Source: Sediminicoccus rosea (GTDB lineage: Bacteria > Pseudomonadota > Alphaproteobacteria > Acetobacterales > Acetobacteraceae). From it: 64,000 nucleotides of DNA. Position numbers and translations under genes: made by a program. Each line of letters opens with the position of its first letter. Positions within the stretch are counted from its first letter, which is position 1. Shown here in pieces: positions 1 through 64,000 of the stretch. The stretch lies in assembly GCF_033547095.1 (NCBI RefSeq), contig NZ_CP137852.1, positions 248,001 to 312,000 on the forward strand, given 5' to 3'. The notes beneath the pieces are model-generated. The model was given only the letters and a program-made list of their open reading frames with translations, did not search any database and was not told the origin of the DNA.

Positions 1-617
1 TAGAGGGCGGGCGCCATGGCGATGGGCACGCCGAACTTGTTCTCGGTCAGGCCGGTCGTGATCTTGGCGTGGGTCTTGGCGTCCACATCGGGGTTCACGC
101 GCAGCGCGCAGCGGGCCCGCTTGCCCATCGAAGCGGCGACGGCGCTCAGCATCTCCGCTTCTTCCGCGGATTCGATGTTGAGCTGGAGGATGTCCTCCGC
201 GAGCGCCAGGCGCATCTCGCGCTCGGTCTTGCCGACGCCGGAGAAGACGATGCCCGAGGCGGGAACGCCGGCAGCGCGGGCGGCGCGCAGCTCGCCCTCG
301 CTCACCACATCGGCGCCCAGGCCCTCCTGGTGCAGCAGGTTCACCACGGCCAGCGCGGGGTTGGACTTGGTGGCGAAGTGGATGGAGGCGTCGAGCCCCG
401 CCTCGGCCAGCGCATCGCGCAGGCTCCGGGCGCGGCGGCGCAGCGTGGTGGCGGAATAGACCCAGGTCGGCGTGCCGACGACATCGGCGATGCGGGCGAG
501 CGAGACCTCCTCCACCATCAGCCCGGCGATGGGGTCCATCGCCAGCGCGGGGCGCGCGGCCAGGAGGTCGGCGAAGGAGGGGTCGGGGCTGTCGAAGACA
601 GGAGCGGGAGCGGCCAT
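1..617 (-). CDS. lysA: Diaminopimelate decarboxylase, N-terminal part (runs off the window)
   Basis: PLP-dependent enzyme that decarboxylates meso-diaminopimelate to L-lysine, the last step of lysine synthesis, in the cytosol. About 205 residues are visible and the C-terminal half lies beyond base 1. The PLP-binding lysine is in the segment HFATKSNPALAV (about residue 84), and RVNPDVDAKTHAKITTG followed by ENKFGV is typical of the family. The ATG at 617 starts a short leader before the fold III domain. The next gene on this strand ends 40 bp upstream, so lysA may be read through from the MFS/membrane-protein pair. Confident in family; the frame stays open to the window edge. Confidence 0.93.
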   Translation of the reverse strand, partial: MAAPAPVFDSPDPSFADLLAARPALAMDPIAGLMVEEVSLARIADVVGTPTWVYSATTLRRRARSLRDALAEAGLDASIHFATKSNPALAVVNLLHQEGLGADVVSEGELRAARAAGVPASGIVFSGVGKTEREMRLALAEDILQLNIESAEEAEMLSAVAASMGKRARCALRVNPDVDAKTHAKITTGLTENKFGVPIAMAPAL

Positions 618-657
618 CACGGTAGATAAGGGGCGGAGGGGGCGCCCGCCAAGGGTC

Positions 658-1602
658 CTAACCCTTCTCGCGGGGTGCCGAGAGCTCCCGGAAGGCGGGG
701 GAATCCCGCTCCATATGCGCCAGCCAGAGTGCATCCGGGGCCGGTCCGGCCGGGTGGCGGAGGAAGACCTGCAGCAGGCAGGCCCGGTTGAAGGGATCCA
801 TCAGCGCCCGCTTGACCGCCCAGGCAAGGAACATCGCGAGGAACAGCCCGCCACCCGACCAGTCGCCCGGCATGGCGCGCGCAATCGCGACGGAAGGCGC
901 CAGCAGCAGCGCGAAGCTCCCGACGACGAGCAGCACCGTGGGCGGCAGCAGGACCAGGCGGTTGCGCATCATCGCGCCGATGTTTTGCGCGTAGAGGATC
1001 AGCCCCTGCCGCGCCGCCGCCCAGGGCTCGCCGGTGGAAGGACGGAGCGCCTGGGCGATGATCACGAGGCTGGCCGGCCCGGCGAGGAAGCGCAGGGTGG
1101 CGCGCAGCAGGACGAGCAGCTGCGAGACCAGGGTCGTCTGGATCAGGCGGCGCGTCAGGCCGTGCAGCAGCTCGAGCGCCGCGTCCATCGCGCGGCGCAG
1201 CAGCCCCTCCAGCCGGAGCAGCGCGGCGGGGTCGGGGAAGCGAGCGGCCACCAGCGCCCGCGCCGCGCCGATCTGCGCCCGGCCGGCGGGCAGGGTGCCG
1301 CCTTCCAGCAGCGTGACCATGGCGGCCAGGTGTGCGGCCGTGAGTTCATGGAGAATGCGCGCCCGCCGTTGGTGGATGAGCAGGGCGGCCAGGCCCGCGC
1401 CGGCCGCCCCGCCCAGCATCATCGCCACGTCGAGGAACTGGGGGTCGAAGACGAGGCCCAGGATCTGCCCCAGCCCCGCGCCGGCCGTGATCAGCGCCAG
1501 ATGCAGCGCCACGATGCCAGCATGGAGAAGCACCTGCAGCAGCAGGAAAGGCCAGGTCCGGGCCATGAGGCCGAGGGAGCGGAAGAAGGAGAAACGCCAC
1601 AT
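658..1602 (-). CDS. Multi-pass membrane protein of unknown function
   Basis: Predicted 314-residue integral membrane protein. Hydrophobic segments lie near residues 15-40, 50-80, 150-185, 210-240 and 250-265, separated by Arg-rich loops, and the soluble tail is about 45 residues. The ATG at 1602 is chosen because the frame upstream of it overlaps the MFS gene, and the start then falls 5 bp after that gene's stop, so the two are probably co-transcribed and may be coupled. I do not recognise a family. Alanine/leucine-rich repeats of hydrophobic helices without charged motifs suggest a structural or transport accessory role, but this is inference only. Confidence 0.7.
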   Translation of the reverse strand: MWRFSFFRSLGLMARTWPFLLLQVLLHAGIVALHLALITAGAGLGQILGLVFDPQFLDVAMMLGGAAGAGLAALLIHQRRARILHELTAAHLAAMVTLLEGGTLPAGRAQIGAARALVAARFPDPAALLRLEGLLRRAMDAALELLHGLTRRLIQTTLVSQLLVLLRATLRFLAGPASLVIIAQALRPSTGEPWAAARQGLILYAQNIGAMMRNRLVLLPPTVLLVVGSFALLLAPSVAIARAMPGDWSGGGLFLAMFLAWAVKRALMDPFNRACLLQVFLRHPAGPAPDALWLAHMERDSPAFRELSAPREKG

Positions 1603-1607
1603 CCGCG

Positions 1608-2819
1608 TCACCGCCGGAACAGGATGACCGCCGAGATCGCCTGGAGCACCGCCGCCGCCGCCAGCACCGCCGCACCGGAGCCGGTGAAGTCCCGCAGCAG
1701 GCCGAAGGCCCCGGGTGTGAGCGCATAGGTCGCCTGGTTCACGGCCGTGACAAGGGCGACGACGCGGCCGACATCGGCGCGCGGGAATTCCACCTGCGCG
1801 ATCATCGGTGGCAGCGAGAGCATGTTGCCCACGGTGAGGCCCACCACCATGCATCCGGCCAGCAGCCAGGGCGCCGACACATCGAGCGCTGCGAGCAGGA
1901 CGAGCGTGCCCAGCGTCTGCACGGCGAAGTTCCAGGCGCCGGCGCGGCGGCGATCCGCGCCCACGGGCAGCGCCCAGCCCAGCAGCGTGCGGCCCGCTAC
2001 GGCGCAGAGGGTGATGAGGCTGAGCGCGAGCCCGGCGCCGAAGGCGCCGAGCGTGGGTGAGATCAGCGAAAACAGGTGCGCCAGCAGGCCCACCAGCGCG
2101 GCGGCGCCCAGGCTGAACCCGGCGCAGAGCCGCAGGAAGCGGGGCTCGCGCCAGATCGCCCGGCCAGGCGGCAGGCGGGCCGCCTCCATGGCCCCGGCGG
2201 CGCGCGGCGCGGGCAGGTCGGGCGCGATGCCGCGGCTTTGCGGCGTGTGGCGCAGCACCAGCAGGGCGAGGGCGGCCATGACGGCAAAGGTGGCGGCGGC
2301 GACCGCCGCACCGGCGGCCGGAAAGCCCCATTGCGTGATGAGCAGCGCCCAGAGCGGTGCGAAGACCACGCCGCCCATGCTGGCGCCATTGAAGGCGAGC
2401 GCCAGCGCGGCCGGGCGCCTGCCATCGAACCAGGGGGTGATCATGGCATTGATGGAAGCGCCGCTGGTCAGCGCCCAGCCCGCGCCGCTGAAGATCGCGG
2501 CGGCGAAGATATGCCAGGGCTGCGTGGCGGAGGACCAGCCGAGCAGGCCGGCCGTGGTCAGCGCCGCCCCCAGCAGCACCACGCGGGTGATGCCGAGCCG
2601 TGCCTCGACGGCGGGGAAGCGCGCGACGAGCAGTGCGCCCAGCAGGAAATGCGTGGTGATGGCGGCGGAGACGAGGGAGACGGACCAGCCATGCCGGTCG
2701 TGCAGCGCCTCGAGGAAGATGCCGGGGCCATAGAAGCCGATGCCCCAGGCGAAGATGGCGATGGTGAAGGCGGCCCAGACGACGCGCCAGCCGAAATAGC
2801 GTGGTTCCGTTCTCACCAT
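1608..2819 (-). CDS. Major facilitator superfamily transporter
   Basis: Secondary transporter of the inner membrane, 403 residues, with about 12 predicted membrane helices split by a central basic loop near residues 195-225 (RHTPQSRGIAPDLPAPRAAG). The N-terminal half carries a glycine-rich GAGWALTSGASIN helix and the GASMGGVVFAPLW segment common in the oxalate/formate-like and monocarboxylate-type MFS families. Substrate is not inferable. Start: an ATG at 2819 has GGAGG nine bases upstream; an in-frame ATG at 2828 is directly against that motif and is less likely. The ribosome site lies in a perfect hairpin (2822-2850). It is followed after 5 bp by an uncharacterised membrane protein. Confidence 0.85.
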   Translation of the reverse strand: MVRTEPRYFGWRVVWAAFTIAIFAWGIGFYGPGIFLEALHDRHGWSVSLVSAAITTHFLLGALLVARFPAVEARLGITRVVLLGAALTTAGLLGWSSATQPWHIFAAAIFSGAGWALTSGASINAMITPWFDGRRPAALALAFNGASMGGVVFAPLWALLITQWGFPAAGAAVAAATFAVMAALALLVLRHTPQSRGIAPDLPAPRAAGAMEAARLPPGRAIWREPRFLRLCAGFSLGAAALVGLLAHLFSLISPTLGAFGAGLALSLITLCAVAGRTLLGWALPVGADRRRAGAWNFAVQTLGTLVLLAALDVSAPWLLAGCMVVGLTVGNMLSLPPMIAQVEFPRADVGRVVALVTAVNQATYALTPGAFGLLRDFTGSGAAVLAAAAVLQAISAVILFRR

Positions 2820-2821
2820 GG

Positions 2822-2850
2822 CCCCCATCCTCCGGGCTGGAGGATGGGGG
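2822..2850 (-). promoter_or_regulatory. Perfect 12-bp hairpin containing the MFS gene's ribosome site
   Basis: Arms CCCCCATCCTCC (2822-2833) and its exact complement (2839-2850) flank a 5-nt loop. On the minus strand the 3' arm of the transcript includes the GGAGG that serves the ATG at 2819. No U-run follows, so it is a poor intrinsic terminator, though it lies 12 bp past the upstream lyase gene. A structure that hides the ribosome site until opened is a reasonable inference; end-trimming of the upstream mRNA is the alternative. Confidence 0.5.
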
Positions 2851-2862
2851 AATGGTGCCGGA

Positions 2863-4038
2863 TCAGGCGCTTTCGTAAAGCCGCGTCAGCGAGAATTCGC
2901 GATGGCCGAGCAGTTCGGCCGCCGTGAGCTCGCCATCGGCGGTGCGGATCATGCAGTCGAGCAGCGCCTCGCCCGCATCGTCCATGTTCATCCGCTTTTG
3001 CAGCAGGCCGGTCACGTCCACATCGATGTGTTCGCTCATGGTGCGCTGCGTGCGCGGATTGGCGGTCAGCTTGATCACCGGCAGGATCGGGTTGCCGATG
3101 ACATTGCCCTGGCCGGTCGGGAAGAAGTGCACGGCATAGCCCGAGGCCGCGCAGAGCGTGACCATCTCGGCCGCGGCCGAGGAGCTGTCCATGAACCAGA
3201 GCCCGGGGCCGGTCGGCACCTCGGCCTTGTCCAGCACGCCATCGACCAGGCACTTCTTGCCGATCTTCTGGATGTTGCCGAGGGCCTTTTCCTCGATGGT
3301 GGTCAGGCCACCCTCGATGTTGCCCTTGGTGGGCTGGCTGTCCGAGAGGTCGCTCGTCTTGTTCGCCTCGATGACGGCCTGGTAGCGGTCGAACATCGCC
3401 ATGAACTGCTGGCGGATCTCGGGCGTCTTGCAGCGCGCGGCCACCAGGTGCTCGCCACCCGTCAGCTCGGTCGTCTCACCGAAGACCAGCGTGTGGCCGG
3501 CTTCCCAGAGCTTGTCGAAGGCATTGCCGACGGTGGGGCAGGAGGCGAGGCCGGAGGTCGTGTCGCTCTCGCCGCACTTGGTCGAGACCCAGAGCTCCTG
3601 CAGCGGCGCCTTCACCTTCCTGAGCTTGGAGGCGTGCTTCACCATGCGATAGGCGGCGCGCGAGGCGTTCATGATGGTGTTGAGGTCGCCATTCTGCTCG
3701 ATGGCGAAGCCTTCCACCGGCTTGCCGCTGGCGGCGATGCCCTCGACGATCTTGCCGGTCCAGCCGGGCTCGATGCCGATGACGATGACGGCGGCGACGT
3801 TCGGGTTGCAGCCGGTGCCGATCAGCGTGCGGAAATGCAGCTCGAGGTCGGCGCCGAATTGCAGGCGGCCATAGGCGTGCGGGATCGCCATCGCACCCTT
3901 GATGTTGTTGGCGACGGCCTCGGCGGCGGCGTTGGAGAGGTCATCCACCGGCAGGATGATGACGTGGTTGCGCACGCCCATGCGGCCGTTCTCGCGGCGC
4001 CAGCCCTCGAAGGAGGAGCCCTTCAGATTGATTGCCAT
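2863..4038 (-). CDS. UxaA-family lyase, large subunit (altronate/galactarate dehydratase type; possibly sulfolactate sulfo-lyase beta)
   Basis: 391-residue member of the UxaA/GarD family, which performs dehydration or lyase reactions on hydroxy acids using a metal centre. The family signature is visible as [15 protein letters not shown] near the start, GTGCNPN (Cys77), [11 protein letters not shown] (Cys155), SCPTVG (Cys167) and [14 protein letters not shown]. It lacks the N-terminal SAF domain of full UxaA; that domain is a separate gene 13 bp upstream on the same strand. The two-gene arrangement and subunit sizes match the SuyA/SuyB sulfolactate sulfo-lyases as well as split UxaA proteins, so the substrate (altronate, galactarate or sulfolactate) is not settled. 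The divergent GntR gene is its probable regulator. Confidence 0.82.
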
Positions 4039-4051
4039 GTGGCGTTCCCCC

Positions 4052-4336
4052 TTACCAGCGCTTCGTCTTGACGTTGTGGACGTGCAGGTGCTCGCCCGGC
4101 GCGATGTCGGCGATGGCCTTGCCGATGTCGATGCCGTACTTGATGATCGTGTCGCCCTTCTTGATGGGCTTGATCGCGAGCTTATGGCCGATCGGGATGT
4201 CCGACTTCGCGTCGAACTCGATCATCTTGTCCTGGTCCATGATCCAGCCGTTGATGCGGTTGCTGGCGCTCAGGCCCTCAACCACCACGACTCCCACGGA
4301 ATCACCTTCGTCATGCACGACGAAATGAATCGTCAT
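4052..4336 (-). CDS. UxaA-family lyase, small SAF-domain subunit (SuyA-like)
   Basis: 94-residue SAF-domain protein, the detached N-terminal domain of altronate dehydratase-type enzymes. It contains [14 protein letters not shown] near residue 9 and ends in [13 protein letters not shown], the conserved tail of this domain. The ATG at 4336 has AGGAGG eight bases upstream, which decides it over an in-frame codon 57 bp further up. It is the first gene of a two-gene unit with the large subunit and lies divergent from the GntR regulator (71 bp between start codons). The [16 protein letters not shown] pattern recalls SuyA of (2R)-sulfolactate degradation, but I cannot exclude a sugar-acid substrate. 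Confidence 0.8.
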
Positions 4337-4388
4337 CGGGGTTCCCTCCTGTTCAACGGGGACGACGCTAGGCCGCCCTTGAAATGCA

Positions 4389-4402
4389 GTCAACTATATG
4401 AC
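4389..4402. promoter_or_regulatory. Candidate operator between lyase genes and GntR gene
   Basis: GTCA-ACTATA-TGAC, a short inverted repeat in the AT-rich part of the divergent intergenic region, only a few bases before the regulator's ATG at 4407. Position and symmetry fit a GntR/HutC site; the sequence does not match a known consensus closely. Confidence 0.25.
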
Positions 4403-4406
4403 CTAG

Positions 4407-5129
4407 ATGAGCTGCATGAATATCGAAACCCCCGTATGGCGCCAGGTGCGCGCCGCCATCGTGGCGCAGATCGCCGCCGGCGAATTCCCGCCCGGCACGC
4501 CACTCCCCGCCGAGCGCGCGCTGGCCGAGCGGTTTTCCTGCGCCATCGGAACGATCCGCCGCGCGACCGATGGCCTGGTGGCGGAGGGGGTGCTGAGCCG
4601 CCAGCAGGGCCGCGGCACCTTCGTGGCGCAACATACCCCCGAGCGGCTCTTCCGCTTCTTCCATCTCCGCCGCCCCGACGGCGCGGCCGAGCTGCCGCGC
4701 ACCGAATTCCTCGACTTCGCCGAACGCCGGGCCGACCGCACCCAGGCCGCCGCCCTCGGGCTGGAGCTGGATGCGCCGCTGCTGCGCGCGCGGCACCTGC
4801 AGCATCTGGGCGGCCGCCCCGCGATGCTCGAGAAGCTCTGGCTGCCGGCGACGCTCTTCCCGGGGCTGGATGGCGCGCGCTTCGCCGGCCGGCCCGGCAC
4901 CGTCTATGACCTCTACCAGCGCGAATTCGGCATCAGCGTGACCCGCATCGACGAGCAGCTGCGCGCCGCGATCCCGCCCGCCCGCGTCGCATCGCGCCTT
5001 GGGCTGCGCGTGGGGGAGCCCGCCCTGTTCATCCAGCGCGTCGCCCATGCGGTGGATGGAAAGCCAGTGGAATTGCGCCTGGCCTGGGCCGATACGCGGG
5101 ACCTCGCCTACTTCAACAGCCGGGCCTGA
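4407..5129 (+). CDS. GntR-family (HutC/UTRA) transcriptional regulator
   Basis: 240-residue DNA-binding regulator. An N-terminal winged helix (residues about 8-75) shows the GntR pattern PPGTPLPAERALAERFSCAIGTIRRATDGLVAEGVL in two adjoining blocks, with GRGTFV at its end. Residues about 95-235 form a UTRA effector-binding domain with GTVYDLYQREFGISVTRIDEQLRA and a C-terminal EPALFIQR strand. It is divergent from the UxaA-type lyase pair and most likely controls it in response to the substrate. No clear ribosome site precedes ATG 4407 or the ATG at 4416, so a leaderless mRNA is possible. Confidence 0.9.
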   Translation: MSCMNIETPVWRQVRAAIVAQIAAGEFPPGTPLPAERALAERFSCAIGTIRRATDGLVAEGVLSRQQGRGTFVAQHTPERLFRFFHLRRPDGAAELPRTEFLDFAERRADRTQAAALGLELDAPLLRARHLQHLGGRPAMLEKLWLPATLFPGLDGARFAGRPGTVYDLYQREFGISVTRIDEQLRAAIPPARVASRLGLRVGEPALFIQRVAHAVDGKPVELRLAWADTRDLAYFNSRA

Positions 5130-5166
5130 CGTGGCAAAACACCCGCCTCAGCATGGAGTGCGGAAT

Positions 5167-6042
5167 ATGGCCGGCGTGTACTGGTACAAGGGCGAATGGA
5201 CGACCGAGGAGCCCAAGATCATCGGGCCCATGGACCATTGCTTCTGGCTGGGCTCGGTCATCTTCGACGGTGCGCGCTCCATCACCGGCTGGGCGCCCGA
5301 CCTCGACCGTCATTGTGCCCGCGCGGTGCGTTCGGCCCAGGTGATGGGCATGAAGCCCACCATGACGGGCGCCGAGATCGAGGCGCTCTGCCAGGAGGGC
5401 ATCCGCCGCATGGGGCCGGAGGCCACGCTCTACATCCGCCCGATGTTCTTCATCCGCCAGGGCCTGGGCGCGGCGCGGCCGGATCCGAACAGCACGGATT
5501 TCATCCTCTCGCTCTATGACACGCCGTTGCCCGCCTGGGCCGGCTTCTCGGCGATGCTGACGCCTTTCCGCAAGCCCGCGACCGACATGGCGCCGACCGA
5601 CGCCAAGGCCGCCTGCCTCTATCCGAACGGCGCGCGCGCCACCGCCTGGGCGGTGGAGCATGGGCATGACATGGCGGTGATGAGCGACGTGGCCGGCAAC
5701 ATCGCCGAATTCGCCAGCTCCAACCTCTGGTTCGCCAAGGATGGCGTGGTGGTGACGCCGGCGGTGAACCACACCTTCCTGAACGGCATCACGCGCCAGC
5801 GCGTGCTGACGCTGTTCCGCGAGGCCGGCGTGCCCGTCGAGGAACGCGCGGTGCGCCCGGAGGAGCTGGAGACGGCGGATGAGATCTTCTCGACCGGCAA
5901 CTACGCCAAGGTGCAGCCGGTGACGCGCTACAACGGCTGCGACCTGCAGATCGGCCCCTTCGCCGCCAAGGCGCGGGAGCTCTACTTCGCGTGGATGCGC
6001 GCCCAGCCGCGCATCGTGAGCGAGCCCGCCGCGGCCGAGTGA
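5167..6042 (+). CDS. Class IV aminotransferase (branched-chain aminotransferase-like)
   Basis: PLP-dependent fold IV transaminase of 291 residues, BCAT/D-amino-acid aminotransferase superfamily. It opens with WLGSVIFDGARSITGWAPDL, like BcaT enzymes. The PLP lysine is Lys147 in TDAKAACLYPNGARA. Other landmarks are DVAGNIAEFASSNLW and EIFSTGNYAKVQPVTRYNG. The ATG at 5167 is preferred; an in-frame GTG at 5158 would add three residues. It follows the GntR regulator by 37 bp in the same direction. True branched-chain specificity is not proved; an R-selective amine or D-amino-acid role is the main alternative. Confidence 0.85.
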   Translation: MAGVYWYKGEWTTEEPKIIGPMDHCFWLGSVIFDGARSITGWAPDLDRHCARAVRSAQVMGMKPTMTGAEIEALCQEGIRRMGPEATLYIRPMFFIRQGLGAARPDPNSTDFILSLYDTPLPAWAGFSAMLTPFRKPATDMAPTDAKAACLYPNGARATAWAVEHGHDMAVMSDVAGNIAEFASSNLWFAKDGVVVTPAVNHTFLNGITRQRVLTLFREAGVPVEERAVRPEELETADEIFSTGNYAKVQPVTRYNGCDLQIGPFAAKARELYFAWMRAQPRIVSEPAAAE

Positions 6043-6053
6043 AACGCTTTGCC

Positions 6054-6070
6054 ATGACCTCGAAGGTCAT
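6054..6070. promoter_or_regulatory. Palindromic operator ATGACCT-N3-AGGTCAT (site 1)
   Basis: Perfect 7-bp inverted repeat, ATGACCT-cga-AGGTCAT, ending 33 bp before the ATG of the XRE/MmyB-type regulator at 6104. The same palindrome recurs once at 7264-7282 in the next regulated intergenic region, which makes it a likely autoregulatory binding site. Confidence 0.6.
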
Positions 6071-6103
6071 GGCGCCGCGCTTTGGCCCGCGCTACGCGGG
6101 GGC

Positions 6104-6883
6104 ATGGACACTCGCCTGAAGCCCGTGGGGGAGCTGCTGCGCGCCTGGCGCGAGCGGCGGCGCCTCAGCCAATTGGCGCTCTCGCTCGATGCGGGCATCT
6201 CCACGCGCCATCTGAGCTATGTCGAGACCGGACGCGCGCAGCCGAGCCGCGAGACGCTGCTGCTGCTGGCCGGGGAGCTCGAGGTGCCGCTGCGCGAGCG
6301 CAACCTGTTGCTGCTCGCGGCCGGTTACGCGCCCATCTTCCGCGAGACGGCGATGCAGGCGGCGGATTTCGCGCCGATCCGCGCGGCGCTGGAGCGCATC
6401 CTGGCCGCGCATGCGCCCTGCCCCGCCGTCGCCATCGACCGGCACTGGAACCTGGTCGCCGCCAATGCGGGCGTGGCGCCGCTGCTCGAGGGCGTGTCCC
6501 CCGCGCTGCTCAGCCCGCCGGCGAACGTGCTGCGCCTCAGCCTGCACCCGGAGGGGCTGGCGCCGCGCATCGTGAACCTCGCCGAGTGGCGCGCGCATCT
6601 GATGGCGCGGCTGGACCGGCAGATCGCCGAGAGCGGCGACCCCGCGCTGCTCGGCCTGCGGCAGGAGCTAGCCGGGTATCCGCACCCGGCCGAAGCGCAG
6701 GGTGACGGTGCGCTGGGCGAACTCGCCGTGCCGCTGCGGCTCGCCACCCCCGGCGGCGTGCTGAACTTCATCAGCACCTCCATGGTCTTCGGCGCGCCGC
6801 GCGACATCACGCTGGAGGAACTCGCCATCGAGGCCTTCTTGCCGGCGGATGACGCGACGGCGCGCGCCATGCGTTCAGGCTGA
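6104..6883 (+). CDS. XRE-family regulator with MmyB-like ligand-binding domain
   Basis: 259-residue transcription factor. Residues about 8-62 are a Cro/C1-type helix-turn-helix (RLSQLALSLDAGISTRHLSYVETGRAQPS). The remainder matches the MmyB-like domain, which is PAS-like and binds a hydrophobic ligand in the known Streptomyces and Chloroflexus examples: AIDRHWNLVAANAG near residue 110, then RLSLHPEGLAPRIVNLAEWRAHL, then the C-terminal strand block GGVLNFISTSMVFGAPRDITLEELAIEAFLP. Such regulators usually sit beside oxidoreductases or small ligand-binding enzymes that they control. Its 3' end overlaps the convergent DUF1330 gene by 9 bp. A palindrome at 6054 suggests self-control. Confidence 0.9.
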   Translation: MDTRLKPVGELLRAWRERRRLSQLALSLDAGISTRHLSYVETGRAQPSRETLLLLAGELEVPLRERNLLLLAAGYAPIFRETAMQAADFAPIRAALERILAAHAPCPAVAIDRHWNLVAANAGVAPLLEGVSPALLSPPANVLRLSLHPEGLAPRIVNLAEWRAHLMARLDRQIAESGDPALLGLRQELAGYPHPAEAQGDGALGELAVPLRLATPGGVLNFISTSMVFGAPRDITLEELAIEAFLPADDATARAMRSG

Positions 6884-7207
6884 GAGCGCGGCCAGCAAAC
6901 CGGCGGCGCTGTGGCCCGGCGCCACGCCATCCACCAGGAAGGCGACGCCCGTCGCGTTGTTCAGCCGCAGCGGCAGGATGGCCTGGTAGGCCGGGCTCTC
7001 ATACCAGCCGCGCGCCGCCGCGCGGTCGGGGAATTCGATCACGATGACATCGGCCGTCCATTCCCCCTCCATCGCCTCGGCGCGCGCGCCATGGATGAGG
7101 AAGCGGCCCTGGAAGGGCGCGAGGGTGGCGTCGATGCGCTCCAGATATTCGGCGATGTCCGGGCCCATCGTGACGCTGTGGAGATGGGCGATGGCGTAGC
7201 TCGGCAT
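6875..7207 (-). CDS. DUF1330 family protein
   Basis: 110-residue protein of the DUF1330 / dimeric alpha-beta barrel type. Recognisable parts are YAIAHLHSVTMGPDIAEYLERIDATL at the N-terminus in two halves, GEWTADVIVIEFPDRAAARGWYESPAYQAI in the middle and the RLNNATGVAFLVDG strand. The ATG at 7207 has GGAGG six bases upstream. The family is of unknown enzymatic role; members often accompany small catabolic clusters. It is divergent from a SnoaL-like gene, and the intervening region carries the palindrome shared with the upstream XRE regulator's promoter. Confidence 0.8.
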   Translation of the reverse strand: MPSYAIAHLHSVTMGPDIAEYLERIDATLAPFQGRFLIHGARAEAMEGEWTADVIVIEFPDRAAARGWYESPAYQAILPLRLNNATGVAFLVDGVAPGHSAAGLLAALSA

Positions 7208-7263
7208 GGGGGTCCTCCGCGGGTTGGATGCGGCGAGGATGCCGGCCTTCGTGGCGCGGCGGC

Positions 7264-7282
7264 GATGACCTGCGAGGTCATC
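7264..7282. promoter_or_regulatory. Palindromic operator GATGACCT-N3-AGGTCATC (site 2)
   Basis: Perfect 8-bp inverted repeat with a 3-nt centre (gcg), between the divergent starts of the DUF1330 gene (7207) and the SnoaL-like gene (7354). Its core is identical to the site at 6054-6070. Placed to control one or both genes. Confidence 0.6.
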
Positions 7283-7353
7283 GCGCGGCGTGGCGCGGGG
7301 TGCTCTGAATGGCCTGGCCCGAAGCACCGGGCACATCAGGAAGGAGCATCGCC

Positions 7354-7713
7354 GTGAACGCCAACGCCATCGCCGAGAACTACCTGGCCCTGTGGAACGA
7401 GACCGATGCCGCGCGCCGCGGCGCGCTGCTGCGCGACCACTGGACGCCGGGCGCCACCTATGTGGACCCGCTCATGTGCGGCACGGGCGCCGAGCAGGTC
7501 GCGGGCCTGATCGCCGCCGTGCAGGAGCGCTTCCCGGACTTCCGCTTCCGCCTGCGCGGCACGCCGGACGGGCATGGCGCGCATTGCCGCTTCGCCTGGA
7601 GCTTCGGCCCCGCCGAGGGCGAGGCGCCGCTGGCCGGCTTCGACGTCGTCCGGCTGGAGGAGGGCCGCATCGCGGAGGTGGTGGGCTTCCTCGACCGCGT
7701 GCCGCCGGGCTGA
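7354..7713 (+). CDS. SnoaL-like / nuclear transport factor 2-fold protein
   Basis: 119-residue protein of the SnoaL/NTF2-like superfamily, a small cone-shaped fold used by isomerases, hydrolases and binding proteins. Typical features are the N-terminal helix AIAENYLALWNETDAARR, the WTPGATYVDP strand and RFAWSFGPAEGEAPLAGFDVVRLEEGRI. The GTG at 7354 is chosen because AGGAAGGAG lies 7 bases upstream; an in-frame ATG at 7309 has no ribosome site. The gene stops at 7713, immediately against the convergent GST gene. It is likely under control of the palindrome at 7264. Confidence 0.78.
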   Translation: MNANAIAENYLALWNETDAARRGALLRDHWTPGATYVDPLMCGTGAEQVAGLIAAVQERFPDFRFRLRGTPDGHGAHCRFAWSFGPAEGEAPLAGFDVVRLEEGRIAEVVGFLDRVPPG

Positions 7714-8343
7714 TCAGGGCTTCGGGAAGCGCGCCCCGGGGATCAGCTCGTAGGGCGCCTTCCAGCCCGGCATGGCGCGGAAGCGCGCGATCCAGCCGCT
7801 GATGTTGGGGAAGGCCGCCATGTCGAGCGGCCATTCCTCCTGCGGGAAATGCAGGTAGCCCTGCATCGAGATGTCGGCGATGCAGGGGGCATCGCCCAGC
7901 AGGAAGTTCCGCCCCTCCAGCTGCGCCTCCACCACGCGGAAGGCGTTTTCCGCCCGTGCGCGGAAGGCGGCCACCACGGCCGGGTCGGCGTTGGCGGTGA
8001 AGCTGTGCAGCCAGCGCCAGGTCGCGAGGTAGCTGGTGAATTTGTGGTTGTCGAAGAACAGCCAGCGCAGCTGCTCCTCCGCATCCGCCGCGGCGAAGCG
8101 GCCGAGTTCGCGCGAGAGATAGGTGAGGATCACGCCCGATTGCGTGCGGCTGCGCCCGGCATGCTCCAGCACCGGCACCTCGCCCATCACGCTGACGCGG
8201 GCGCGCCATTCGGGGGTGCGGGTCTCGCCGTGGTAGTAATCCACGGGGATGCCCTCCCACTCCGCACCGCAGAGCGCGAGCATGAGGGCGACCTTGTAGC
8301 AGCCACCGGACTCGGGGAAGCAGTGAAGCCGAAACGCCGCCAT
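7714..8343 (-). CDS. Glutathione S-transferase family protein
   Basis: 209-residue cytosolic GST. The N-terminal thioredoxin-like domain (1-80) includes LHCFPESGGCYKVALMLALCG, the PVLEHAGRSRTQSGVILTYL glutathione-binding region with the SGVI turn, and the C-terminal helical domain contains GDAPCIADISMQGYL. The catalytic position is a serine/cysteine-type rather than a clear tyrosine. Its start is back-to-back with the RluA gene on the other strand, and the coding ends overlap by about 20 bp there. It has no gap to the convergent SnoaL-like gene. Substrate unknown. Confidence 0.88.
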   Translation of the reverse strand: MAAFRLHCFPESGGCYKVALMLALCGAEWEGIPVDYYHGETRTPEWRARVSVMGEVPVLEHAGRSRTQSGVILTYLSRELGRFAAADAEEQLRWLFFDNHKFTSYLATWRWLHSFTANADPAVVAAFRARAENAFRVVEAQLEGRNFLLGDAPCIADISMQGYLHFPQEEWPLDMAAFPNISGWIARFRAMPGWKAPYELIPGARFPKP

Positions 8344-9030
8344 GCGGAACCTCCATCAACGCCCCTCGGGGCAGCGCCGCTCTCGGAGGAGATCCGAGCG
8401 CGTATCCTGCACCAGGATACGGAGGTGCTGATCCTCGACAAGCCGGCCGGGCTTGCCGTGCATCGCGGCCCGCGCGGCGGCGCCTCGCTGGAGGATTGGC
8501 TGCCGGCGCTGCGCCAGGGCAAGCGGCACCTGCCGCAACCGGCGCACCGGCTGGATGCGGATACGGCAGGCTGCCTGGCGCTGGGCCGCACCAAGCCCGC
8601 CATCGCCGCGCTGAACAGGCTCTTTGCCGAGGGCGCGGCGCGCAAGACCTATTGGGCGGTGCTCGTCGCCGCGCCGCCGGGCGACAGCGGCGTCTGCGAG
8701 GCGCCCTTGCTCAAGGTCAGCAGCGCGGCGGCGGGCTGGCGCATGATGGTGGATGCGGCGGGCCAGTCGGCGCGCACGGAATGGCGGGTGCTGGGGCGCG
8801 CGGGCGCGCTCACGGCGGTGGAACTCATGCCGCGCACCGGGCGCACGCACCAGCTGCGCGCGCACATGGCGCATCTGGGCTGCCCGATCCTGGGCGATGC
8901 GCGCTATGGCGGCGGCGCGGGGGCCATGCATCTGCTGGCGCGCGCATTGGTTCTGCCCGGCATCGCCGCGGTGCAGGCGCCGGTCCCGCCCCATATGCGG
9001 GAGGCGCTGGCGCGATGCGGAATCTCCTGA
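8323..9030 (+). CDS. RluA-family RNA pseudouridine synthase
   Basis: Converts uridine to pseudouridine in rRNA or tRNA. The catalytic motif HRLDADTAGCLALGRT carries the essential aspartate; ILDKPAGLAVHRGPRGG and MPRTGRTHQLRAHMAHLGCPILGDARYG are hallmark RluA blocks. No S4 domain is present. The start is uncertain: there is no in-frame ATG, and a GTG at 8323 (weak GGGGAAG upstream) is the best candidate, overlapping the divergent GST start by 21 bp. A palindrome GTATCCTG-cac-CAGGATAC lies inside the first codons (8402-8420). The product is about 235 residues, short for RluA but usual for the RluA-like subgroup. Confidence 0.82.
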   Translation: MKPKRRHAEPPSTPLGAAPLSEEIRARILHQDTEVLILDKPAGLAVHRGPRGGASLEDWLPALRQGKRHLPQPAHRLDADTAGCLALGRTKPAIAALNRLFAEGAARKTYWAVLVAAPPGDSGVCEAPLLKVSSAAAGWRMMVDAAGQSARTEWRVLGRAGALTAVELMPRTGRTHQLRAHMAHLGCPILGDARYGGGAGAMHLLARALVLPGIAAVQAPVPPHMREALARCGIS

Positions 9031-9386
9031 TCCTGCTCGCCACCGCGCCGCTGCTGATGGCGCAAGGCCTGCCCCGCCCCTATTGCGGTTATGGCGAGGG
9101 GCTGGCCGCGCTGCGCGAGGCGGCGCGCGAGGCGTCGCTGCCCGTCCCCGGCATCATGGAGGGCCGCGCGCGCGGCGAGGCGGTGGTGACCACGCTGGCC
9201 AGCGCCACGGCGACCTTCGCCGCCTGCGGCTGCCCGCGCCTCGCGGAACTCACGGGCGAGGCGCTGCGCGTGGCGCAGAGCGCGCCCTCGGAGGCGAGCA
9301 TCGCCCGCCTTTCCCAGGTCTTCAGCCAGGCGCGCTTCCGCATGCAGCTGGCGCGCGAGCATGCGGAGCGCGCGGGCTGCCGTTAG
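9015..9386 (+). CDS. Small secreted protein of unknown function
   Basis: 123-residue protein with a signal peptide (MRNLLILLATAPLLMAQG), then a mature part with Cys-Gly-Cys (ATFAACGCPRLAEL) near residue 75 and a terminal Cys-Arg. The ATG at 9015 overlaps the end of the pseudouridine synthase gene by 16 bp, so it is probably translated with it. The mature region is helical and alanine/arginine-rich. I recognise no family. Periplasmic location is inferred from the leader. Confidence 0.6.
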   Translation: MRNLLILLATAPLLMAQGLPRPYCGYGEGLAALREAAREASLPVPGIMEGRARGEAVVTTLASATATFAACGCPRLAELTGEALRVAQSAPSEASIARLSQVFSQARFRMQLAREHAERAGCR

Positions 9387-9436
9387 AGAAAGACGGGCCG
9401 GGCCGTGATCCGGCGCTGCGGTTCACGGTCCAGGCT

Positions 9437-9703
9437 TCAGCGCCAGCCGGACAGCTCCCGGCATTGGCGCGCGGCTTCGGGATTCGCCTGTTCCAGCGCG
9501 GCGAGCGTGGCCGCGCCGGCGTCATTGGCCTGGGCCACCATGCAGGTGCAGTACATCCCGCGCATCTCGGCCGAGGCGCCGCGGTTCGCGGTCGCGTCCA
9601 GGCATTGGCGGATCCAGCCCGCCGCATCCTGCAGCTGCGCGAAGCCGGGCGAGCCCCAGGCGAGCAGGGCGGTGAGCAGGGTGGCGATGAGGGGAAGGCG
9701 CAT
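9437..9703 (-). CDS. Small secreted YCTCM-motif protein (paralogue 1)
   Basis: 88-residue protein with a signal peptide (MRLPLIATLLTALLAWGSPGFAQ). The mature part holds GWIRQCLDATANRG, then YCTCMVAQAN and a terminal ARQCRELSGWR, giving four cysteines. The ATG at 9703 has GGAG seven bases upstream. The adjacent upstream gene encodes a lipoprotein with the same architecture, so these look like a tandem duplication. Spacing of the cysteines suggests two disulfides in the periplasm. No named family recognised. Confidence 0.65.
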   Translation of the reverse strand: MRLPLIATLLTALLAWGSPGFAQLQDAAGWIRQCLDATANRGASAEMRGMYCTCMVAQANDAGAATLAALEQANPEAARQCRELSGWR

Positions 9704-9726
9704 GCCGGATCTCCGAAGGGTGGGGC

Positions 9727-9990
9727 TCATGTCCAGCCGGCCTCGCGCCCGCATTCGCGGCGGGCGCGGGGGTTCGCCCGCTCCCATTGCGTGACGGAGC
9801 GCGTCTCATTGTTGCTCATCCGGTTCACCATGCAGGTGCAATAGGCGGTGACGACGCGGCGCGACTGGCCCTCATCGGCATTGTCGCGGATGCATTGTTG
9901 GATCCAGCGGCGATCATCGGCGCTGCTGCTGGTGGTCACGCAGCCGGCGGTGGCGAGCGCGACGAGAAGGAGGGGCAGGATGCGTGTCAT
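9727..9990 (-). CDS. Small YCTCM-motif lipoprotein (paralogue 2)
   Basis: 87-residue protein beginning MTRILPLLLVALATAGC, a lipoprotein signal with the lipobox ATAGC. The mature part has RWIQQCIRDNADEG, YCTCMVNRMSNNET and ERANPRARRECGREAGW, which align in order with the neighbouring secreted paralogue. Its start overlaps the upstream membrane-protein gene by 4 bp (9987-9990), showing an operon with that gene and pbpC. Role unknown; membrane-anchored in the periplasm by inference. Confidence 0.68.
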   Translation of the reverse strand: MTRILPLLLVALATAGCVTTSSSADDRRWIQQCIRDNADEGQSRRVVTAYCTCMVNRMSNNETRSVTQWERANPRARRECGREAGWT

Positions 9991-10376
9991 GGCGTGCGGA
10001 CCCAGCGGGGAATGAGGGCGAAGGCGAGATAGGCGAGCAGCGTAACCAGGCCTGGCGGCGTCGCGAAATCCGCGAGCCATTCGCGCAGGTTCCAGCCGCG
10101 AAGGGTGACGCCGGTGAAGAATTCCAGTGCCAGCAGGAACGAGAGCGCGGCGAAGCCCATTCGCAGCCGCGCGATACCGGGCGGCACGGCGCAGCGGCGC
10201 AGGATGCGCGGCGCGACCCAGGCGCAGAAGCCCAGCATCAGCGGCAATTCCACCAGCAGCGCCGCGACGCGGCCGATGCGCGGCACCAGCACGAATTCGC
10301 GCAGCGGGCCCAGGAGGAACCCCAGTCCGAAGGCGGCGAGGACATAGAGCAGCGCGGCTTTCAACTCCGCGCTCAT
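9987..10376 (-). CDS. Small inner-membrane protein, four helices
   Basis: 129-residue hydrophobic protein. Predicted membrane helices lie near residues 5-25, 33-55, 70-90 and 105-123 (for example LLYVLAAFGLGFLLGPL and LVTLLAYLAFALIP). Basic residues flank each helix. It overlaps pbpC by 4 bp upstream and the YCTCM lipoprotein by 4 bp downstream, so the three are translationally linked. I do not recognise the family; a helper role for envelope assembly is only a guess from context. Confidence 0.65.
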   Translation of the reverse strand: MSAELKAALLYVLAAFGLGFLLGPLREFVLVPRIGRVAALLVELPLMLGFCAWVAPRILRRCAVPPGIARLRMGFAALSFLLALEFFTGVTLRGWNLREWLADFATPPGLVTLLAYLAFALIPRWVRTP

Positions 10377-12325
10377 CGCACGCGCAGCTCCGTCCGCGCC
10401 GCCGCGCCATCGGCGTCCAGCACGGTGATCCGGTAGAAGCCGGGGCCGGGCGGCACCCAGCTCGCCTCGCGCCGCGCGGGGTCGGTCGAGAGCGGCGCGC
10501 CATCCACCAGGAAGGTCAGCGGGCGCTGGCCGCCGGCGGCGCGCAGCACCACGCGCCCAGCCTCGGGCAGGGTCGCGCGCGGTGGCGGGAAGAGGAGGCG
10601 CAGCGCGTCGGTGCTGGGTGCGAGGCCGGCGTTGAGCGGGCGCGGCGCGAAGCCCTGGCGCGGCGCGGGGGGCAGGCGCTCGAAGACCTGGCCGAGCAAG
10701 GGCAGCGCGAGGCGCGCGCCTGTGGCGTTCGGCATGGGTGTGCCATCGGGCCGGCCGACCCAGATGCCCACCACATGGCGCTGGTCCATGCCGATGGCCC
10801 AGGCATCGCGCCCGCCCCAGCTCGTGCCCGTCTTCCAGGCGATGCCGGCGGGCCCGCCGCCCGGGATGGGCTGCACCAGGATGGCGCTGGCCAGGTTCGC
10901 GGCGCGCCGCTCGATCAGTCCGGCACCGCCATCGCCGAGCCGCGCATAGAGCCCCACCAATTCGCGCAGCGTGATGCCGACGCCGCCGAGCGCCAGCGGC
11001 AGCGAGGGCTCGGCGCCCGGCGGCAGGCGCGGGACGGCGCCGCCCGCCTTCATCACGCTGGCCAGGCGCAGCGGCCCCACCTCGTTCAGCAGCGCGACGG
11101 CGGGCTGGTTCAGGCTTTGGCGCAGCGCATCGGCGATGCGCAGGCGGCCCTGGAAGGCGCGGTCGAAATTCTCCGGCGCGTAATCGCCGAAGCGGCGCGG
11201 CAGGTCCTCCATCAGCGTCTCGGGCGTCACCACGCCCGTCTCGAAGGCGAGCGCATAGACCAGCGGCTTGAGGGTGGAGCCGGGCGAGCGCACGGCGCGC
11301 GTCAGGTCCAGCGCGCCGGCGCGGGTGGGGTTCATCCAGTCGCCGCCCACCAGCGCGCGGGTTTCGCGCGTGCGGAGATCGGTGACGAGGATGGCGAGTG
11401 AGACGCGCTCGGGCAGGCGGGCCAGCGCCTCGCGCGCGATGGCCTCGGTGGCGCGTTGCAGGTCGAGGTCCAGCGTCGTCGCGGTGACGCGCGCGGGTGA
11501 TGTCGTCGCGGTGACGCGCGCGGGTGATGTCGTCGCGGTGACGCGCGCGGGTGAAGTGGTGGCGCCGTCACGCGCGAAGTGGGGCGCGTGGCGCGGCAGG
11601 GGCAGGCGGCGGGTGGGCACCTCGCCGGCCAGGCTGATCTCGGCCGCGCTTGCGATGTCGGGCGCGCGCGCCAGCAGCACGGCGTCGCGGGCGCGGCGGG
11701 CGGCCTCGGGGTGGCGGTCGGGGCGCAGCGCCTCGGGCCGGCGGGCCAGGGCGACGAGGAGCGCGGCCTCGCTCGCATCCAGCGCTTGGGCGGGGCGGCC
11801 GAACCAGGCCAGCGCGCCCGCGCGCATCCCCTCCAGATTGCCGCCCTGCGGAGCGAGGGTGAGCCAGATCTCCAGCACGCCGGCCTTGCCGTGGCGCCAT
11901 TCGAGCTGCAGCGCGCGCGCGATCTCGATGACCTTGCTGCGGAGGTTGCGCGGGCGCGGCTCCAGCAGGCGGGCCGCCTGCATGGAGATGGTGGAGCCGC
12001 CAGAGACGACGCGCCCCGCCCGCACCCATTGGGCGGCGGCGCGGGCCAGCGCCAGCGGGTCCACCCCGGGATGCGCGTGGAAGCGCCGGTCCTCGGCGGC
12101 GATGAGCAGGGCCAGGAGATGCGGCGGCACATCGTCCGGCCGGGTGCGCAGCCGCCAGACGCCGCCGGCCGCCGGCCAGACGGAGAGGGTGCGGCCATCG
12201 CGGGCCGTCACCTCGCGCGCGGCATTCTCGAAGCGGGCCATGGGCGGCGGGAAGGCGCGGTCGAGCGCCCAGGCGAGGGCGGGCAGCAACAGAACAAGCA
12301 GGATCGGAAGGGCCAACCTTGGCAT
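10373..12325 (-). CDS. pbpC: Penicillin-binding protein 1C (bifunctional transglycosylase/transpeptidase)
   Basis: Class A PBP of 650 residues that polymerises and crosslinks peptidoglycan, anchored by an N-terminal helix (4-21). GT51 domain: catalytic Glu78 in AAEDRRFHAHPGVDP and GGSTISMQAARLL (109-121). Transpeptidase: SxxK at Ser350 (SPGSTLKP), SLN at 404-406, KTGTS at 498-502. A short BiPBP_C domain closes the protein. Between the domains is a threefold 9-residue repeat ATTSPARVT (255-281), from a 27-bp tandem repeat. PBP1C genes usually follow an alpha-2-macroglobulin gene; none is seen here. Downstream small envelope genes overlap it by 4 bp. Start ATG 12325 gives the membrane anchor directly. 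Confidence 0.93.
   Translation of the reverse strand: MPRLALPILLVLLLPALAWALDRAFPPPMARFENAAREVTARDGRTLSVWPAAGGVWRLRTRPDDVPPHLLALLIAAEDRRFHAHPGVDPLALARAAAQWVRAGRVVSGGSTISMQAARLLEPRPRNLRSKVIEIARALQLEWRHGKAGVLEIWLTLAPQGGNLEGMRAGALAWFGRPAQALDASEAALLVALARRPEALRPDRHPEAARRARDAVLLARAPDIASAAEISLAGEVPTRRLPLPRHAPHFARDGATTSPARVTATTSPARVTATTSPARVTATTLDLDLQRATEAIAREALARLPERVSLAILVTDLRTRETRALVGGDWMNPTRAGALDLTRAVRSPGSTLKPLVYALAFETGVVTPETLMEDLPRRFGDYAPENFDRAFQGRLRIADALRQSLNQPAVALLNEVGPLRLASVMKAGGAVPRLPPGAEPSLPLALGGVGITLRELVGLYARLGDGGAGLIERRAANLASAILVQPIPGGGPAGIAWKTGTSWGGRDAWAIGMDQRHVVGIWVGRPDGTPMPNATGARLALPLLGQVFERLPPAPRQGFAPRPLNAGLAPSTDALRLLFPPPRATLPEAGRVVLRAAGGQRPLTFLVDGAPLSTDPARREASWVPPGPGFYRITVLDADGAAARTELRVR
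11475..11555 (+). repeat. Three tandem copies of a 27-bp unit inside pbpC
   Basis: Units at 11475-11501, 11502-11528 and 11529-11555; the third differs from the others only at its last base. The length is a multiple of three, so the pbpC frame is kept and codes three ATTSPARVT units in the linker between the two catalytic domains. Confidence 0.95.
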
Positions 12326-12455
12326 GCGCCGATGATGCCCCGGCGTGGGCCGCTTGTCGCGGCCGATCAGGCCGCGCCGAATGGCACGAGGGTTTCGCCC
12401 GGTTGTGCAGGGCGCAGGAGCGCTCCAGACTGCCGCGGTCGAGGGGAAACGATGC

Positions 12456-12720
12456 ATGCGCCACGCCATCCGGGCCCTGATGCTCGTGCCGGGCCTCGCT
12501 CCGCAGCCCTCCTCGGCGCAGGAGATCCACTGTGCCGGCGGTGAGGCCGTTCTTGCCCGTGTTACGGATGGTGGTGGTCCGGGCCGATGGGTTCGTCATC
12601 GGCCATCCCTTCGGCCATGGTACGAACGCCCACGTCAACGAGCACACGGTCGCCTTCGTCTACGACCATCAGGCCGGCGCGGGGCCGACTGTGCGGCTGG
12701 CCAATTGCCGGCCGTTGTGA
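12456..12720 (+). pseudogene. Possible small secreted-protein gene broken by a frameshift
   Basis: One frame from ATG 12456 codes a leader-like start (MRHAIRALMLVPGL ending PSSAQ) and keeps G/C third positions only to about 12530. A second frame, open from a GTG at 12532 to the stop at 12718-12720, then shows the coding-like composition and ends VRADGFVIGHPFGHG ... VRLANCRPL. The switch suggests one ancestral gene with a 1-base shift near 12530-12560. The alternatives are a real 62-codon gene from 12532 or no gene at all. It lies between the divergent pbpC start and the cyclase gene's 3' end. Confidence 0.35.
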
Positions 12721-12754
12721 TGGCGGGCGGCGAGGCCGCCCGCCAGGCCAGGAC

Positions 12755-13744
12755 CTAGAACAACGCCGCGGGCGAGACGGTGCTGCCCGAGAAGCCCTGG
12801 GCGCGCAGCGGCTGCATCATGAAGCAGAACTCGTTCTTCCCCGAGGCGACGATCTCGGCGAGGTTCATGTTCTCCAGCAGGTGCACGCCATTCACCACCA
12901 GCGCGATCTGGTGCACGGGCAGGGAGGCGTTGGGCATGGTCTTGGACGGCGCCACCTCGACCGGCCAGTTGTCGGCGCCGAGCAGCATGGGGTTCTTCGC
13001 GATCAGCCATTCCGCCGCCGCCACGCCGATGCCCGGACAGCCGGCCACATAGCGCGCATTCTCGCGGCCCCAGAGATGGCCCCAGCCGGTGTTGATGATC
13101 ATCGCGTCGCCCTCGCGCAGCTCCACGCGCTGGCGGTTCAGCGCCTGTTCGAGATCGGCGACGGTGATCTCATAGGTGTCGGGCAGGGTCTGCACGCCCT
13201 TGGCGCCGGCCACGTCGATCAGCACGCCGCGCGTCATGATGGTGCCGACCGTCTCGATGCCCATCTGGGTGAAGCCGGTGCGGGACATGATGGAGGGCAG
13301 GTCCACGCAGTTGTAGACCTCGTTGCCGATGGTCTGGTGCGGGAAGCCGTCGAACTGCGTGCCGACCTGGCCGATCTCGCTGATCACGACCTCCTCGTTG
13401 GAGCCGCGGCGATTGGCCTGCGGGTTCATGAAGACCTGCTTCTGGTGCACGTCGAAGCGGCGCGTGCCAAAGAAAGGCATGTTCTGCGCCAGCACATGGC
13501 CCATCTCGATCTTGCGCCCCTCGCGGATCATCGAGGCGGCGTTGCGGATGCGATCGGGCGTCAGCAGGTTCATCGAGCCGCGCCGGTCATTCGGCCCCCA
13601 GCGGGAGGGGCAGCGCTGCGCCGAGGCGGGGGGCGACCAGCCTGGCCCGGCCCCTTGCGCGCCGGCCGGCGTGGCCTGGAGGCCGAGATGGGCGGAACCG
13701 CAGGCGAAGCACGCGAAGAGCGCGCGGCGTGAGAAGGCCTTCAT
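12755..13744 (-). CDS. Secreted cyclase-family hydrolase (kynurenine formamidase-like)
   Basis: 329 residues, cyclase (PF04199-type) family, metal-dependent amidohydrolases. The leader MKAFSRRALFACFACG carries SRR-x-L-F, compatible with Tat export. The family's metal site HxGTHxDxPxH appears as EIGQVGTQFDGFPHQ, with glutamine in place of the usual histidine, a variant I recall from related proteins. GDAMIINTGWGHLWG and ENMNLAEIVASGKNEFCF complete the fold. The ATG at 13744 has GGAGG nine bases upstream. It is monocistronic, with an AT-rich promoter region at 13745-13830. Substrate unknown. Confidence 0.85.
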   Translation of the reverse strand: MKAFSRRALFACFACGSAHLGLQATPAGAQGAGPGWSPPASAQRCPSRWGPNDRRGSMNLLTPDRIRNAASMIREGRKIEMGHVLAQNMPFFGTRRFDVHQKQVFMNPQANRRGSNEEVVISEIGQVGTQFDGFPHQTIGNEVYNCVDLPSIMSRTGFTQMGIETVGTIMTRGVLIDVAGAKGVQTLPDTYEITVADLEQALNRQRVELREGDAMIINTGWGHLWGRENARYVAGCPGIGVAAAEWLIAKNPMLLGADNWPVEVAPSKTMPNASLPVHQIALVVNGVHLLENMNLAEIVASGKNEFCFMMQPLRAQGFSGSTVSPAALF

Positions 13745-13831
13745 GGGCCGTTTCCTCCGTGATGTTATATCATCGCTATACGATTGAAATCGCACGCAAA
13801 ATGGTAACACCACGAAGGTGGCCGGGGCCTA

Positions 13832-13863
13832 GATGAAACGCCCGAGATGAACAGGGTTTCATC
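13832..13863 (-). terminator. Stem-loop after the CBS-BON gene
   Basis: GATGAAAC (13832-13839) pairs with GTTTCATC (13856-13863), extended by CC-GG inside. It lies 12 bp past the stop of the minus-strand CBS-BON gene and before the cyclase promoter. No long U-run follows. Confidence 0.45.
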
Positions 13864-13875
13864 CGGGCCGCGGGA

Positions 13876-14574
13876 TCAGACCCCGGCGAAGAGGTAGTTC
13901 GGCATGGGCTGCGTCTCGTCCTTCACGCCCTTCACGCCGGGAATCGCCTCGGCCAGCACGCGCAGGCCGCGGCGCACCCCCTCGTCGCGCATGAAGCCGT
14001 GGAAGGTGACCACACCCTCCTGCACATCCACCAGCGTGTAGAAGCTGTCGGCCCAGGGCTGCTTGCGCATGGCGGCGATGACGGCGCTGCGCAGGCGGCC
14101 GTCGCTGAACTCGCCCTCCTCCGGCATGGGCGCCACCAGGGCGCGCAGCAGGTCGGCGCGGCTGACGATGCCGCGCAGGCGCCCATCGGTGACGACGAAG
14201 ACGCGGCGGATGTTCCGCTCCTCCATCAGATGGGCGATGTGGGCGGCGGTATCGCCCTCGCTCACCGTGAGGACCGTTTCGGTCATGATGTCCTGGGCGC
14301 GGACGCCGTGGGTCTTGGCGAAGCGCTCGGCCTCGGCTGCCGGGTCCACGAAGAGGCTGGCGAACCAGCCGGGCTTCGCATCCTCCTGGCCGGCCAGGCG
14401 GCGGATCAGATCGGCTTCCGTCACCACGCCCAGCACCTCGCCCGCCGGGCCCAGCACGGGCACGGCGCTGATGCCGCGCTCGGAGAGCAGCCGCGCCACG
14501 GCGAGGACGGGCGTCTCGGGCGGCACGGAGACGACGTCGGGGGTCATCAGGTCTCGGGCGGTCAACTGGGTCAT
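13876..14574 (-). CDS. CBS domain pair plus BON domain protein
   Basis: 232-residue cytosolic regulator-type protein. CBS repeat 1 (about 5-60) begins ARDLMTPDVVSVPPETPV, with a VVTEADLIRRLAG end; CBS repeat 2 (about 90-150) begins AQDIMTETVLTVSEGDTA, with GIVSRADLLRALV. A BON domain follows (about 165-225, VVTFHGFMRDEGVRRGLRVLAE). The CBS pair is expected to bind an adenosine nucleotide. The ATG at 14574 has GGAGG upstream at 7 bases. It is divergent from the TAXI binding protein gene. Partner and target are unknown. Confidence 0.9.
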   Translation of the reverse strand: MTQLTARDLMTPDVVSVPPETPVLAVARLLSERGISAVPVLGPAGEVLGVVTEADLIRRLAGQEDAKPGWFASLFVDPAAEAERFAKTHGVRAQDIMTETVLTVSEGDTAAHIAHLMEERNIRRVFVVTDGRLRGIVSRADLLRALVAPMPEEGEFSDGRLRSAVIAAMRKQPWADSFYTLVDVQEGVVTFHGFMRDEGVRRGLRVLAEAIPGVKGVKDETQPMPNYLFAGV

Positions 14575-14705
14575 GGGGTGTCCTCCTGGCGATGCAGGAT
14601 GGCAGCGCGAACCCGGCTTTTGCATTGAGGCAGCGCAACCCCTTTGCCTTTGGGCGCGGTTCCCCCTATTGGCGCGTCCAGAAAACAACGCCGGAGGACC
14701 ATCTC

Positions 14706-15695
14706 ATGATCCAGCTTTCCCGCCGCACCGCCCTGGGTGCCGGCCTTGGCCTTCTGGCCGCGCCGCAGCTGGCCCCCCACCAGGCCCAGGCCCAGGCCGC
14801 GCAGCAGATCGCCATCGCCACCGGCACCACCGGCGGCGTCTATTACCCGCTGGGCGGCGCGCTCGCGAACTACCTGACGCGCGGCATCCCGGGCGTCTCC
14901 GCCACGGCCGAGGTGACGGCCGGCTCCACCGCCAATTTCCAGCTGCTCGGCGCCTCGCGCGCGCAGCTCGTCTTCGGCCAGGTGGATGCGGCGGTGGACA
15001 GCGTGCGCGGCGCCGGCCCCTTCCGGGGCCGGGTGGTGCCCACGCGCGCCATCGCCGTGCTCTACACCAACCGCATGCAGGTGGTGACGACGGCCGACCG
15101 CAACATCCGCACCATGGCCGACCTGCGCGGCAAGCGCATCTCGACCGGTGCACCCGCCTCGGCCACCGAGCTCTTCGCGCTGCGCCTGATCGCCGCCGCC
15201 GGCCTCGACATCAACCGCGACTTCCGCGGCCGTGAGCGCCTCTCCCCGGCCGAGAGCACCAACGCCATCCGCGACGGCAAGATCGACGCCTATTTCTTCG
15301 TCTCGGGCGTGCCGACCTCGGCCATCACCGACCTCGCGGCCACGCCGGGCACGCAGCTGGTCCTGATCGACCATGCCGATGCGCTGGAGCCGATCGTGCG
15401 TGAGCATGGCCCGGTCTATTTCGCCGAGACCATCGCGGCCGGCACCTATCCCGGCCAGAACACGCCGAACCACCAGCTCTCCGTCGCCAATATCCTGGCG
15501 GTGCGCGAGGACACGGCGCCGGCGCTGGTCACGCAGATGCTGACCATCCTCTGGCAGAACCGCGAGGACTGGGCGCGGGTGCATTCCGCGGCGCGCGATT
15601 TCACGCTCGCGCAGCAGAAGACGGCGGCGGCGGGCGTGCCCTGGCACCCGGCGGCCGAGGCCTTCTGGCGCGCGGCCGGCGCCACGCTGGGCTGA
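14706..15695 (+). CDS. TAXI-family TRAP transporter solute-binding protein
   Basis: 329-residue periplasmic receptor for a TRAP transporter. The leader MIQLSRRTALGAGLGLLAAP contains a twin-arginine motif, and the mature protein starts near QAAQQIAIATGTTGGVYYPLGG, the TAXI signature. Further landmarks are TAGSTANFQLL, LRGKRISTGAPASATEL and AYFFVSGVPTSAI. The ATG at 14706 has GGAGG eight bases upstream. The fused permease follows after a strong stem-loop, an arrangement that gives more receptor than permease. Ligand cannot be read from sequence; TAXI receptors commonly take glutamate or other small organic acids. Confidence 0.92.
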   Translation: MIQLSRRTALGAGLGLLAAPQLAPHQAQAQAAQQIAIATGTTGGVYYPLGGALANYLTRGIPGVSATAEVTAGSTANFQLLGASRAQLVFGQVDAAVDSVRGAGPFRGRVVPTRAIAVLYTNRMQVVTTADRNIRTMADLRGKRISTGAPASATELFALRLIAAAGLDINRDFRGRERLSPAESTNAIRDGKIDAYFFVSGVPTSAITDLAATPGTQLVLIDHADALEPIVREHGPVYFAETIAAGTYPGQNTPNHQLSVANILAVREDTAPALVTQMLTILWQNREDWARVHSAARDFTLAQQKTAAAGVPWHPAAEAFWRAAGATLG

Positions 15696-15718
15696 GCCCG
15701 GAATTCTGTTCCGCATCG

Positions 15719-15751
15719 CGGCCGGGTGGCACCACCCGGCCGTTTCTCTTT
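15719..15751 (+). terminator. Intrinsic terminator/attenuator inside the TRAP operon
   Basis: CGGCCGGGT pairs exactly with ACCCGGCCG (15719-15727 and 15734-15742) around a GGCACC loop, followed by TTTCTCTTT. It sits between the binding-protein stop (15695) and the permease ATG (15769), so part of the transcripts should end here. Confidence 0.75.
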
Positions 15752-15768
15752 CCACCTGAGTATCCGCC

Positions 15769-17787
15769 ATGTCCCACAGCTCCCTCCCGCCCGAGATCAA
15801 CCCCGCCACGATGGACGCGGCCACCGCCGCCCGCGTGGAGAAGCTGATCGAGTCCGAAGAGGGGGTGATGAACCGCTTCACCGGCGCGCTGGGCGTGGTG
15901 GCGGTGGGCCTGGCGCTCGCCATGTCGCTGTTCCACCTCTATGCGGCCTGGAGCATCGTCCCCACCACCACGCTGCGCTTCGCGCATGTGGGCTTCACCA
16001 TGGTGCTGGGCTTCTTCCTGTTCCCCGTGGCGCGCCGCTTCCGTGACCGCTTCCTGCCCTGGGACTGGGCGCTGATCGCGGCCGCCCTCTACGTCACCTG
16101 GTATCTCATCTCCGGCGGCGATGACCTGCAGGACCGGATCATCTTCCCCGAGCCGATGGACATCGTGGTGGGCTGGCTGCTCATCGCGCTCGTGCTCGAG
16201 GTCACCCGGCGCTGCACGGGCTGGATCATGCCCGTCGTCGCCATCGCCTTCCTGCTCTACGCCTTCTTCGGCAACCACCTGCCCGCGCCCTGGACGCATC
16301 GCGGCTACGACGCCGAGCGCCTGATCCCGCACATCTCCATCACGCTGGAGGGCATCTTCGGCACGGCGGTGGATGTGAGTGCGACGCTCATCATCCTGTT
16401 CACCATCTATGGCGCGATCCTGGGTGCGACGGGCGCGGGCAAGTATTTCGTGGATTTCTCCTTCGCGGCGACGGGGGGCAAGCCCTCCAGCGCGGGGCGC
16501 ACCGTGGTGCTGTCGGCCTTCCTGCTGGGCGGGCCTTCCGGCTCGGGCGTCGCCACCACCGTCACCATCGGCACGGTGGCCTGGCCGATGATGAAGCGCG
16601 TGGGATACACGCCACATGATGCGGGCGGGCTGCTGGCGGCGGGTGGCCTCGGCGCCATCATCTCGCCGCCCATCATGGGCGCGGCGGCCTTCCTGATCGC
16701 CGAATACCTGAAGATCTCCTACCTCGACGTGCTGCTGATGGCGGCGATCCCGACGGTGCTCTACTACGCCTCGCTGCTCTTCATGGTGGAGCTGGACCAG
16801 CGCCGCATCCGCGCGGCCGGCGGCGGCAAGGATGATGCGCCGATCCCGGTGGAGAAGGTGGGCGCGATGTTCAAGCGCGGCTGGTATCACTTCACCAGCC
16901 TCATCGCGATCATCGTCTTCATGGGCATGGGCTATTCGGCGACGCTCTCGGTGCTCTACGCCATGGGCCTTGCCATCGCGCTCTCCTTCCTCTCGCGCGA
17001 GCATGCGCTCTGGCCGATGAAGCTGATCCGCACGCTGGCGGCAGGCTCCGAGCAGGCGATCGGCATCGCCGCCACCTGCGCTTGCGCCGGCATCATCGTG
17101 GGCTGCATCACGCTGACCGGCCTCGGGCTGAAATTCTCCGACATCGCGATCCAGGCGGCGGGTGGTTCGCTCATCATCACGGCGATCTACACGGCGCTGA
17201 TCGTCTGGGTCGTCGGCCTCGCGGTGCCGGTCACCGCCAGCTACATCATCTGCGCGGTGGTGGCCGCACCCGCGCTCATGAAGCTCGGCGTGCCCGACTA
17301 CGCCGCGCACATGTTCGTCTTCTACTACGCGGTGCTGAGCGAGGTCTCGCCGCCCACCGCGCTCTCGCCCTTCGCCGCCGCGGCGATCACCGGCGCCGGG
17401 CCCTACCGCACCACGCTGATGGCCTGGAAATACACCCTGCCGGCCTTCGTGCTGCCCTTCGTCTTCGTGACCGACCCGCAGGGCGTCGGCCTGCTGCTGA
17501 ACATGCTGCCCGGCATGGACTGGATGGATGTGGTGGAGCAGGTCTTCTTCGCGACGCTGGGCCTCGCCGCCCTCTCCGCCGCCTGCCAGGGCTACGCCAT
17601 CACGGTGATGAACGCGGTGGAGCGCTGGGTGATGGCGCTCGGCGGCCTGCTCATGGTGTTCCCCGCCATCATTGAGGTGATCGTGGCCGATGCCATACCG
17701 GCTCCGCATTGGGTCGGCCTCGGGATCGGCATGGTGCTGCTGGGCGTGCAATGGGCGCGCCGGGGGCGCTTGCAGACGGCTGGGTAG
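15769..17787 (+). CDS. TRAP transporter fused permease (4TM+12TM)
   Basis: 672-residue inner-membrane permease joining the small (DctQ-like) and large (DctM-like) TRAP subunits in one chain, the form normally paired with TAXI receptors. About 16 membrane segments are predicted. Landmarks include EVTRRCTGWIMPVVAIAFLLY, the NH2-half GPSGSGVATTVTIGT loop, AAGGLGAIISPPIMGAAAF and its repeat-like partner SEVSPPTALSPFAAAAITG. The transporter uses a sodium or proton gradient. Only a weak ribosome site precedes ATG 15769. It follows the receptor gene by 73 bp and is followed by a TPR protein after 17 bp. Confidence 0.93.
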   Translation: MSHSSLPPEINPATMDAATAARVEKLIESEEGVMNRFTGALGVVAVGLALAMSLFHLYAAWSIVPTTTLRFAHVGFTMVLGFFLFPVARRFRDRFLPWDWALIAAALYVTWYLISGGDDLQDRIIFPEPMDIVVGWLLIALVLEVTRRCTGWIMPVVAIAFLLYAFFGNHLPAPWTHRGYDAERLIPHISITLEGIFGTAVDVSATLIILFTIYGAILGATGAGKYFVDFSFAATGGKPSSAGRTVVLSAFLLGGPSGSGVATTVTIGTVAWPMMKRVGYTPHDAGGLLAAGGLGAIISPPIMGAAAFLIAEYLKISYLDVLLMAAIPTVLYYASLLFMVELDQRRIRAAGGGKDDAPIPVEKVGAMFKRGWYHFTSLIAIIVFMGMGYSATLSVLYAMGLAIALSFLSREHALWPMKLIRTLAAGSEQAIGIAATCACAGIIVGCITLTGLGLKFSDIAIQAAGGSLIITAIYTALIVWVVGLAVPVTASYIICAVVAAPALMKLGVPDYAAHMFVFYYAVLSEVSPPTALSPFAAAAITGAGPYRTTLMAWKYTLPAFVLPFVFVTDPQGVGLLLNMLPGMDWMDVVEQVFFATLGLAALSAACQGYAITVMNAVERWVMALGGLLMVFPAIIEVIVADAIPAPHWVGLGIGMVLLGVQWARRGRLQTAG

Positions 17788-17804
17788 GGCGCTTTCCTGG
17801 GTGG

Positions 17805-19346
17805 ATGGAGCCAGATGAGACGCCCGCCGCCGAGACGCGCCCGCCCGGGTTGATCCGGCGCGGGTGGGAGCGGGCGAAGGCCGGCTGGGAGATCGGCCAG
17901 CGCCTGCTGCTCGGCACGCTGCCCCTGGTGCTGGCGGTGCTGGCCGTGGTGATGGTGGTGCGCGAGGCGGCGCGCCAGCCCATCGAGATCGCGGAAATGT
18001 CCGTGCCCACCAGCCTGTCGGACAGCGGGCTCTCCGGCACGGTCGCGGCGCGCCGGCTGCTGGACGCGATCAACGCCACCGCCCATGCCGTCCGCACCGA
18101 GACCCTGCACCGCCCGAGCGCCGAGCTGGAGGGCTCGGAACCGGACCTGAACATCCCCGCCGCCGGGCTTTCGCTGCGCGGGCTGGCGGCCCTGCTGCGC
18201 AACCTGCTGGGCTGGCCCGAACGCAAGCTCTCGGGCGAGATCATCGTGACCGGCGACCGGATGCGCCTGCGCTTGCGCCTCGCAGGCCACGGCGTCATCG
18301 CCGATGTGGACGGGCCCGTGGCGGAGGGCGCGGACCCGCTGCTGCTGCGCGCCGCGCCCGAGGTCTGGCGCGTCGTCGCCCCGCGCCTCTACGCCTGGTA
18401 CATCGCCGAGATGGATGCCGAGGAGGAGGAGATCCGTGACCGGCTCCTGCTGCTGCGCCGCCGGGTGGAGGAGGCCGACGCGACCGCGACCATCGACTTC
18501 CTCTTCGCGCGCTCGCTCGTCCGGTCCGGCCATGCGGCGCGGGCGCTGGAATTGCTGGACCTGGTGATGGAGGAGGGGCCGCCGCGCGCCTCGGCGCATT
18601 ACGGTCGCGCCCTGGCGCTGCGCGCGCTGGGTGACCGCGAGGGCGCGCTGCAGGCCCAGGCGCGGGGCCTGGCACTCGATCCGCTCTCGCCCTGGGCGCA
18701 TCTCTCCTCGGCCGTGCTGCTGCGCGAGCTGGGGCGCTACGAGGAGGCGCTGGCGGCGGCGCGCACGGCGCAGCGCCTGGATGATGACGACCGCGACGGG
18801 CTGATCGAGGAGGCGCGCATCCTGCGCTTCATGGGGCGGCTGGCGGAGGCCGCATCGGTCGCGCGGCGGGCGGTGGCGCTCGATCCGACCTATGCGCCGG
18901 CCCATGCGGGCATGGGGCATACGCTGCTGCGGCAGAACGAGCACGCGGCGGCGCTGGTCGCCTTCGAGACGGCGCTGCGGCTCGCGCCGCATCTGGCCGA
19001 TGGCCATACCGGGCGCGGCCAGGCGCTCGCCGGGCTGGGCCGCACGCCGGATGCGCTGGAATCCCTGGCGCGCGCCATCGCGCTGGATGCCACCGACCAC
19101 CGGCCGCATCACGTGAAGGGGAGCGTGCATGCGCGGCTCGGCGAGTGGGAGGAGGCGCTGGCGGCCTATGACACCGCGATCCGGCTCACCGCCGGCGTGC
19201 CCGAGCTGTATCTCGGCCGTGGCGTGGCGCTGGCGGAACTCGGCCGCCGTGCCGAGGCGGTGGCGGCGCTGCGCCAGGCCTTCGCGCTGGGCCTGGACGA
19301 TGCCGCCGGACGGCGGCTGCTGATGGAGCTGGAAGCGGGGCGGTAG
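17805..19346 (+). CDS. Membrane-anchored tetratricopeptide-repeat protein
   Basis: 513 residues. A cytosolic N-terminus of about 40 residues precedes one membrane helix (LLLGTLPLVLAVLAVVMVV, about 45-63), then a mixed domain to about 205, then TPR repeats to the end (units such as AHAGMGHTLLRQNEHAAALVAFETAL). TPR arrays mediate protein contacts, here probably in the periplasm given the helix orientation. The ATG at 17805 is chosen because it starts just after the permease stop; the frame upstream lies inside that gene. Tail-to-tail with a cupin gene with no gap. Role in TRAP function is not indicated beyond position. Confidence 0.8.
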   Translation: MEPDETPAAETRPPGLIRRGWERAKAGWEIGQRLLLGTLPLVLAVLAVVMVVREAARQPIEIAEMSVPTSLSDSGLSGTVAARRLLDAINATAHAVRTETLHRPSAELEGSEPDLNIPAAGLSLRGLAALLRNLLGWPERKLSGEIIVTGDRMRLRLRLAGHGVIADVDGPVAEGADPLLLRAAPEVWRVVAPRLYAWYIAEMDAEEEEIRDRLLLLRRRVEEADATATIDFLFARSLVRSGHAARALELLDLVMEEGPPRASAHYGRALALRALGDREGALQAQARGLALDPLSPWAHLSSAVLLRELGRYEEALAAARTAQRLDDDDRDGLIEEARILRFMGRLAEAASVARRAVALDPTYAPAHAGMGHTLLRQNEHAAALVAFETALRLAPHLADGHTGRGQALAGLGRTPDALESLARAIALDATDHRPHHVKGSVHARLGEWEEALAAYDTAIRLTAGVPELYLGRGVALAELGRRAEAVAALRQAFALGLDDAAGRRLLMELEAGR

Positions 19347-19766
19347 CTACCGGCCGGCCAGAACCGCCCTGTCCTCGGCGTCGAGCTCGACCGGCGTGCC
19401 GTTGCGGATGAGGGCCGCGAAATCCTCATCCGGGACCATCAGCGTGAGGCAATAGAGCTTTCCCGGGCCAGTGTTCTCCACCACATGCTCGACGCCGGGC
19501 GGCAGCAGCAGCGTGTCGCCCGGGCCGATCTCCTGCCAGGTCTCGCCGGCCCGCGCGCGGCCGGTGCCGCGCAGGATGAAGAAGGCCTCCTGCGCGGTGC
19601 GATGCGTGTTGGGCGGCGTGGCGCCGCCGGGGGCGAAGATCTCCACCACCAGGGTGAAGCCCGCGCCATCGGCGATGGGGTCGAGCAGGCAGGCGAAGTA
19701 ATTGCTATCGCCCGGCGCGATGCGGAAGCCGCGCAGCTCCGCGGCGCGCTTGACCAGCCCGGCCAT
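19347..19766 (-). CDS. Cupin-domain protein
   Basis: 139-residue single-domain cupin. Motif 1 is visible as THRTAQEAFFILRGTGRARAG with the metal-ligand pattern altered to H-x-x-x-x-E, and motif 2 as GDTLLLPPGVEHVVENTG. Its ATG (19766) shares a base with the stop of the upstream ABC binding-protein gene (TGATG), so translation is coupled. It may detoxify or bind a related metabolite, but no specific reaction can be assigned. Confidence 0.85.
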   Translation of the reverse strand: MAGLVKRAAELRGFRIAPGDSNYFACLLDPIADGAGFTLVVEIFAPGGATPPNTHRTAQEAFFILRGTGRARAGETWQEIGPGDTLLLPPGVEHVVENTGPGKLYCLTLMVPDEDFAALIRNGTPVELDAEDRAVLAGR

Positions 19767-21358
19767 CAATCCACCTTGATCTCGCGCACCTGGAACTGGT
19801 TGTCGGCGCGGTGCTGCATATGGACGCCCTGGCGATGCGCCCAGGGGATCATCATGTGGTAGAGCGGTACATGGCCGAGATCGGCGTTGTGCAGCTTGTG
19901 TGCCTCGATCATGAGCGCGCGGCGGGCGGCCGGGTCGCCCTCATTGTCGATGCGCGGCAGCAGCGCGTCGAAGGCCGGGTTGGAATAGCCGCCCATGTTC
20001 CAGGTGGCCGCGCCGCCGATCGAGCGCGAGGCCATGATGGCGCGCAGCGTGTAGCTGGCATCGAAGGTCGGCACGCCCCAGGAGAGCGCGTAGAAGGCCG
20101 TCTCCTGCCGGCGGATGCGCTGGCTGAACACCGCGTTCGGGTGCAGCGCCAGCGTCACGCGGATGCCCACCTGGTTCAGCATGGCGGCGATGGCCTGGCA
20201 GGCCTCGTCATAGGTGCCGACGGGGCAGTCGAGCGGCACGGAGAAGCCCTGCGGATAGCCGGCCTCGGCCAGCAGGCGGCGCGAACGCTCGCGGTCCAGC
20301 GGCAGGCGCGCATCGGTGCTGGCGTCCCAGCCATTCACGAATTGCGTCCACATGGAGCCGGTGGGCACCGCCTGGCCGCGCAGCGTCGCGCGGCGCAATG
20401 CCTCGACGTCGATGGCATGCGCCACGGCCTGGCGGACGCGAAGGTCCTTGAAGGGGTTGCGGCCGCGGATGTCGCTGCCCGGCAGCTCATCCACATCCTG
20501 GCGGAACCCGAGCCAGACGGTGCGGTTCTCCTGCCCCTCCAGCACGCGCAGGCGCGGGTTGGAGCGGATGCGCGCCACATCCTGCACCGGCACCACATGC
20601 ACCATGTCCACCTCGCCCGAGAGGAGCGCGGCGACGCGCGTCGCATCCGAGCCGAGCGTGATGTGGTGGTATTCCGTCACGTTGCCGGCGGGTGCCACGC
20701 CGGCCGCGATGCCCCACCAGTTCGGGTTGCGGACCATGACGGTGCGCTGGTCCACCTCGCGCGAGCGGATGATGAAGGGGCCGGTGCCGTTGGCCATGCG
20801 CACCGCCGGGATTTCCTCGCGCTGCGCGAAATTCTGCGGGACGGTGCTGCGGTTCGCCTCGGCCCAGCCGCGATCCATGATGAGGATGCGCGTCATCTTG
20901 TCCGGGATCACGGCGTCGGGCACGCGGGTGACGATATCCACCGTCGTGTCGTCCACCGCCTCGGCGCGCAGCACCGTGTCCACGAAGATGCCGTAGTTGC
21001 TGGTGGGGGCGAGGGCGCGGGTGATGCTGAAGACCACGTCATCGGCCGTGAAATCCTCGCCGCCCGCGAATTTCACGCCCGGGCGCAGCGTGAAGCGCCA
21101 GCGCGTGGGCTCCACCTGGCGCCAGGCGGTGGCGAGGCCGGGATGCACCCGCAGGTCATCGCCGCGATGGGTCAGGCTCTCATAGACCTGCGCGACGACG
21201 AGGAAGGTGAAGAGCGCGTTGGTCGCGTGCGGGTCGAGCGTGGCGGCGTCCACGCTCGTTGCCATGCGGAAGATGCGCGGCGCCGGGGTCTGCGCGACCG
21301 CCGGCCATGTGATCGTTGCGGCCAGGGCCGCCCCCGCCAGGATTTTCCGCCAGCGCAT
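19766..21358 (-). CDS. ABC transporter substrate-binding protein, family 5 (peptide/nickel/opine type)
   Basis: 530-residue extracellular solute-binding protein of the DppA/OppA class, with a signal peptide (MRWRKILAGAALAATITWPAVAQ). SBP_bac_5 landmarks: ATSVDAATLDPHATNALF, LATAWRQVEPTRWRFTLRPGVKF, FTADDVVFSITRALAP and the C-terminal IMIPWAHRQG region. Three nearby ATG codons (21370, 21361, 21358) are possible; GGAGG five bases before 21358 favours the last. No permease or ATPase genes adjoin, so it is an orphan receptor, paired only with a coupled cupin gene. Confidence 0.9.
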   Translation of the reverse strand: MRWRKILAGAALAATITWPAVAQTPAPRIFRMATSVDAATLDPHATNALFTFLVVAQVYESLTHRGDDLRVHPGLATAWRQVEPTRWRFTLRPGVKFAGGEDFTADDVVFSITRALAPTSNYGIFVDTVLRAEAVDDTTVDIVTRVPDAVIPDKMTRILIMDRGWAEANRSTVPQNFAQREEIPAVRMANGTGPFIIRSREVDQRTVMVRNPNWWGIAAGVAPAGNVTEYHHITLGSDATRVAALLSGEVDMVHVVPVQDVARIRSNPRLRVLEGQENRTVWLGFRQDVDELPGSDIRGRNPFKDLRVRQAVAHAIDVEALRRATLRGQAVPTGSMWTQFVNGWDASTDARLPLDRERSRRLLAEAGYPQGFSVPLDCPVGTYDEACQAIAAMLNQVGIRVTLALHPNAVFSQRIRRQETAFYALSWGVPTFDASYTLRAIMASRSIGGAATWNMGGYSNPAFDALLPRIDNEGDPAARRALMIEAHKLHNADLGHVPLYHMMIPWAHRQGVHMQHRADNQFQVREIKVD

Positions 21359-21477
21359 CATCGCCTCCATTCTCTGATGCGTTGCAGCATGGGGTGATGC
21401 GAAGAACCTCGCAATCCGGCTTCCTTGCGCCTATATTGCCGGAAAGACAGATTTGCCCTCGGGGAGTTGCCACCACC

Positions 21478-22452
21478 ATGCGTCGCACTGCACGCTTTTT
21501 GACCGCCCTCGCCGCCGCCGCCTTCGTGCTGGCGCCAGCCCTGGCCGAGGCCGCGCCGGGCGGCCGTTCCTCCTCCGGCAGCCGGGGTGCGCGCACCTAC
21601 CAGGCGCCGCCTCCGACCAACACCGCGCCGCAACCCGCGCGCCCGATGGAGCGCAGCGCGACCCAGCCCTCCGCCCCCGCCACGGCGGGCGCTCCGGGTG
21701 CCGCCGCGCGTCCGGCCGCGGCCCCGGGCGGCTTCTTCGCCCGCAACCCGATGATGGCCGGCCTGATGGGCGGCCTGCTCGGCGCCGGCATCTTCGGCCT
21801 GCTGGCCGGTGGCGGCTTCTTCTCCGGCCTCGGCAGCCTGGCCGGGATCATGGGCTTCCTGCTGCAGCTCGCGCTGATCGCGGGGCTGGTCTTCCTGGCG
21901 ATGGCGATCTTCCGCCGCTTCCGCCAGCAGCCGGCGCCCGCGGGCATGCCGAACGCCATGATGCGCGAGCAGCAGGATGCGCCGCGCGGCATGATGGGCG
22001 GGATGGGTGGCGGCATGGCCCGCGGCCCCTCGCAGCCGGTGGACGAGGTCGGCATCCAGGCCGCCGACTACCAGGCCTTCGAGCGCAACCTTGTCGAGAT
22101 CAACGCCGCCTGGTCGCGCGAGGATGTCGCCGCCCTGTCGCGCCTCGCCACGCCGGAGATGGTGCAGTTCTTCCGCGACGATTACGCGGCGCTGGCCGCG
22201 CGCGGCTGGAAGAACGAGACGCGTGACGTGAAGCTGGAGCAGGGCGACCTCGCCGAGGCCTGGAGCGAAGGCCCGCGCGACTACGCCACCGTCGCCATGC
22301 GCATGAGCCTGGTGGACTGGACGCGCGACCTGAAGACCGGCGCCATCACCGAGGGCGACCCGAACGCGCGGACCGAGCAGACCGAGCTCTGGACCTTCGT
22401 CCGCGTCCAGGGCGGCCCCTGGGTGCTCAGCGCGATCCAGCAGACGGGTTGA
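21478..22452 (+). CDS. Tim44-like domain membrane protein
   Basis: 324 residues. A signal-type helix (MRRTARFLTALAAAAFVLAP), a Pro/Ala/Thr-rich stretch to about 85, two glycine-rich hydrophobic segments (MMAGLMGGLLGAGIFGLLAG and LLQLALIAGLVFLAMAIF) and a C-terminal Tim44/MRPL45 fold (about 185-324, DYQAFERNLVEINAAWSREDVAALSRLATPEM in parts) are visible. Bacterial members of this family are inner-membrane proteins of unknown function, named by likeness to mitochondrial import Tim44. ATG 21478 has GGGGAG 11 bases upstream. Divergent from the ABC receptor gene; three stem-loops follow its stop. Confidence 0.85.
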   Translation: MRRTARFLTALAAAAFVLAPALAEAAPGGRSSSGSRGARTYQAPPPTNTAPQPARPMERSATQPSAPATAGAPGAAARPAAAPGGFFARNPMMAGLMGGLLGAGIFGLLAGGGFFSGLGSLAGIMGFLLQLALIAGLVFLAMAIFRRFRQQPAPAGMPNAMMREQQDAPRGMMGGMGGGMARGPSQPVDEVGIQAADYQAFERNLVEINAAWSREDVAALSRLATPEMVQFFRDDYAALAARGWKNETRDVKLEQGDLAEAWSEGPRDYATVAMRMSLVDWTRDLKTGAITEGDPNARTEQTELWTFVRVQGGPWVLSAIQQTG

Positions 22453-22474
22453 TTTTTGCCCTCAGACGCCGGGC

Positions 22475-22565
22475 GCGCGCATCCGCGCGCTTGGCTTCGG
22501 AACGCTGACCCGTTCCGGCTCGCCTATTCGGCTCGCATCCTCGGAGGGTGCGGGCCATTCTTTTT
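22475..22565 (+). terminator. Cluster of three stem-loops ending in a T-run
   Basis: GCGCGC-ATCC-GCGCGC (22475-22490), CGGAACG-N6-CGTTCCG (22498-22517), and GCATCCT-cgg-AGGGTGC (22535-22551, one G-U pair), followed after nine bases by TTTTT (22561-22565). Together these form a strong end to the Tim44-like transcript. Confidence 0.65.
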
Positions 22566-22621
22566 CGTGGGCTCGATTTGGGGCGCTTCTCCTCGCCCGC
22601 GCTGACCTCTAGCCTGCGCGG

Positions 22622-23560
22622 ATGTTCACCCTCCCCGCGCTCGAAGCCGCTGAAACCCTGATCCGGCGGCATTTTCCCGCCACGCCGCAATATGCCTGGC
22701 CGCTGCTCGCTGAGCGCGCCGGCTGCGAGGTCTGGGTCAAGCATGAGAACCACACGCCCACCGGCGCCTTCAAGGTGCGCGGCGGGCTCGTCTATTTCGA
22801 GAAGCTCCGCTCGAAGGGCGTGGTCAGCGCCACGCGCGGCAATCACGGGCAATCCCTCGCCTATGCCGGCGCCAAGGCGGGCATTCCCGTCACCATCGTC
22901 GTCCCCGTCGGCAATTCCACCGAGAAGAACGCCGCCATGCGCGCGCAGGGCGCGACCCTGATCGAGCATGGCGCGGATTTCGACGTGGCGCGGCAATTCG
23001 CGCGCGATCACGCGGCCGAGCACGGCCTGGACTTTGCCCCCTCCTTCGCGCCCGACCTGGTGCGCGGTGTGGCGACCTATGCGCTGGAGCTGTTCCGCGC
23101 AGCGCCCCCGCTGGATGCGCTCTATGTGCCCATCGGCCTCGGCTCCGGCATCTGCGGCTGCATCATGGCGCGCGACCTTCTGGGCCTCTCCACCGAGATC
23201 ATCGGCGTGCAATCCACCGGCGCCGATGCCTATGCCCGCAGCTTCGCGGCGGGCCATGTGGTCGAGACGCCGAGCGCCATCACCAACGCCGACGGCATGG
23301 CGACGCGCATCCCCGACCCCGCCGCGCTGGAGATGATCCTCAAGGGCGCCGCGCGCGTGGTCACCGTCACGGATGACGAGGTGCGCGACGCCATCCGCGC
23401 CTATTGGACCGACACGCACAACCTGGCCGAGGGCGCGGGTGCCGCACCCTTCGCGGCGCTGATGCAGGAGCGTGACAAGATGCGCGGCAAGCGCGTCGCC
23501 ACCATCCTCTGTGGTGGCAATATCGATCTGCAGCTGTTTCGCGACTGGGTGCTCGCATGA
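22622..23560 (+). CDS. Threonine/serine dehydratase (PLP-dependent, fold II)
   Basis: 312-residue PLP enzyme related to threonine ammonia-lyase. The Schiff-base lysine is in HENHTPTGAFKVRGGLVYF (about Lys52); ATRGNHGQSLAYAGAK binds the cofactor phosphate and GLGSGICGCIMA is the glycine loop. No ACT regulatory domain is present, so it resembles the catabolic or short type rather than IlvA. It overlaps the following amidohydrolase gene by 4 bp (ATGA), which marks an operon. The usual product would be 2-oxobutyrate or pyruvate plus ammonia; a non-standard hydroxy-amino acid substrate is possible given its partner. Confidence 0.88.
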   Translation: MFTLPALEAAETLIRRHFPATPQYAWPLLAERAGCEVWVKHENHTPTGAFKVRGGLVYFEKLRSKGVVSATRGNHGQSLAYAGAKAGIPVTIVVPVGNSTEKNAAMRAQGATLIEHGADFDVARQFARDHAAEHGLDFAPSFAPDLVRGVATYALELFRAAPPLDALYVPIGLGSGICGCIMARDLLGLSTEIIGVQSTGADAYARSFAAGHVVETPSAITNADGMATRIPDPAALEMILKGAARVVTVTDDEVRDAIRAYWTDTHNLAEGAGAAPFAALMQERDKMRGKRVATILCGGNIDLQLFRDWVLA

Positions 23561-24705
23561 TCCTGGAACATGTCAGCCCGCTCGGCGGGCCCGCGGTGGA
23601 TCTGCATGTGGCGGCGGGCCGCATCGCCGCACTCAAGCCCAGCAGGCGCCACGACACGCCGCGCCTGCTGCTGCCCGGCCTGGTCGAGGGCCATTGCCAC
23701 CTGGACAAGACGCTCTGGGGCCAGCCCTGGTGGCGCAACGAGGTCGGTCCCTCGCTGATGGATCGCATCAACAACGAGAAGGCGACGCGCCGCGCGATCG
23801 GCATGGATGCGATGCGCGAGGGCCGCGCGCTCTGCGAGGCGCATCTCGCCGCGGGCACCACGCGGCTGCGGAGCCATGTGGATGTGGATGAGGAAAGCCG
23901 CCTCACCCACGTCGAGAAGCTGCTGGCGCTGCGCGCGGAGATGCGCGGCCGCCTCGAGATCCAGCTCGTCGCCTTCCCGCAATCCGGCATCCTGCGCATG
24001 CCGGGCGTGGAAGATTGGCTGGACACGGCGCTGCGCCTGGGCTGCGACGCGGTGGGCGGGCTCGATCCCTCGCTGATCGACCGCGACCCGGTGCGCCATC
24101 TCGACATCGTCTTCAAGCTGGCCGAGCGCCACGGCAAGCCGGTGGACATCCACCTGCACGAGCCGGGTGAACTCGGCGCCTTCAGCATGGAGCTGATCGC
24201 CGAACGCGCGCGGGCGCTCGGCATGCAGGGGCGCGTCGTCATCAGCCACGGCTTCGCGCTCGGTGATGTGGCGGCCGCGCGGGCGGATGCGCTGCTGGCG
24301 CAGCTGGCGGAGGCGGGGGTCGCGCTCTGCACCTCCGTGCCGCCCTCGCGCGCCGTGCCGCCGCTCAAGCGGGCGCGCGAGCTGGGCGTGGTGCTCTTCG
24401 CCGGAAATGACAACATCCGCGACACCTGGAGCCCGCACAACGCGCCCGACATGCTGGCCCGTGCGGGCATGGTCGCGCTGAAATACGAGCTGCGGCGCGA
24501 TGAGGATGTGGCGCTGGCGCTCGACGCCGTGACGTTCCGTGGCGCCGAGGCCTGCGGCTTCGCGGATTACGGGCTCGCGGTAGGCAACCGCGCCGATCTG
24601 GTGCTGGTTGGGGCCAGCTGCGTGGCGGAGGCGGTGGTGACCCGCGCCGCGCCGCTGGCGGTGTATTCCGGCGGCAAGCTGGTTGCCGGAGGTGCAGGAA
24701 CCTGA
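23557..24705 (+). CDS. Cytosine deaminase-like amidohydrolase
   Basis: 382-residue member of the metallo-dependent hydrolase superfamily, near CodA and AtzC. Metal ligands are in EGHCHLDKTLWG, DIHLHEPGE and VISHGFALG, and the terminal Asp block is FAGNDNIRDTWSPHN. The ATG overlaps the end of the dehydratase gene (ATGA). Its TGA stop lies in the loop of a perfect hairpin. Likely a deaminase or hydrolase of a small cyclic amide or pyrimidine-like compound; specificity is not readable. Confidence 0.85.
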   Translation: MILEHVSPLGGPAVDLHVAAGRIAALKPSRRHDTPRLLLPGLVEGHCHLDKTLWGQPWWRNEVGPSLMDRINNEKATRRAIGMDAMREGRALCEAHLAAGTTRLRSHVDVDEESRLTHVEKLLALRAEMRGRLEIQLVAFPQSGILRMPGVEDWLDTALRLGCDAVGGLDPSLIDRDPVRHLDIVFKLAERHGKPVDIHLHEPGELGAFSMELIAERARALGMQGRVVISHGFALGDVAAARADALLAQLAEAGVALCTSVPPSRAVPPLKRARELGVVLFAGNDNIRDTWSPHNAPDMLARAGMVALKYELRRDEDVALALDAVTFRGAEACGFADYGLAVGNRADLVLVGASCVAEAVVTRAAPLAVYSGGKLVAGGAGT

Positions 24706-24739
24706 GGTTCCTGCCAGGGTCGAGGGGCAGCGCCCCTCG
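24694..24739. terminator. Two hairpins between convergent genes, one spanning a stop codon
   Basis: GCAGGAACC-TGA-GGTTCCTGC (24694-24714) has the amidohydrolase stop codon as its loop. CGAGGGGC-AGC-GCCCCTCG (24721-24739) ends 2 bp before the stop of the opposite gene. Both are perfect and can work in either direction. Confidence 0.6.
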
Positions 24740-24741
24740 CT

Positions 24742-25647
24742 TCAGGTATTCCCGCCCGTGAGCGTCTGGTTGGCCATCCGCTCCGAGAGCTTCGCCACCG
24801 CCGTGTGATCCTCGCCTGGCCCCAGATGCGTCGCCGCCGCCGCCCAGAGTTCGCGCGTCAGCGCCGAGAGCGGCGTCGGCACGCCGGCTTCCTTGCCCAC
24901 CTCGATGGCGATGGAGAGATCCTTCACCATCAGGTCCAGCCCGAAGCCGGAATCGAAGCGCCGCGACAGCACGAACTGCCGGAACTTCTTCTGGGTGGAG
25001 TTGTTCATGCCGGTCGAGGCGTTGAGCACATCCACCATCAGCCCGGGTTCGAGGCCGAGCTTCTGGCCGATCAGCAGCGCCTCGATGCCGATGAGGAAGC
25101 CGCCGGCGCTGACCAGGTTGTTCAGCGCCTTCATCGCCTGGCCCGCGCCCGTCTCGCCGCAGCGGTGGATGGAGGTGCCCATCGCGCGCAGCAGCGGCTC
25201 GGCCGCGTCCAGATCGGCCTTGGCCCCGCCCGCCATGATCGCGAGCTCGCCCGTCTTCGCGCGCGGCACGCCGCCCGAGACCGGGCAATCCACCATGCGG
25301 ATGCCGCGGGCAGCCAGCCGCGCCGCGATCTCGCGCGTGCGCGTCGGGTTGCCCGAGGTCATGTCGATGAAGAGCGCGCCCTCCGGCAGGGCCGGCAGCA
25401 CGGCGTCGGCGACGATCGCCACTTCCTTGCTGGTGGGCAGGATGCAGAGGAAGGCCTCCACGCCCTTCGCCGCCTCGGCGGGCGAGGCGGCGGCCGAGGG
25501 AGCGATGGGGCCGCCCACCTCGCTGACGAAGCGCGCCACCCGCTCGGGCGAGATGTCGGTGACGGTGACGTCATGGCCGGCCTTGATGAGGTTGGCCGCC
25601 ATGGGCCAGCCCATATTGCCGATGCCGGCGAAGGCGAGGCGCGCCAT
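24742..25647 (-). CDS. NAD(P)-dependent 3-hydroxyisobutyrate dehydrogenase-family oxidoreductase
   Basis: 301-residue beta-hydroxyacid dehydrogenase. The Rossmann start is LAFAGIGNMGWPMAANLIKAGHDV in two blocks, the substrate-binding motif is DCPVSGGVPRAKTGELAIM, and the catalytic lysine is in GAGQAMKALNNLV (about Lys172). The family covers 3-hydroxyisobutyrate, tartronate semialdehyde and related reductases. Its start lies 3 bp downstream of the carboxymuconolactone decarboxylase-like gene's stop, so the two are an operon. Exact substrate unknown. Confidence 0.9.
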   Translation of the reverse strand: MARLAFAGIGNMGWPMAANLIKAGHDVTVTDISPERVARFVSEVGGPIAPSAAASPAEAAKGVEAFLCILPTSKEVAIVADAVLPALPEGALFIDMTSGNPTRTREIAARLAARGIRMVDCPVSGGVPRAKTGELAIMAGGAKADLDAAEPLLRAMGTSIHRCGETGAGQAMKALNNLVSAGGFLIGIEALLIGQKLGLEPGLMVDVLNASTGMNNSTQKKFRQFVLSRRFDSGFGLDLMVKDLSIAIEVGKEAGVPTPLSALTRELWAAAATHLGPGEDHTAVAKLSERMANQTLTGGNT

Positions 25648-25650
25648 GGG

Positions 25651-26118
25651 TTACTTCTTCGCCTTGGCGGCCGGCTTCTTCGCGGGGGCGGCGGCCTTCG
25701 CCTTCTTCGCGGGCTTCTCCGCCTTGGGCTGGATCGCGCCCTCGGCCAGCAGCACCTCATGCGTCGCCTTGAAGGCGTCGAGGCCGGCGGGGATGCCGCA
25801 ATAGGCGGTGGCGTGCAGCAGCGTCGCCTTGATCTCCTCGACCGTCACGCCGTTGGCCAGCGCGCCCTTCACATGCAGCTTCACCTCGGGGATCTTTCCG
25901 AGGGCGGTGAGCATGGCGAGGTTGATGATGGAGCGCGTCTTGCGGTCCAGCGTCGGGTCGCCCCAGGCCCAGCCCCAGGCCCAGGCGGTGGTGGCGCGCT
26001 GGAAGGACATCATGAATTCGTCGGCCTTGGCCATGCTGCCATCGACGTATTCGGCGCCGAGCACGGCGCGGCGGATGGGCAGGCCCTTCTTGAACAGCTT
26101 GTCGTCGTCGAGCGCCAT
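25651..26118 (-). CDS. Carboxymuconolactone decarboxylase-family protein with Lys/Ala-rich tail
   Basis: 155 residues. The core (about 10-125) matches the CMD/AhpD-like fold: EYVDGSMAKADEFMMSFQRATT, DRKTRSIINLAMLTALGK and GVTVEEIKATLLHATAYCGIPAGLDAF. Only one cysteine is in the active region, so a peroxidase-type CxxC is absent and a decarboxylase-like role is favoured. The last 25 or so residues are almost all Lys, Ala and Pro (KAEKPAKKAKAAAP and on), unusual for the family. The ATG at 26118 has GAGGGG upstream. Divergent from the dehalogenase-like gene. Confidence 0.85.
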   Translation of the reverse strand: MALDDDKLFKKGLPIRRAVLGAEYVDGSMAKADEFMMSFQRATTAWAWGWAWGDPTLDRKTRSIINLAMLTALGKIPEVKLHVKGALANGVTVEEIKATLLHATAYCGIPAGLDAFKATHEVLLAEGAIQPKAEKPAKKAKAAAPAKKPAAKAKK

Positions 26119-26199
26119 GGAAGTTCCCCTCGGCTTGCTGGGTCGTTGAAAGATGCCGCAGGCTAAGCCGCGCGAAGCAAGGGTCAATGGGAGGTCGGG

Positions 26200-27081
26200 A
26201 TGTTCTTTGAAGGGTTCACGCTGGAGACGCGGCAGGTGGACGGCATGGCGGTGCGCTTCCGCCGCGGCGGCAAGGGCCCGCCGCTCCTGCTGCTGCACGG
26301 CAATCCGCAGACGCATGCGATGTGGCACCGCGTGGCGCCCGACCTGGCCGAGCGCTTCACCGTCATCGCCGCCGATATTCGCGGCTATGGCTTCTCGGCA
26401 AAGCCGGGACCGACGCCCGATCACGCGCCCTATTCCAAGCGTGAGATGGCGAAGGATGTGGTGGGGCTGATGCGCGGCCTCGGCTTCGATCGCTTCAGCA
26501 TCGTCAGCCATGATCGCGGCGCGCGGCTCGCGCATCGCGTCGCGCTGGACCACGCGGCCTGCGTGGAGAAGCTCTGCGTGATGGACATCGTCCCCACGCT
26601 GCATCACTTCGAGCATGCCGACATGAAGTTCGGCCTCGGCTACTATCATTGGTTCTGGTTCGCGCAGCCGCATCCGGGGCCGGAGACGCTGATCAGCGCG
26701 GATGTGGAGGCGTGGTTCGACATCCACACCTCGCGCGAGCCGAAGGATCGCAGCTTCTTCCACCCGGAGGCGCGGGCCGATTACCTGGCCGCGCTGCGCC
26801 TGCCGGGCACCGTCACCGCGATCTGCGAGGATTACCGCGCGGCGGCGAGCATTGATCTGGAGCATGACCGCGCGAGCCGCGCGGCCGGCGAGCGCGTGCA
26901 ATGCCCGGTGCTGGCGTTGTGGGGTTCGAAGGGCAAGATCGGGCAGTGGTATGACGCGCTCGCGGTATGGCGCGCCTATGCGGACGGGCCGGTGAGCGGC
27001 CATGCGGTGAACAGCGGGCATTACCTGGCCGAGGAAGCGCCCGGCGAGGTGCTGGCGGCGCTGCGCGGCTTCCTTGGCTGA
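26200..27081 (+). CDS. Haloacetate (fluoroacetate) dehalogenase-like alpha/beta hydrolase
   Basis: 293 residues, close in layout to the Rhodopseudomonas fluoroacetate dehalogenase. All residues known there have counterparts: nucleophile Asp105 with Arg106 and Arg109 for the carboxylate (SHDRGARLAHR), acid Asp129, halide-binding His150 and Trp151 (YYHWFW) and Tyr212 (EDYRAAA), and catalytic His274 (SGHYLAEEAP). The oxyanion region is LLHGNPQTHAMWHRVAPDLAE. It should hydrolyse 2-haloacetates to glycolate. It overlaps the following GNAT gene by 8 bp and is divergent from the CMD-like gene. Activity on fluoroacetate rather than chloroacetate is inference. Confidence 0.85.
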   Translation: MFFEGFTLETRQVDGMAVRFRRGGKGPPLLLLHGNPQTHAMWHRVAPDLAERFTVIAADIRGYGFSAKPGPTPDHAPYSKREMAKDVVGLMRGLGFDRFSIVSHDRGARLAHRVALDHAACVEKLCVMDIVPTLHHFEHADMKFGLGYYHWFWFAQPHPGPETLISADVEAWFDIHTSREPKDRSFFHPEARADYLAALRLPGTVTAICEDYRAAASIDLEHDRASRAAGERVQCPVLALWGSKGKIGQWYDALAVWRAYADGPVSGHAVNSGHYLAEEAPGEVLAALRGFLG

Positions 27082-27577
27082 GGCGATCAGCCTTCGCGTC
27101 GCGACGCCGGAGGATGCGGCGCGCGTCTCGGCGGTGCTCGCGGCCTCCTATGGCACGCTGTGGCAGGGTGCCTATGCCGCGGAGGCGCTGGCCGCCGTTT
27201 TGCCGCTGGTGAGCCGGGCGCGGCCGGAGCTGCTGGCCTCCGGGCGCTACTTCCTCGCCCTGAACGGTGAGGTTCTGGTGGCGGTGGGCGGCTGGAGCCT
27301 GGAGGACCCGGCGACGGGACGGGCCATGCCCGGGCAGGGCCATGTGCGGCACTTCGCGACGCATCCCGGGCATCTCCGCCGGGGCGCCGCCGGGCTGATC
27401 CTGCGGCGCTGCCTGGCGGAGGCCGAGGCGGCGGGCGTGACGGAGATGCTCTGCCTCGCCAGCCTGCCGTCGGAGGCCTTCTACGCCGCGCAGGGCTTCA
27501 GGACGCTGCGGCGGGAGGAAACGCGGATCGGCGGCCGGATCGTGCTGCCCTCGCTGCTCATGCGCCGCGGCGGCTAG
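27074..27577 (+). CDS. GNAT-family N-acetyltransferase
   Basis: 167-residue GCN5-type acetyltransferase. It has the N-terminal strand ISLRVATPEDAARVSAVL, the acetyl-CoA loop region HPGHLRRGAAGLILRRCLAEA (motif A, slightly altered) and the SLPSEAFYAAQGFRTL C-terminal block. It starts at a TTG (27074) that lies in the last codons of the dehalogenase gene, an 8-bp overlap, so coupled translation is likely. Its acceptor molecule is unknown. Confidence 0.8.
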   Translation: MAEAISLRVATPEDAARVSAVLAASYGTLWQGAYAAEALAAVLPLVSRARPELLASGRYFLALNGEVLVAVGGWSLEDPATGRAMPGQGHVRHFATHPGHLRRGAAGLILRRCLAEAEAAGVTEMLCLASLPSEAFYAAQGFRTLRREETRIGGRIVLPSLLMRRGG

Positions 27578-27581
27578 GCGC

Positions 27582-28154
27582 TTACTCCCGCACCACGGCG
27601 GGGAGCAGCGCGGTGGGGCGGTGGGCGGGGGTGCAATGGTCATTGTCGCGGCGGCGCACGCCGAAGCGCAGGCCCGTGGCGTCCAGCGCCAGCAGGTCAT
27701 GATCCTCGCGGCATTGCGCGACCGGCTTCCAGTTCGCGCAGCCGGTCACGGAGATGTCCACCTCCTGCTGCGGGATGAGGCCGCAGCCCTCGAAGCCGAA
27801 GGCGCGGATCAGCGCGGGGTCCTCGGTCAGCAAGGTCACGAATTTCGCATCCTCGAAGAAGACGGCCTCGAAGGCGCCGGGCAGGGCGGAGGATTCGGCG
27901 CCGATGCGGTAGGGGCCCAGGGTGCGGAAGCGGAAGGTCGGGCGCTGCATCCCGCCGTCGAGCGCATGGGTGAAGACCAGGCTCCAATGGCCGTTCTCGA
28001 AGGTGAAGCGGCGCGTGCCATGGCCGCCATACCAGGGCTCGGGCGCGGGGCTGGCATAGGTGCCGGACAGGCTCTCCAGCGCGCCGCGCGGCGCCTGGGC
28101 CGCGAGCGGCGGCGCGAGGAGCAGGGCGGCGAGGAGGGGGAGGATGCGGGTCAT
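27582..28154 (-). CDS. Secreted protein, possibly APCDD1-like domain
   Basis: 190 residues with a signal peptide (MTRILPLLAALLLAPPLAAQ). The mature part is a beta-rich domain with RRFTFENGHWSLVFTHA, a strand pair FRTLGPYRIG and EAVFFEDAKFVTLLTEDPALI, and Cys pairs (GCGLIPQQEVDISVTGC). It recalls the bacterial single-copy form of the APCDD1 domain, but I hold this loosely. Its stop lies 5 bp from the convergent GNAT stop. Likely periplasmic; function unknown. Confidence 0.6.
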   Translation of the reverse strand: MTRILPLLAALLLAPPLAAQAPRGALESLSGTYASPAPEPWYGGHGTRRFTFENGHWSLVFTHALDGGMQRPTFRFRTLGPYRIGAESSALPGAFEAVFFEDAKFVTLLTEDPALIRAFGFEGCGLIPQQEVDISVTGCANWKPVAQCREDHDLLALDATGLRFGVRRRDNDHCTPAHRPTALLPAVVRE

Positions 28155-28439
28155 GGGCGGTCTCCGGTTCGGTCCGGCGGCATGCCGGCGCCTGACCTGA
28201 TGAGCCGTGAGGGGTGCGGGTTTCGACAGGTGGCCGCGAAAACGCTTGAAGGAAAAGGTATTTAGTCCTAGAAACGGGCAGCCACCGCCCGGATTCCGGG
28301 CCGGTGTTCCGCCCCCCCCTGTGGCGCATGATCTGGCCCGCCGCCGTGCCGGGCCGCAGGCCGCGCCACGCCTGGGATCAGGCGCGTTTCGCGGGGCCGG
28401 GCATTTGTCCGAAAGCCTGTGAATCGCGGAATCCCGCGC
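28155..28439. other. Intergenic region, 285 bp, with promoter-like element and GC-rich stems
   Basis: No convincing gene is present. It holds a plus-strand sigma70-like pair (next entry), a CCGGA-T-TCCGG palindrome and several GC-rich stems. It shares an 18-mer with the region at 31105. A short RNA could start here, but none is recognised. Confidence 0.4.
28246..28274 (+). promoter_or_regulatory. Candidate sigma70-type promoter without a downstream gene
   Basis: TTGAAG (28246-28251) and TAGAAA (28269-28274) with a 17-bp spacer, in an AT-richer patch. The next genes downstream read towards it, so any transcript would be non-coding or antisense to the gamma-glutamyltransferase 3' end. Confidence 0.3.
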
Positions 28440-30074
28440 TCAATCGCCGAGCGCCGCGCCATCCCGCCTCGGGTCGGCCGCGCCTTCCAGCCCGCCGGGG
28501 ATGCGGCGGATCACCTGAAGCCCGGTGTTGATCGGCACCACGCGGGGTGCATGGCCCATGGCGGTCAGCGCGGGCGCGAGGGCAGCGGCGGGCGTGCCCT
28601 GTTCCAGCTCCACCGCGCCTGATTGCGCGCCCAGGCGCGGGCGGGCGGCCGCGGTCCAGGCATCATGGTTCCAGGCCAGGATCTCGGCCAGGCCGCCGGC
28701 CACGGCATCGGGAATCCAGGAGCCGCCGCCGGCGCCGATCACGATCTCGGGCGCGCCGGTCGCGTCGAAGATGATGCTGGGCGCCATGGTCGTCGCCGGG
28801 CGCTTGCCGCCCTGCATCCGGTTGGGCGAGTTGGATTGCGGGTTCACGGCGAAGTTCGTGTTCCCGTTGTTGAGTGCCACGCCCATGGCCAGCAGGTCGG
28901 CGCCGAAATTGAGGTTATTGGTGGTGGTGAAGGCGACGGCGCCGCCCATCGCGTCCATCACCGAGATGTGGCTGGTCATCGGCGCGTTCTCGGGCGTGCC
29001 GGGCGTCACCTCCGGGCGCGCCTGGCTGGGGCTGATCAGTTCGGCGCGTGCATCGAGGTAGCGGCGAGCGACCATCGCATCCTCCGGCACGGTGACGAAG
29101 CGCGGGTCGCCCACCCAGCGCAGCCGGTCGGCGCGGGCGAGGCGGCCGGCCTCGATCAGCAGGTGGGCGGCGTCGGCGCTGCCGGGCGTGGCCTGGGCGA
29201 AGCCCGCGCGCTCCAGCAGGCCCAGTTGCTGGAGCACCGCGACGCCGCCGGAGGACGGCGCCGCGGCGGTGCAGATGCGCCGCGCGAAGGCCTGGCCGCA
29301 CAGCGCCTCCCGCTCGATGGCGCGGTAGCCGCGCAGGTCCTCGGGCGTGAGCAGGCCGGGGATGGCGCCGGTGCGGGTGGCGGCAAGGAAGGCCTCGGCG
29401 AGCGGCCCTTCGCGCAGGGCGGCGGCGCCATGCGTGGCGACGTGGCGCAGCGCCCCGGCCTGGGCCGGGTTGCGGAGGATGTGGCCGGCGGGGTGGGGCG
29501 TGCCGTCCTCGGCGTAGAACAGGGCGCGGAAATCGGGATTTGCGCGCAGCGCGGGCGCGCGGGCGGTGAGCACGGCATGCAGGTAGGGCGGGATGGGGAA
29601 ACCCTGCTCGGCCAGGCGGATGGCCGGTGCGAAGAGGCTGGGCCAGGGCAGGCGGCCCAGCGCCGCATGGCCGGCCTCCAGGGCTGCGATGCTGCCGGGA
29701 ATGGCGACGGCGCGGCCGCTGCGGGCCACGCTGGCGGGCAGGCGTGTGCCGTCCGGCTCGAGCGTCAGCGAGGGCGTGGCGGCGGCGGGCGCCTCGGCCA
29801 CGCCGTCCCAGTGGCGCGTGCGGCGCGCGGCGGGGTCCCAGGCGAGCAGGAGGCCGCCGGAGAAGAGGCCGGAGGCGTGCGGCTCCACCAGGCTCAGCAC
29901 GGCCTGGGCGGCAATGGCGGCGTCCATGGCGCTGCCGCCGGCGCGCAGCATCTCGAGCCCGGCGGCCGAGGCCATGGGGTTGGCGGTGGCGACCATGTGG
30001 CGCGTGGCGCGCATGGCCTCGGCCTGGGCGGCGAGGGGCGCGAGGAGGAGCAGAAGGAGCAGGGCGCGTCGCAT
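28440..30074 (-). CDS. Gamma-glutamyltransferase family protein
   Basis: 544 residues with a signal peptide ([18 protein letters not shown]). It is an N-terminal nucleophile hydrolase, made as a precursor that cuts itself to expose a threonine. The cleavage/nucleophile site is the Thr in [27 protein letters not shown], equivalent to the TTHYSVVD block of GgtA-type enzymes. [12 protein letters not shown] and [13 protein letters not shown] are further signatures. It should cleave gamma-glutamyl bonds in glutathione or similar peptides in the periplasm. The ATG at 30074 gives the leader directly. Divergent from a Bug-type binding protein (57 bp). Confidence 0.92.
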
Positions 30075-30131
30075 CGGGCTTCCGGTGGCCTGGGTTCTTC
30101 GCCACGATGGCGGAACTTCCGGGAGACCACC

Positions 30132-31094
30132 ATGCGCCGCCGCTCCGCCCTCGCCCTGCCCTTCCTCGCCACGGCCGCCCTGGCCACGCCCGCCTTGGCC
30201 CAGCCGCAGGCGCCGCGCGGCATCCGCGTCATCGTGCCCTTCGGGGCGGGCGGGATCATTGACGTTGCGGCGCGGCTGCTGGCCGAGCCGATGGGCGCGG
30301 AGCTGGGCCAGGTGGTGCTGATCGAGAACCAGCCGGGCGCGGGCGCCACCATCGGCGCGCGCAACGTGGCCCGCGCGGCGCCGGATGGGCAGACGCTGCT
30401 GGTGAGCGGGGCGGCGCATGCGGTGATGCCCGCGCTCTACAATGACGCGCCCGACCCGGCGCGGGACTTCACGCCCATCACGCTGCTCTCGCAGCAGCCC
30501 TTCCTGCTGGCGGTGCATCCCTCCAACCCCGCGCGGAGCCTGCCCGCCTTCCTGGCCTGGCTGCGCGAGAAGCGGGATACGGCCACCTTCGGCACCACGG
30601 GGGTGGGCGCGGCCTCGCACCTCGCGGGGGAATTGCTGAAGAAGCTGGCCGGCGTGGATTTCACCGTGGTGCCCTATCGTGGCACGCCCCAGGCGGTGAC
30701 GGACCTGACGGCCGGGCGGCTCGACTTCATGATCGACAGCCAGACGCTGCTGGCGCCCCTGGCCCGCGCCGGGCAGGTGGTGGGGCTGGCGGTGACGACG
30801 GCGGGCCGCTCGCAGCTGCTGCCGGATCTGCCGAGCATCGCGGAGGTGGTGCCGGGCTTCGAAAGTTCCTCCTGGCAGGGGATGTATGCGCCAGCGGGGC
30901 TGCCCGCGCCCATGGCGACGCGTCTGGCGGCGGCGGCACAGGCGGCGCTGGCGCGGCCCGAATTGCAGGCGCGCTTCGCCGATGCGGGGCTGCAGATGAT
31001 GCCGACGGGGCCGGAGGCGCTGCGGAGCTTCCTCGCGGCGGAGACGGCGCGCTGGGTGCCGATCCTGCAGGCGACGGGTGCGCGTGGGGGTTGA
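30132..31094 (+). CDS. Bug/TctC-family tripartite tricarboxylate transporter binding protein (1)
   Basis: 320-residue periplasmic receptor with a signal peptide ([24 protein letters not shown]). Family marks: [67 protein letters not shown] and [16 protein letters not shown]. These bind carboxylates or similar small acids by a venus-flytrap fold. No tctA/tctB membrane genes lie nearby, so it is one of the orphan receptors common in this group. ATG 30132 has GGGAG six bases upstream. It is followed by a gene-poor region. Confidence 0.92.
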
Positions 31095-31356
31095 GAAGGG
31101 GCGCGGCCGCGGAAACGCTTGATCAGAATCGATTCTTTGTCATTGTATGAGTTGCTGCGACTCGGTCGTTTGGCCGCAGTCAGGCCGCTTCTACCCCTCC
31201 CGGTGCCAGCCGAGAGGGGTAGGGGTCCATAGAGGTCTTGCGGGATCCCTCTAGGGAGCACCGGCACGGTCGGACCGATACGCGGATGAGAATCCGTTTG
31301 TTACCGCTGCGTCAAGTGCTCGTTTTTGCCTCTCGCAGAGTGAGGAGGTGCCGACC
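31095..31356. other. Gene-poor region with several inverted repeats
   Basis: No protein gene seen. It carries an 18-mer shared with 28232-28249 (here 31105-31122), the palindrome AGAATCGATTCT (31125-31136), and a hairpin CTACCCCTC / GAGGGGTAG (31191-31199, 31214-31222). Lower GC than flanking genes. A small RNA or leader for the short ORF at 31357 is possible. Confidence 0.4.
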
Positions 31357-31509
31357 GTGGGCAAACCACGTCAGCAACTCCTTCCCGGGTTTGGCCTGAT
31401 TTTCCGGGCCACTCGTCGCACGCGCAGCGGCCGCGTGCTGGTCGCGAAAGACTATGGATATCGTGGCTGGCCTTTGGTCGTCTGGGTGGGTGAGGACACT
31501 CCCGGGTAG
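31357..31509 (+). CDS. Putative 50-residue basic protein
   Basis: Short ORF from GTG 31357 to TAG 31509. It has a near-ideal ribosome site GAGGAGG eight bases upstream and a 12-bp stem-loop starting 5 bp after its stop. The product begins MGKPRQQLLPGFGL and contains RATRRTRSGRVLVAKDYGYRGW, so it is basic and without a membrane segment. Third-position G/C is lower than in neighbours, which fits imported DNA or weak constraint. I recognise no family. It lies 137 bp before tRNA-Gly. Confidence 0.45.
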   Translation: MGKPRQQLLPGFGLIFRATRRTRSGRVLVAKDYGYRGWPLVVWVGEDTPG

Positions 31510-31514
31510 GGAAG

Positions 31515-31542
31515 GCCCGTCGCTCCAAAAGGGGCGGCGGGC
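31515..31542 (+). terminator. 12-bp stem-loop after the 50-codon ORF
   Basis: GCCCGTCGCTCC pairs with GGGGCGGCGGGC (two G-U pairs) around an AAAA loop. No clear U-run follows, but stability and position 5 bp past the stop fit transcription termination before the tRNA gene. Confidence 0.5.
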
Positions 31543-31646
31543 TGCCTCCTTCAGTTAGACGCATATGAATGGTTCTCGGCTTTGGCTGGGCTGCGGCGCG
31601 CGGGGCTTGAGTGCGGCCCGACGCAAGGCTAAGTCTGCTCTGGAGC

Positions 31647-31718
31647 GCGGGCGTAGTTCAGAGGTAGAACGTCAGCTTCCCAAGCTGAATGTCGGGGGTT
31701 CGATTCCCCCCGCCCGCT
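31647..31718 (+). tRNA. tRNA-Gly (anticodon CCC)
   Basis: Full cloverleaf of 72 nt, followed by an encoded CCA (31719-31721). Acceptor GCGGGCG/CGCCCGC, D-arm GTTC-AGAGGTA-GAAC, anticodon stem TCAGC/GCTGA with loop TTCCCAA (anticodon CCC, reads GGG), and T-arm GGGGG-TTCGATT-CCCCC. All stems pair perfectly. It marks the left edge of an AT-richer segment with an imported-looking gene. Confidence 0.97.
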
Positions 31719-31944
31719 CCATCACCTCTCGCCAATGAGACCTTGGTCGATAGCTGCGCTCACGCTGTTGCATCCGATCTGCGCCGATGCCCGAACGCGC
31801 TTAGCGCTTCTGCCACTTTCGGGCCGTCCGCCGCGTGAACGCAACCAAGGCGCCCTTTGTTATAGAAAATCATGAAAATTTTAGTATATCTGGTTTCGTC
31901 TCACAGGGTCGCTGTGGGAGGGAAATCGGGAACGGACCTTTGGG

Positions 31945-32457
31945 ATGGTTGAAAAATTAGAGAGAATATCGATTCTGTTCAGCTTTGCGGATCAAGCTCC
32001 AATATCGGCATTAGATTTGTCGTCGTTTATTTATGACATCAATCGCCTATATGTAATGAGTGTAAATTCGCCGGGATATGAGGACGCGAGGAAATTTGTA
32101 AACTTTGGAAGGAATAGCTTTAAAGTACAAAAAAGTAACCAACTAACAATTAAACGCATTCGATTTGAGTCGCCAGGTTTAATCGAAGTCATAGCGGCAG
32201 TTTCGGTGGGTGCGGGCGGACTTTGGGCATTTATACAAGCTCTGGAGCGCATAGCTTCATGGCCAATGAACCGGGAGAAGCTTCGGCTCGAAATCGAAAA
32301 ACTTAAGCGTGATGTGGGCACGCCGCCTCAAACACCGCAGCAAACCAGAGTCGAGCCCTACTTAGAGCAACCGCAGGTCCGGAGCGCGGTGAGGCAGTTG
32401 GAGGCCAATCCTATCAAACCTCTCGACATTCAATTGCGGCCAAGCCCTGACCGGTAG
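31945..32457 (+). CDS. AT-rich hypothetical protein with one membrane helix
   Basis: 170 residues: a soluble N-terminal part (1-70), a predicted helix (LIEVIAAVSVGAGGLWAFIQAL, about 78-99) preceded by the TIKRIRFESPG turn, and a charged coiled-coil-like tail (REKLRLEIEKLKRDVG) ending in a Pro/Gln-rich region. Codons use many A/T third positions, unlike every neighbour, which points to horizontal gain next to tRNA-Gly. No good ribosome site precedes ATG 31945. The SPG-plus-helix layout is seen in small proteins of mobile or defence loci, but I cannot name a family. Confidence 0.6.
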   Translation: MVEKLERISILFSFADQAPISALDLSSFIYDINRLYVMSVNSPGYEDARKFVNFGRNSFKVQKSNQLTIKRIRFESPGLIEVIAAVSVGAGGLWAFIQALERIASWPMNREKLRLEIEKLKRDVGTPPQTPQQTRVEPYLEQPQVRSAVRQLEANPIKPLDIQLRPSPDR

Positions 32458-32566
32458 CGTAGATAATGACATCTTGCCAATCATTAAACGCGCCGGAAAT
32501 CCGTGGGATACGTTAGCCCAAGTTCAATGGTGGGGGCCGCTCCCCTCCCGGCTCGGTCCAACCGCC

Positions 32567-32950
32567 TCAGCCTGCCGGTGTCAGCATCCGCCCCAGCGGC
32601 CGGCCGCCCAGGATGTGCACGTGGAAATGCGGCACTTCCTGGCCGGAATGCGGGCCCATATTCGTGATCAGCCGGTGGCCGGGCTGCTCCAGGCCGAGCG
32701 ACTTCGCGACCGCGCCGACGGCGCGCCAGAAGCCCGCGATCTCCTCCGTCGTCGCACCCGCGTGGAAATCGGCGGCGCTGACATAGGGGCCTTTGGGGAT
32801 CACCAGGACGTGGGTCGGCGCCAGCGGGTTGATGTCGTGGAAGGCGAGGGCGAACTCGTCCTCATGCACCTTCTTGCAGGGAATCTCCCCGCGCAGGATG
32901 CGCGCGAAGATGTTTTGCGGATCATAGGGGGGAAGGCCGGTGACGCTCAT
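32567..32950 (-). CDS. HIT-family nucleotide-binding protein
   Basis: 127-residue histidine-triad protein, HINT branch. The triad motif is HFHVHILGG (about 109-117), with NMGPHSGQEVP just before it; the N-terminal half has IFARILRGEIPCKKVHEDEFALAFHDI. These hydrolyse purine nucleotide phosphoramidates or related adducts. It is preceded by 46 bp of non-coding DNA after the lyase gene on the same strand and reads toward the AT-rich gene. Confidence 0.93.
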   Translation of the reverse strand: MSVTGLPPYDPQNIFARILRGEIPCKKVHEDEFALAFHDINPLAPTHVLVIPKGPYVSAADFHAGATTEEIAGFWRAVGAVAKSLGLEQPGHRLITNMGPHSGQEVPHFHVHILGGRPLGRMLTPAG

Positions 32951-32997
32951 GCGGCGCAGGTTAATGCAGGAAGCGCGCCGATGGAATCAGCCGTGAT

Positions 32998-33831
32998 TCA
33001 CCCCTCCCCCGCCTGGGCCAGGATGCGGCGGGCGCGGATGAGGATGGGCTCATCCACCATCAGCCCATCCACCACGAAGGAGCCGCGGCCCTCGCGTGCC
33101 GCCTCTTCGCCGGCGGCGAGCTGGCGGCGGGCCAAGTCGAGTTCGGCCGCGCTCGGTGAAAACCCCTCATTCAGGATGGGCACGAGCGAGGGGTGGATGC
33201 AGCTCGCCCCCACCAGCCCGGCGCGCTTGGAGCGGGCGACGAGGGCGCGCACCTTCTCGGCGTCCTTGTAGTCGGCGACGGTGCCGAGCGTGCCGAGCGG
33301 GGCCACGCCCGCCGCCACCGCCGCCAGCACCATCTGCCGCTTGGCCATGGCGATGATCTCGTCATCCGCCGCGGCGCCACATTCGGCGGCGAGGTCCTCG
33401 GCACCGATGAGCAGGCCCGCCACACGCGGTGAGGCACGGGCGATTTCGTGCAGCGAGCGCAGCGCGGCCGCGGTCTCGACCATGGGGATGATGCGCATAT
33501 GGCCGGTCAGCAATTCGCAGGCGAGCTGGACGTGGTCCGGGCCCAGCACCTTGGTGAGCAGGATGCCGTCCGCACCGGCGGCCACCGCGGCCTCGATATC
33601 CCCCACAGCGAGGCGCAGCGGGCGGTTCACGCGGACCAGCACCTCGGAGCCGCCGGAGCGCGCGATGGGGATGGCGGTGGCGAGCGCGGCGCGGGCCTCG
33701 GCCTTGCGCTCATGCGGGATGCTGTCCTCGAGGTCGAGCAGGATGGCATCCGCGCCGGCGGTCGCGGATTTCTCCACAAAGCGCGGCACATTGGCCGGCA
33801 CGTAGAGCATGGAACGCCAGATGCGGGCCAT
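32998..33831 (-). CDS. HpcH/HpaI-family CoA ester lyase (citrate lyase beta-like)
   Basis: 277-residue TIM-barrel lyase. The metal and substrate motifs are AILLDLEDSIPHERKAEAR, VLVRVNRP, PMVETAAALRSLHEIA and LLIGAEDLAAECG. The ATG at 33831 shares one base with the stop of the CoA-transferase gene (TGATG). The pair would activate a hydroxy-acid as a CoA ester and then split it, as with malyl- or citramalyl-CoA. The exact acid is not known. Confidence 0.88.
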   Translation of the reverse strand: MARIWRSMLYVPANVPRFVEKSATAGADAILLDLEDSIPHERKAEARAALATAIPIARSGGSEVLVRVNRPLRLAVGDIEAAVAAGADGILLTKVLGPDHVQLACELLTGHMRIIPMVETAAALRSLHEIARASPRVAGLLIGAEDLAAECGAAADDEIIAMAKRQMVLAAVAAGVAPLGTLGTVADYKDAEKVRALVARSKRAGLVGASCIHPSLVPILNEGFSPSAAELDLARRQLAAGEEAAREGRGSFVVDGLMVDEPILIRARRILAQAGEG

Positions 33832-35060
33832 CACTTGGTCTCCCCGTCGAGCACGATGCGCGCGGCGCGCAGGCGTGCGAGTTCCTCGGCACCCAGCAGC
33901 GGGGCGAGCAATGCGTCATTGTCCTGGCCCAGGCTCGGAGCCGGGTTGCGGAGGATGCCGGGTGTCGCGGAAAGGCGCGGCACCTCGCCATGCATGGGCA
34001 GCCAGCCGCCGGGTATCTCGGCATCCGGCACTTCGATCAGCGCCTCGCGGCCGGCGACGTAGTGGTCCTGCTCCAGGCCGGCCACGTCCATGATGGGGCC
34101 GATGGTGACGCCGTCGCGGTCGAACTGCGCCAGCGCCTCCTCCATGGTGAGCTGCGCCACGGCGTCACGCACCACGGCGTCGATCTCCTCGATGTGGCGG
34201 ATGCGGTCGCTGTTGGTGCGGAAGCGTGGGTCCTCCACCAGCTCGGGGCGGCCGATGCTCTTCATCAGCTTCACGAAGATCGCCTGGGTGGAGCTGGAGA
34301 GGCCGACCCAGCCGCCATCCTTGGTCTGGTAGGCGTTGCGCGGCGCCGTGTTGGTGCTGCGGCTGCCGGTGCGCGGCTTGAGCTTCCGGGTGATGCGGTA
34401 ATTCGCCATCTGCGGCTCGAGCACGGAGAAGATCGGCTCGAAGAGCGAGAGGTCCACCACCTGGCCCTGGCCGGTGCGCTCGGCATGGCGCAGCGCGATG
34501 AGGGTGGATGCCGAGCCCATCAGGCCCGCATAGGCGTCGGCCATGAACATGGGCGGCAGGACGGGCGGGCGGTCCGCATAGCCGTTGATGGCGGCGAAGC
34601 CGGAATAGCCTTCCACCAGCGTGCCGAAGCCCGGCTTATGCGCGAAGGGGCCGGTCTGCCCCCAGCCGGAGACGCGCACGATGACAAGGCGCGGGTTGAG
34701 CGCGTGCAGGGTCGCGGGGGAGAGGCCCATCTCCTCCAGCACGCCGGGCCGGAAACTCTCGACGAAGATGGCGGCGGTCTCTGTGAGGCGCTTCACCACG
34801 GCGATCGCGTCGGGCTGGCGGAGGTCGAGGCAGATGCTGCGCTTGTTGCGGCACCAGGTCTTCCAGGACGTCTCGACGCCGCCGACCTTCCAGGCGCGCA
34901 GCGAATCGCCGGCGGGAGGTTCGACCTTGATGACCTCGGCGCCCTGGTCGCTCAGCATCTTGGTGAGCATGTTGCCGGCGACGAGGCGGGAGAGATCCAC
35001 CACGCGCAGGCCATCCAGCGCGCCTGTCGCCGCCGCGTCGAATTCGCGCCGCGTGAGCAT
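33831..35060 (-). CDS. CaiB/BaiF (class III) CoA-transferase
   Basis: 409 residues. Family III CoA-transferases move CoA between carboxylic acids through an aspartyl intermediate; the candidate Asp is in MFMADAYAGLMGSASTLIALR. Other marks are LSRLVAGNMLTKMLSDQGAEVIKVEPP in two blocks, NKRSICLDLR and GWGQTGPFAHKPGFGTLVEGYSG near it. ATG 35060 follows GGGGAAG; an in-frame ATG at 35084 is possible. It is coupled to a CoA-ester lyase and is divergent from a PuuE-like gene. Confidence 0.9.
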   Translation of the reverse strand: MLTRREFDAAATGALDGLRVVDLSRLVAGNMLTKMLSDQGAEVIKVEPPAGDSLRAWKVGGVETSWKTWCRNKRSICLDLRQPDAIAVVKRLTETAAIFVESFRPGVLEEMGLSPATLHALNPRLVIVRVSGWGQTGPFAHKPGFGTLVEGYSGFAAINGYADRPPVLPPMFMADAYAGLMGSASTLIALRHAERTGQGQVVDLSLFEPIFSVLEPQMANYRITRKLKPRTGSRSTNTAPRNAYQTKDGGWVGLSSSTQAIFVKLMKSIGRPELVEDPRFRTNSDRIRHIEEIDAVVRDAVAQLTMEEALAQFDRDGVTIGPIMDVAGLEQDHYVAGREALIEVPDAEIPGGWLPMHGEVPRLSATPGILRNPAPSLGQDNDALLAPLLGAEELARLRAARIVLDGETK

Positions 35061-35141
35061 TTCTTCCCCGTTTCCCCACTGCATTGATCGCGGCCGACGC
35101 TATGGGCCAGTCTGGATCGGGTCAATGCGGAGGCGGCACAG

Positions 35142-36068
35142 GTGGCATACGAGGCGAAGCGCGATTTCATCGGATATGGCGCAAACCCGCCCGACCCGCG
35201 CTGGCCGGGGGGCGCGAAGCTCGCACTGAACTTCGTGCTGAATGTGGAGGAGGGCTCTGAGCCCTCGGTGCAGGATGGCGAGGGGTTTTCGGAGACGAAT
35301 CTGAGCGAGGCGCATGGGCGCAACCAGATCCCGAAGGGCCGGGATCTGGCGGCGGAGACGCTGTTCGAATACGGCAGCCGCGTGGGCTTCTGGCGCGTCA
35401 CGCGGATGTTCGCCGAGCGCGGCCTGCCGCTCACCATGTTCGCCTGCGCCCAGGCGCTGGAGCGCAATCCGGAGATCGCGGCGGCGATCCGCGCGTCGGG
35501 CAATGATGTCTGCTCGCATGGCTGGCGCTGGATCAAGCATTTCGAGCTGGATGAGGCGACGGAGCGCGAGCACATCGCGCGCGCCGTCGCCTCGCTGGAG
35601 CAGACCACGGGGCAGAGGCCTTCGGGCTGGTATTGCCGCTATGGACCCTCGGTGAACACGCGGCGGCTGGTGGCCGAGCATGGCGGCTTTCTCTACGACA
35701 GCGACCATTACGGCGACGAACTGCCCTTCTGGGTGACCATCGAGGGCCAGGGCCACCTGATCGTCCCCTATTCGATGGCGACGAATGACGCGAAGTATTT
35801 TGGCTCCATCGGCAATGGCGAGCAGTGGTTCGGCTACATCCGCGACGCCTTCGACACCATGCTGGATGAGGGGCGGCGCGGACGGCCGGCGATGATGTCA
35901 GTCGGGCTGCATCCGCGCATCACCGGCCAACCGGCGCGGGCGGCGGGGCTGCGGCGCCTGCTGGACCATGTGATGGCCCAACCGGATGTCTGGGTGGCGC
36001 GGCGCGAGGACATCGCGCGGCATTGGGTGGACACGCACCCCTATCCGGGGCGTGGTCTGAACGAGTGA
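35142..36068 (+). CDS. Polysaccharide deacetylase-fold hydrolase, PuuE/allantoinase-like
   Basis: 308 residues. It opens with RDFIGYGANPPDPRWPGGAKLALNFVLNVEEGSE in consecutive blocks, the signature of PuuE-type allantoinases, which use a NodB fold instead of the amidohydrolase fold. Also NDVCSHGWRWIKHFELD, SDHYGDELPFW and SVGLHPRITGQPAR, which carry the expected His and Asp sites. The GTG at 35142 has GGAGG eight bases upstream. The natural substrate may be allantoin or another N-acyl compound. It converges on a Bug gene across a strong hairpin. Confidence 0.85.
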   Translation: MAYEAKRDFIGYGANPPDPRWPGGAKLALNFVLNVEEGSEPSVQDGEGFSETNLSEAHGRNQIPKGRDLAAETLFEYGSRVGFWRVTRMFAERGLPLTMFACAQALERNPEIAAAIRASGNDVCSHGWRWIKHFELDEATEREHIARAVASLEQTTGQRPSGWYCRYGPSVNTRRLVAEHGGFLYDSDHYGDELPFWVTIEGQGHLIVPYSMATNDAKYFGSIGNGEQWFGYIRDAFDTMLDEGRRGRPAMMSVGLHPRITGQPARAAGLRRLLDHVMAQPDVWVARREDIARHWVDTHPYPGRGLNE

Positions 36069-36093
36069 GAATGGCGGCGCTGGGGATATGGCC

Positions 36094-36123
36094 TCGAACG
36101 CCGGGCGCCTGCCCGGCGTTCGA
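36094..36123. terminator. Bidirectional terminator hairpin
   Basis: TCGAACGCCGGGC pairs perfectly with GCCCGGCGTTCGA (13 bp) around GCCT. It lies between convergent stops at 36068 and 36135. Confidence 0.7.
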
Positions 36124-36134
36124 CGGCAGCCGAG

Positions 36135-37106
36135 CTAATCCGCCCGGATGCCCGCCTCGCGCACCAGGCGGCCCCAACGTTGCACCTCTGCCTCCATGAA
36201 GCTGCGGGAGCGGTCGGGCTCCCAGCCCAGCATGTCGAAGCCGCCCTCCTCGCCGCGGCGGCGCAGTTCACCGTCGCGCATGGCAAGCTGCGTGGCGCGA
36301 CTGATCTCCGCCAGCACGGGGCGCGGCACGGCGGTGTTGGTGAGCATGGCCGTCCAGTTGGTCATCTGCAGGTCGGGCGCGTTCGCCTCCAGCACGGTCG
36401 GGATGTCGGGCACCAGGCGGTGGCGCGTGGGGCTGGTCACGGCAAGGCCGCGCAGGCGCCCACCCTGAATCTGCGCGAGGCACTCGGGCAGGTTGGAGAC
36501 CATGAAGTCGAGATTGCCGGCGACGAGGTCGGTCACGCCCGGCGCGCCGCCGCGATAGGGCACATGGGTGATGTTGCCGCCGGCGCCGGAGACGCGGCGG
36601 AAGAGTTCGAGGCCCAGATGCGGCGGCGAGCCATTGCCGGAGGAGCCGCCATTGAGCACGCGCGAGCGGGACTGGGCGATCAGGTCGGCGAGGCTGCGCG
36701 CCGGATTGTTGGCGTTCACCACGACGACGAGCGGCAGAGAGCCGAGCACCGAGACGGGAACGAAATCCCGCATCAGGTCATAGGGCGCGTTGGGGAAGAG
36801 GCTGACATTCACCGCATGCGTCAGCGTGATGGCGAGCAGGGTATGGCCATCGGGCGGGGATTTGGCAGCGGCGTCGGCGCCGATCAGCGCATTGCCGCCG
36901 GCCCGGTTCTCGACCACCACGGGCCGGCTCCAGATCTCGGAGAGCTTCTGGGCCACGAGGCGCGCCATGATGTCGGTGAGGCCGGCCGGGGTGAAGGGGA
37001 CGATGTAGCGCACGGCGCGGTCGGGGAAGGCGGGCGCGGGCTGCGCCTGGGCGAGCATGGGAAGGCCGAAGGGCAGGCCGAAAGCCGCCCGGCGGGTGAT
37101 GGACAT
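36135..37106 (-). CDS. Bug/TctC-family tripartite tricarboxylate transporter binding protein (2)
   Basis: 323 residues with a leader MSITRRAAFGLPFGLPMLAQ that has a twin-arginine-like start. Family motifs: VRYIVPFTPAGLTDIMARLVAQ, ENRAGGNALIGADAAAKSPPDG, HVPYRGGAPGVTDLVAGNLDFM and VPDIPTVLEANAPDLQ. ATG 37106 has GGAGG seven bases upstream. Like the other Bug gene here, no permease genes are adjacent. Its ligand is unknown; the nearby PuuE-like hydrolase, CoA-transferase and serine hydrolase are candidates for the same pathway by position only. Confidence 0.92.
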   Translation of the reverse strand: MSITRRAAFGLPFGLPMLAQAQPAPAFPDRAVRYIVPFTPAGLTDIMARLVAQKLSEIWSRPVVVENRAGGNALIGADAAAKSPPDGHTLLAITLTHAVNVSLFPNAPYDLMRDFVPVSVLGSLPLVVVVNANNPARSLADLIAQSRSRVLNGGSSGNGSPPHLGLELFRRVSGAGGNITHVPYRGGAPGVTDLVAGNLDFMVSNLPECLAQIQGGRLRGLAVTSPTRHRLVPDIPTVLEANAPDLQMTNWTAMLTNTAVPRPVLAEISRATQLAMRDGELRRRGEEGGFDMLGWEPDRSRSFMEAEVQRWGRLVREAGIRAD

Positions 37107-37237
37107 GGATGTTCCTCCGATGGGCGATCCTTGCATTCCGGGGGCGCCCTTATCCCCGAGTGTAGGCGAAGCGAGGGGCTGTTTGGCAAGCTGCGGCGCC
37201 TCTGGCGTAATGACCGCGAACGAAGAGGAACCGCCCG

Positions 37238-38353
37238 ATGACCGACGCCTTCCCGCTGCCCAGCGCCAGCCCTGCCGAACTGGGCCTTGATCCCGCCAAG
37301 CTCGATCTCCTCTGCGCCCGGATCGAGGCGGACATCGCGGCCGGGCATCACCCGGGCGCGCAGGTGGCGCTGGCGCGTCACGGGAAGCTCGGCTTCTTCC
37401 GCAGCTTCGGCGCGGCGCGCCACGGCGTACCGGCGAACGACGCCACGCTCTGGCTGCTCTACTCCAACACCAAGGTGATCACGGCCGCCGGCCTCTGGGC
37501 GCTGGCGGAGGAGGGACGGCTGCGGCTGAGCGACACGATCGCGCAGTATCTCCCGGGCTTCGAGGCCGGCGGCAAGGGAGGCATCACCTTCGTCCAGCTC
37601 CTGACCCATCAGGCCGGTTTCCCAAGCGCGGAGGTGCCCGCCGCCGCCTGGGAGGATGCGGCCCTGCTGCGTGAGGTGGTCTGCGGCTTCCAGCTGGAGT
37701 GGGAGCCCGGCAGCAGCGTGCGCTACCACCCGGCTTCGGCGCATTGGGTGGCGGCCGCGGTGATCCGCGCTGTGACCGGCGAGGACCATCGCGCCTATCT
37801 GCGGCGCCGCATCATCGCGCCGCTGGGGTTGGAGGGGGAGCTTTTCGTCGGCGTACCGCCGGAGGTGCAGCCGCGCACCGTGGACATGCATGATGTGGAC
37901 GGCTCGGTCCGCATGCCGGAGGGGACGGCGGCGCATCGCGCCGCCGGCATTCCGGGCGGCGGCGGCTATGGCACCGCGCGGGCGATGGCGGCCTTCTACC
38001 AGGCGCTGCTGAACGGCGGCGCGGTGGCGGGGCGGCGCATCCTCTCACCGCGGATGCTGGGCTATGCCATCCGCAACTACACGGGCGACCGGCCGGATGA
38101 GTACAACGGGATGCCGATGCATCGAGGGCTCGGGCCACATCTGCGCGGCGAGACGGCGGGCATTCGCGGGCTGGGCGACATCGCGCATCCCGGTACCTTC
38201 GGGCATGGCGGCGTCGGCTCCTCCTATTGCTGGGCCGATCCTGCTTCGGGCGTGTCCTTCGCCTTCCTCTCGAACACGCGCCAGGCGGAGGAATTCCATG
38301 GGGCGCGGATGAACACGTTGAGCGACCTCGCCCACGCGGCCATCATTTCGTGA
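37238..38353 (+). CDS. Serine hydrolase of the beta-lactamase/class C (EstB) family
   Basis: 371 residues, no leader, so cytosolic. The SxxK motif is SNTK (about 82-85) in LWLLYSNTKVITAAGL; VRYHPASAHWV supplies the Tyr region (YxN replaced by YHP), and GHGGVGSSY near residue 325 stands for the HxG-type third motif. Such enzymes are esterases or amidases rather than true lactamases. ATG 37238 has GAGGAA seven bases upstream. It is divergent from the Bug gene and its end overlaps parB by 11 bp, tail to tail. Confidence 0.86.
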   Translation: MTDAFPLPSASPAELGLDPAKLDLLCARIEADIAAGHHPGAQVALARHGKLGFFRSFGAARHGVPANDATLWLLYSNTKVITAAGLWALAEEGRLRLSDTIAQYLPGFEAGGKGGITFVQLLTHQAGFPSAEVPAAAWEDAALLREVVCGFQLEWEPGSSVRYHPASAHWVAAAVIRAVTGEDHRAYLRRRIIAPLGLEGELFVGVPPEVQPRTVDMHDVDGSVRMPEGTAAHRAAGIPGGGGYGTARAMAAFYQALLNGGAVAGRRILSPRMLGYAIRNYTGDRPDEYNGMPMHRGLGPHLRGETAGIRGLGDIAHPGTFGHGGVGSSYCWADPASGVSFAFLSNTRQAEEFHGARMNTLSDLAHAAIIS

Positions 38354-39185
38354 GGAGGCGCACCAGCCCGTCGAGCTGGTCCAGGTCCTTGTAGGCCAGC
38401 ATCACCTGGCCGCCACGCCGGCCGTGGCGGATCGTCACCTTGAGGCCAAGATGGCCGCTGATCTGCCGCTCCAGCGCGCGTGTCTCGGCGTCGGATTTTG
38501 GCTGGCGCGGCGCGGGGCCGACATTCTTCGCCGCCGCCAGGGCTTCGGCCTGGCGCACGTTCAGCCCGCGATCCACCACCTGGAGGGCGAGGGCCACGGG
38601 ATCCTTCGCCGTGAGCAGGGCGCGGGCATGGCCGGCGGTCAGCGCGCCCTCGCGCAGCAGGTCCCGCACGCGCTCGGGCAGGTTCAGCAGGCGCAGGGTG
38701 TTGGCGACGTGCGGGCGGCTCTTGCCCACGGCGCGGGCCAGGGCTTCCTGCGTGAGGCCGAACTGCTCGGTGAGGCGACCATAGCCCTCGGCCTCCTCGA
38801 GCGGGTTGAGGTCCTGCCGCTGGAGATTCTCGACGAGGCCAGCGGCCATCGCTTCGCGGTCGGAGAATTCGCGCACCAGGGCCGGCACTTCGTGCAGGCC
38901 CGCCGCCTGGGCGGCGCGCCAGCGGCGCTCACCGCCGATGATCTGGTAACGGTTGGATTTGGACTTGGCGGGGCGGACCAGGATGGGCTGCAGCACGCCG
39001 TGCTCGCGGATCGAGGCGGCGAGTTCGGCCAGGGCGGCCTCGTCCATTGCCTCGCGCGGCTGGAAGGGGCCGGGCTCGATGGCGCTGACCTGCAGGGTCC
39101 GCAGGCCGGGCGCGCTGGCGCTGACGGCGGCGGCATCGCCCAAGAGGGCGGAGAGGCCGCGGCCGAGGGCGGGGGGTTTGGTCAT
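38343..39185 (-). CDS. parB: Chromosome partitioning protein ParB
   Basis: 280-residue CTP-dependent clamp that loads at parS and spreads to form the partition complex. Visible parts: RGLSALLGD start, the ParB/Srx domain with [19 protein letters not shown], the arginine patch [14 protein letters not shown] and [17 protein letters not shown], then the HTH with [26 protein letters not shown]. The C-terminal dimerisation block is [14 protein letters not shown]-like ([16 protein letters not shown]). It follows parA by 58 bp. Two parS sites lie 1.4 kb upstream, in rsmG. Confidence 0.97.
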
Positions 39186-39243
39186 CGGGCGGCCTCCTCG
39201 GCCATCCTGGGGTTCAGCCCCGGATGGTCACACTCAACACGGA

Positions 39244-40074
39244 TCAGGATTCGCGCTCCAGATCATTCTTCGCCAGCTCGCGCAGCCGGGCACGGTGGCG
39301 GCGCAGGAATTCGGCGGCAAGGCGGGTATAGGCCTCGGCGCCGGGGGAGCGGGGGTCGTAGAAGGTGACGGGCAGGCCGTGCGACGGTGCCTCGGAGACG
39401 CGGACATTGCGCGGGATCACCGTGTCGTACACCTGGGACTTGAAGAAGCCCCGCACATCCTGCGCCACGGCCTCGGCCAGGTTGTTCCGGCGGTCGAACA
39501 TGGTGAGGACGATGCCGTCGAGTCGCAGCTTCGGGTTGAAGCCGGCGCGGACGCGATCCAGTGTCTGGATGATCTGCGAAACGCCTTCGAGGGCGTAGAA
39601 CTCGGCCTGGAGCGGAACCATGACCGATTCCGCCGCCACCAGCGCGTTGAGGGTGAGCAGGCCGAGCGACGGCGGGCAGTCGAGCAGGATCCACTCGACG
39701 CCCTTGAGCGCGGCGGCCCCTTTCTCGAGCGCGTCGCGCAGGCGGGTCTCGCGCTGGGCGAGGTCCACCAGCTCCAGCTCGCCGCCGGCGAGATTCGGGT
39801 CGGCCGGGATGATGGAGAGATTGGGGATGGCCGTGGGGCGCAGCACCTCGGCCAGCGGGCGGCCTTCGACCAGCATGGCGTAGCTGCCGGCGCCGCGGGC
39901 GGCGCGGGCGATGCCGAGGCCGGTGGAGGCGTTGCCCTGGGGATCGAGGTCAATGAGCACGACGCGCTGGCGAGCGGCGAGGGCCGCGGCCAGATTCACG
40001 GCCGTCGTGGTCTTGCCGACGCCACCCTTCTGGTTGGCGAGGGCCAGGATGCGGAAGGTGGCGGGGTCAGACAC
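39244..40074 (-). CDS. parA: Chromosome partitioning ATPase ParA
   Basis: 276-residue deviant Walker-type ATPase that forms a nucleoid gradient and moves ParB-parS complexes. Walker A is NQKGGVGKTTTAVNLAAAL with the signature lysine; Walker A' is LIDLDPQGNASTGLG and Walker B is WILLDCPPSLGLLTLNAL. It overlaps the 3' end of rsmG by 8 bp, as in many alphaproteobacteria, and precedes parB. Confidence 0.97.
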   Translation of the reverse strand: MSDPATFRILALANQKGGVGKTTTAVNLAAALAARQRVVLIDLDPQGNASTGLGIARAARGAGSYAMLVEGRPLAEVLRPTAIPNLSIIPADPNLAGGELELVDLAQRETRLRDALEKGAAALKGVEWILLDCPPSLGLLTLNALVAAESVMVPLQAEFYALEGVSQIIQTLDRVRAGFNPKLRLDGIVLTMFDRRNNLAEAVAQDVRGFFKSQVYDTVIPRNVRVSEAPSHGLPVTFYDPRSPGAEAYTRLAAEFLRRHRARLRELAKNDLERES

Positions 40075-40672
40075 CGGCAGGGCGTATCTCGCTGAGGCGG
40101 AGGATGGTCGCTTGTGCGTCGGTGCGGCTTTGGAACCGCTCCGTCCGCATAAGCCAACGCGGCGCGGCAGCCGTCAACTCCGCCTCGGCATTCCGGCCCT
40201 TCAAAAACACCGCGACGCCGCCTGGCGCCAGGATTCGCGCGGCATGGCCGAGCAGATCGTTCAGTGGGGCGAGGGCGCGGGCCGTCAGCACCTGGATCTT
40301 CGGCAGGCGCGCGGCCTCGATTCGCGAAGGGTGAACGCGCACATGGTTGAGGCCGAGCGTGCGGGCCGCCTCCATCAGGAAGGCGCATTTGCGCCGGTCG
40401 GATTCGACCAGGTGGGTCTCCTCCTCTCGCCCTATGGCGATGACCAAGCCGGGCAGGCCGCCGCCAGAGCCGATATCCGCCAGCGGGCCGGGCGGCAGGA
40501 GGGGGAGCATCTGCCACGAATCCAGGATGTGGCGGTGCCAGGCCTCTTCCTCCGGCACGGCGGCGATCAGGTTGATCCGCGCGTTCCAGGCGAGCAGCAG
40601 GCGCAGATACGCCCGGAGCTGCGCCTCTGTTTCACGTGGAACATCGAGGCTGGGCAGGTCAGGCTGTTTCAC
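40067..40672 (-). CDS. rsmG: 16S rRNA (guanine-527-N7)-methyltransferase
   Basis: About 201 residues, using SAM to methylate G527 of 16S rRNA. Motifs: [25 protein letters not shown], the SAM loop [17 protein letters not shown] and [11 protein letters not shown]. The gene starts inside a parS site. A GTG at 40672 has GAGG eight bases upstream; a GTG at 40681 in the same frame would add MFH but is too close to that motif. It overlaps mnmG upstream by some 14-23 bp and parA downstream by 8 bp. Confidence 0.93.
40628..40643. promoter_or_regulatory. parS site 1
   Basis: TGTTTCACGTGGAACA, one base from the perfect 16-bp palindrome. It lies within rsmG, where it codes the DVPRET stretch. It is a ParB loading site. 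Confidence 0.93.
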
Positions 40673-42530
40673 GTGAAACACCTCGCCGCAGATGCACCGC
40701 GAGTGCGGCGATGGCCGCCGGGGTGACGCCAGGGATCCGCCCGGCGCCGCCCAGGGTGGCGGGGCGGGCGCGCTGCAGGCGGTCCTTCATCTCGTTGGAG
40801 AGGCCGGCGATCTCGGCGAAGTCCACATCGGGCGGGATGGCGAGCGCTTCCTCGCGCTCCAGCAGGGCACGCTCTCCCTCCTGGCGGGCGAGGTAGGGGC
40901 CGTAGAGCGCTTCGGCCTCGACATAGGCGCGAACCCGGCGCGGCAGGTCGCGCAGCCACGGGAAAAGACGCTCCGCCGCCTCGCCGGACATGGCGGGCAG
41001 GGCCAGCGTATCCAGGGCGCTGCGCCAGCGGCCATCCTGGTTCACCGCGACACCCGCGGCGGCATAGGCGGCAGGCGTCGCGCCCTCGGTCCGGGCCCGG
41101 TGCAGCGCCTCCGCCACATCGGTCGCGAAGGCGCGGTGCAGGGTGGAGCGTGCCGGACCGACACAGCCCCAGCCGATGCCCTTCTCCGTCAGGCGCATCC
41201 CGGCATTGTCGGCGCGCAGGCTGAGGCGGTACTCGGACCGCGCGGTGAGCATGCGGTAGGGCTCGCTCACGCCCTGCAAGGTCAGGTCATCCAGCAGTAC
41301 GCCCAGATAGGCCTCCGCACGGCTGAGCGTGGCGGGCGCGGCGCCACCGCCCGCGACATGCGCGGCGTTGACCCCAGCGAGCAGTCCCTGCGCGGCTGCC
41401 TCTTCATAGCCGGTCGTGCCGTTGATCTGCCCGGCCAGGAACAGGCCGGCCAGCGCCTTGCACTCCAGCGTCGGGCCGAGCGCGCGCGGGTCCACGTGGT
41501 CGTATTCGATCGCGTAGCCGGGCCGCAGGATCACGGCCTGCTCCAGCCCCGGGATGCTCGCGATCATCGCGCGCTGCACATCCTCGGGCAGGCTGGTCGA
41601 GATGCCATTGGGATAGACCGTCGGGTCATCCAGCCCCTCTGGTTCCAGGAAGATCTGGTGCCGCTCCCGCGATGCGAAGCGCACCACCTTGTCCTCGACC
41701 GAGGGGCAGTAGCGCGGGCCCACACCCTCGATGCGCCCGCCATAGACGGCGGAGAGGTGCAGGCTGCCGCGAATAATCTCATGCGTGCGGGCAGTGGTGT
41801 GGGTGATGCCGCATTCCACCTGGCGGTTGGCGATGCGCTCGGTCATCCAGGAGAGCGGTTCGGGCTCCGCGTCGCCCGGCTGCATCTCCAGGCTGGCCCA
41901 GTCGATCGTCCGGCCATCGAGGCGTGGCGGCGTGCCGGTCTTCAGCCGGGCCAGCGGCAGGCCAAGGCGCTCCAGCGCCAGGGCCAAGCCCACTGCCGGC
42001 GCCTCGCCCACGCGGCCGGCCGGAATGCGCTGCTCCCCGATATGGATCACGCCGCGCAGGAAGGTGCCGGTAGTGATGACCAGCGCGCCGCAGGCGATGC
42101 GCCGTCCCGTGCCGGTCACGAGACCCTGCAGGCGGCCGCCCTCGATCACCAGATCTTCGGCCGGATCGCCGAGGATGGTCAGGCCGTCCGTCTCCGCCAG
42201 CAGCGCCTGCACCGCCTCACGGTAGAGCCGCCGGTCGGCCTGGGCGCGCGGGCCGCGCACGGCGGGGCCCTTGCTGCGGTTCAGCAGCTTGAAATGGATG
42301 CCGGCCGCATCGGCCGCGCGGCCCATCAGCCCATCCAGCGCATCCACCTCGCGCACGAGATGCCCCTTGCCGACGCCGCCGATGGCCGGGTTGCACGACA
42401 TCTCGCCGAGCTTCGCCGGATCATGCGTCAGCAGCAGGGTGCGCGCGCCACACCGGGCCGATGCCGCCGCCGCCTCGCAGCCGGCATGGCCACCGCCCAC
42501 CACGATCACATCGAAGCGCATGTCCCACAT
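40659..42530 (-). CDS. mnmG: tRNA uridine-5-carboxymethylaminomethyl modification enzyme, FAD subunit
   Basis: 623 residues. With MnmE it modifies the wobble uridine (cmnm5U34) of several tRNAs. FAD is bound by [23 protein letters not shown]; family blocks include [43 protein letters not shown] and [15 protein letters not shown]. Start may be ATG 42530 or ATG 42521; neither has a clear ribosome site. It lies 48 bp after mnmE and overlaps rsmG, so the three read as one unit. Confidence 0.96.
40665..40680. promoter_or_regulatory. parS site 2
   Basis: TGTTTCACGTGAAACA, the exact consensus palindrome, 21 bp from site 1. It overlaps the last codons of mnmG (VSRET) and the first codons of rsmG at once. 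Confidence 0.97.
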
Positions 42531-42578
42531 GGCGCGGCCTATAGCAGCGCCAGCGCGACAGCGCGATTCACCGCGTGC

Positions 42579-43871
42579 TCACTTGCCGATGCAGAATTCG
42601 CCGAACACCACGTCCAGCACCTGCTCGACATCCACGCGGCCGGTGAGGCGCCCCAAGGCGCGCAGCGCGCGCCGCAGCGCCTCCGCGCGGAGCTCGGGCA
42701 GCGCAGCATCGGGCAGGCGGGAAAGCTCCTCCACCGCCTCGCCCAGCGCGGCCCGGTGGCGTGGGCGGGTCAGCACGGCGCCATCGGCCAGCCCCGCCCG
42801 GGCCGCCGCCGCTTCCTCCAGGCGTTGCCGCAGCGTTGCCAAGCCCTCGCCGGACCGCGCCGAGACGGGCAGGGCGCCTTCCAGCCCCGCATGCGGCAGG
42901 TCGGCCTTGTTCAGCACCACCAGCGCATCCGGGCCGCGCAGCGCCCGGGTGGCCTCGTCCGGCGGCGCATCGGCCGCGAAAACCAGCAGGCGCAGATCGG
43001 CCGTCTCCGCTCGCGCCAGGGCGCGGCGGATGCCCTCGGCCTCGATCTCGTCGGACGCCTCGCGCAGGCCCGCCGTATCGGCCAGTGTCACCGGCACGCC
43101 CGCCAGGATCATCCGCACCTCCACCACATCCCGCGTGGTGCCCGCGCGTGCCGAGACGATGGCCGCCTCACGCCCGGCCAGTGCATTGAGCAGCGAGGAC
43201 TTGCCCGCATTGGGCGCGCCCAGGATGGCGATGGTCAGGCCCTCGCGCAGCTTCTCGCCACGATCGCCCTCGGCCAGCAGCGTCGCCATCTCGGCGCGCA
43301 GTGTGGCCGCATCCGCCTCCACCCGCGCGTCGAGGTCGCCCGGCAAGTCTTCCTCCTCGAATTCGATGAAGGCCTCCTGCCGCGCCAGCAGCTGCGTCAG
43401 GCGGGTGGCCCAGGCGGCATGGCGCGCCGCCAGCCCGCCTTCCGCCTGGCGCAGCGCCTGGCGCCGCTGCGCCTCCGTCTCGGCCGAGATCAGGTCGGCG
43501 ATGCCCTCGGCCGCCGTCAGGTCCATGCGGCCATGCAGGAAGGCGCGGCGGGTGAATTCGCCGGGCTCCGCCGGGCGGGCGCCCAGCGCCGCCAGCGCCT
43601 CGGCCACCGCCGCGATCACGGCCGGGCCGCCATGCAGGTGCAGCTCCGCGCTGTCCTCGCCGGTATAGCTGCCAGGTGCGGGGAGCCAGAGCACCAGGGC
43701 CCTGTCCAGCGCCACCCCCGCATGGCGCAGCAATCGCAGGCTGGCCCGGCGCGGCGCCGGCAGCGGGCCGGCCAGTGTCGCCAGCACCTCGCCCGTGCCC
43801 GCCCCCGAAAGACGCATCACCGCGACCGCGGAGCGCCCGGCCCCGGTGGCGAGTGCGAAGATCACGCTCAC
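42579..43871 (-). CDS. mnmE: tRNA modification GTPase MnmE
   Basis: 430-residue K+-stimulated GTPase, partner of MnmG. N-terminal formyl-THF domain: LHGGPAVIAAVAEALAALGARPAEPGEFTRRAFLHGRMDL in order. G domain: P-loop GAPNAGKSSLLNALAG, TTRDVVEV (G2), DTAGLRE (G3) and NKADLPH (G4). It ends in the essential C-terminal FGEFCIGK. It overlaps the ferredoxin-like gene by 4 bp upstream. Confidence 0.97.
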   Translation of the reverse strand: MSVIFALATGAGRSAVAVMRLSGAGTGEVLATLAGPLPAPRRASLRLLRHAGVALDRALVLWLPAPGSYTGEDSAELHLHGGPAVIAAVAEALAALGARPAEPGEFTRRAFLHGRMDLTAAEGIADLISAETEAQRRQALRQAEGGLAARHAAWATRLTQLLARQEAFIEFEEEDLPGDLDARVEADAATLRAEMATLLAEGDRGEKLREGLTIAILGAPNAGKSSLLNALAGREAAIVSARAGTTRDVVEVRMILAGVPVTLADTAGLREASDEIEAEGIRRALARAETADLRLLVFAADAPPDEATRALRGPDALVVLNKADLPHAGLEGALPVSARSGEGLATLRQRLEEAAAARAGLADGAVLTRPRHRAALGEAVEELSRLPDAALPELRAEALRRALRALGRLTGRVDVEQVLDVVFGEFCIGK

Positions 43872-44221
43872 GGCTTGGCCGGGAGCACGTCTTTCTCGGT
43901 CAGCATCAGCCGTCGCGCGCGGCCCCCGGCCACGAGATGCGCCGCAAGCACCTCATCCACATCCTCGCGGGTGCGGACCTGGTACCAGATGCCCTCCGGG
44001 TAGATCACCAGCGTCGGCCCGAACTCGCAGCGGTCCAGGCAGCCCGCCTGGTTGACGCGCACGCCCTTGAGGCCGAGCTCCTTGGCGCGAGCCTTCATGT
44101 AGTCGCGCAGCGCCTCGCTGCCGCTGGCCGCGCAGCTGCCGCGCTTGTGGCCGTCCGGCCGGCGGTTGCAGCAGACGAAGACATGCGCCTCGAAATAGGG
44201 CGGGGGGTCTGCCTCGGCCAT
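43868..44221 (-). CDS. Thioredoxin-fold [2Fe-2S] ferredoxin-like protein
   Basis: 117 residues. Cysteine ligands follow the C-x(12)-C ... C-x(3)-C rule: Cys17/18 in FVCCNRRPDGHKRGSC, Cys30, then Cys61 and Cys65 in AGCLDRCEFGPT. This is the shape of NuoE-like/(2Fe-2S) ferredoxins of the Aquifex type. ATG 44221 has AAGGAGG four bases upstream. It overlaps mnmE by 4 bp and may supply electrons or serve an Fe-S task alongside; partner unknown. Confidence 0.88.
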   Translation of the reverse strand: MAEADPPPYFEAHVFVCCNRRPDGHKRGSCAASGSEALRDYMKARAKELGLKGVRVNQAGCLDRCEFGPTLVIYPEGIWYQVRTREDVDEVLAAHLVAGGRARRLMLTEKDVLPAKP

Positions 44222-44346
44222 GCGGCCTCCTTCGGGTGATGTTCGGCTCCCATGTAGCAAGCCCGGCCCAGGGGGGAAGGGAGGGGATGCTTGACGCCGC
44301 CCCCCTCCGGGTGCTGCATCCCGTCACGCGCGCAACATAGGGAAAC

Positions 44347-44820
44347 ATGCCGCAACTCTCGCTCCACACCCCGCTTGGCGAGGTCACCCTCTCGGAAGAG
44401 GACGGGGCCATCGTCGCGCTCGACTGGGGCCGCGGCAGCGAGCAGGAGGCGACACCCCTGCTGCGCGAGGCGCGGGACCAGCTGCACGACTATTTCGACG
44501 GCAGGCGCGTGCAGTTCCAGCTGCCGCTGGCGCCCCACGGAACGCCCTACCAGCGCCGCGTCTGGTCCGCCCTGCGCGCCATCCCGGCCGGGGAAACCCG
44601 CAGCTATGCCGAGATCGCGCGCGAGGTCGCCTCGCACCCGCGCGCCGTGGGGCAGGCCAATGGGCGCAACCCCATTCCCATCCTCATCCCCTGCCACCGG
44701 GTGGTCGCGGCCAATGGTGCGCTGGGCGGGTATTCGGGCCTGGATGGGCCTGAGACGAAGCGCTATCTCCTCGCGCTTGAGGCGCGAAGCCTGAACCTGC
44801 CCTTCCCCTCATCTTTCTGA
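44347..44820 (+). CDS. ogt: Methylated-DNA--protein-cysteine methyltransferase
   Basis: 157-residue suicide repair protein that takes alkyl groups off O6 of guanine. The acceptor Cys is in the invariant IPCHRVVAANGALGGYSGG-type block (IPCHRVVA, then GGYSGLDGPETKRYLLALE). The recognition helix region is TPYQRRVWSALRAIPAGETRSYAEIA. It has no Ada regulatory domain. Divergent from the ferredoxin gene (125 bp), then 15 bp to the quinone reductase gene, so these two may share a transcript. Confidence 0.95.
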   Translation: MPQLSLHTPLGEVTLSEEDGAIVALDWGRGSEQEATPLLREARDQLHDYFDGRRVQFQLPLAPHGTPYQRRVWSALRAIPAGETRSYAEIAREVASHPRAVGQANGRNPIPILIPCHRVVAANGALGGYSGLDGPETKRYLLALEARSLNLPFPSSF

Positions 44821-44835
44821 ACCAGGAACTCCTCC

Positions 44836-45810
44836 ATGAACCACGCCATCCGCGTCCATGAATACGGCGGCCCCGAGAAATTGCTGTGGGAGGAGGTGCC
44901 CCTGCCGCACCCCAAGGCGGGCGAGGTGCTGATCCGCCAGAAGGCGGTGGGGCTCAACTACATCGACGTCTATTTCCGCACCGGCCTCTACAAGGCCCCC
45001 TCGCTGCCCTTCACCATGGGCATGGAGGGCGCGGGCATCGTCGAGGCGATCGGCGAGGGCGTGACCGAGGTCGCGGTCGGGGATCGCGTCGCCTATGCCT
45101 CCGGCCCCATGGGCGCCTATGCCGAGGCCCGCACCAACAAAGCCGACCGCCTGGTGAAGATCCCCGAGGGCATCAGCTTCGAGCAGGCCGCCTCGATGAT
45201 GCTGCAAGGCATGACGGCCCAGTACCTGCTGCGCAGCACCTACCGCGTGAAGTCGGGCGAGACGATCCTGATCCATGCGGCGGCCGGCGGCGTCGGTCTC
45301 ATCATGGTGCAATGGGCCAAGGCGCTCGGCTGCACCGTCATCGGCACCGTCAGCACCGAGGCCAAGGCCGAGCTGGCCCGCGCCAATGGCTGCGATCATG
45401 TGGTCCTGGCCGGCGAGGACCTGCCCGCCGCGGTCAAGCGCATCACCGGCGGCGCCATGCTGCCCGTCGTCTATGACAGCGTGGGCCGCGACACCTTCAC
45501 CGCCTCGCTCGACTGCCTGGCGCCGCTCGGCATGATGGTCAGCTACGGCAATGCCTCGGGCGCCGTGCCGCCGATCGACATCGGCATCCTCGCGGCCAAG
45601 GGCTCGCTCTACCTGACGCGGCCGACGCTCGGCTCCTACACGATGAAGCGCAGCGACCTCGAGCATGTCGCGGCCGAGCTCTTCGACGTGGTGAAGTCCG
45701 GCGCGGTGAAGCTGCAGATCAACCAGCGCTACGCGCTGAAGGACGCGGCCCAGGCCCATCGCGACCTGGAAGCCCGCAAGACCACCGGCAGCACCGTCCT
45801 GCTGCCCTGA
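44836..45810 (+). CDS. NADPH:quinone oxidoreductase (zeta-crystallin type)
   Basis: 324-residue zinc-free medium-chain dehydrogenase/reductase. Typical parts: EYGGPEKLLWEEVPLPHP, VGLNYIDVYFRTGLYKAP, the nucleotide-binding AAAGGVGLIMVQWAKALG and the C-terminal RYALKDAAQAHRDLEARKT. It reduces quinones using NADPH. ATG 44836 lies 15 bp after ogt. Its stop is 20 bp from the convergent GNAT gene. Confidence 0.93.
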   Translation: MNHAIRVHEYGGPEKLLWEEVPLPHPKAGEVLIRQKAVGLNYIDVYFRTGLYKAPSLPFTMGMEGAGIVEAIGEGVTEVAVGDRVAYASGPMGAYAEARTNKADRLVKIPEGISFEQAASMMLQGMTAQYLLRSTYRVKSGETILIHAAAGGVGLIMVQWAKALGCTVIGTVSTEAKAELARANGCDHVVLAGEDLPAAVKRITGGAMLPVVYDSVGRDTFTASLDCLAPLGMMVSYGNASGAVPPIDIGILAAKGSLYLTRPTLGSYTMKRSDLEHVAAELFDVVKSGAVKLQINQRYALKDAAQAHRDLEARKTTGSTVLLP

Positions 45811-45829
45811 GGCGGGTGGTGCTGCGCCC

Positions 45830-46567
45830 TCAGCGCAGCACGAAGTAGCGGTAGCGATAGGCCTCCGTGAGTCCCAGCCCCGCCTGGAGCGCCACGGAGG
45901 CCGTGTTCGTAATGGCCACCTGCGCAAAGCAGGTCTTCGCGCCCAGCCCCTCTCCCCAGGCCGCAGCCGCGCGGATCATCCGCTGCGCCAGGCCGCGCCG
46001 CCGGAATTCCGGCCGCACCGCGAGGTCGAAGATCCCGGTGAAGCGGCCATCGCAGGTGGCCGACATGGCGGCGGCCGCCCGCCCCTCCTCCTCCAGCACG
46101 AGCCAGGTGGCGGGAATGGCGAAGAGCGGTACCGCCTCCTGCTTCTCCGCCTTTCGCGCGGCGGATTGGTATTCCACCGTGCCCAGCACATCGAACCAGG
46201 TGGCATCCGGCGCGGTGAGGATCCGGACAGCCGGATCGGCCTGTGCCGCCACCCGGCCATGGGTGACATGGCTCTCATCCGCCTCGGCCCAGCCGCCCGC
46301 GCGCAGCAGCGCCTCCAGCCCCGGCGGATCGAGCGGCGCGGAGCGGAAGCGCGGCGTCATGCCGAGGCGCCGGTAATGCGCCGCTACGCGGGTGACGCGC
46401 TGCGCCAGTTCGGGATCGGGCGCGGGATCGAGGGAGCAGGCGGCATTCGCCCGCCCCGTCCCGCCCAGGAAGCTGCGCACGACGAAGGGGCCGTCGAAGA
46501 CGACGCGCGGCGAAGGCAACGCGTTGAGCGTGGCGCGCTCCAGCGCATGCACGAGGGAGAGGTTCAT
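45830..46567 (-). CDS. GNAT-family N-acetyltransferase
   Basis: 245 residues, with a non-conserved N-terminal half and a C-terminal acetyltransferase domain (about 150-245). The acetyl-CoA loop is FRRRGLAQRMIRAAAAWGE after the FDLAVRPE strand, and the tail VALQAGLGLTEAYRYRYFVL is usual. The ATG overlaps the HD gene's stop by 4 bp, so the pair is coupled. Substrate not known. Confidence 0.83.
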   Translation of the reverse strand: MNLSLVHALERATLNALPSPRVVFDGPFVVRSFLGGTGRANAACSLDPAPDPELAQRVTRVAAHYRRLGMTPRFRSAPLDPPGLEALLRAGGWAEADESHVTHGRVAAQADPAVRILTAPDATWFDVLGTVEYQSAARKAEKQEAVPLFAIPATWLVLEEEGRAAAAMSATCDGRFTGIFDLAVRPEFRRRGLAQRMIRAAAAWGEGLGAKTCFAQVAITNTASVALQAGLGLTEAYRYRYFVLR

Positions 46568-47118
46568 ACGGCCTCCCGCGCCAGCTCCGCCATGGCGGTC
46601 TGGTAGGTCCGGTCGAACAGCGCCTCGAGGCCAGGATTCACGCCGCGCAGCCCGGCCGCCACGCGCCCCGCCCAGCCGACATACTCGACGCGGCGCGCAT
46701 GGTTCCAGGAGGCCGGCGGCGCGGAGACGATGGCGCGCAGGTTGGAGATCTTGTCGGCCAGCTTCACCATCTTGGCGGCGGCGGATTTCTTCGGCGCCTG
46801 CGAGACCTGCAGCGCCTTGCGCATCTCCTTCGGCAGGCTCTTGTCGTCGGAGACCTCGGCCACGATGCCCGCGACCTCCGCGCCGAAGCGCGCGGCCAGC
46901 GCTTCCAGCGTCACCGGCTCGGGGTCATCTGTGCTGTCCTCCACCGTGTCGTGCAGCAGGGCGGCGAGGATGGCGGCCTCCGGCGCATCGTGCTCGGCGA
47001 GGATCTGCGCCACTTCCAGCGGGTGGTTGATGTAGGGCTCGGCCGCGGCACCCTTGCGGCGATGCGTGGCATGGACGGCGGCCGCGAAGCTCGCGGCCGC
47101 CAATAGCTTCGCGCTCAA
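46564..47118 (-). CDS. HD-domain phosphohydrolase (SpoT-hydrolase/MESH1-like)
   Basis: About 184 residues, single HD hydrolase domain of the small alarmone hydrolase kind. Visible: AAVHATHRRKGAAAEPYINHPLEVAQILAEH with the metal His, LLHDTVEDSTDD (HD pair), and VKLADKISNLRAI for the last Asp. There is no synthetase domain. A TTG at 47118 is taken as start: it begins 4 bp after the upstream lipoprotein's stop and has AGGTAGG before it. A GTG at 47169 would overlap that gene by 47 bp. It should split ppGpp or a similar nucleotide. Confidence 0.83.
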   Translation of the reverse strand: MSAKLLAAASFAAAVHATHRRKGAAAEPYINHPLEVAQILAEHDAPEAAILAALLHDTVEDSTDDPEPVTLEALAARFGAEVAGIVAEVSDDKSLPKEMRKALQVSQAPKKSAAAKMVKLADKISNLRAIVSAPPASWNHARRVEYVGWAGRVAAGLRGVNPGLEALFDRTYQTAMAELAREAV

Positions 47119-47122
47119 GCGC

Positions 47123-47359
47123 CTACCTGTTGCCCCGCTGCGGCGTCGTGATGACGCCGGTCGCGGCACCCACCGCGCCGCCCGTCAGCGCGCCGATGGC
47201 GGCACCCTGGCCGCCGCCGGCGATGGCGCCGATCGCCGCGCCCGCGCCGGCACCGATCAAGCCGCCGCCGGCGGCCCGCTGGGCGGGGTCATTGGGATTG
47301 GTGCAGGCGCCCAGGGACAGCAGGGCGCAAAGGCCGAGCGCCGTGAAAGCGTGTCGCAT
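47123..47359 (-). CDS. Glycine-zipper lipoprotein
   Basis: 78 residues with a lipoprotein signal (MRHAFTALGLCALLSLGAC). The mature part is a glycine-zipper (GGGLIGAGAGAAIGAIAGG, then GAAIGALTGGAVGAATG), as in the OmpA-like/YMGG family of small outer-membrane-associated proteins. It is followed 4 bp later by the HD gene on the same strand. Role in envelope is inferred. Confidence 0.85.
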   Translation of the reverse strand: MRHAFTALGLCALLSLGACTNPNDPAQRAAGGGLIGAGAGAAIGAIAGGGQGAAIGALTGGAVGAATGVITTPQRGNR

Positions 47360-47439
47360 GATGGTCTTCTCCTTGTTTGGCGGAAACCGACCCGCCGGGC
47401 GGCGGGTTGAAGCGGCGCCGATGCTTCCCGGTCATCGGA

Positions 47440-47592
47440 TCAATTTCCCGGATGATTGGCAATCTCCCGCTGCCGGAACAGCGGGCCCAGGGGCGGCCAG
47501 GCGCCCCGGTAGCCATCGGCCGGCACTCCCCGAGGCGGGGCACAGCCCGCCAGCAGCCCAAGCAGCAGCAAAGGGAGCACGATCTTCGGCAT
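47440..47592 (-). CDS. Putative 50-residue lipoprotein
   Basis: Short gene, ATG 47592 to TGA 47440. The product starts MPKIVLPLLLLGLLAGC, a textbook lipobox (LLAGC), followed by a 33-residue mature part rich in Pro, Arg and Gly ending EIANHPGN. There is no evident ribosome site, so the start could be read from an upstream signal or be leaderless. It lies just upstream of the glycine-zipper gene on the same strand; both may share a promoter between rho and this point. Confidence 0.5.
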   Translation of the reverse strand: MPKIVLPLLLLGLLAGCAPPRGVPADGYRGAWPPLGPLFRQREIANHPGN

Positions 47593-47614
47593 GGCGTGAG
47601 CGTGACGGCAAAAT

Positions 47615-47636
47615 GGGGCGGGATCATGCCCGCCCC
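47615..47636 (-). terminator. GC-rich hairpin between rho and the small lipoprotein gene
   Basis: GGGGCGGG pairs with CCCGCCCC around ATCATG. Perfect 8-bp stem in the region downstream of rho and upstream of the 50-residue lipoprotein gene. Confidence 0.45.
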
Positions 47637-47672
47637 TGCCCCATTCATGGCCCCATTCTTGGCCCCGTTCCT

Positions 47673-47691
47673 GGCAGGGCGATGCCCTGCC
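47673..47691 (-). terminator. Hairpin directly after rho
   Basis: GGCAGGGC-GAT-GCCCTGCC, perfect 8-bp stem 10 bp past the rho stop. No U-run, so it may need a factor or act as an mRNA end protector. Confidence 0.5.
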
Positions 47692-47701
47692 GGTCCGGCC
47701 C

Positions 47702-48973
47702 TCAGGTGTTCATCGCGTCGAAGAAGTCCTGGTTCGTCTTGCTGTATTTCAGCTTGTCGGTCAGGAATTCCATCGCGTCCTGCGTGCCCATCGGGTTCAG
47801 GATGCGGCGCAGCACCCACATCTTGCTGAGCGTGCCGCGATCCACCAGCAGCTCCTCCTTGCGGGTGCCGGACTTGGTGATGTCGATCGCCGGGAAGACG
47901 CGCTTGTCGGAGAGCTTGCGGTCCAGGATCAGCTCGGAATTGCCGGTGCCCTTGAACTCTTCGAAGATCACCTCGTCCATGCGGCTGCCGGTGTCGATCA
48001 GCGCGGTGGCGATGATGGTGAGCGAACCGCCCTCCTCGATGTTGCGCGCCGCGCCGAAGAAGCGCTTGGGCCGCTGCAGCGCATTGGCGTCCACACCACC
48101 CGTCAGCACCTTGCCCGAGGAGGGCACGACGGAGTTGTAGGCGCGGCCGAGGCGGGTGATGGAGTCGAGCAGGATCACGACATCCCGCTTGTGCTCGACA
48201 AGGCGCTTGGCCTTCTCCAGCACCATCTCCGTCACCTGCACGTGGCGCGTCGCCGGCTCGTCGAAGGTGGAGGCCACGACCTCGCCGCGCACGGTGCGCG
48301 CCATGTCGGTCACTTCCTCGGGCCGCTCGTCGATCAGCAGGACCATGAGGAAGACGTCGGGGTGGTTCGCGGTGATGGACTTCGCGATGGATTGCAGCAT
48401 CACCGTCTTGCCGGTGCGCGGCGGCGCCACGATCAGCGCGCGCTGGCCCATGCCGATCGGCGCGATCAGGTCGATCACGCGGTGCGTGTTGTCCTTCTGC
48501 ACGCCCTTCGGCGTCTCCTGCCCCTCGATTTCCATCTTGAGGCGGCGCGTCGGGTAGAGCGGCGTCAGGTTGTCGAAGTTGATGCGGTGGCGCAGCGCCT
48601 CGGGCGGCTCGAAATTGACCGCGTTCACCTTGAGCATGGCGAAGTAGCGCTCACCATCCTTGGGCGCGCGGATCTGGCCTTCCACCGTGTCGCCGGTGCG
48701 CAGGCCGAAGCGGCGCACCTGGGCGGGGCTGACATAGATGTCGTCGGGGCCGGGCAGGAAGTTCGCCTGCGGGCTGCGGAGATAGCCGAAGCCGTCGCTG
48801 AGGATTTCCAGCGTGCCTTCGCCATAGATCGCCTGGTCGTTATCGGCGAAGGTCTTGAGGATGGCGAACATGATGTCCTGCTTGCGCAGGATGGAGGCGT
48901 TCTCGACGCCCAGCTCCTCCGCGAATGCGAGGAGTTCGGGCGGCGTCTTCGCCTTGAGTTCAGAGAGGTGCAT
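47702..48973 (-). CDS. rho: Transcription termination factor Rho
   Basis: 423-residue RNA-dependent hexameric ATPase that ends transcription and removes RNA polymerase from untranslated RNA. Start [27 protein letters not shown] carries the Rho N domain; the primary RNA site has [24 protein letters not shown]; the ATPase has Walker [16 protein letters not shown] and Walker [17 protein letters not shown]; and the Q/R-loop region [20 protein letters not shown] is intact. In line with gmhB and hemJ on the minus strand (214 bp from hemJ). Confidence 0.98.
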
Positions 48974-49152
48974 GCAGCATCCGGAGTGTGGATCGTGGGG
49001 AAGACGCCGGGGGCGATGTCATGGGCCCCGCAATTCGTGCCGCGCGCAGGGGCTTCGGCGAATTCGGCGGTCGGGAGGGAGGGATCGGCCCGCGAAGGAC
49101 CGACCGGACCAAGGTAGGCACCCCTGGCCGCCGCGTCAACGTCTCCCTGCTG

Positions 49153-49171
49153 CCCCCCCCCATTGGGGGGG
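49153..49171 (-). terminator. Poly-C/poly-G hairpin after hemJ
   Basis: Nine C (49153-49161), ATT, then seven G (49165-49171), 16 bp beyond the hemJ stop. Forms a stable homopolymer stem and is also a likely slippage site. Confidence 0.4.
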
Positions 49172-49187
49172 CCTCAGCGGGGGCCGC

Positions 49188-49637
49188 TCAGAAGGGCTTC
49201 ACGATGACCATGATGACGATGACGATCATCAGCAGCGTCGGCACCTCGTTCATGTAGCGCCAGTGCCGCTGCGGGAAGATCCGCTCGTCGCGCTCGAAGG
49301 CCTTGCGGTGCTTCGCCAGGTACATGTGGAACCAGGTCATCGCCAGCACGCAGAGCAGCTTCACGTGCCACCAGCCCGAGGTCCAGGAGACGACGCCCGG
49401 CGTCGCCACCAGCATGAGGCCGAGGAGCCAGGTGACGATCATGCTGGGGTTCATGATGGCGCGCAGCAGCAGGCGCTCCATCTTCTTGAAGCGCTCATGC
49501 TCCACCCCGCCGCCCTGCGGGATCTCGCAGTGATAGACATAGAGGCGCGGCAGGTAGAACAGCCCTGCCATCCAGGCCATCACGGCCATCAGATGGAAGG
49601 ATTTGACCCAGAGATAGGCGGGGGCAAGGAAGTCCAA
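49188..49637 (-). CDS. hemJ: Protoporphyrinogen IX oxidase HemJ
   Basis: 149-residue, four-helix inner-membrane protein that oxidises protoporphyrinogen IX in heme synthesis. The conserved residues include LWVKSFHLMAVMAWMAGLFYLPRLYVYH (His and Arg/Tyr set) and KLLCVLAMTWFHMYL with the second histidine. The start is a TTG at 49637 with AAGGGG eight bases before it, and the frame begins (M)DFLAPAYL as in homologues. It follows gmhB by 2 bp and leads to rho. Confidence 0.93.
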   Translation of the reverse strand: MDFLAPAYLWVKSFHLMAVMAWMAGLFYLPRLYVYHCEIPQGGGVEHERFKKMERLLLRAIMNPSMIVTWLLGLMLVATPGVVSWTSGWWHVKLLCVLAMTWFHMYLAKHRKAFERDERIFPQRHWRYMNEVPTLLMIVIVIMVIVKPF

Positions 49638-49639
49638 GG

Positions 49640-50161
49640 TCAGTTCCCCTTGAGGATGGCGGCGACGAAGGCATCCAGATCATCGCCCGGAAAGAGATGG
49701 CCGGGAATGCCCGCGGCGGCGGCGGCCTCGAGATCCGTCGCGCGGTCACCGATCAGGAAGCTCCCGTCCCGGCGCAGCGGGAAATGCGCGAGCCAATCCT
49801 CGATCATCCCTGGGCCCGGCTTGCGGCGGGGGCTCTCGCGGCGATAGCGCGGCGCCTCGGCCGCCGCGTGGAAGGGGCAATAGGCGAAGCCGTCGAGCCG
49901 GGCCCCGGCCGCCCGCGCCTCGTTCGCCATCCAGTGGTGCAGGCGGCCAACCGCCGCCTCGTCATAATAGCCGCGCGCCACGCCCGCCTGGTTGGTGACG
50001 ATGCAGACGGCGAAGCCCGCCGCGTTCAGCCGCCGCAGGGCCGCCATCACGCCGGGTATCCAGCGCACCTCCTCGATCCGGTGCGGGTAGCCGGTATCCT
50101 CGATCAGCACGCCGTCGCGGTCGAGGAAGGCGCCCGGGCGCCGCTGGTCCGTCATCTCCAT
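49640..50161 (-). CDS. gmhB: D-glycero-beta-D-manno-heptose 1,7-bisphosphate 7-phosphatase (HAD family)
   Basis: 173-residue HAD phosphatase in ADP-heptose/LPS core synthesis. Catalytic FLDRDGVL (nucleophile and acid Asp), TNQAGVARGYYDE and IGDRATDLEAAAAAGI. The zinc-binding loop of GmhB is reduced: only one Cys (YCPFH) of the usual set is seen, so a related sugar-phosphate phosphatase is possible. Divergent from hisB (75 bp between starts) and followed by hemJ after 2 bp. Confidence 0.85.
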   Translation of the reverse strand: MEMTDQRRPGAFLDRDGVLIEDTGYPHRIEEVRWIPGVMAALRRLNAAGFAVCIVTNQAGVARGYYDEAAVGRLHHWMANEARAAGARLDGFAYCPFHAAAEAPRYRRESPRRKPGPGMIEDWLAHFPLRRDGSFLIGDRATDLEAAAAAGIPGHLFPGDDLDAFVAAILKGN

Positions 50162-50236
50162 GCCACGCCGATAGCATGGCGCCCCGGCGGCGGGCAGCGC
50201 TGGCCTTCTCGCGCCGGGAGGATTAGAGGTGCGCCC

Positions 50237-50842
50237 ATGCAGCCCGTGACCCGACGCGCCGAGATCGCCCGCAAGACCGCCGAGACGGACATCACCGCCC
50301 GGCTCGACCTCGACGGTACCGGCCGCGCCGAGATCGCGACCGGCATCGGCTTCCTCGACCACATGCTGCACGCGCTGACGCGCCACGCCCTGCTCGACCT
50401 GGCGCTGAGCGCCAAGGGCGACCTGCACATTGATTTCCACCACACGGCCGAGGATTGCGGCATCGTGCTGGGCCAGGCCATCAAGGCCGCGCTGGGTGAG
50501 AAGCGCGGCATCACCCGTTTCGGCCAATGCCTGATGCCGATGGACGAGGCGCTGGCCGAATGCGCCATCGACATCTCGGGCCGCCCCTTCCTCGCCTGGA
50601 GCGTGACCTTCACGCGTGACAAGGTGGGCGAGATGGACACGGAACTCTTCGAGGAGTTCTTCCGCGCCCTGGTGATGAATGCGGGCCTGACCTGCCACAT
50701 CACCCAGAAGGCCGGCACCAACGCGCACCACATCGCCGAGGCCTGCTTCAAATCCTTCGCCCGCGCCCTGCGCATGGCCATCGAGCCCGATCCGCGCCAG
50801 CTGGGCGCCATCCCCTCCACCAAGGGCGTGCTGGAGGCCTGA
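50237..50842 (+). CDS. hisB: Imidazoleglycerol-phosphate dehydratase
   Basis: 201-residue Mn-dependent enzyme of histidine synthesis, single-function form (no phosphatase domain). Metal motifs FLDHMLHALTRHALLDL, DLHIDFHHTAEDCGI and KAGTNAHHIAEACFKSFARAL are present. ATG 50237 has GAGG seven bases before it. First gene of a plus-strand his operon; it overlaps the next gene by 1 bp. Confidence 0.97.
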   Translation: MQPVTRRAEIARKTAETDITARLDLDGTGRAEIATGIGFLDHMLHALTRHALLDLALSAKGDLHIDFHHTAEDCGIVLGQAIKAALGEKRGITRFGQCLMPMDEALAECAIDISGRPFLAWSVTFTRDKVGEMDTELFEEFFRALVMNAGLTCHITQKAGTNAHHIAEACFKSFARALRMAIEPDPRQLGAIPSTKGVLEA

Positions 50843-51249
50843 TGCGGAGCTGGACCGTCCATCTCCCGCCCGGCGCCGCCCGCGGCTCGGTGCCTGCCAC
50901 CGGGCTCAAGCAGCCGCCGGTGCTGATTCCGGAGGGGTTCTCCTTCTGGGCCTTCCTCTTCGGCCCCTTCTGGCTGTTCCGGCATCGCGCCTGGCTGGCC
51001 GGGTTCGGGGTGCTGGTCGGCCTCGTCGTGCTGAACCTGCTGCCCGACCCCTATGGCATCGCGGCCGCGCTCGCCGCGCATCTGCTGCTCGGCTTCCAGG
51101 GCCAGGACCTGCGCCGCTGGGCGCTGGGCCGCCGCGGCTGGACGCTCGCGCATGTCGTCCAGGGGCAGGATGCCGATGGCGCGCTGGCCCGCCTGCTCCA
51201 GGCCGAGCCGCGCCTCCTGCCGCTCTACGCGGGTGAGGTGGCGCGATGA
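50842..51249 (+). CDS. DUF2628 membrane protein in the his operon
   Basis: 135 residues. A soluble start is followed by FSFWAFLFGPFWLFRHRAW and two or three membrane helices (AGFGVLVGLVVLNLLP and YGIAAALAAHLLLGF), then a cytosolic tail. DUF2628 proteins are of unknown function. TGATG overlap with hisB and a 4-bp overlap with hisH place it firmly in the operon; I recall this gene beside his genes in related organisms. Confidence 0.82.
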   Translation: MRSWTVHLPPGAARGSVPATGLKQPPVLIPEGFSFWAFLFGPFWLFRHRAWLAGFGVLVGLVVLNLLPDPYGIAAALAAHLLLGFQGQDLRRWALGRRGWTLAHVVQGQDADGALARLLQAEPRLLPLYAGEVAR

Positions 51250-51905
51250 GGGTCTCCGTCATTGATCCCGGCTCGGGCAACCTCGCCTCGGTCTGCCGTG
51301 CGCTGGAACGCGCCGCCGCCGGGCCCATCACCGTCGAGATCACGCGCGAGCCGGAAACGCTGATCCACGCCGACCGCATCATCCTGCCCGGCCAGGGCGC
51401 CTTCGCCGCCTGCCGCGCCGGGCTGGACGCGCTGGAAGGCATGGTCGGCGCGCTCTATGAGCAGGTGCAGGTCCACCGGAAGCCCTTCCTCGGGATTTGC
51501 GTCGGGATGCAGTTGCTGGCCGAGCGTGGCCTGGAGCACGGCTCCACCCCCGGCCTCGCCTGGCTGCCCGGCGAGGTGGCCGAGATGGACCCCCGCGCGC
51601 CCGACGGCACCCCCCTGCCCCTGCCGCAGATGGGCTGGAACGCGCTCGACTTCACACCCGGCGCGCATCCGCTGCTGGAGGGTCTGGTCCCCGGCGATCA
51701 CGCCTATTTCGTGCATTCCTACGCCTGGCGCGGCGGCGAGCCGGCGGATGTCCTGGCCACCACCGATTATGGCGGCCCTGTGCCGGCCATCCTGGGCCGC
51801 GGCAACATCGTCGGCACGCAGTTCCATGTCGAGAAGAGCGCCGGGGTCGGCCTGCGGATCCTGGCCAATTTCCTGCGATGGACGCCCCGGATGGAGCCGA
51901 CGTGA
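51246..51905 (+). CDS. hisH: Imidazole glycerol phosphate synthase, glutamine amidotransferase subunit
   Basis: 219-residue glutaminase partner of HisF. Nucleophile Cys in PFLGICVGMQLLAE, oxyanion region LPGQGAFAACRAGLD, and the His-x-Glu pair in GTQFHVEKSAGVG. Its start and end overlap neighbours by 4 bp each. Produces ammonia that passes through HisF. Confidence 0.96.
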   Translation: MRVSVIDPGSGNLASVCRALERAAAGPITVEITREPETLIHADRIILPGQGAFAACRAGLDALEGMVGALYEQVQVHRKPFLGICVGMQLLAERGLEHGSTPGLAWLPGEVAEMDPRAPDGTPLPLPQMGWNALDFTPGAHPLLEGLVPGDHAYFVHSYAWRGGEPADVLATTDYGGPVPAILGRGNIVGTQFHVEKSAGVGLRILANFLRWTPRMEPT

Positions 51906-52495
51906 GCGCCGACCCCGCCGCCACCGAGGTGCACCGGCTCGAGGTCGAGCGCGTGGACATGCTCGACCCGCATGACCTGGCCGACCTCTGCGAGGCGACC
52001 AATGCCGCCATCGTGGAGGGCGGCGGCTTCGGCTGGGTGGAGGCGCAGAGCCGCTCCGCTCTCGAACGCCATTTCCGCGGCGTGATGCTGGTGCCCGAGC
52101 GCGAATTCTTCATCGCGCGGCTGGATGGCCAGGTGGTGGGCAGCGCGCAGCTCGTCCGCCCGCCCCGCAACAACGAAGCGCAGGGCTTCGCCGCCCAGCT
52201 CACCCACGCCTTCATCGCGCCCTATGCGCGCGGCTTCGGCCTCGCGCGGCTGCTGGTGCGCCGCGTCGAGGAGCGCGCGGCGGCCATGGGCATCCGCGTG
52301 CTCAACCTCGATGTGCGCGCTACGCAGGAGAGCGCCATCACGCTGTTCGAGCGGCTGGGCTATGTGCGCTGGGGCAGCCACCCCGCCTATGCGCGCGTGG
52401 GCGGCGAGACGGTGGCCGGCTTCTTCTACTACCGCCTGCTGGAGCCGCAGCACGGCCGCAGCACGGCCGATGCCCTGGGACGGATCAAGACGTGA
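51902..52495 (+). CDS. GNAT acetyltransferase embedded in the his operon
   Basis: 197 residues. N-terminal strand [28 protein letters not shown]; acetyl-CoA motif [24 protein letters not shown]; and [21 protein letters not shown]. It starts at a GTG (51902) within hisH's stop and ends overlapping hisA's GTG by 4 bp, so it is tightly coupled. GNAT genes are not standard his operon members; its acceptor is unknown. Confidence 0.85.
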
Positions 52496-53226
52496 GCGGC
52501 TTCACCCTCTACCCCGCCATCGACCTCAAGCAGGGCCGCGTCGTCCGGCTGCAGCGCGGCGACATGGCGCAAGCCACCATCTACGCCGAGGATCCGGCCG
52601 AGCAGGCCTGCGTCTTCGCGGCCGATGGCTTTCAGTGGCTGCATGTGGTGGACCTCGACGGCGCCTTCGCCGGCAAGCCCGCCAATGCCGAGGCGGTGGC
52701 GCGCATCCTGGCCGCGGCCCCCATGCCGGTGCAGCTGGGTGGCGGCATCCGCAACATGCCGACGGTCGAGGCCTGGCTGGAGGGCGGCGTGACCCGCGTG
52801 ATCCTCGGTTCCGCCGCCGTGAAGGATCCGCATTTCGTGCGCGAGGCCTGCCGGCATTTCCCGGGCCGCGTCGTCGTCGGCATCGATGCGCGCGGCGGGA
52901 TGGTGGCGACGGAAGGCTGGGCCGAGACCAGCACGCTCCCCGCGCGCGACCTGGCGCTGCGCCTGGAAGATGCGGGCGCCGCCGCGATCATCTACACCGA
53001 CATCGACCGCGACGGCATGCTGAGCGGCGTGAATGTCGAGCAGACGCGCGCGCTGGCCGCGGCGCTGGAGACGCCGGTCATCGCCTCGGGCGGCGTCGCC
53101 TCGCTGGCGGACCTCGAGGCGCTGAAAGCGGTGGCGGCGGATGGCATCGCCGGCTGCATCCTGGGCCGCGCGCTGTATGACGGCCGGATCGTCCCGGCCG
53201 AGGCACTGGCGCTGGCGGCGGGCTGA
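52492..53226 (+). CDS. hisA: ProFAR isomerase
   Basis: 244-residue TIM barrel that isomerises ProFAR to PRFAR in histidine synthesis. Catalytic Asp in [17 protein letters not shown], phosphate loops QLGGGIRNM and [14 protein letters not shown], and second Asp region [17 protein letters not shown] start at 52492 overlaps the GNAT gene's stop. 110 bp separate it from hisF. Confidence 0.96.
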
Positions 53227-53336
53227 GCGGCGCCGTCGCGCTTGTCACCAAGCCATCGCTTGACGCACCGCGAAAAACGCCGCAATCGCCTTGCCCCAGG
53301 ATCATCCGGATACCTGGACAAACCGGGAATTCATCC

Positions 53337-54107
53337 GTGCTCGCGCTCCGCATCATTCCCTGCCTCGATGTGAAGGAAGGCCGCGTCGTGAAGGGCGTGA
53401 ACTTCGTCGCGCTGCGCGACGCGGGCGACCCGGTCGAGCAGGCCCGCGCCTATGACGCGCAGGGCGCGGACGAGCTGACCTTCCTCGACATCGGCGCCAC
53501 GCATGAGAACCGGGATACGATGTATGACGTCGTCTCCCGCACGGCGGCGCAGGTCTTCATCCCGCTCACCGTGGGTGGCGGCGTGCGCAGCGTGGAGGAT
53601 ATCCGCAAGCTGCTGCTGGCTGGCGCCGACAAGGCCAGCATCAACTCCGCGGCGGTGAGCGACCCTGACCTGGTGCGCCGCGCGGCCGAGGCCTTCGGCA
53701 GCCAATGCATCGTCGTCGCCGTGGATGCGAAGAAGGTGGCGGAGGGCCGCTGGGAGATCTTCACCCATGGCGGCCGGCGCGAGACCGGGCTGGATGCGGT
53801 GGATTGGGCGCGCCGGATGGCGAGCCTGGGCGCCGGCGAGATCCTGCTGACCTCGATGGATCGCGACGGCACGAAGCAGGGCTTCGACCTCGACCTGCTG
53901 CGCCGCGTGGTGGGCGCGGTGCGCGTGCCGGTGGTGGCCTCGGGCGGCGTCGGCGCGCTGGATCATTTCGTCGAGGGCGCGCGGGCCGGGGCCACCGGGC
54001 TGCTGGCGGCCAGCGTGTTTCATGATGGCGTGTTCCGCATCGAACAGGCCAAGGATGCCTTGGCGGCGGCGGGCCTGCCCGTGCGCCGCGTCCGGGAGAT
54101 GGCGTGA
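53337..54107 (+). CDS. hisF: Imidazole glycerol phosphate synthase, cyclase subunit
   Basis: 256-residue TIM barrel that closes the imidazole ring. Motifs: [19 protein letters not shown] (catalytic Asp11-like), [33 protein letters not shown] and [18 protein letters not shown] with the second catalytic Asp. It starts at GTG 53337 with a modest GGGAA site. It overlaps hisE by 1 bp. Confidence 0.97.
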
Positions 54108-54637
54108 TGGCGAAGGCCACGAAGAAGAAGGCGGCGAGCAAGTCGGCCAAGCCCGCGAAGGCTGGCAAGCTGCCCGTGCCGAAGAACATCCCGGCGAAGA
54201 AGGCGCGCATCCCCAAGGCGGTGCTGAAGGCCGAGGCGGCGCATCTCAAGCCGCTCACCTTGCCCGAGGATGGTGACGCCGCGGTGCTGGACCGGCTCTG
54301 GGCCACCATCGAATCGCGCCGCCTGGCCGGCGATGCCGCGACCTCGCATTCCGCGCGACTGATCGCGCGCGGCACGCCCAAGGTGGCGCAGAAGCTGGGC
54401 GAAGAGGCGGTGGAGCTGGTGATCGAGGCGGTGGCCCGCAACCGGCCCGCCATCATCAGCGAATCGGCCGACGTGCTCTACCACCTGATGCTGCTGCTGG
54501 TGGATGCCGGCATCACACCGGCCGAGGTCTGGGCCGAGCTGCGCCGGCGCGAGGGGATTTCCGGCATTGCCGAAAAGGCCTCCCGCCCCCGCCCCAAGGC
54601 GCTGCTGGCGATCGCGCAGACGACCAAGCTGCCCTGA
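54107..54637 (+). CDS. hisE: Phosphoribosyl-ATP pyrophosphatase with Lys/Ala-rich N-terminal extension
   Basis: 176 residues. The catalytic MazG-like domain is about 60-150: [49 protein letters not shown] in order, then [18 protein letters not shown] with the acidic metal-binding set. The first 50 residues are mostly Lys, Ala and Pro (for example [18 protein letters not shown]), a histone H1-like basic tail not needed for the reaction and absent in common HisE proteins. ATG 54107 shares a base with the hisF stop; GTG 54104 is an alternative. Confidence 0.93.
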
Positions 54638-54699
54638 CGGGTCCGATCCTCCTCGGCGGAACGCTCAAGGTGTGAACGGGCTCCGCCGCATGGCGACCC

Positions 54700-55281
54700 T
54701 CACCTTCGGCTAAGGGTGACGATGTAGCGGCAATCCTCCATGCCGGAGGGGTTGTGGAATTCGCAATCGCGCGGCGTCGTCAGGTCATAGGCCAGCGCAT
54801 CGCCGGGGCCGAGGGTGGTTTCCTCCTCGCCCTCGCGGATGATGAGCGTGCCGGATTCCAGCCAGACCACCTGGCCGCGCAGGAAGCGGTAGGACGCCGC
54901 CGGATAGGCGATGCGCGCGCCGGGCGGCAGTTCCACCTGCACCAATTCGGGCTCCGCGCCGGGCGGCGAGAGGGCGCGGCGGCGATAGCCGGTGCCCGGG
55001 TCGGTCCAGAGCTGCTGGCTGGCGGCGCGGGAGACGCGCCCACCCCCCGCATCGCCCTCGGCGCGTGCCAGCAGGGCGGAGATGGTCAGCCCCAGCGCGC
55101 CTGAAAGGCGGCCGAGCAGGGCCGCGGTGGGGCTCGCTTCGGCCCGCTCGATCTTGCTGATCATGGCGCGCGAGACGCCGGATTCGGCCGCCAGCGTGGC
55201 GATGGACCAACCGCGCGCCTCCCGCTCGCGCCGGATGCGGCGGGCGAGGAGGTCATCCAGGTCTGTCATGATGGTGGACAT
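54700..55281 (-). CDS. XRE-family regulator with cupin domain
   Basis: 193 residues. HTH at about 10-65 (REARGWSIATLAAESGVSRAMISKIERAEASP), then a cupin domain (about 100-190) with ELPPGARIAYP and GTLIIREGEEETTLGPGDALAYD, ending FHNPSG. Regulators of this layout usually sense small amines or amino acids. No ribosome site is evident. Divergent from a small conserved protein (28 bp between starts). Confidence 0.88.
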   Translation of the reverse strand: MSTIMTDLDDLLARRIRREREARGWSIATLAAESGVSRAMISKIERAEASPTAALLGRLSGALGLTISALLARAEGDAGGGRVSRAASQQLWTDPGTGYRRRALSPPGAEPELVQVELPPGARIAYPAASYRFLRGQVVWLESGTLIIREGEEETTLGPGDALAYDLTTPRDCEFHNPSGMEDCRYIVTLSRR

Positions 55282-55309
55282 GTGACCATTTTAGTGGATG
55301 ATGCGGGAC

Positions 55310-55516
55310 ATGACCAGCATCGGCCACAATGGCGGTCCGCCGCTCGAAGATGAAGGGACCGCCTGGCGCGGCTGGGTCTGGCGCCGTGCCCACAAGAAGG
55401 CCTGGAAGACCCCGCCACGCGAGATCGCGCTGCGCCGCCTGGCGCGCGCGGAGGAGCTGGGGATGAGCTACAAGGAATACACGCTGGAGATCCTGGAGCG
55501 CGGAAAGTTCCTGTGA
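55310..55516 (+). CDS. Small conserved basic protein (SIGHNGGPPL type)
   Basis: 68 residues, starting MTSIGHNGGPPLEDE and continuing WVWRRAHKKAWKTPPREIALRRLARAEELGMSYKEYTLEIL in segments. I recall similar short proteins in many alphaproteobacteria, of unknown role. It reads away from the XRE-cupin gene and may be its target. ATG 55310 starts at the conserved MTSIGHN; codons at 55298-55301 are alternative starts. Confidence 0.72.
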   Translation: MTSIGHNGGPPLEDEGTAWRGWVWRRAHKKAWKTPPREIALRRLARAEELGMSYKEYTLEILERGKFL

Positions 55517-55593
55517 TGCGGGGTCCAGCCCGGACCGTCAGACCAAGCATGGGCCCACCGCGGCCGGCGGCGCCCGGCGCTTGAGGGCGTCAA

Positions 55594-56568
55594 TCACTCC
55601 CCGCGCAGGGGGCGGGCCATCAGCGCCGCCAGCGCGCCCTGCACGTCGAGCCGCCCTTCCAGCACCGCCACCACCGCCGCGCAGATCGGCAGTTCCACCC
55701 CGGCGGCGCGGGCGCGCTCGAGCAGGGCGGGTGCGGTGGCGATGCCCTCGGTCACGCCCGCGCGGCCGGCCAGCGCCTGCGGCAACGTCATCCCCCGCCC
55801 CAGGGCGAAGCCGAGCGAGGCGTTGCGGCTGGAATGGCCCATGGCCGTGAGGATGAGGTCGCCGAGGCCGGAAAGCCCCGCCGCGGTCTCCGCCCGCCCG
55901 CCCAGGCCGATGACCAGGCGCGAGAGTTCCGCCAGCCCGCGTGTGATCAGTGCCGCCCGCGCATTCTCGCCGAGCCCCGCGCCGGTTGAGATCCCGGCGG
56001 CGATCGCCAGCACGTTCTTCGTCGCGCCGCCCAGCTGCACGCCGAGCACATCCTCGCTGCCATAGAGCCGCAGCGCCTGGCCGGAGAGCAGCCCCTGCGC
56101 CGTGGTGACCAGCGCCGGGTCGCGCGCCGCGACCACGCTCGCCGCCGGCAGGCCCGCCGCCACCTCATGCGCGAAATTCGGGCCGGAGAGGATGCCGCCC
56201 GCCAGATCGGGTCGCGCCTCGGCCAGCACCTCCAGCGGCAGGCGCAGCGTGTCGGCCTCCAGCCCCTTGCAGACCAGCAGCAGCGGCGGCAGGCCGCGCG
56301 GCAGGCGCGCCAGCACGGCGCGCAGCGGCTGCATGGGCACGGCGAGGACGCCGAGTGCTGCGCCCTGTGGCGTCAGGTCATGCGTCACGCGCAGCGCGTC
56401 CGGGAAGGGCGCGCCCGGCAGCAGCCGGGCATTGACCCGCGCGCGCTGCATCTCCTCCGCCCGCGCCGCATCGCGCGCCCAGAGCGTCACGCCATGGCCG
56501 AGCCGCGCGGCATGGATGGCCAGCGCGGTGCCCCAGGCGCCCGCGCCATAGACGATGACCTCACTCAT
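55594..56568 (-). CDS. gpsA: Glycerol-3-phosphate dehydrogenase [NAD(P)+]
   Basis: 324-residue cytosolic enzyme making sn-glycerol-3-phosphate for phospholipids. Rossmann start VIVYGAGAWGTALAIHAARLG, LVCKGLEADTLRLPLEVL, LSGPNFAHEVAAGLPAASVVA, and the catalytic lysine in VLGVQLGGATKNVLAIAAG. End of a minus-strand row; overlaps rlmJ by 8 bp. Confidence 0.96.
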   Translation of the reverse strand: MSEVIVYGAGAWGTALAIHAARLGHGVTLWARDAARAEEMQRARVNARLLPGAPFPDALRVTHDLTPQGAALGVLAVPMQPLRAVLARLPRGLPPLLLVCKGLEADTLRLPLEVLAEARPDLAGGILSGPNFAHEVAAGLPAASVVAARDPALVTTAQGLLSGQALRLYGSEDVLGVQLGGATKNVLAIAAGISTGAGLGENARAALITRGLAELSRLVIGLGGRAETAAGLSGLGDLILTAMGHSSRNASLGFALGRGMTLPQALAGRAGVTEGIATAPALLERARAAGVELPICAAVVAVLEGRLDVQGALAALMARPLRGE

Positions 56569-57376
56569 CGGCGATCCGCGTCAGCGCCCATCCGGCGCCC
56601 TCCTCCGCTGACAATGCTGCGCGCAGCGCCGCCAGTATGGCGCGCGCCGCTTCCTCGAAGCCATAGGGCGGATTCACGACGATGAGGCCGCAGCCATTGA
56701 GCCGCGCCGCGTCCAGCGGCTCACGCAGGTGCAGCTCGGCCGCCAGCACGTCCCGCACGCCGGATTCGGCCAGCGCGGTGTGGAAGGCGCGGCCCGGCGC
56801 GCGGCCCTTGATCGGATACCAGGCGGCCTGCACCAGCCCGCGCGCGCGGCGCGAGACCTCGGTGATGGCCGCTGTCAGCCGTTCATACTCGCCCGGCTGC
56901 TCGAAGGGCGGGTCCATCAGGACGAGGCCGCGCTTCTCCGGGAAGGGGGTGAGGGCGCGCACCGCCTCGAAGGCGTCGCGCCGGTGGACGGCCACGCGGG
57001 GATCGCGGCGGAACAGCGCGCGCAGCGTGGCGTGGTCCTCCTCATGCAGCTCGACCAGCGCGAGCCGGTCCTGCGGGCGCAGCAGGGCGGCGGCCAGCGC
57101 GGGCGAGCCGGGATAGCCGCCATCGGCGCGCACCAGCTCCAGATACTCGGCCAGCGGTCCGTCCGTGATGCCGGAGAGCTGGCCGATTCCCGCCTGCCAT
57201 TCGCCCGTGCGCTGCGCCTCGTCGCTCGCCAGGTCGTAGCGCCCGATGCCGGCATGGGTGTCCAGCACGCGGAAGGCGGCCGGCTTGCGCGCCAGGGCGC
57301 GCAGCAGCCAGACCAGCAGCGCGTGCTTCATGCAATCGGCGAAATTCCCGGCATGGAAGGCGTGGCGATAGTTGAT
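56561..57376 (-). CDS. rlmJ: 23S rRNA (adenine-2030-N6)-methyltransferase, no canonical start codon
   Basis: About 271 residues, SAM-dependent methylation of A2030 in 23S rRNA. Motif MDPPFEQPGEYERL is the DPPY/F catalytic site; RVLDTHAGIGRYDL binds SAM. The conserved N-terminus NYRHAFHAGNFADCMKHALL is encoded upstream of the first ATG (57331), but there the frame offers only ATC (57376) at the place where homologues have Met, or CTG (57382), before the SDR gene's stop at 57401-57403. AGGG lies 7 bases before the ATC. The true start is uncertain. Confidence 0.87.
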   Translation of the reverse strand: MNYRHAFHAGNFADCMKHALLVWLLRALARKPAAFRVLDTHAGIGRYDLASDEAQRTGEWQAGIGQLSGITDGPLAEYLELVRADGGYPGSPALAAALLRPQDRLALVELHEEDHATLRALFRRDPRVAVHRRDAFEAVRALTPFPEKRGLVLMDPPFEQPGEYERLTAAITEVSRRARGLVQAAWYPIKGRAPGRAFHTALAESGVRDVLAAELHLREPLDAARLNGCGLIVVNPPYGFEEAARAILAALRAALSAEEGAGWALTRIADE

Positions 57377-57400
57377 GTTCAGGCCCTCGCGCGGCGGCCG

Positions 57401-58093
57401 TCAGATCGGCAGGGTCGCGCCATGCGGGAAATCCTGGCCGAGCAGCGCGAGGATGGCGGCGCCCACCTCCTCCGGCTGGCGCAGCTTCGTCGGGTCCTCG
57501 CCCGGGAAGCCCGCCGCGCGCAGCTTGGTGGCGACCGGGCCCGGGTCCACCAGCGCGACCTTCAGCGGGGACATCGCGACCTCCGCCGCCCAGCAGCGCA
57601 CGAGATTGGCCTGGGCGGCCTTGGCGCTGCTGTAAAGGCTCCAATAGGCCGTGGGCTCCTCCACATGCGAATCATGCAGGAAAAGCGCGCGGCCGGCGGG
57701 CGCCGCGCGCAGCGGCGGGTCGCAGGCGCGGATCAGGCGATAGGCAGCGGTGGCGTTCACCGCCAGGCTCTCGCCCCAGTCGCGCGGCGGGATGTGCCCG
57801 GCCGGCGTCAGCTTCGCCAGCAGGCCCGCCGCATGCACCAGGATGTCCAGCCGGCCGAAGCGCTGCACGATGGAGGGGCCCAGCATGTCGAGCTGGTCGG
57901 CCTCCTTGATGAAGTCGAGCGGCAGGAGCGTCGCCGCCCCGCCTGCCGCGCGGACGAGGTCATCCGTCTCCTCCAGCCCGCCCTGGCTGCGCGCCATGAG
58001 CACGACATGCGCGCCGGCCGCGGCCAGCGCCAGGGCGGTGGCGCGGCCGATGCCGCGCGAGGCGCCGGTGATGAGCGCGACCTGTCCCCGCAT
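57401..58093 (-). CDS. Short-chain dehydrogenase/reductase
   Basis: 230 residues. Cofactor loop LITGASRGIGRATALALAAAGA, LVHAAGLL (NAG region), catalytic Ser in LHDSHVEEPTAYWS and YSSAK for Tyr-Lys. The ATG at 58093 starts 2 bp after the purF stop; a GTG at 58099 is an alternative. I recall a similar SDR gene beside purF in related alphaproteobacteria; no substrate is known. It is followed by rlmJ. Confidence 0.9.
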   Translation of the reverse strand: MRGQVALITGASRGIGRATALALAAAGAHVVLMARSQGGLEETDDLVRAAGGAATLLPLDFIKEADQLDMLGPSIVQRFGRLDILVHAAGLLAKLTPAGHIPPRDWGESLAVNATAAYRLIRACDPPLRAAPAGRALFLHDSHVEEPTAYWSLYSSAKAAQANLVRCWAAEVAMSPLKVALVDPGPVATKLRAAGFPGEDPTKLRQPEEVGAAILALLGQDFPHGATLPI

Positions 58094-58095
58094 GG

Positions 58096-59574
58096 TCACG
58101 CGCCGGCCTTGAGCAGGCTGCCGCGCGCCTCGGTGTTGTCGGTGCGGTCGGTGAGCGGGATGGCGTAGTCGCCGGTGAAGCAGGCGTCGCAATAGGCCGG
58201 CGCCGCCGGGTCCCGCCCCTCGCGGCCAAGCGCGCGGTAGAGGCCGTCGATCGAGATGAAGGCCAGGCTGTCCACGCCGATCAGCTTCGCCATGGCGGCG
58301 AGGTCATGCTGCGCGGCGAGCAGCTCGCTGCGCTCCGGCGTGTCGATGCCGTAGAAGCAGGAGTTGATGGTGGGCGGCGAGGAGATGCGCATATGCACTT
58401 CGGCCGCGCCGGCCTGGCGCACCATCTCCACGATCTTCTTCGAGGTGGTGCCGCGCACGATGCTGTCATCCACCAGCACCACGCGCTTGCCCTCCAGCAT
58501 GGCGCGGTTCGCGCTGTGCTTCAGCTTCACGCCGAGGTGGCGGATCTGGTCCGTCGGCTCGATGAAGGTGCGGCCGACATAGTGGTTGCGGATGATGCCG
58601 AGCTCGAAGGGAATGCCGGCCTGCACGGCATAGCCCATGGCGGCGGGCACGCCGCTGTCGGGCACCGGCACCACCACATCCGCCGCCACATGGCTCTCGC
58701 GCGCGAGTTCGGCGCCGATGCGCTTGCGCGTCTCATAGACCGGCGTGCCCTCGACCACGGAATCGGGGCGCGCGAAATAGATGTACTCGAAGATGCAGAA
58801 ACGGTTCTCGGCCTTGGGGAAGGGCTTCACCGAGCGGATGCCGGCATCGTCGATGATGACGATCTCGCCCGGCTCGATGTCGCGCACGAATTCGGCGCCG
58901 ACGATGTCGAGCGCGCAGGTCTCGCTGGCCAGCACCCAGCCATCGCCCAGGCGCCCCAGCACCAGCGGCCGCACGCCCAAGGGGTCACGCGCGCCGATCA
59001 GCGCGCCATTGTGCAGCGCCACCAGCGAATAGGCGCCCTGCACCTGCTTCAGCGCGTCGATCAGCCGGTCCAGCACGGTGGAATAGAGGCTGATGGCGAT
59101 GAGATGGACGAAGACCTCGCTGTCCGTCGTGGACTGGAACAGGCAGCCGCGGCGCACCAGTGCGCGCTTCAGCACGGCGGCGTTGGTCAGGTTGCCGTTG
59201 TGACCGACGGCAAAGCCGCCGAACTCGAAATCGGCGAAGAGCGGCTGCACGTTGCGCAGTGCCGTCTCGCCCGTCGTCGCGTAGCGATTGTGGCCGATGG
59301 CGGCGCGGCCGGGCAGGCCGGCCATCACCTTGGCATCGCCGAAGATGTCGCCCACCAGGCCGAGGCCCTTGTGGGAATGGAACATGCCCGCGTCATCCAG
59401 CGTGACGATGCCCGAGGCCTCCTGCCCGCGATGCTGCAAGGCGTGCAGGCCGAGGGCGGTGAGCGCCGCCGCGTCCTTGTGCCGCCAGATCCCGAAGACC
59501 CCGCATTCCTCATGGAACTTGTCGTCATCACCCGGGAGGCCAAACCCAGGGGCGGCTGCGGCGGGAAGGGGCAT
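58096..59574 (-). CDS. purF: Amidophosphoribosyltransferase
   Basis: 492 residues, first committed step of purine synthesis (PRPP plus glutamine to phosphoribosylamine). The nucleophile is Cys24 in [15 protein letters not shown], so a 23-residue propeptide must be removed. The glutaminase has [10 protein letters not shown] and VGHNGNLTN; the PRPP loop is [18 protein letters not shown]-terminal [12 protein letters not shown] is typical. It lies 11 bp after cvpA. Confidence 0.97.
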
Positions 59575-59585
59575 GGGAGTGACCT

Positions 59586-60146
59586 TCAGCTTCGGTTTCG
59601 GGCAGGCGGACGCATCAGGTCCTCCTGCGTGGGCACGCGGCGTTCCGGCGGTGCAGCGATGCGGGGGCGATACTCCTCCGGCATCAGGCCGACAACCCAC
59701 CGGGCCCCATCCACCACATAGGGCAGCGCCCGGGCCTCCTGCACGGGTTCGGGCCAGCGCTCGATGGCGGGGACGAAGAGCCCCGCGAGCACATAGGCCA
59801 GGACCGCGATGAAGGCGCCACGCGCCAGACCGAATATGGCGCCCAGGGAACGATCCACACCCCCCAGAGGGCTGCGCTGCACGCTGCCCGCCAATGCGTG
59901 GATGAGCAGCTTCAGCACCACCAGCACCACCAGGAAGACGCCGCCTACCGCCACGCCATCGGCCAGCCAGTCGGGCTCGATCGTCCCTTCCATGAGGGGC
60001 TTGATGTGGTCGAGCAGTGCGAAGCCGGCCAAAGCCGCGCCGATCCAGGCGGCGATGCCCAGGAACTCCCGCACGAAGCCGCGCAGGAAGGACAGGATGG
60101 CGGAGGCCACCATCACGAGGAGAAGGATGCCATCCGCCCAGGTCAT
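59586..60146 (-). CDS. CvpA-family membrane protein
   Basis: 186 residues with four membrane helices (WADGILLLVMVASAILSFLRGFVREFLG, WIGAALAGFALL, GVFLVVLVVLKLLIHAL and FIAVLAYVLAGLFVP). CvpA is associated with colicin V production and envelope homeostasis, and often lies beside purF. ATG 60146 (MTWADGI) fits homologues; a GTG at 60185 would give a longer N-terminus without clear signal. Confidence 0.9.
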   Translation of the reverse strand: MTWADGILLLVMVASAILSFLRGFVREFLGIAAWIGAALAGFALLDHIKPLMEGTIEPDWLADGVAVGGVFLVVLVVLKLLIHALAGSVQRSPLGGVDRSLGAIFGLARGAFIAVLAYVLAGLFVPAIERWPEPVQEARALPYVVDGARWVVGLMPEEYRPRIAAPPERRVPTQEDLMRPPARNRS

Positions 60147-60192
60147 GCTGCGCTGCCATGTAGCGGGGGCAGCGATTCCTGTCACCTTGGGG

Positions 60193-61593
60193 TCATTCGC
60201 GCGTCCGCTTCAGCGTCCCGGCGGCGAAGGGGGCCACCAGATCGGCCAGGTGGCCCACCTCGGTCAGGCGCAGGCCCTCGATGGCGGCGGGCGGCTTGTT
60301 GCCGCGCGCGACCCTCCGCGGCAGCACCGCGGCGGAGAAGCCGAGCTTCTGCGCCTCGCGCAGGCGCTGCTCCGCCTGGGAGACCTGCCGGATCTCGCCC
60401 GAAAGGCCGACCTCGCCGAAATACACGGCGTCGGGGTCGGTCGGCCGGTCGGTGATGGCGGAGGTGAGTGCCGCCGCCACGGCCAGGTCCGCCGCCGGCT
60501 CATTGATCCGCAGGCCGCCCGCGATGTTCAGATAGACGTCGGATTGCCCGAAGCTGAGCCCGGCGCGGGCCTCCAGCACGGCCAGCAGCATGGAGAGCCG
60601 CCCGCCCTCCCAGCCCACCACCTGCCGGCGGGGGGAGCCGCCATTGCTGGGCGAGAGCAGCGCCTGCACCTCCACCAGCACCGGCCGCGTGCCCTCCAGC
60701 CCGGCGAAGACGGCCGAGCCCGAGATGTTGCCCCGCCGCTCGGCCAGGAAGAGCGCCGAGGGGTTGGTGACCTCGACCAGGCCGCCCTCGGTCATTTCAA
60801 AAACGCCGATCTCGTCGGTCGCGCCGAAGCGGTTCTTGGTGGCCCGCAGGATGCGGAACTGGTGGCCACGGTCGCCTTCGAAATAGAGCGTGGCGTCCAC
60901 CATGTGCTCCAGCACGCGGGGGCCGGCCAGCGTCCCCTCCTTCGTGACGTGCCCCACCAGCACCAGCGCGAAGCCGCGCGCCTTGGCGCAGCGGATCAGC
61001 TCCGCCGCGCAGGTCCGCACCTGCGCCACGGTGCCGGGCGCCGAATCCAGCGCGTCCAGCCACATGGTCTGGATCGAATCGATGACGACGAGGGTCGCCT
61101 CCGTCTCGGCCTCCAGGCTTGCCAGGATGTCGCGCAGGGCGGAGGCGGCGGCGAGCGCCATGGGGGCCTCGGCCAGGCCCAGGCGGCGCGCGCGCATCCG
61201 CACCTGGGCCACCGCCTCCTCGCCCGAGATATAGAGCACGCGCTTGCCCGCCATCGCCATGCGTGCGGCGGCCTGGAGCAGGATGGTGGATTTGCCGATG
61301 CCCGGATCGCCGCCCACCAGCACCGCGGAGGCCGGGACGAAGCCGCCGCCCAGCACGCGGTCCAGCTCGGCGATGCCCGTCAGGTGTCGGGGCGGCGGGG
61401 CGCTCTCCCCCGCGAGGCCGACGAAGCTGATGCCCCGCCCGGGCGGGGCCTTGCCGGCGGGCCCCGGCGCGCGGGGGGCCGTGCTCTCCTCGACCAGGGT
61501 GTTCCATTCGCCGCAGCCATCGCAACGGCCCTGCCACTTTGGGTGCGTTGCGCCGCAGGATTGGCAGGTGAAGCGGGTGCGGTCCTTGGCCAT
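60193..61593 (-). CDS. radA: DNA repair protein RadA (branch-migration ATPase)
   Basis: 466 residues: zinc finger TCQSCGATHPKWQGRCDGCGEWN, RecA-like ATPase with Walker A GGDPGIGKSTILLQAA, the RadA-specific KNRFGATDE motif, and a C-terminal Lon-like domain with GLSGEIRQVSQAEQRLREAQKLG. It helps process recombination intermediates. The ATG at 61593 is supported by a LexA box at 61600-61614; longer starts would put that box in coding DNA. First gene of the row radA-cvpA-purF. Confidence 0.97.
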   Translation of the reverse strand: MAKDRTRFTCQSCGATHPKWQGRCDGCGEWNTLVEESTAPRAPGPAGKAPPGRGISFVGLAGESAPPPRHLTGIAELDRVLGGGFVPASAVLVGGDPGIGKSTILLQAAARMAMAGKRVLYISGEEAVAQVRMRARRLGLAEAPMALAAASALRDILASLEAETEATLVVIDSIQTMWLDALDSAPGTVAQVRTCAAELIRCAKARGFALVLVGHVTKEGTLAGPRVLEHMVDATLYFEGDRGHQFRILRATKNRFGATDEIGVFEMTEGGLVEVTNPSALFLAERRGNISGSAVFAGLEGTRPVLVEVQALLSPSNGGSPRRQVVGWEGGRLSMLLAVLEARAGLSFGQSDVYLNIAGGLRINEPAADLAVAAALTSAITDRPTDPDAVYFGEVGLSGEIRQVSQAEQRLREAQKLGFSAAVLPRRVARGNKPPAAIEGLRLTEVGHLADLVAPFAAGTLKRTRE

Positions 61594-61599
61594 GCGATG

Positions 61600-61614
61600 G
61601 AACATAAATAGAAC
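61600..61614 (-). promoter_or_regulatory. LexA (SOS) box GTTC-N7-GTTC upstream of radA
   Basis: GTTC-TATTTAT-GTTC on the minus strand, an exact alphaproteobacterial LexA site with an AT-rich centre, ending 7 bp from the radA start. It should repress radA until DNA damage. Confidence 0.8.
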
Positions 61615-61764
61615 GCAACCGCCCCGCAAGGGCGCCGGGCCGATAGGCGGCGCCGATGGGTGGCGTCGCCGGAACAGATTGGCCGCGCCCCCGAATGCGG
61701 CCTAGCTTGCGTTCATCGGAGCGGCGGTCCCGCCCACCGAGACGGACCCGAAGGAGCGACTGAG

Positions 61765-62181
61765 ATGAGAAAGCACCTGTTCACCGGCCTGGCCGCCGCC
61801 GCGATCGGCATCCTGCCCCTCGGCGAGGCTTCGGCCCAGGGCAACTCCTACTGCAACGGCATGGTCCAGGCGGCGAGCTTCTACAGCACGACCCACGCCA
61901 CCCCGACGCGCAGCACCGTCTCCTACTTCGTGATCATCCAGAGCATGGTCGAGCAGTCGCTGCAGATCGAGGTGACCTTCCGCGACACGCGGAACATCGT
62001 GATCCCCGGCGGTGGTGGCCCGCATGGCCGCCGCCTCGGCCCCTGGGGCACCTCGCAGCCGATCCAGATCGGCGTGGCGACGCTGGCCAATCCCTCGGGC
62101 ACCGGCGGGCTGAACGTGCCGCATGACCTGGCCGCCGGCACCACGGTCACCTGCCGGGTCCTGCACCGCTCGGGCGCCTGA
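61765..62181 (+). CDS. Secreted protein of unknown function
   Basis: 138 residues with a signal peptide (MRKHLFTGLAAAAIGILPLGEASAQ). The mature part is beta-rich, has one Cys pair (SYCNGMV and VTCRVLHR) and a glycine-rich loop VIPGGGGPHGRRLGPWG. ATG 61765 has AAGGAG eight bases upstream. Divergent from radA. No family recognised. Confidence 0.65.
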   Translation: MRKHLFTGLAAAAIGILPLGEASAQGNSYCNGMVQAASFYSTTHATPTRSTVSYFVIIQSMVEQSLQIEVTFRDTRNIVIPGGGGPHGRRLGPWGTSQPIQIGVATLANPSGTGGLNVPHDLAAGTTVTCRVLHRSGA

Positions 62182-62301
62182 GTCCGGCCGGCCACCCCTC
62201 CTCGGGATGAGTAGCCGCAAGGCGGCTCGTCCGAGCAGGTCGTCGCGCCACTTCCCCATCCCAGGCGCGGCGGCAACCCCGGCGGGGTGATCCCCCCCAT
62301 T

Positions 62302-62317
62302 GGCCCCGCCGGGGGCC
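62302..62317. terminator. Hairpin between convergent secreted-protein genes
   Basis: GGCCCC-GCCG-GGGGCC, preceded by ACCCC-GGC-GGGGT at 62275-62287. Both lie between stops at 62181 and 62334. Confidence 0.5.
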
Positions 62318-62333
62318 CTGTTTCCGGGCGGCC

Positions 62334-62693
62334 TCAACCCATGCGGCACGAGGCGCCGAGGCCGCGCAGCAGCGTCTCGGGCGGCAGGCCGGCGGATTGC
62401 TCCTCCGGCAGGCGGAGCGCGAAGACCGTCTGGCCCTGGCGCACCAGCATCAGCGGCAGGCCCATCTGCGGCCGCCCGCCGCCCGTCATCAGCACGGGCT
62501 GCAGCAGGATCGCCTCGCCGGTGCGATTGGCGACGGCCACGCTGATGCCCGTCGCGGCGCGGCCCGGCGCGTGCTCATGCCATTTCGGGCTGACGGCCAG
62601 CACCTCCACGCGGCCCCCGCACAGGGTGCTCGCGCCCAGGGCGGGGCCGGCGAGAAGGCAGGCGAAGGCCGAGAGGGCCAGAATGCGGCGCAT
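62334..62693 (-). CDS. Small secreted protein of unknown function
   Basis: 119 residues with a signal peptide (MRRILALSAFACLLAGPALGA), a Cys near the mature start (TLCGGRVEVLAVSPKWHEH) and one at the end (GASCRMG), probably a disulfide. Beta-rich domain with ISVAVANRTGEAILLQPV. ATG 62693 has GGAG seven bases before it. Not recognised. Confidence 0.62.
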   Translation of the reverse strand: MRRILALSAFACLLAGPALGASTLCGGRVEVLAVSPKWHEHAPGRAATGISVAVANRTGEAILLQPVLMTGGGRPQMGLPLMLVRQGQTVFALRLPEEQSAGLPPETLLRGLGASCRMG

Positions 62694-62769
62694 GGGATCG
62701 CTCCATCCAACTGAGAACGTTCCCGTCCTATGGGATGAAGGTTAACCGCCGCCTAAGCGCGGCCTGGCC

Positions 62770-63420
62770 TCAATCGCCGCGCAGCGCCGCCCCGGCGGCG
62801 AGCGGCGCGAGCGGGGCCGCCAGCGCCAGGATCGCGGCTTCCAGCAGCAGGTAGGGGCGGGGCGGCAGGCCGCTCGCCGCCGCCTCGATGGCCGCCGCGC
62901 CGAAGATCACCGCGGGGATGGAAAGCGGCAGGACCAGCAGCGGCAGCAGTACGCCGCCGCGCCTGGCACCCAGCGTCAGCGCCGCGCCCGCCGCGCCGAA
63001 GACCGAGAGGATGGCCGAGGCGAGGCCGAGCGCCAGCATCGCGGCGGGCCAGGCCTCGGTCGGCAGGTTGAGCAGCGCGGCCGCCAGCGGCGTGGCCAGC
63101 ACCAGGGGGATGCCCGTGGTGATCCAGTGCCCCAGCGCCTTCACCGCCGCGATGCCCGCCGGATGCAGGCCCGAGAGCAGGAGCTGGTCGAGCGAGCCAT
63201 CCTCCGCCTCCGCGCCGAACAGCCGGTCGAGCGGCAGCAGCGCCGCGAGCAGGGCGGCCGCCAGCAGCACGCCGGGAGCGAGGCGGGCCAGCAGCTCGGG
63301 CGAGGGGCCGACGCCGAAGGGGAACATCGCCGCCACCAGTACGAAGAACATCACGGCCGAGAGCGTATCGGCCGGGTGGCGGATGGCGAGGCGCAGCTCG
63401 CGGAGCAACAGCGCGATCAC
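62770..63420 (-). CDS. ccmB: Heme exporter subunit CcmB
   Basis: 216-residue six-helix membrane subunit of the CcmAB(CD) ABC complex used in cytochrome c maturation. It begins IALLLRELRLAIRHPADTLSAVMFFVLVAAMFPFGVGP and contains LDRLFGAEAEDGSLDQLLLSGLHP, both strongly typical. GTG start at 63420 overlaps the ccmA stop by 4 bp. Confidence 0.94.
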   Translation of the reverse strand: MIALLLRELRLAIRHPADTLSAVMFFVLVAAMFPFGVGPSPELLARLAPGVLLAAALLAALLPLDRLFGAEAEDGSLDQLLLSGLHPAGIAAVKALGHWITTGIPLVLATPLAAALLNLPTEAWPAAMLALGLASAILSVFGAAGAALTLGARRGGVLLPLLVLPLSIPAVIFGAAAIEAAASGLPPRPYLLLEAAILALAAPLAPLAAGAALRGD

Positions 63421-64000
63421 AGCCGGAGCTCCCGTGCGTCGGGCAGCGGCAGGGGCAGGTGAGTCGCCGCCAGGATCATGCCGCCCGCGGCGCGATGCGC
63501 GGCGAAGAGCGGCCCGAGGCGCGCGACCGAGGCCGCGTCCAGCCCGACCGAGGGCTCGTCCAGCAGCCAGAGCCGGGCGGGCGCCAGGGCCAGCCGCGCC
63601 AGCGCCAGCCGCCGCTTCTGGCCGGAGGAGAGCACCCGCGCCGGCAGCTCGGCCAGCGGCGTGAGGTCCAGCGCCTCCAGCGCCGCCGCCACCTCGCCGC
63701 CCCAGAGGCGCGCGAAGAAGGAGAGGTTCTCGCGCGCCGTCAGCGCGGGCTTCAGCGCATCCTGGTGGCCGATGTAGCGCGTGCGCGCGCCATGCGCCGG
63801 CAGGTCCGCCAGACAATCGGCGCCATCCCAGGCCAGGCTTCCTTCCGCCGCCGGAATCAACCCCGCGAGCAGCCGCAGCAGGGAGGATTTGCCCGCGCCA
63901 TTGGCGCCGGTCAGCAGCAGGGCCTCGCCTGGGGAAACCGCGAAGGACAGGCCGGCGAAGACAAGGCGTTCCGACCGCCAACAGGCCAATTCTCGCGCTT
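63417..64000 (-). CDS. ccmA: Heme exporter ATP-binding subunit CcmA (start may lie outside the window)
   Basis: ABC ATPase of the cytochrome c maturation system. Walker A LLLTGANGAGKSSLLRLLAGL, signature RVLSSGQKRRLALARL, Walker B LWLLDEPSVGL and the switch His in LAATHLPL. The frame runs to the window edge; the visible N-terminal end (ACWRSERLVFAGLSF) suggests that the usual start lies a few codons beyond, although a TTG at 63989 is possible. Confidence 0.93.
   Translation of the reverse strand, partial: ARELACWRSERLVFAGLSFAVSPGEALLLTGANGAGKSSLLRLLAGLIPAAEGSLAWDGADCLADLPAHGARTRYIGHQDALKPALTARENLSFFARLWGGEVAAALEALDLTPLAELPARVLSSGQKRRLALARLALAPARLWLLDEPSVGLDAASVARLGPLFAAHRAAGGMILAATHLPLPLPDARELRL

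Follow-up and report, generated by a model that had tools for sequence, protein, structure and literature searches.

Directly in front of radA in Sediminicoccus rosea lies a perfect GTTC-N7-GTTC sequence, which raises the question of whether this gene is controlled by the SOS repressor LexA and, if so, whether the control reaches the cvpA and purF genes that follow it. GTTC-N7-GTTC is described as the alphaproteobacterial LexA motif, with a known core regulon (PMC12700426, PMC4211646, PMC3323433, PMC1839093), and lexA, recA, uvrA and imuA-imuB-dnaE2 are given as its core SOS genes (PMC3323433). Unlike these, radA goes unmentioned as a member in the available text of PMC3323433, and the word radA is absent from the main texts of PMC3323433 and PMC12700426.

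A candidate LexA operator at radA

We examined a window of 64,000 nucleotides, the whole stretch of DNA analysed, together with the whole genome. The putative radA operator occupies positions 61600..61614 of the minus strand and is supported by an exact match to the pattern and by conservation among congeners. Read 5' to 3' on the minus strand, the region is CTTGCGGGGCGGTTGC-GTTCTATTTATGTTC-CATCGC-ATGGCC, where GTTCTATTTATGTTC is the box, GTTC-TATTTAT-GTTC. The first-pass annotation had located this perfect motif correctly to the nucleotide, but its distance to the radA ATG (61593..61591) is 6 nt and not the 7 nt given there.

Exact GTTC-N7-GTTC sequences occur three times in the window versus 0.53 expected (100 shuffles, two of which reached three), and 50 times in the whole genome (5.14 Mb, two contigs) versus 22 occurrences of a reversed control pattern. 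The remaining two matches in the window (13136 and 18138) have spacers rich in G+C and look random, a point in favour of the radA box being a chance match too. Nevertheless, only 0.001 exact boxes are expected per 100 nt at the genome-wide density, counting both strands, and the box is found at the same place in 14 species despite changing neighbours, so we give practically no weight to coincidence.

The intergenic region containing the box is shared with a divergent gene (61765..62181, plus strand), which encodes a 138-aa protein without NCBIfam match, and the box could in principle serve that gene instead of radA. However, its start is 150 nt from the box, and the gene is absent as a neighbour in three boxed genomes (G002, G012 and G020), making this assignment extremely unlikely. 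The upstream neighbour of radA, divergent in S. rosea, is co-directional with radA in G012 and G002, where it ends 42–47 nt before the ATG, and in G020 no gene is listed within 600 nt upstream. Since the upstream neighbours vary in this way among boxed species, the site belongs to radA.

The genome encodes one LexA above the TIGR00498 cut-off (162.6 bits), which aligns over both domains with the solved LexA structure 3k2z; a second TIGR00498 match, of 26.8 bits, is an S24 protein and not LexA. Perfect boxes were found genome-wide at both lexA and recA, where the first-pass annotation had proposed to look for them and would have taken their absence as a refutation, as well as between uvrA and ssb, at an ImuA-like gene (NF033429, 84.8 bits, under the cut-off of 150) and at a PA0069 radical-SAM gene (468.9 bits, cut-off 360). 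The recA box, GTTCTATTAATGTTC, differs from that of radA by a single spacer base. The features by which alphaproteobacterial operators are recognised are thus found here, namely an exact motif in the promoter region, a LexA with DNA-binding and S24 domains, the same motif at recA, lexA and uvrA, and a site that is kept where LexA exists.

Among the sites listed for the 50 genomic boxes, one is at a ligase-associated helicase (TIGR04121, 741.5 bits, under the cut-off of 850; partial sequence), and others are at or near genes for an SNase, an S24-peptidase protein, ribonucleotide reductase and two DUF4096 proteins. The set resembles the alphaproteobacterial regulon, for instance that of Caulobacter crescentus, in that lexA, recA, uvrA and an ImuA-like gene are boxed, and GTTCttgttatGTTC, present at two Caulobacter SOS genes in the available text of PMC12700426, is found with the same letters at the SNase-like gene of S. 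rosea. The 17 boxes with at least five A/T in the spacer include several at uncharacterised genes and at least one, L039, inside a long ORF.

Two further observations concern these additional boxes. The DUF4096 genes (IS4/5 transposase N-terminal domain, no other Pfam match) start 8–23 nt past a LexA box, at L013:1501-1515 and at L047 (minus strand) in the S. rosea genome (G000), with look-alikes at L471:1049-1063 and L480:1226-1240 in G012, where only L471 was scanned for DUF4096 (25.8 bits, under the cut-off of 34.3); they may represent a transposase fragment that was domesticated within the SOS regulon. A box is also kept in both G000 (L043:2461-2475) and G012 (L475:1105-1119) in the gap that separates an S24-peptidase repressor-like gene from a divergent one without Pfam match.

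Conservation in the genus and promoter geometry

Our genus sample comprised 21 genomes, with a radA match in 20 (all except G001). A perfect box lies 5–7 nt before the radA ATG in 14 of these 20 genes, and all 13 genomes containing both lexA and radA are among the 14. As the 14 were chosen for a perfect box, the invariance of their half-sites is partly by construction; not so the presence of the box in 13 of 13 genomes with lexA and radA, a fixed TTG, or the fixed position before the ATG. In an ungapped, box-aligned comparison of 55 columns (n = 14), variation was absent only from the TTG at -15 to -13, from all eight bases of the half-sites and from box position 10, which is always A. An in-frame ATG within the box (61605..61603) was considered as the radA start and rejected, because the 5- and 7-nt gaps of relatives break the frame; relatives keep the ATG that precedes the conserved RadA N-terminus.

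The invariant TTG, always 15 nt before the box (14/14), opens a -35-like element, TTGCGG (61624..61629, minus strand). At a spacing of 17 nt we propose a -10 element, TATGTT (61601..61606, minus strand), which corresponds to box positions 9–14 and overlaps the downstream half-site. It reads YAYGTT in all 14 genomes, as TACGTT or CATGTT in three of them, and its distance to the ATG is 6–8 nt throughout. From this spacing, the transcription start is predicted at or 1–2 nt before the AUG, which would leave the mRNA without room for a ribosome-binding site. The geometry therefore points to a leaderless radA promoter, with the downstream half-site contributing to its -10. No promoter was returned at the radA box by a generic sigma-70 scan whose threshold is 9 of 12 positions matching the E. 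coli consensus. The single terminator-like stem from a generic scan overlaps the box and was discarded, as it was within chance.

Joint absence of LexA and its boxes, and the distribution of the radA site

We sought LexA both with TIGR00498 and with the LexA protein of the S. rosea genome. It was present in every boxed genome but one (13 of 14), the exception, G017, being 57% complete, and in none of the six unboxed genomes (G003, G004, G010, G011, G014 and G018); in three of these, the S24 part alone gave a weak match (E 4e-4 to 8e-4). Among the unboxed genomes, G004 is a single contig and 100% complete, and G014 is 74% complete. The recA box was perfect in all 13 boxed genomes read (G002 unread) and was found, allowing up to one mismatch, in none of the five lexA-less genomes read (G014 unread). 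Likewise, a perfect uvrA/ssb box was found in each of the 13 lexA-positive genomes in which that region was read (G006 unread; no ssb match in G017) and no box in any of the six lexA-less genomes, which also had no radA box. Upstream of lexA itself, a perfect box was found in 13 of 14 genomes, with only one-mismatch boxes in G006. Boxes with at least five A/T in the spacer made up 17 of 50 in G000 and 20 of 84 in G012, both lexA-positive, versus 0 of 26 in G010 and one of the 40 listed out of 53 in G004, both lexA-less.

In a radA+recA tree of 26 genomes, the six lexA-less genomes form a single clade (support 100), indicating one loss event, not six; the association of box and repressor gives a Fisher P of 3.7e-5 (G017 left out), a value that ignores that the lexA-less genomes are one clade. 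The radA upstream neighbours in this clade are unlike those of boxed species, and the radA box may have been lost along with rearrangement. Raw counts of GTTC-N7-GTTC were discarded as evidence, because they fail to discriminate: the counts are above the reversed control in each of the six lexA-less genomes but not in lexA-positive G006 (49 versus 58).

The lexA-less clade retains recA, radA, uvrA and ssb (radA loci L063, L078, L065, L062, L069 and L068). The radA of G004 (C1:2959141-2960525, L078) gives a match in two overlapping pieces in different frames, and may be broken or mis-sequenced.

The joint absence also bears on whether the conserved letters could be a promoter alone, of the form TTG-N17-YAYGTT, with GTTC as a by-product and no action of LexA. 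The TTG/YAYGTT spacing is exact in 14 of 14 genomes, and the sequence would suit a -10 both in its A at box position 10 and in its downstream GTT. A -10, however, leaves unaccounted for the upstream GTTC, which all congeners with lexA and radA have, and gives no reason why GTTC is missing where lexA and the recA and uvrA/ssb boxes are missing as well; we consider a promoter without LexA very unlikely. Because the same genome has boxes at recA, lexA and uvrA/ssb, all 13 congeners with lexA and radA are boxed, and lexA and boxes are jointly absent in one clade, the comparative evidence argues strongly for LexA control of radA, as the first-pass annotation had proposed. The radA box is very probably a working control site, of an ordinary kind.

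Outside the genus, 160 genomes of the family Acetobacteraceae were searched, giving a radA match in 151, and the 100 nt upstream of radA were read in 86 of 87 genomes taken (the 27 best-scoring outside the genus and 60 from lower in the list). These contained four perfect and 29 one-mismatch boxes versus 0.21 and 4.20 expected (100 resamplings, with dinucleotide steps kept on average), and 32 of the 33 are in the orientation of radA, with 21 located 12–30 nt before the start. Certain sequences recur, GTTCACGTTTCGTGC in four family radA boxes and GTTCTTGTTTTGTTT in four others, 56–82 nt upstream, with a near form in Asaia (L104). The named loci except L081 (79, of which 77 were read) gave three perfect and 18 one-mismatch boxes versus 0.15 and 4.11 expected, and the three perfect ones, in L100 (Acetobacter senegalensis), L131 and L160, are all opposite in orientation.

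The class sample consisted of 96 genomes with a radA match, one of which (G084) falls in Acetobacteraceae. Sampling each alphaproteobacterial family once (87 genomes read of 89 taken), we found no perfect and five one-mismatch boxes versus 0.18 and 4.63 expected, and a class-wide radA box was rejected for want of any excess over expectation. Given the excess in the family and none across the class, the sequence comparisons indicate that the putative radA site is characteristic of Acetobacteraceae and that in this genus it is perfect and near the ATG.

Among 24 genomes from the rest of the family (four unread), recA mostly had one-mismatch boxes or none. In other genera, the downstream half-site of radA boxes is often off-consensus, as GTGC, GTCC or GTTT (L185-L206, L259-L266), and recA boxes deviate in the upstream half-site, as GTTT (L278-L291). 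The specificity of LexA may differ between genera.

Induction of radA has been described elsewhere. In Sphingopyxis granuli TFA, radA is reported as induced with lexA, recA, dinG and imuABdnaE2 under the heading 'SOS DNA repair system'; the induction is in anoxic growth, and the available text does not describe a LexA box at radA (PMC6472365). The radA gene of Mycobacterium tuberculosis, a member of a different phylum, is up approximately 12-fold with moxifloxacin, with LexA dependence not reported in the available text (PMC7911356). In Bacillus pumilus, radA is stress-induced too, but is described as under CtsR/SigB and not LexA (PMC3896406). The surveyed literature, mostly titles and the openings of abstracts, reports no LexA box at an alphaproteobacterial radA. 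The site may be new within the known alphaproteobacterial LexA regulon.

The gene string and a model for damage control

The radA gene (60193..61593, minus strand) encodes a 466-aa protein matching TIGR00416 with 558.8 bits (cut-off 403.05); by RadA, the closest named relative is an Acetobacteraceae MAG (98%), and Roseomonas-type species come next. A cvpA-like gene (59586..60146, minus strand) follows 46 nt past radA, with a weak match to NF008100 (50.5 bits, cut-off 264), and purF (58096..59574, minus strand; TIGR01134, 500.3 bits, cut-off 350) lies 11 nt past cvpA. As previously annotated, all three genes share the same direction; the extension of damage control to cvpA and purF, also suggested then, is a possibility.

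If radA, cvpA and purF formed one transcript, the SOS signal would extend to cvpA and purF and raise purine synthesis on damage. This is consistent with the common strand and gaps of only 46 and 11 nt, with no terminator-like site found within the gene string in a generic scan, and with purF downstream of radA and co-directional with it in 46 of 70 loci (those with more than 2.6 kb downstream, out of 110). However, the radA-cvpA-purF order is widespread in alphaproteobacteria, a class without an excess of radA boxes, indicating that the order did not arise for SOS control. Moreover, five of the 14 boxed genomes lack cvpA as the immediate downstream neighbour of radA: a stretch of 0.6–1.3 kb separates the two genes in G002, G008, G013 and G020, and in G005 neither cvpA nor purF was matched within 1.5 kb of radA. 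We therefore regard a shared, damage-responsive transcript as somewhat unlikely. Damage control of purF is possible in the S. rosea genome, though it is not a conserved feature, since cvpA is displaced from radA in boxed relatives.

The interval between radA and cvpA contains, in G013, an ORF in the direction of radA that matches an O6-methylguanine methyltransferase domain (PF01035), in G020 a PIN-domain ORF (PF01850), and in G002 ORFs without identification. G008 likewise contains in this interval an ORF in the direction of radA that is O6-methylguanine methyltransferase-like by resemblance (loci L058 and L059, from G013 and G008).

RadA is a branch-migration helicase, and LexA cleaves itself upon formation of RecA filaments on single-stranded DNA. 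The site, the LexA protein, the other boxed SOS genes, the conservation and the joint absence with lexA were seen directly, and to these the model adds, by inference and from general knowledge, LexA binding, repression, induction, the transcription start and the activity of RadA. In an undamaged cell, LexA bound to GTTC-N7-GTTC would cover the -10 and the start point and exclude RNA polymerase. Upon damage, RecA filaments on single-stranded DNA would trigger LexA self-cleavage and leave the operator empty; radA would then be transcribed from a start at or 1–2 nt before the AUG, leaderless or nearly so, and RadA would rise alongside RecA, SSB and UvrA. We are highly confident in this reading, in which the core promoter of radA incorporates a LexA operator and transcription would be damage-induced and perhaps leaderless.

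A more far-reaching version is doubtful, though worth stating. RadA would be a full SOS protein in one genus, with a leaderless promoter whose -10 is a LexA half-site and with purF coupled to damage through the same transcript, and the lexA-less sister clade would have shed its radA, recA and uvrA/ssb operators, repairing DNA without SOS. If true, that clade would be a natural experiment on life after LexA.

With the proposed operator, the RadA helicase would share its switch with RecA, and the surveyed literature contains no report of such control in this lineage. Conservation of the motif is tied to the presence of the repressor, as three promoters are without operators where lexA is absent, and the lexA-less species would thus provide a natural test of running repair genes without SOS.
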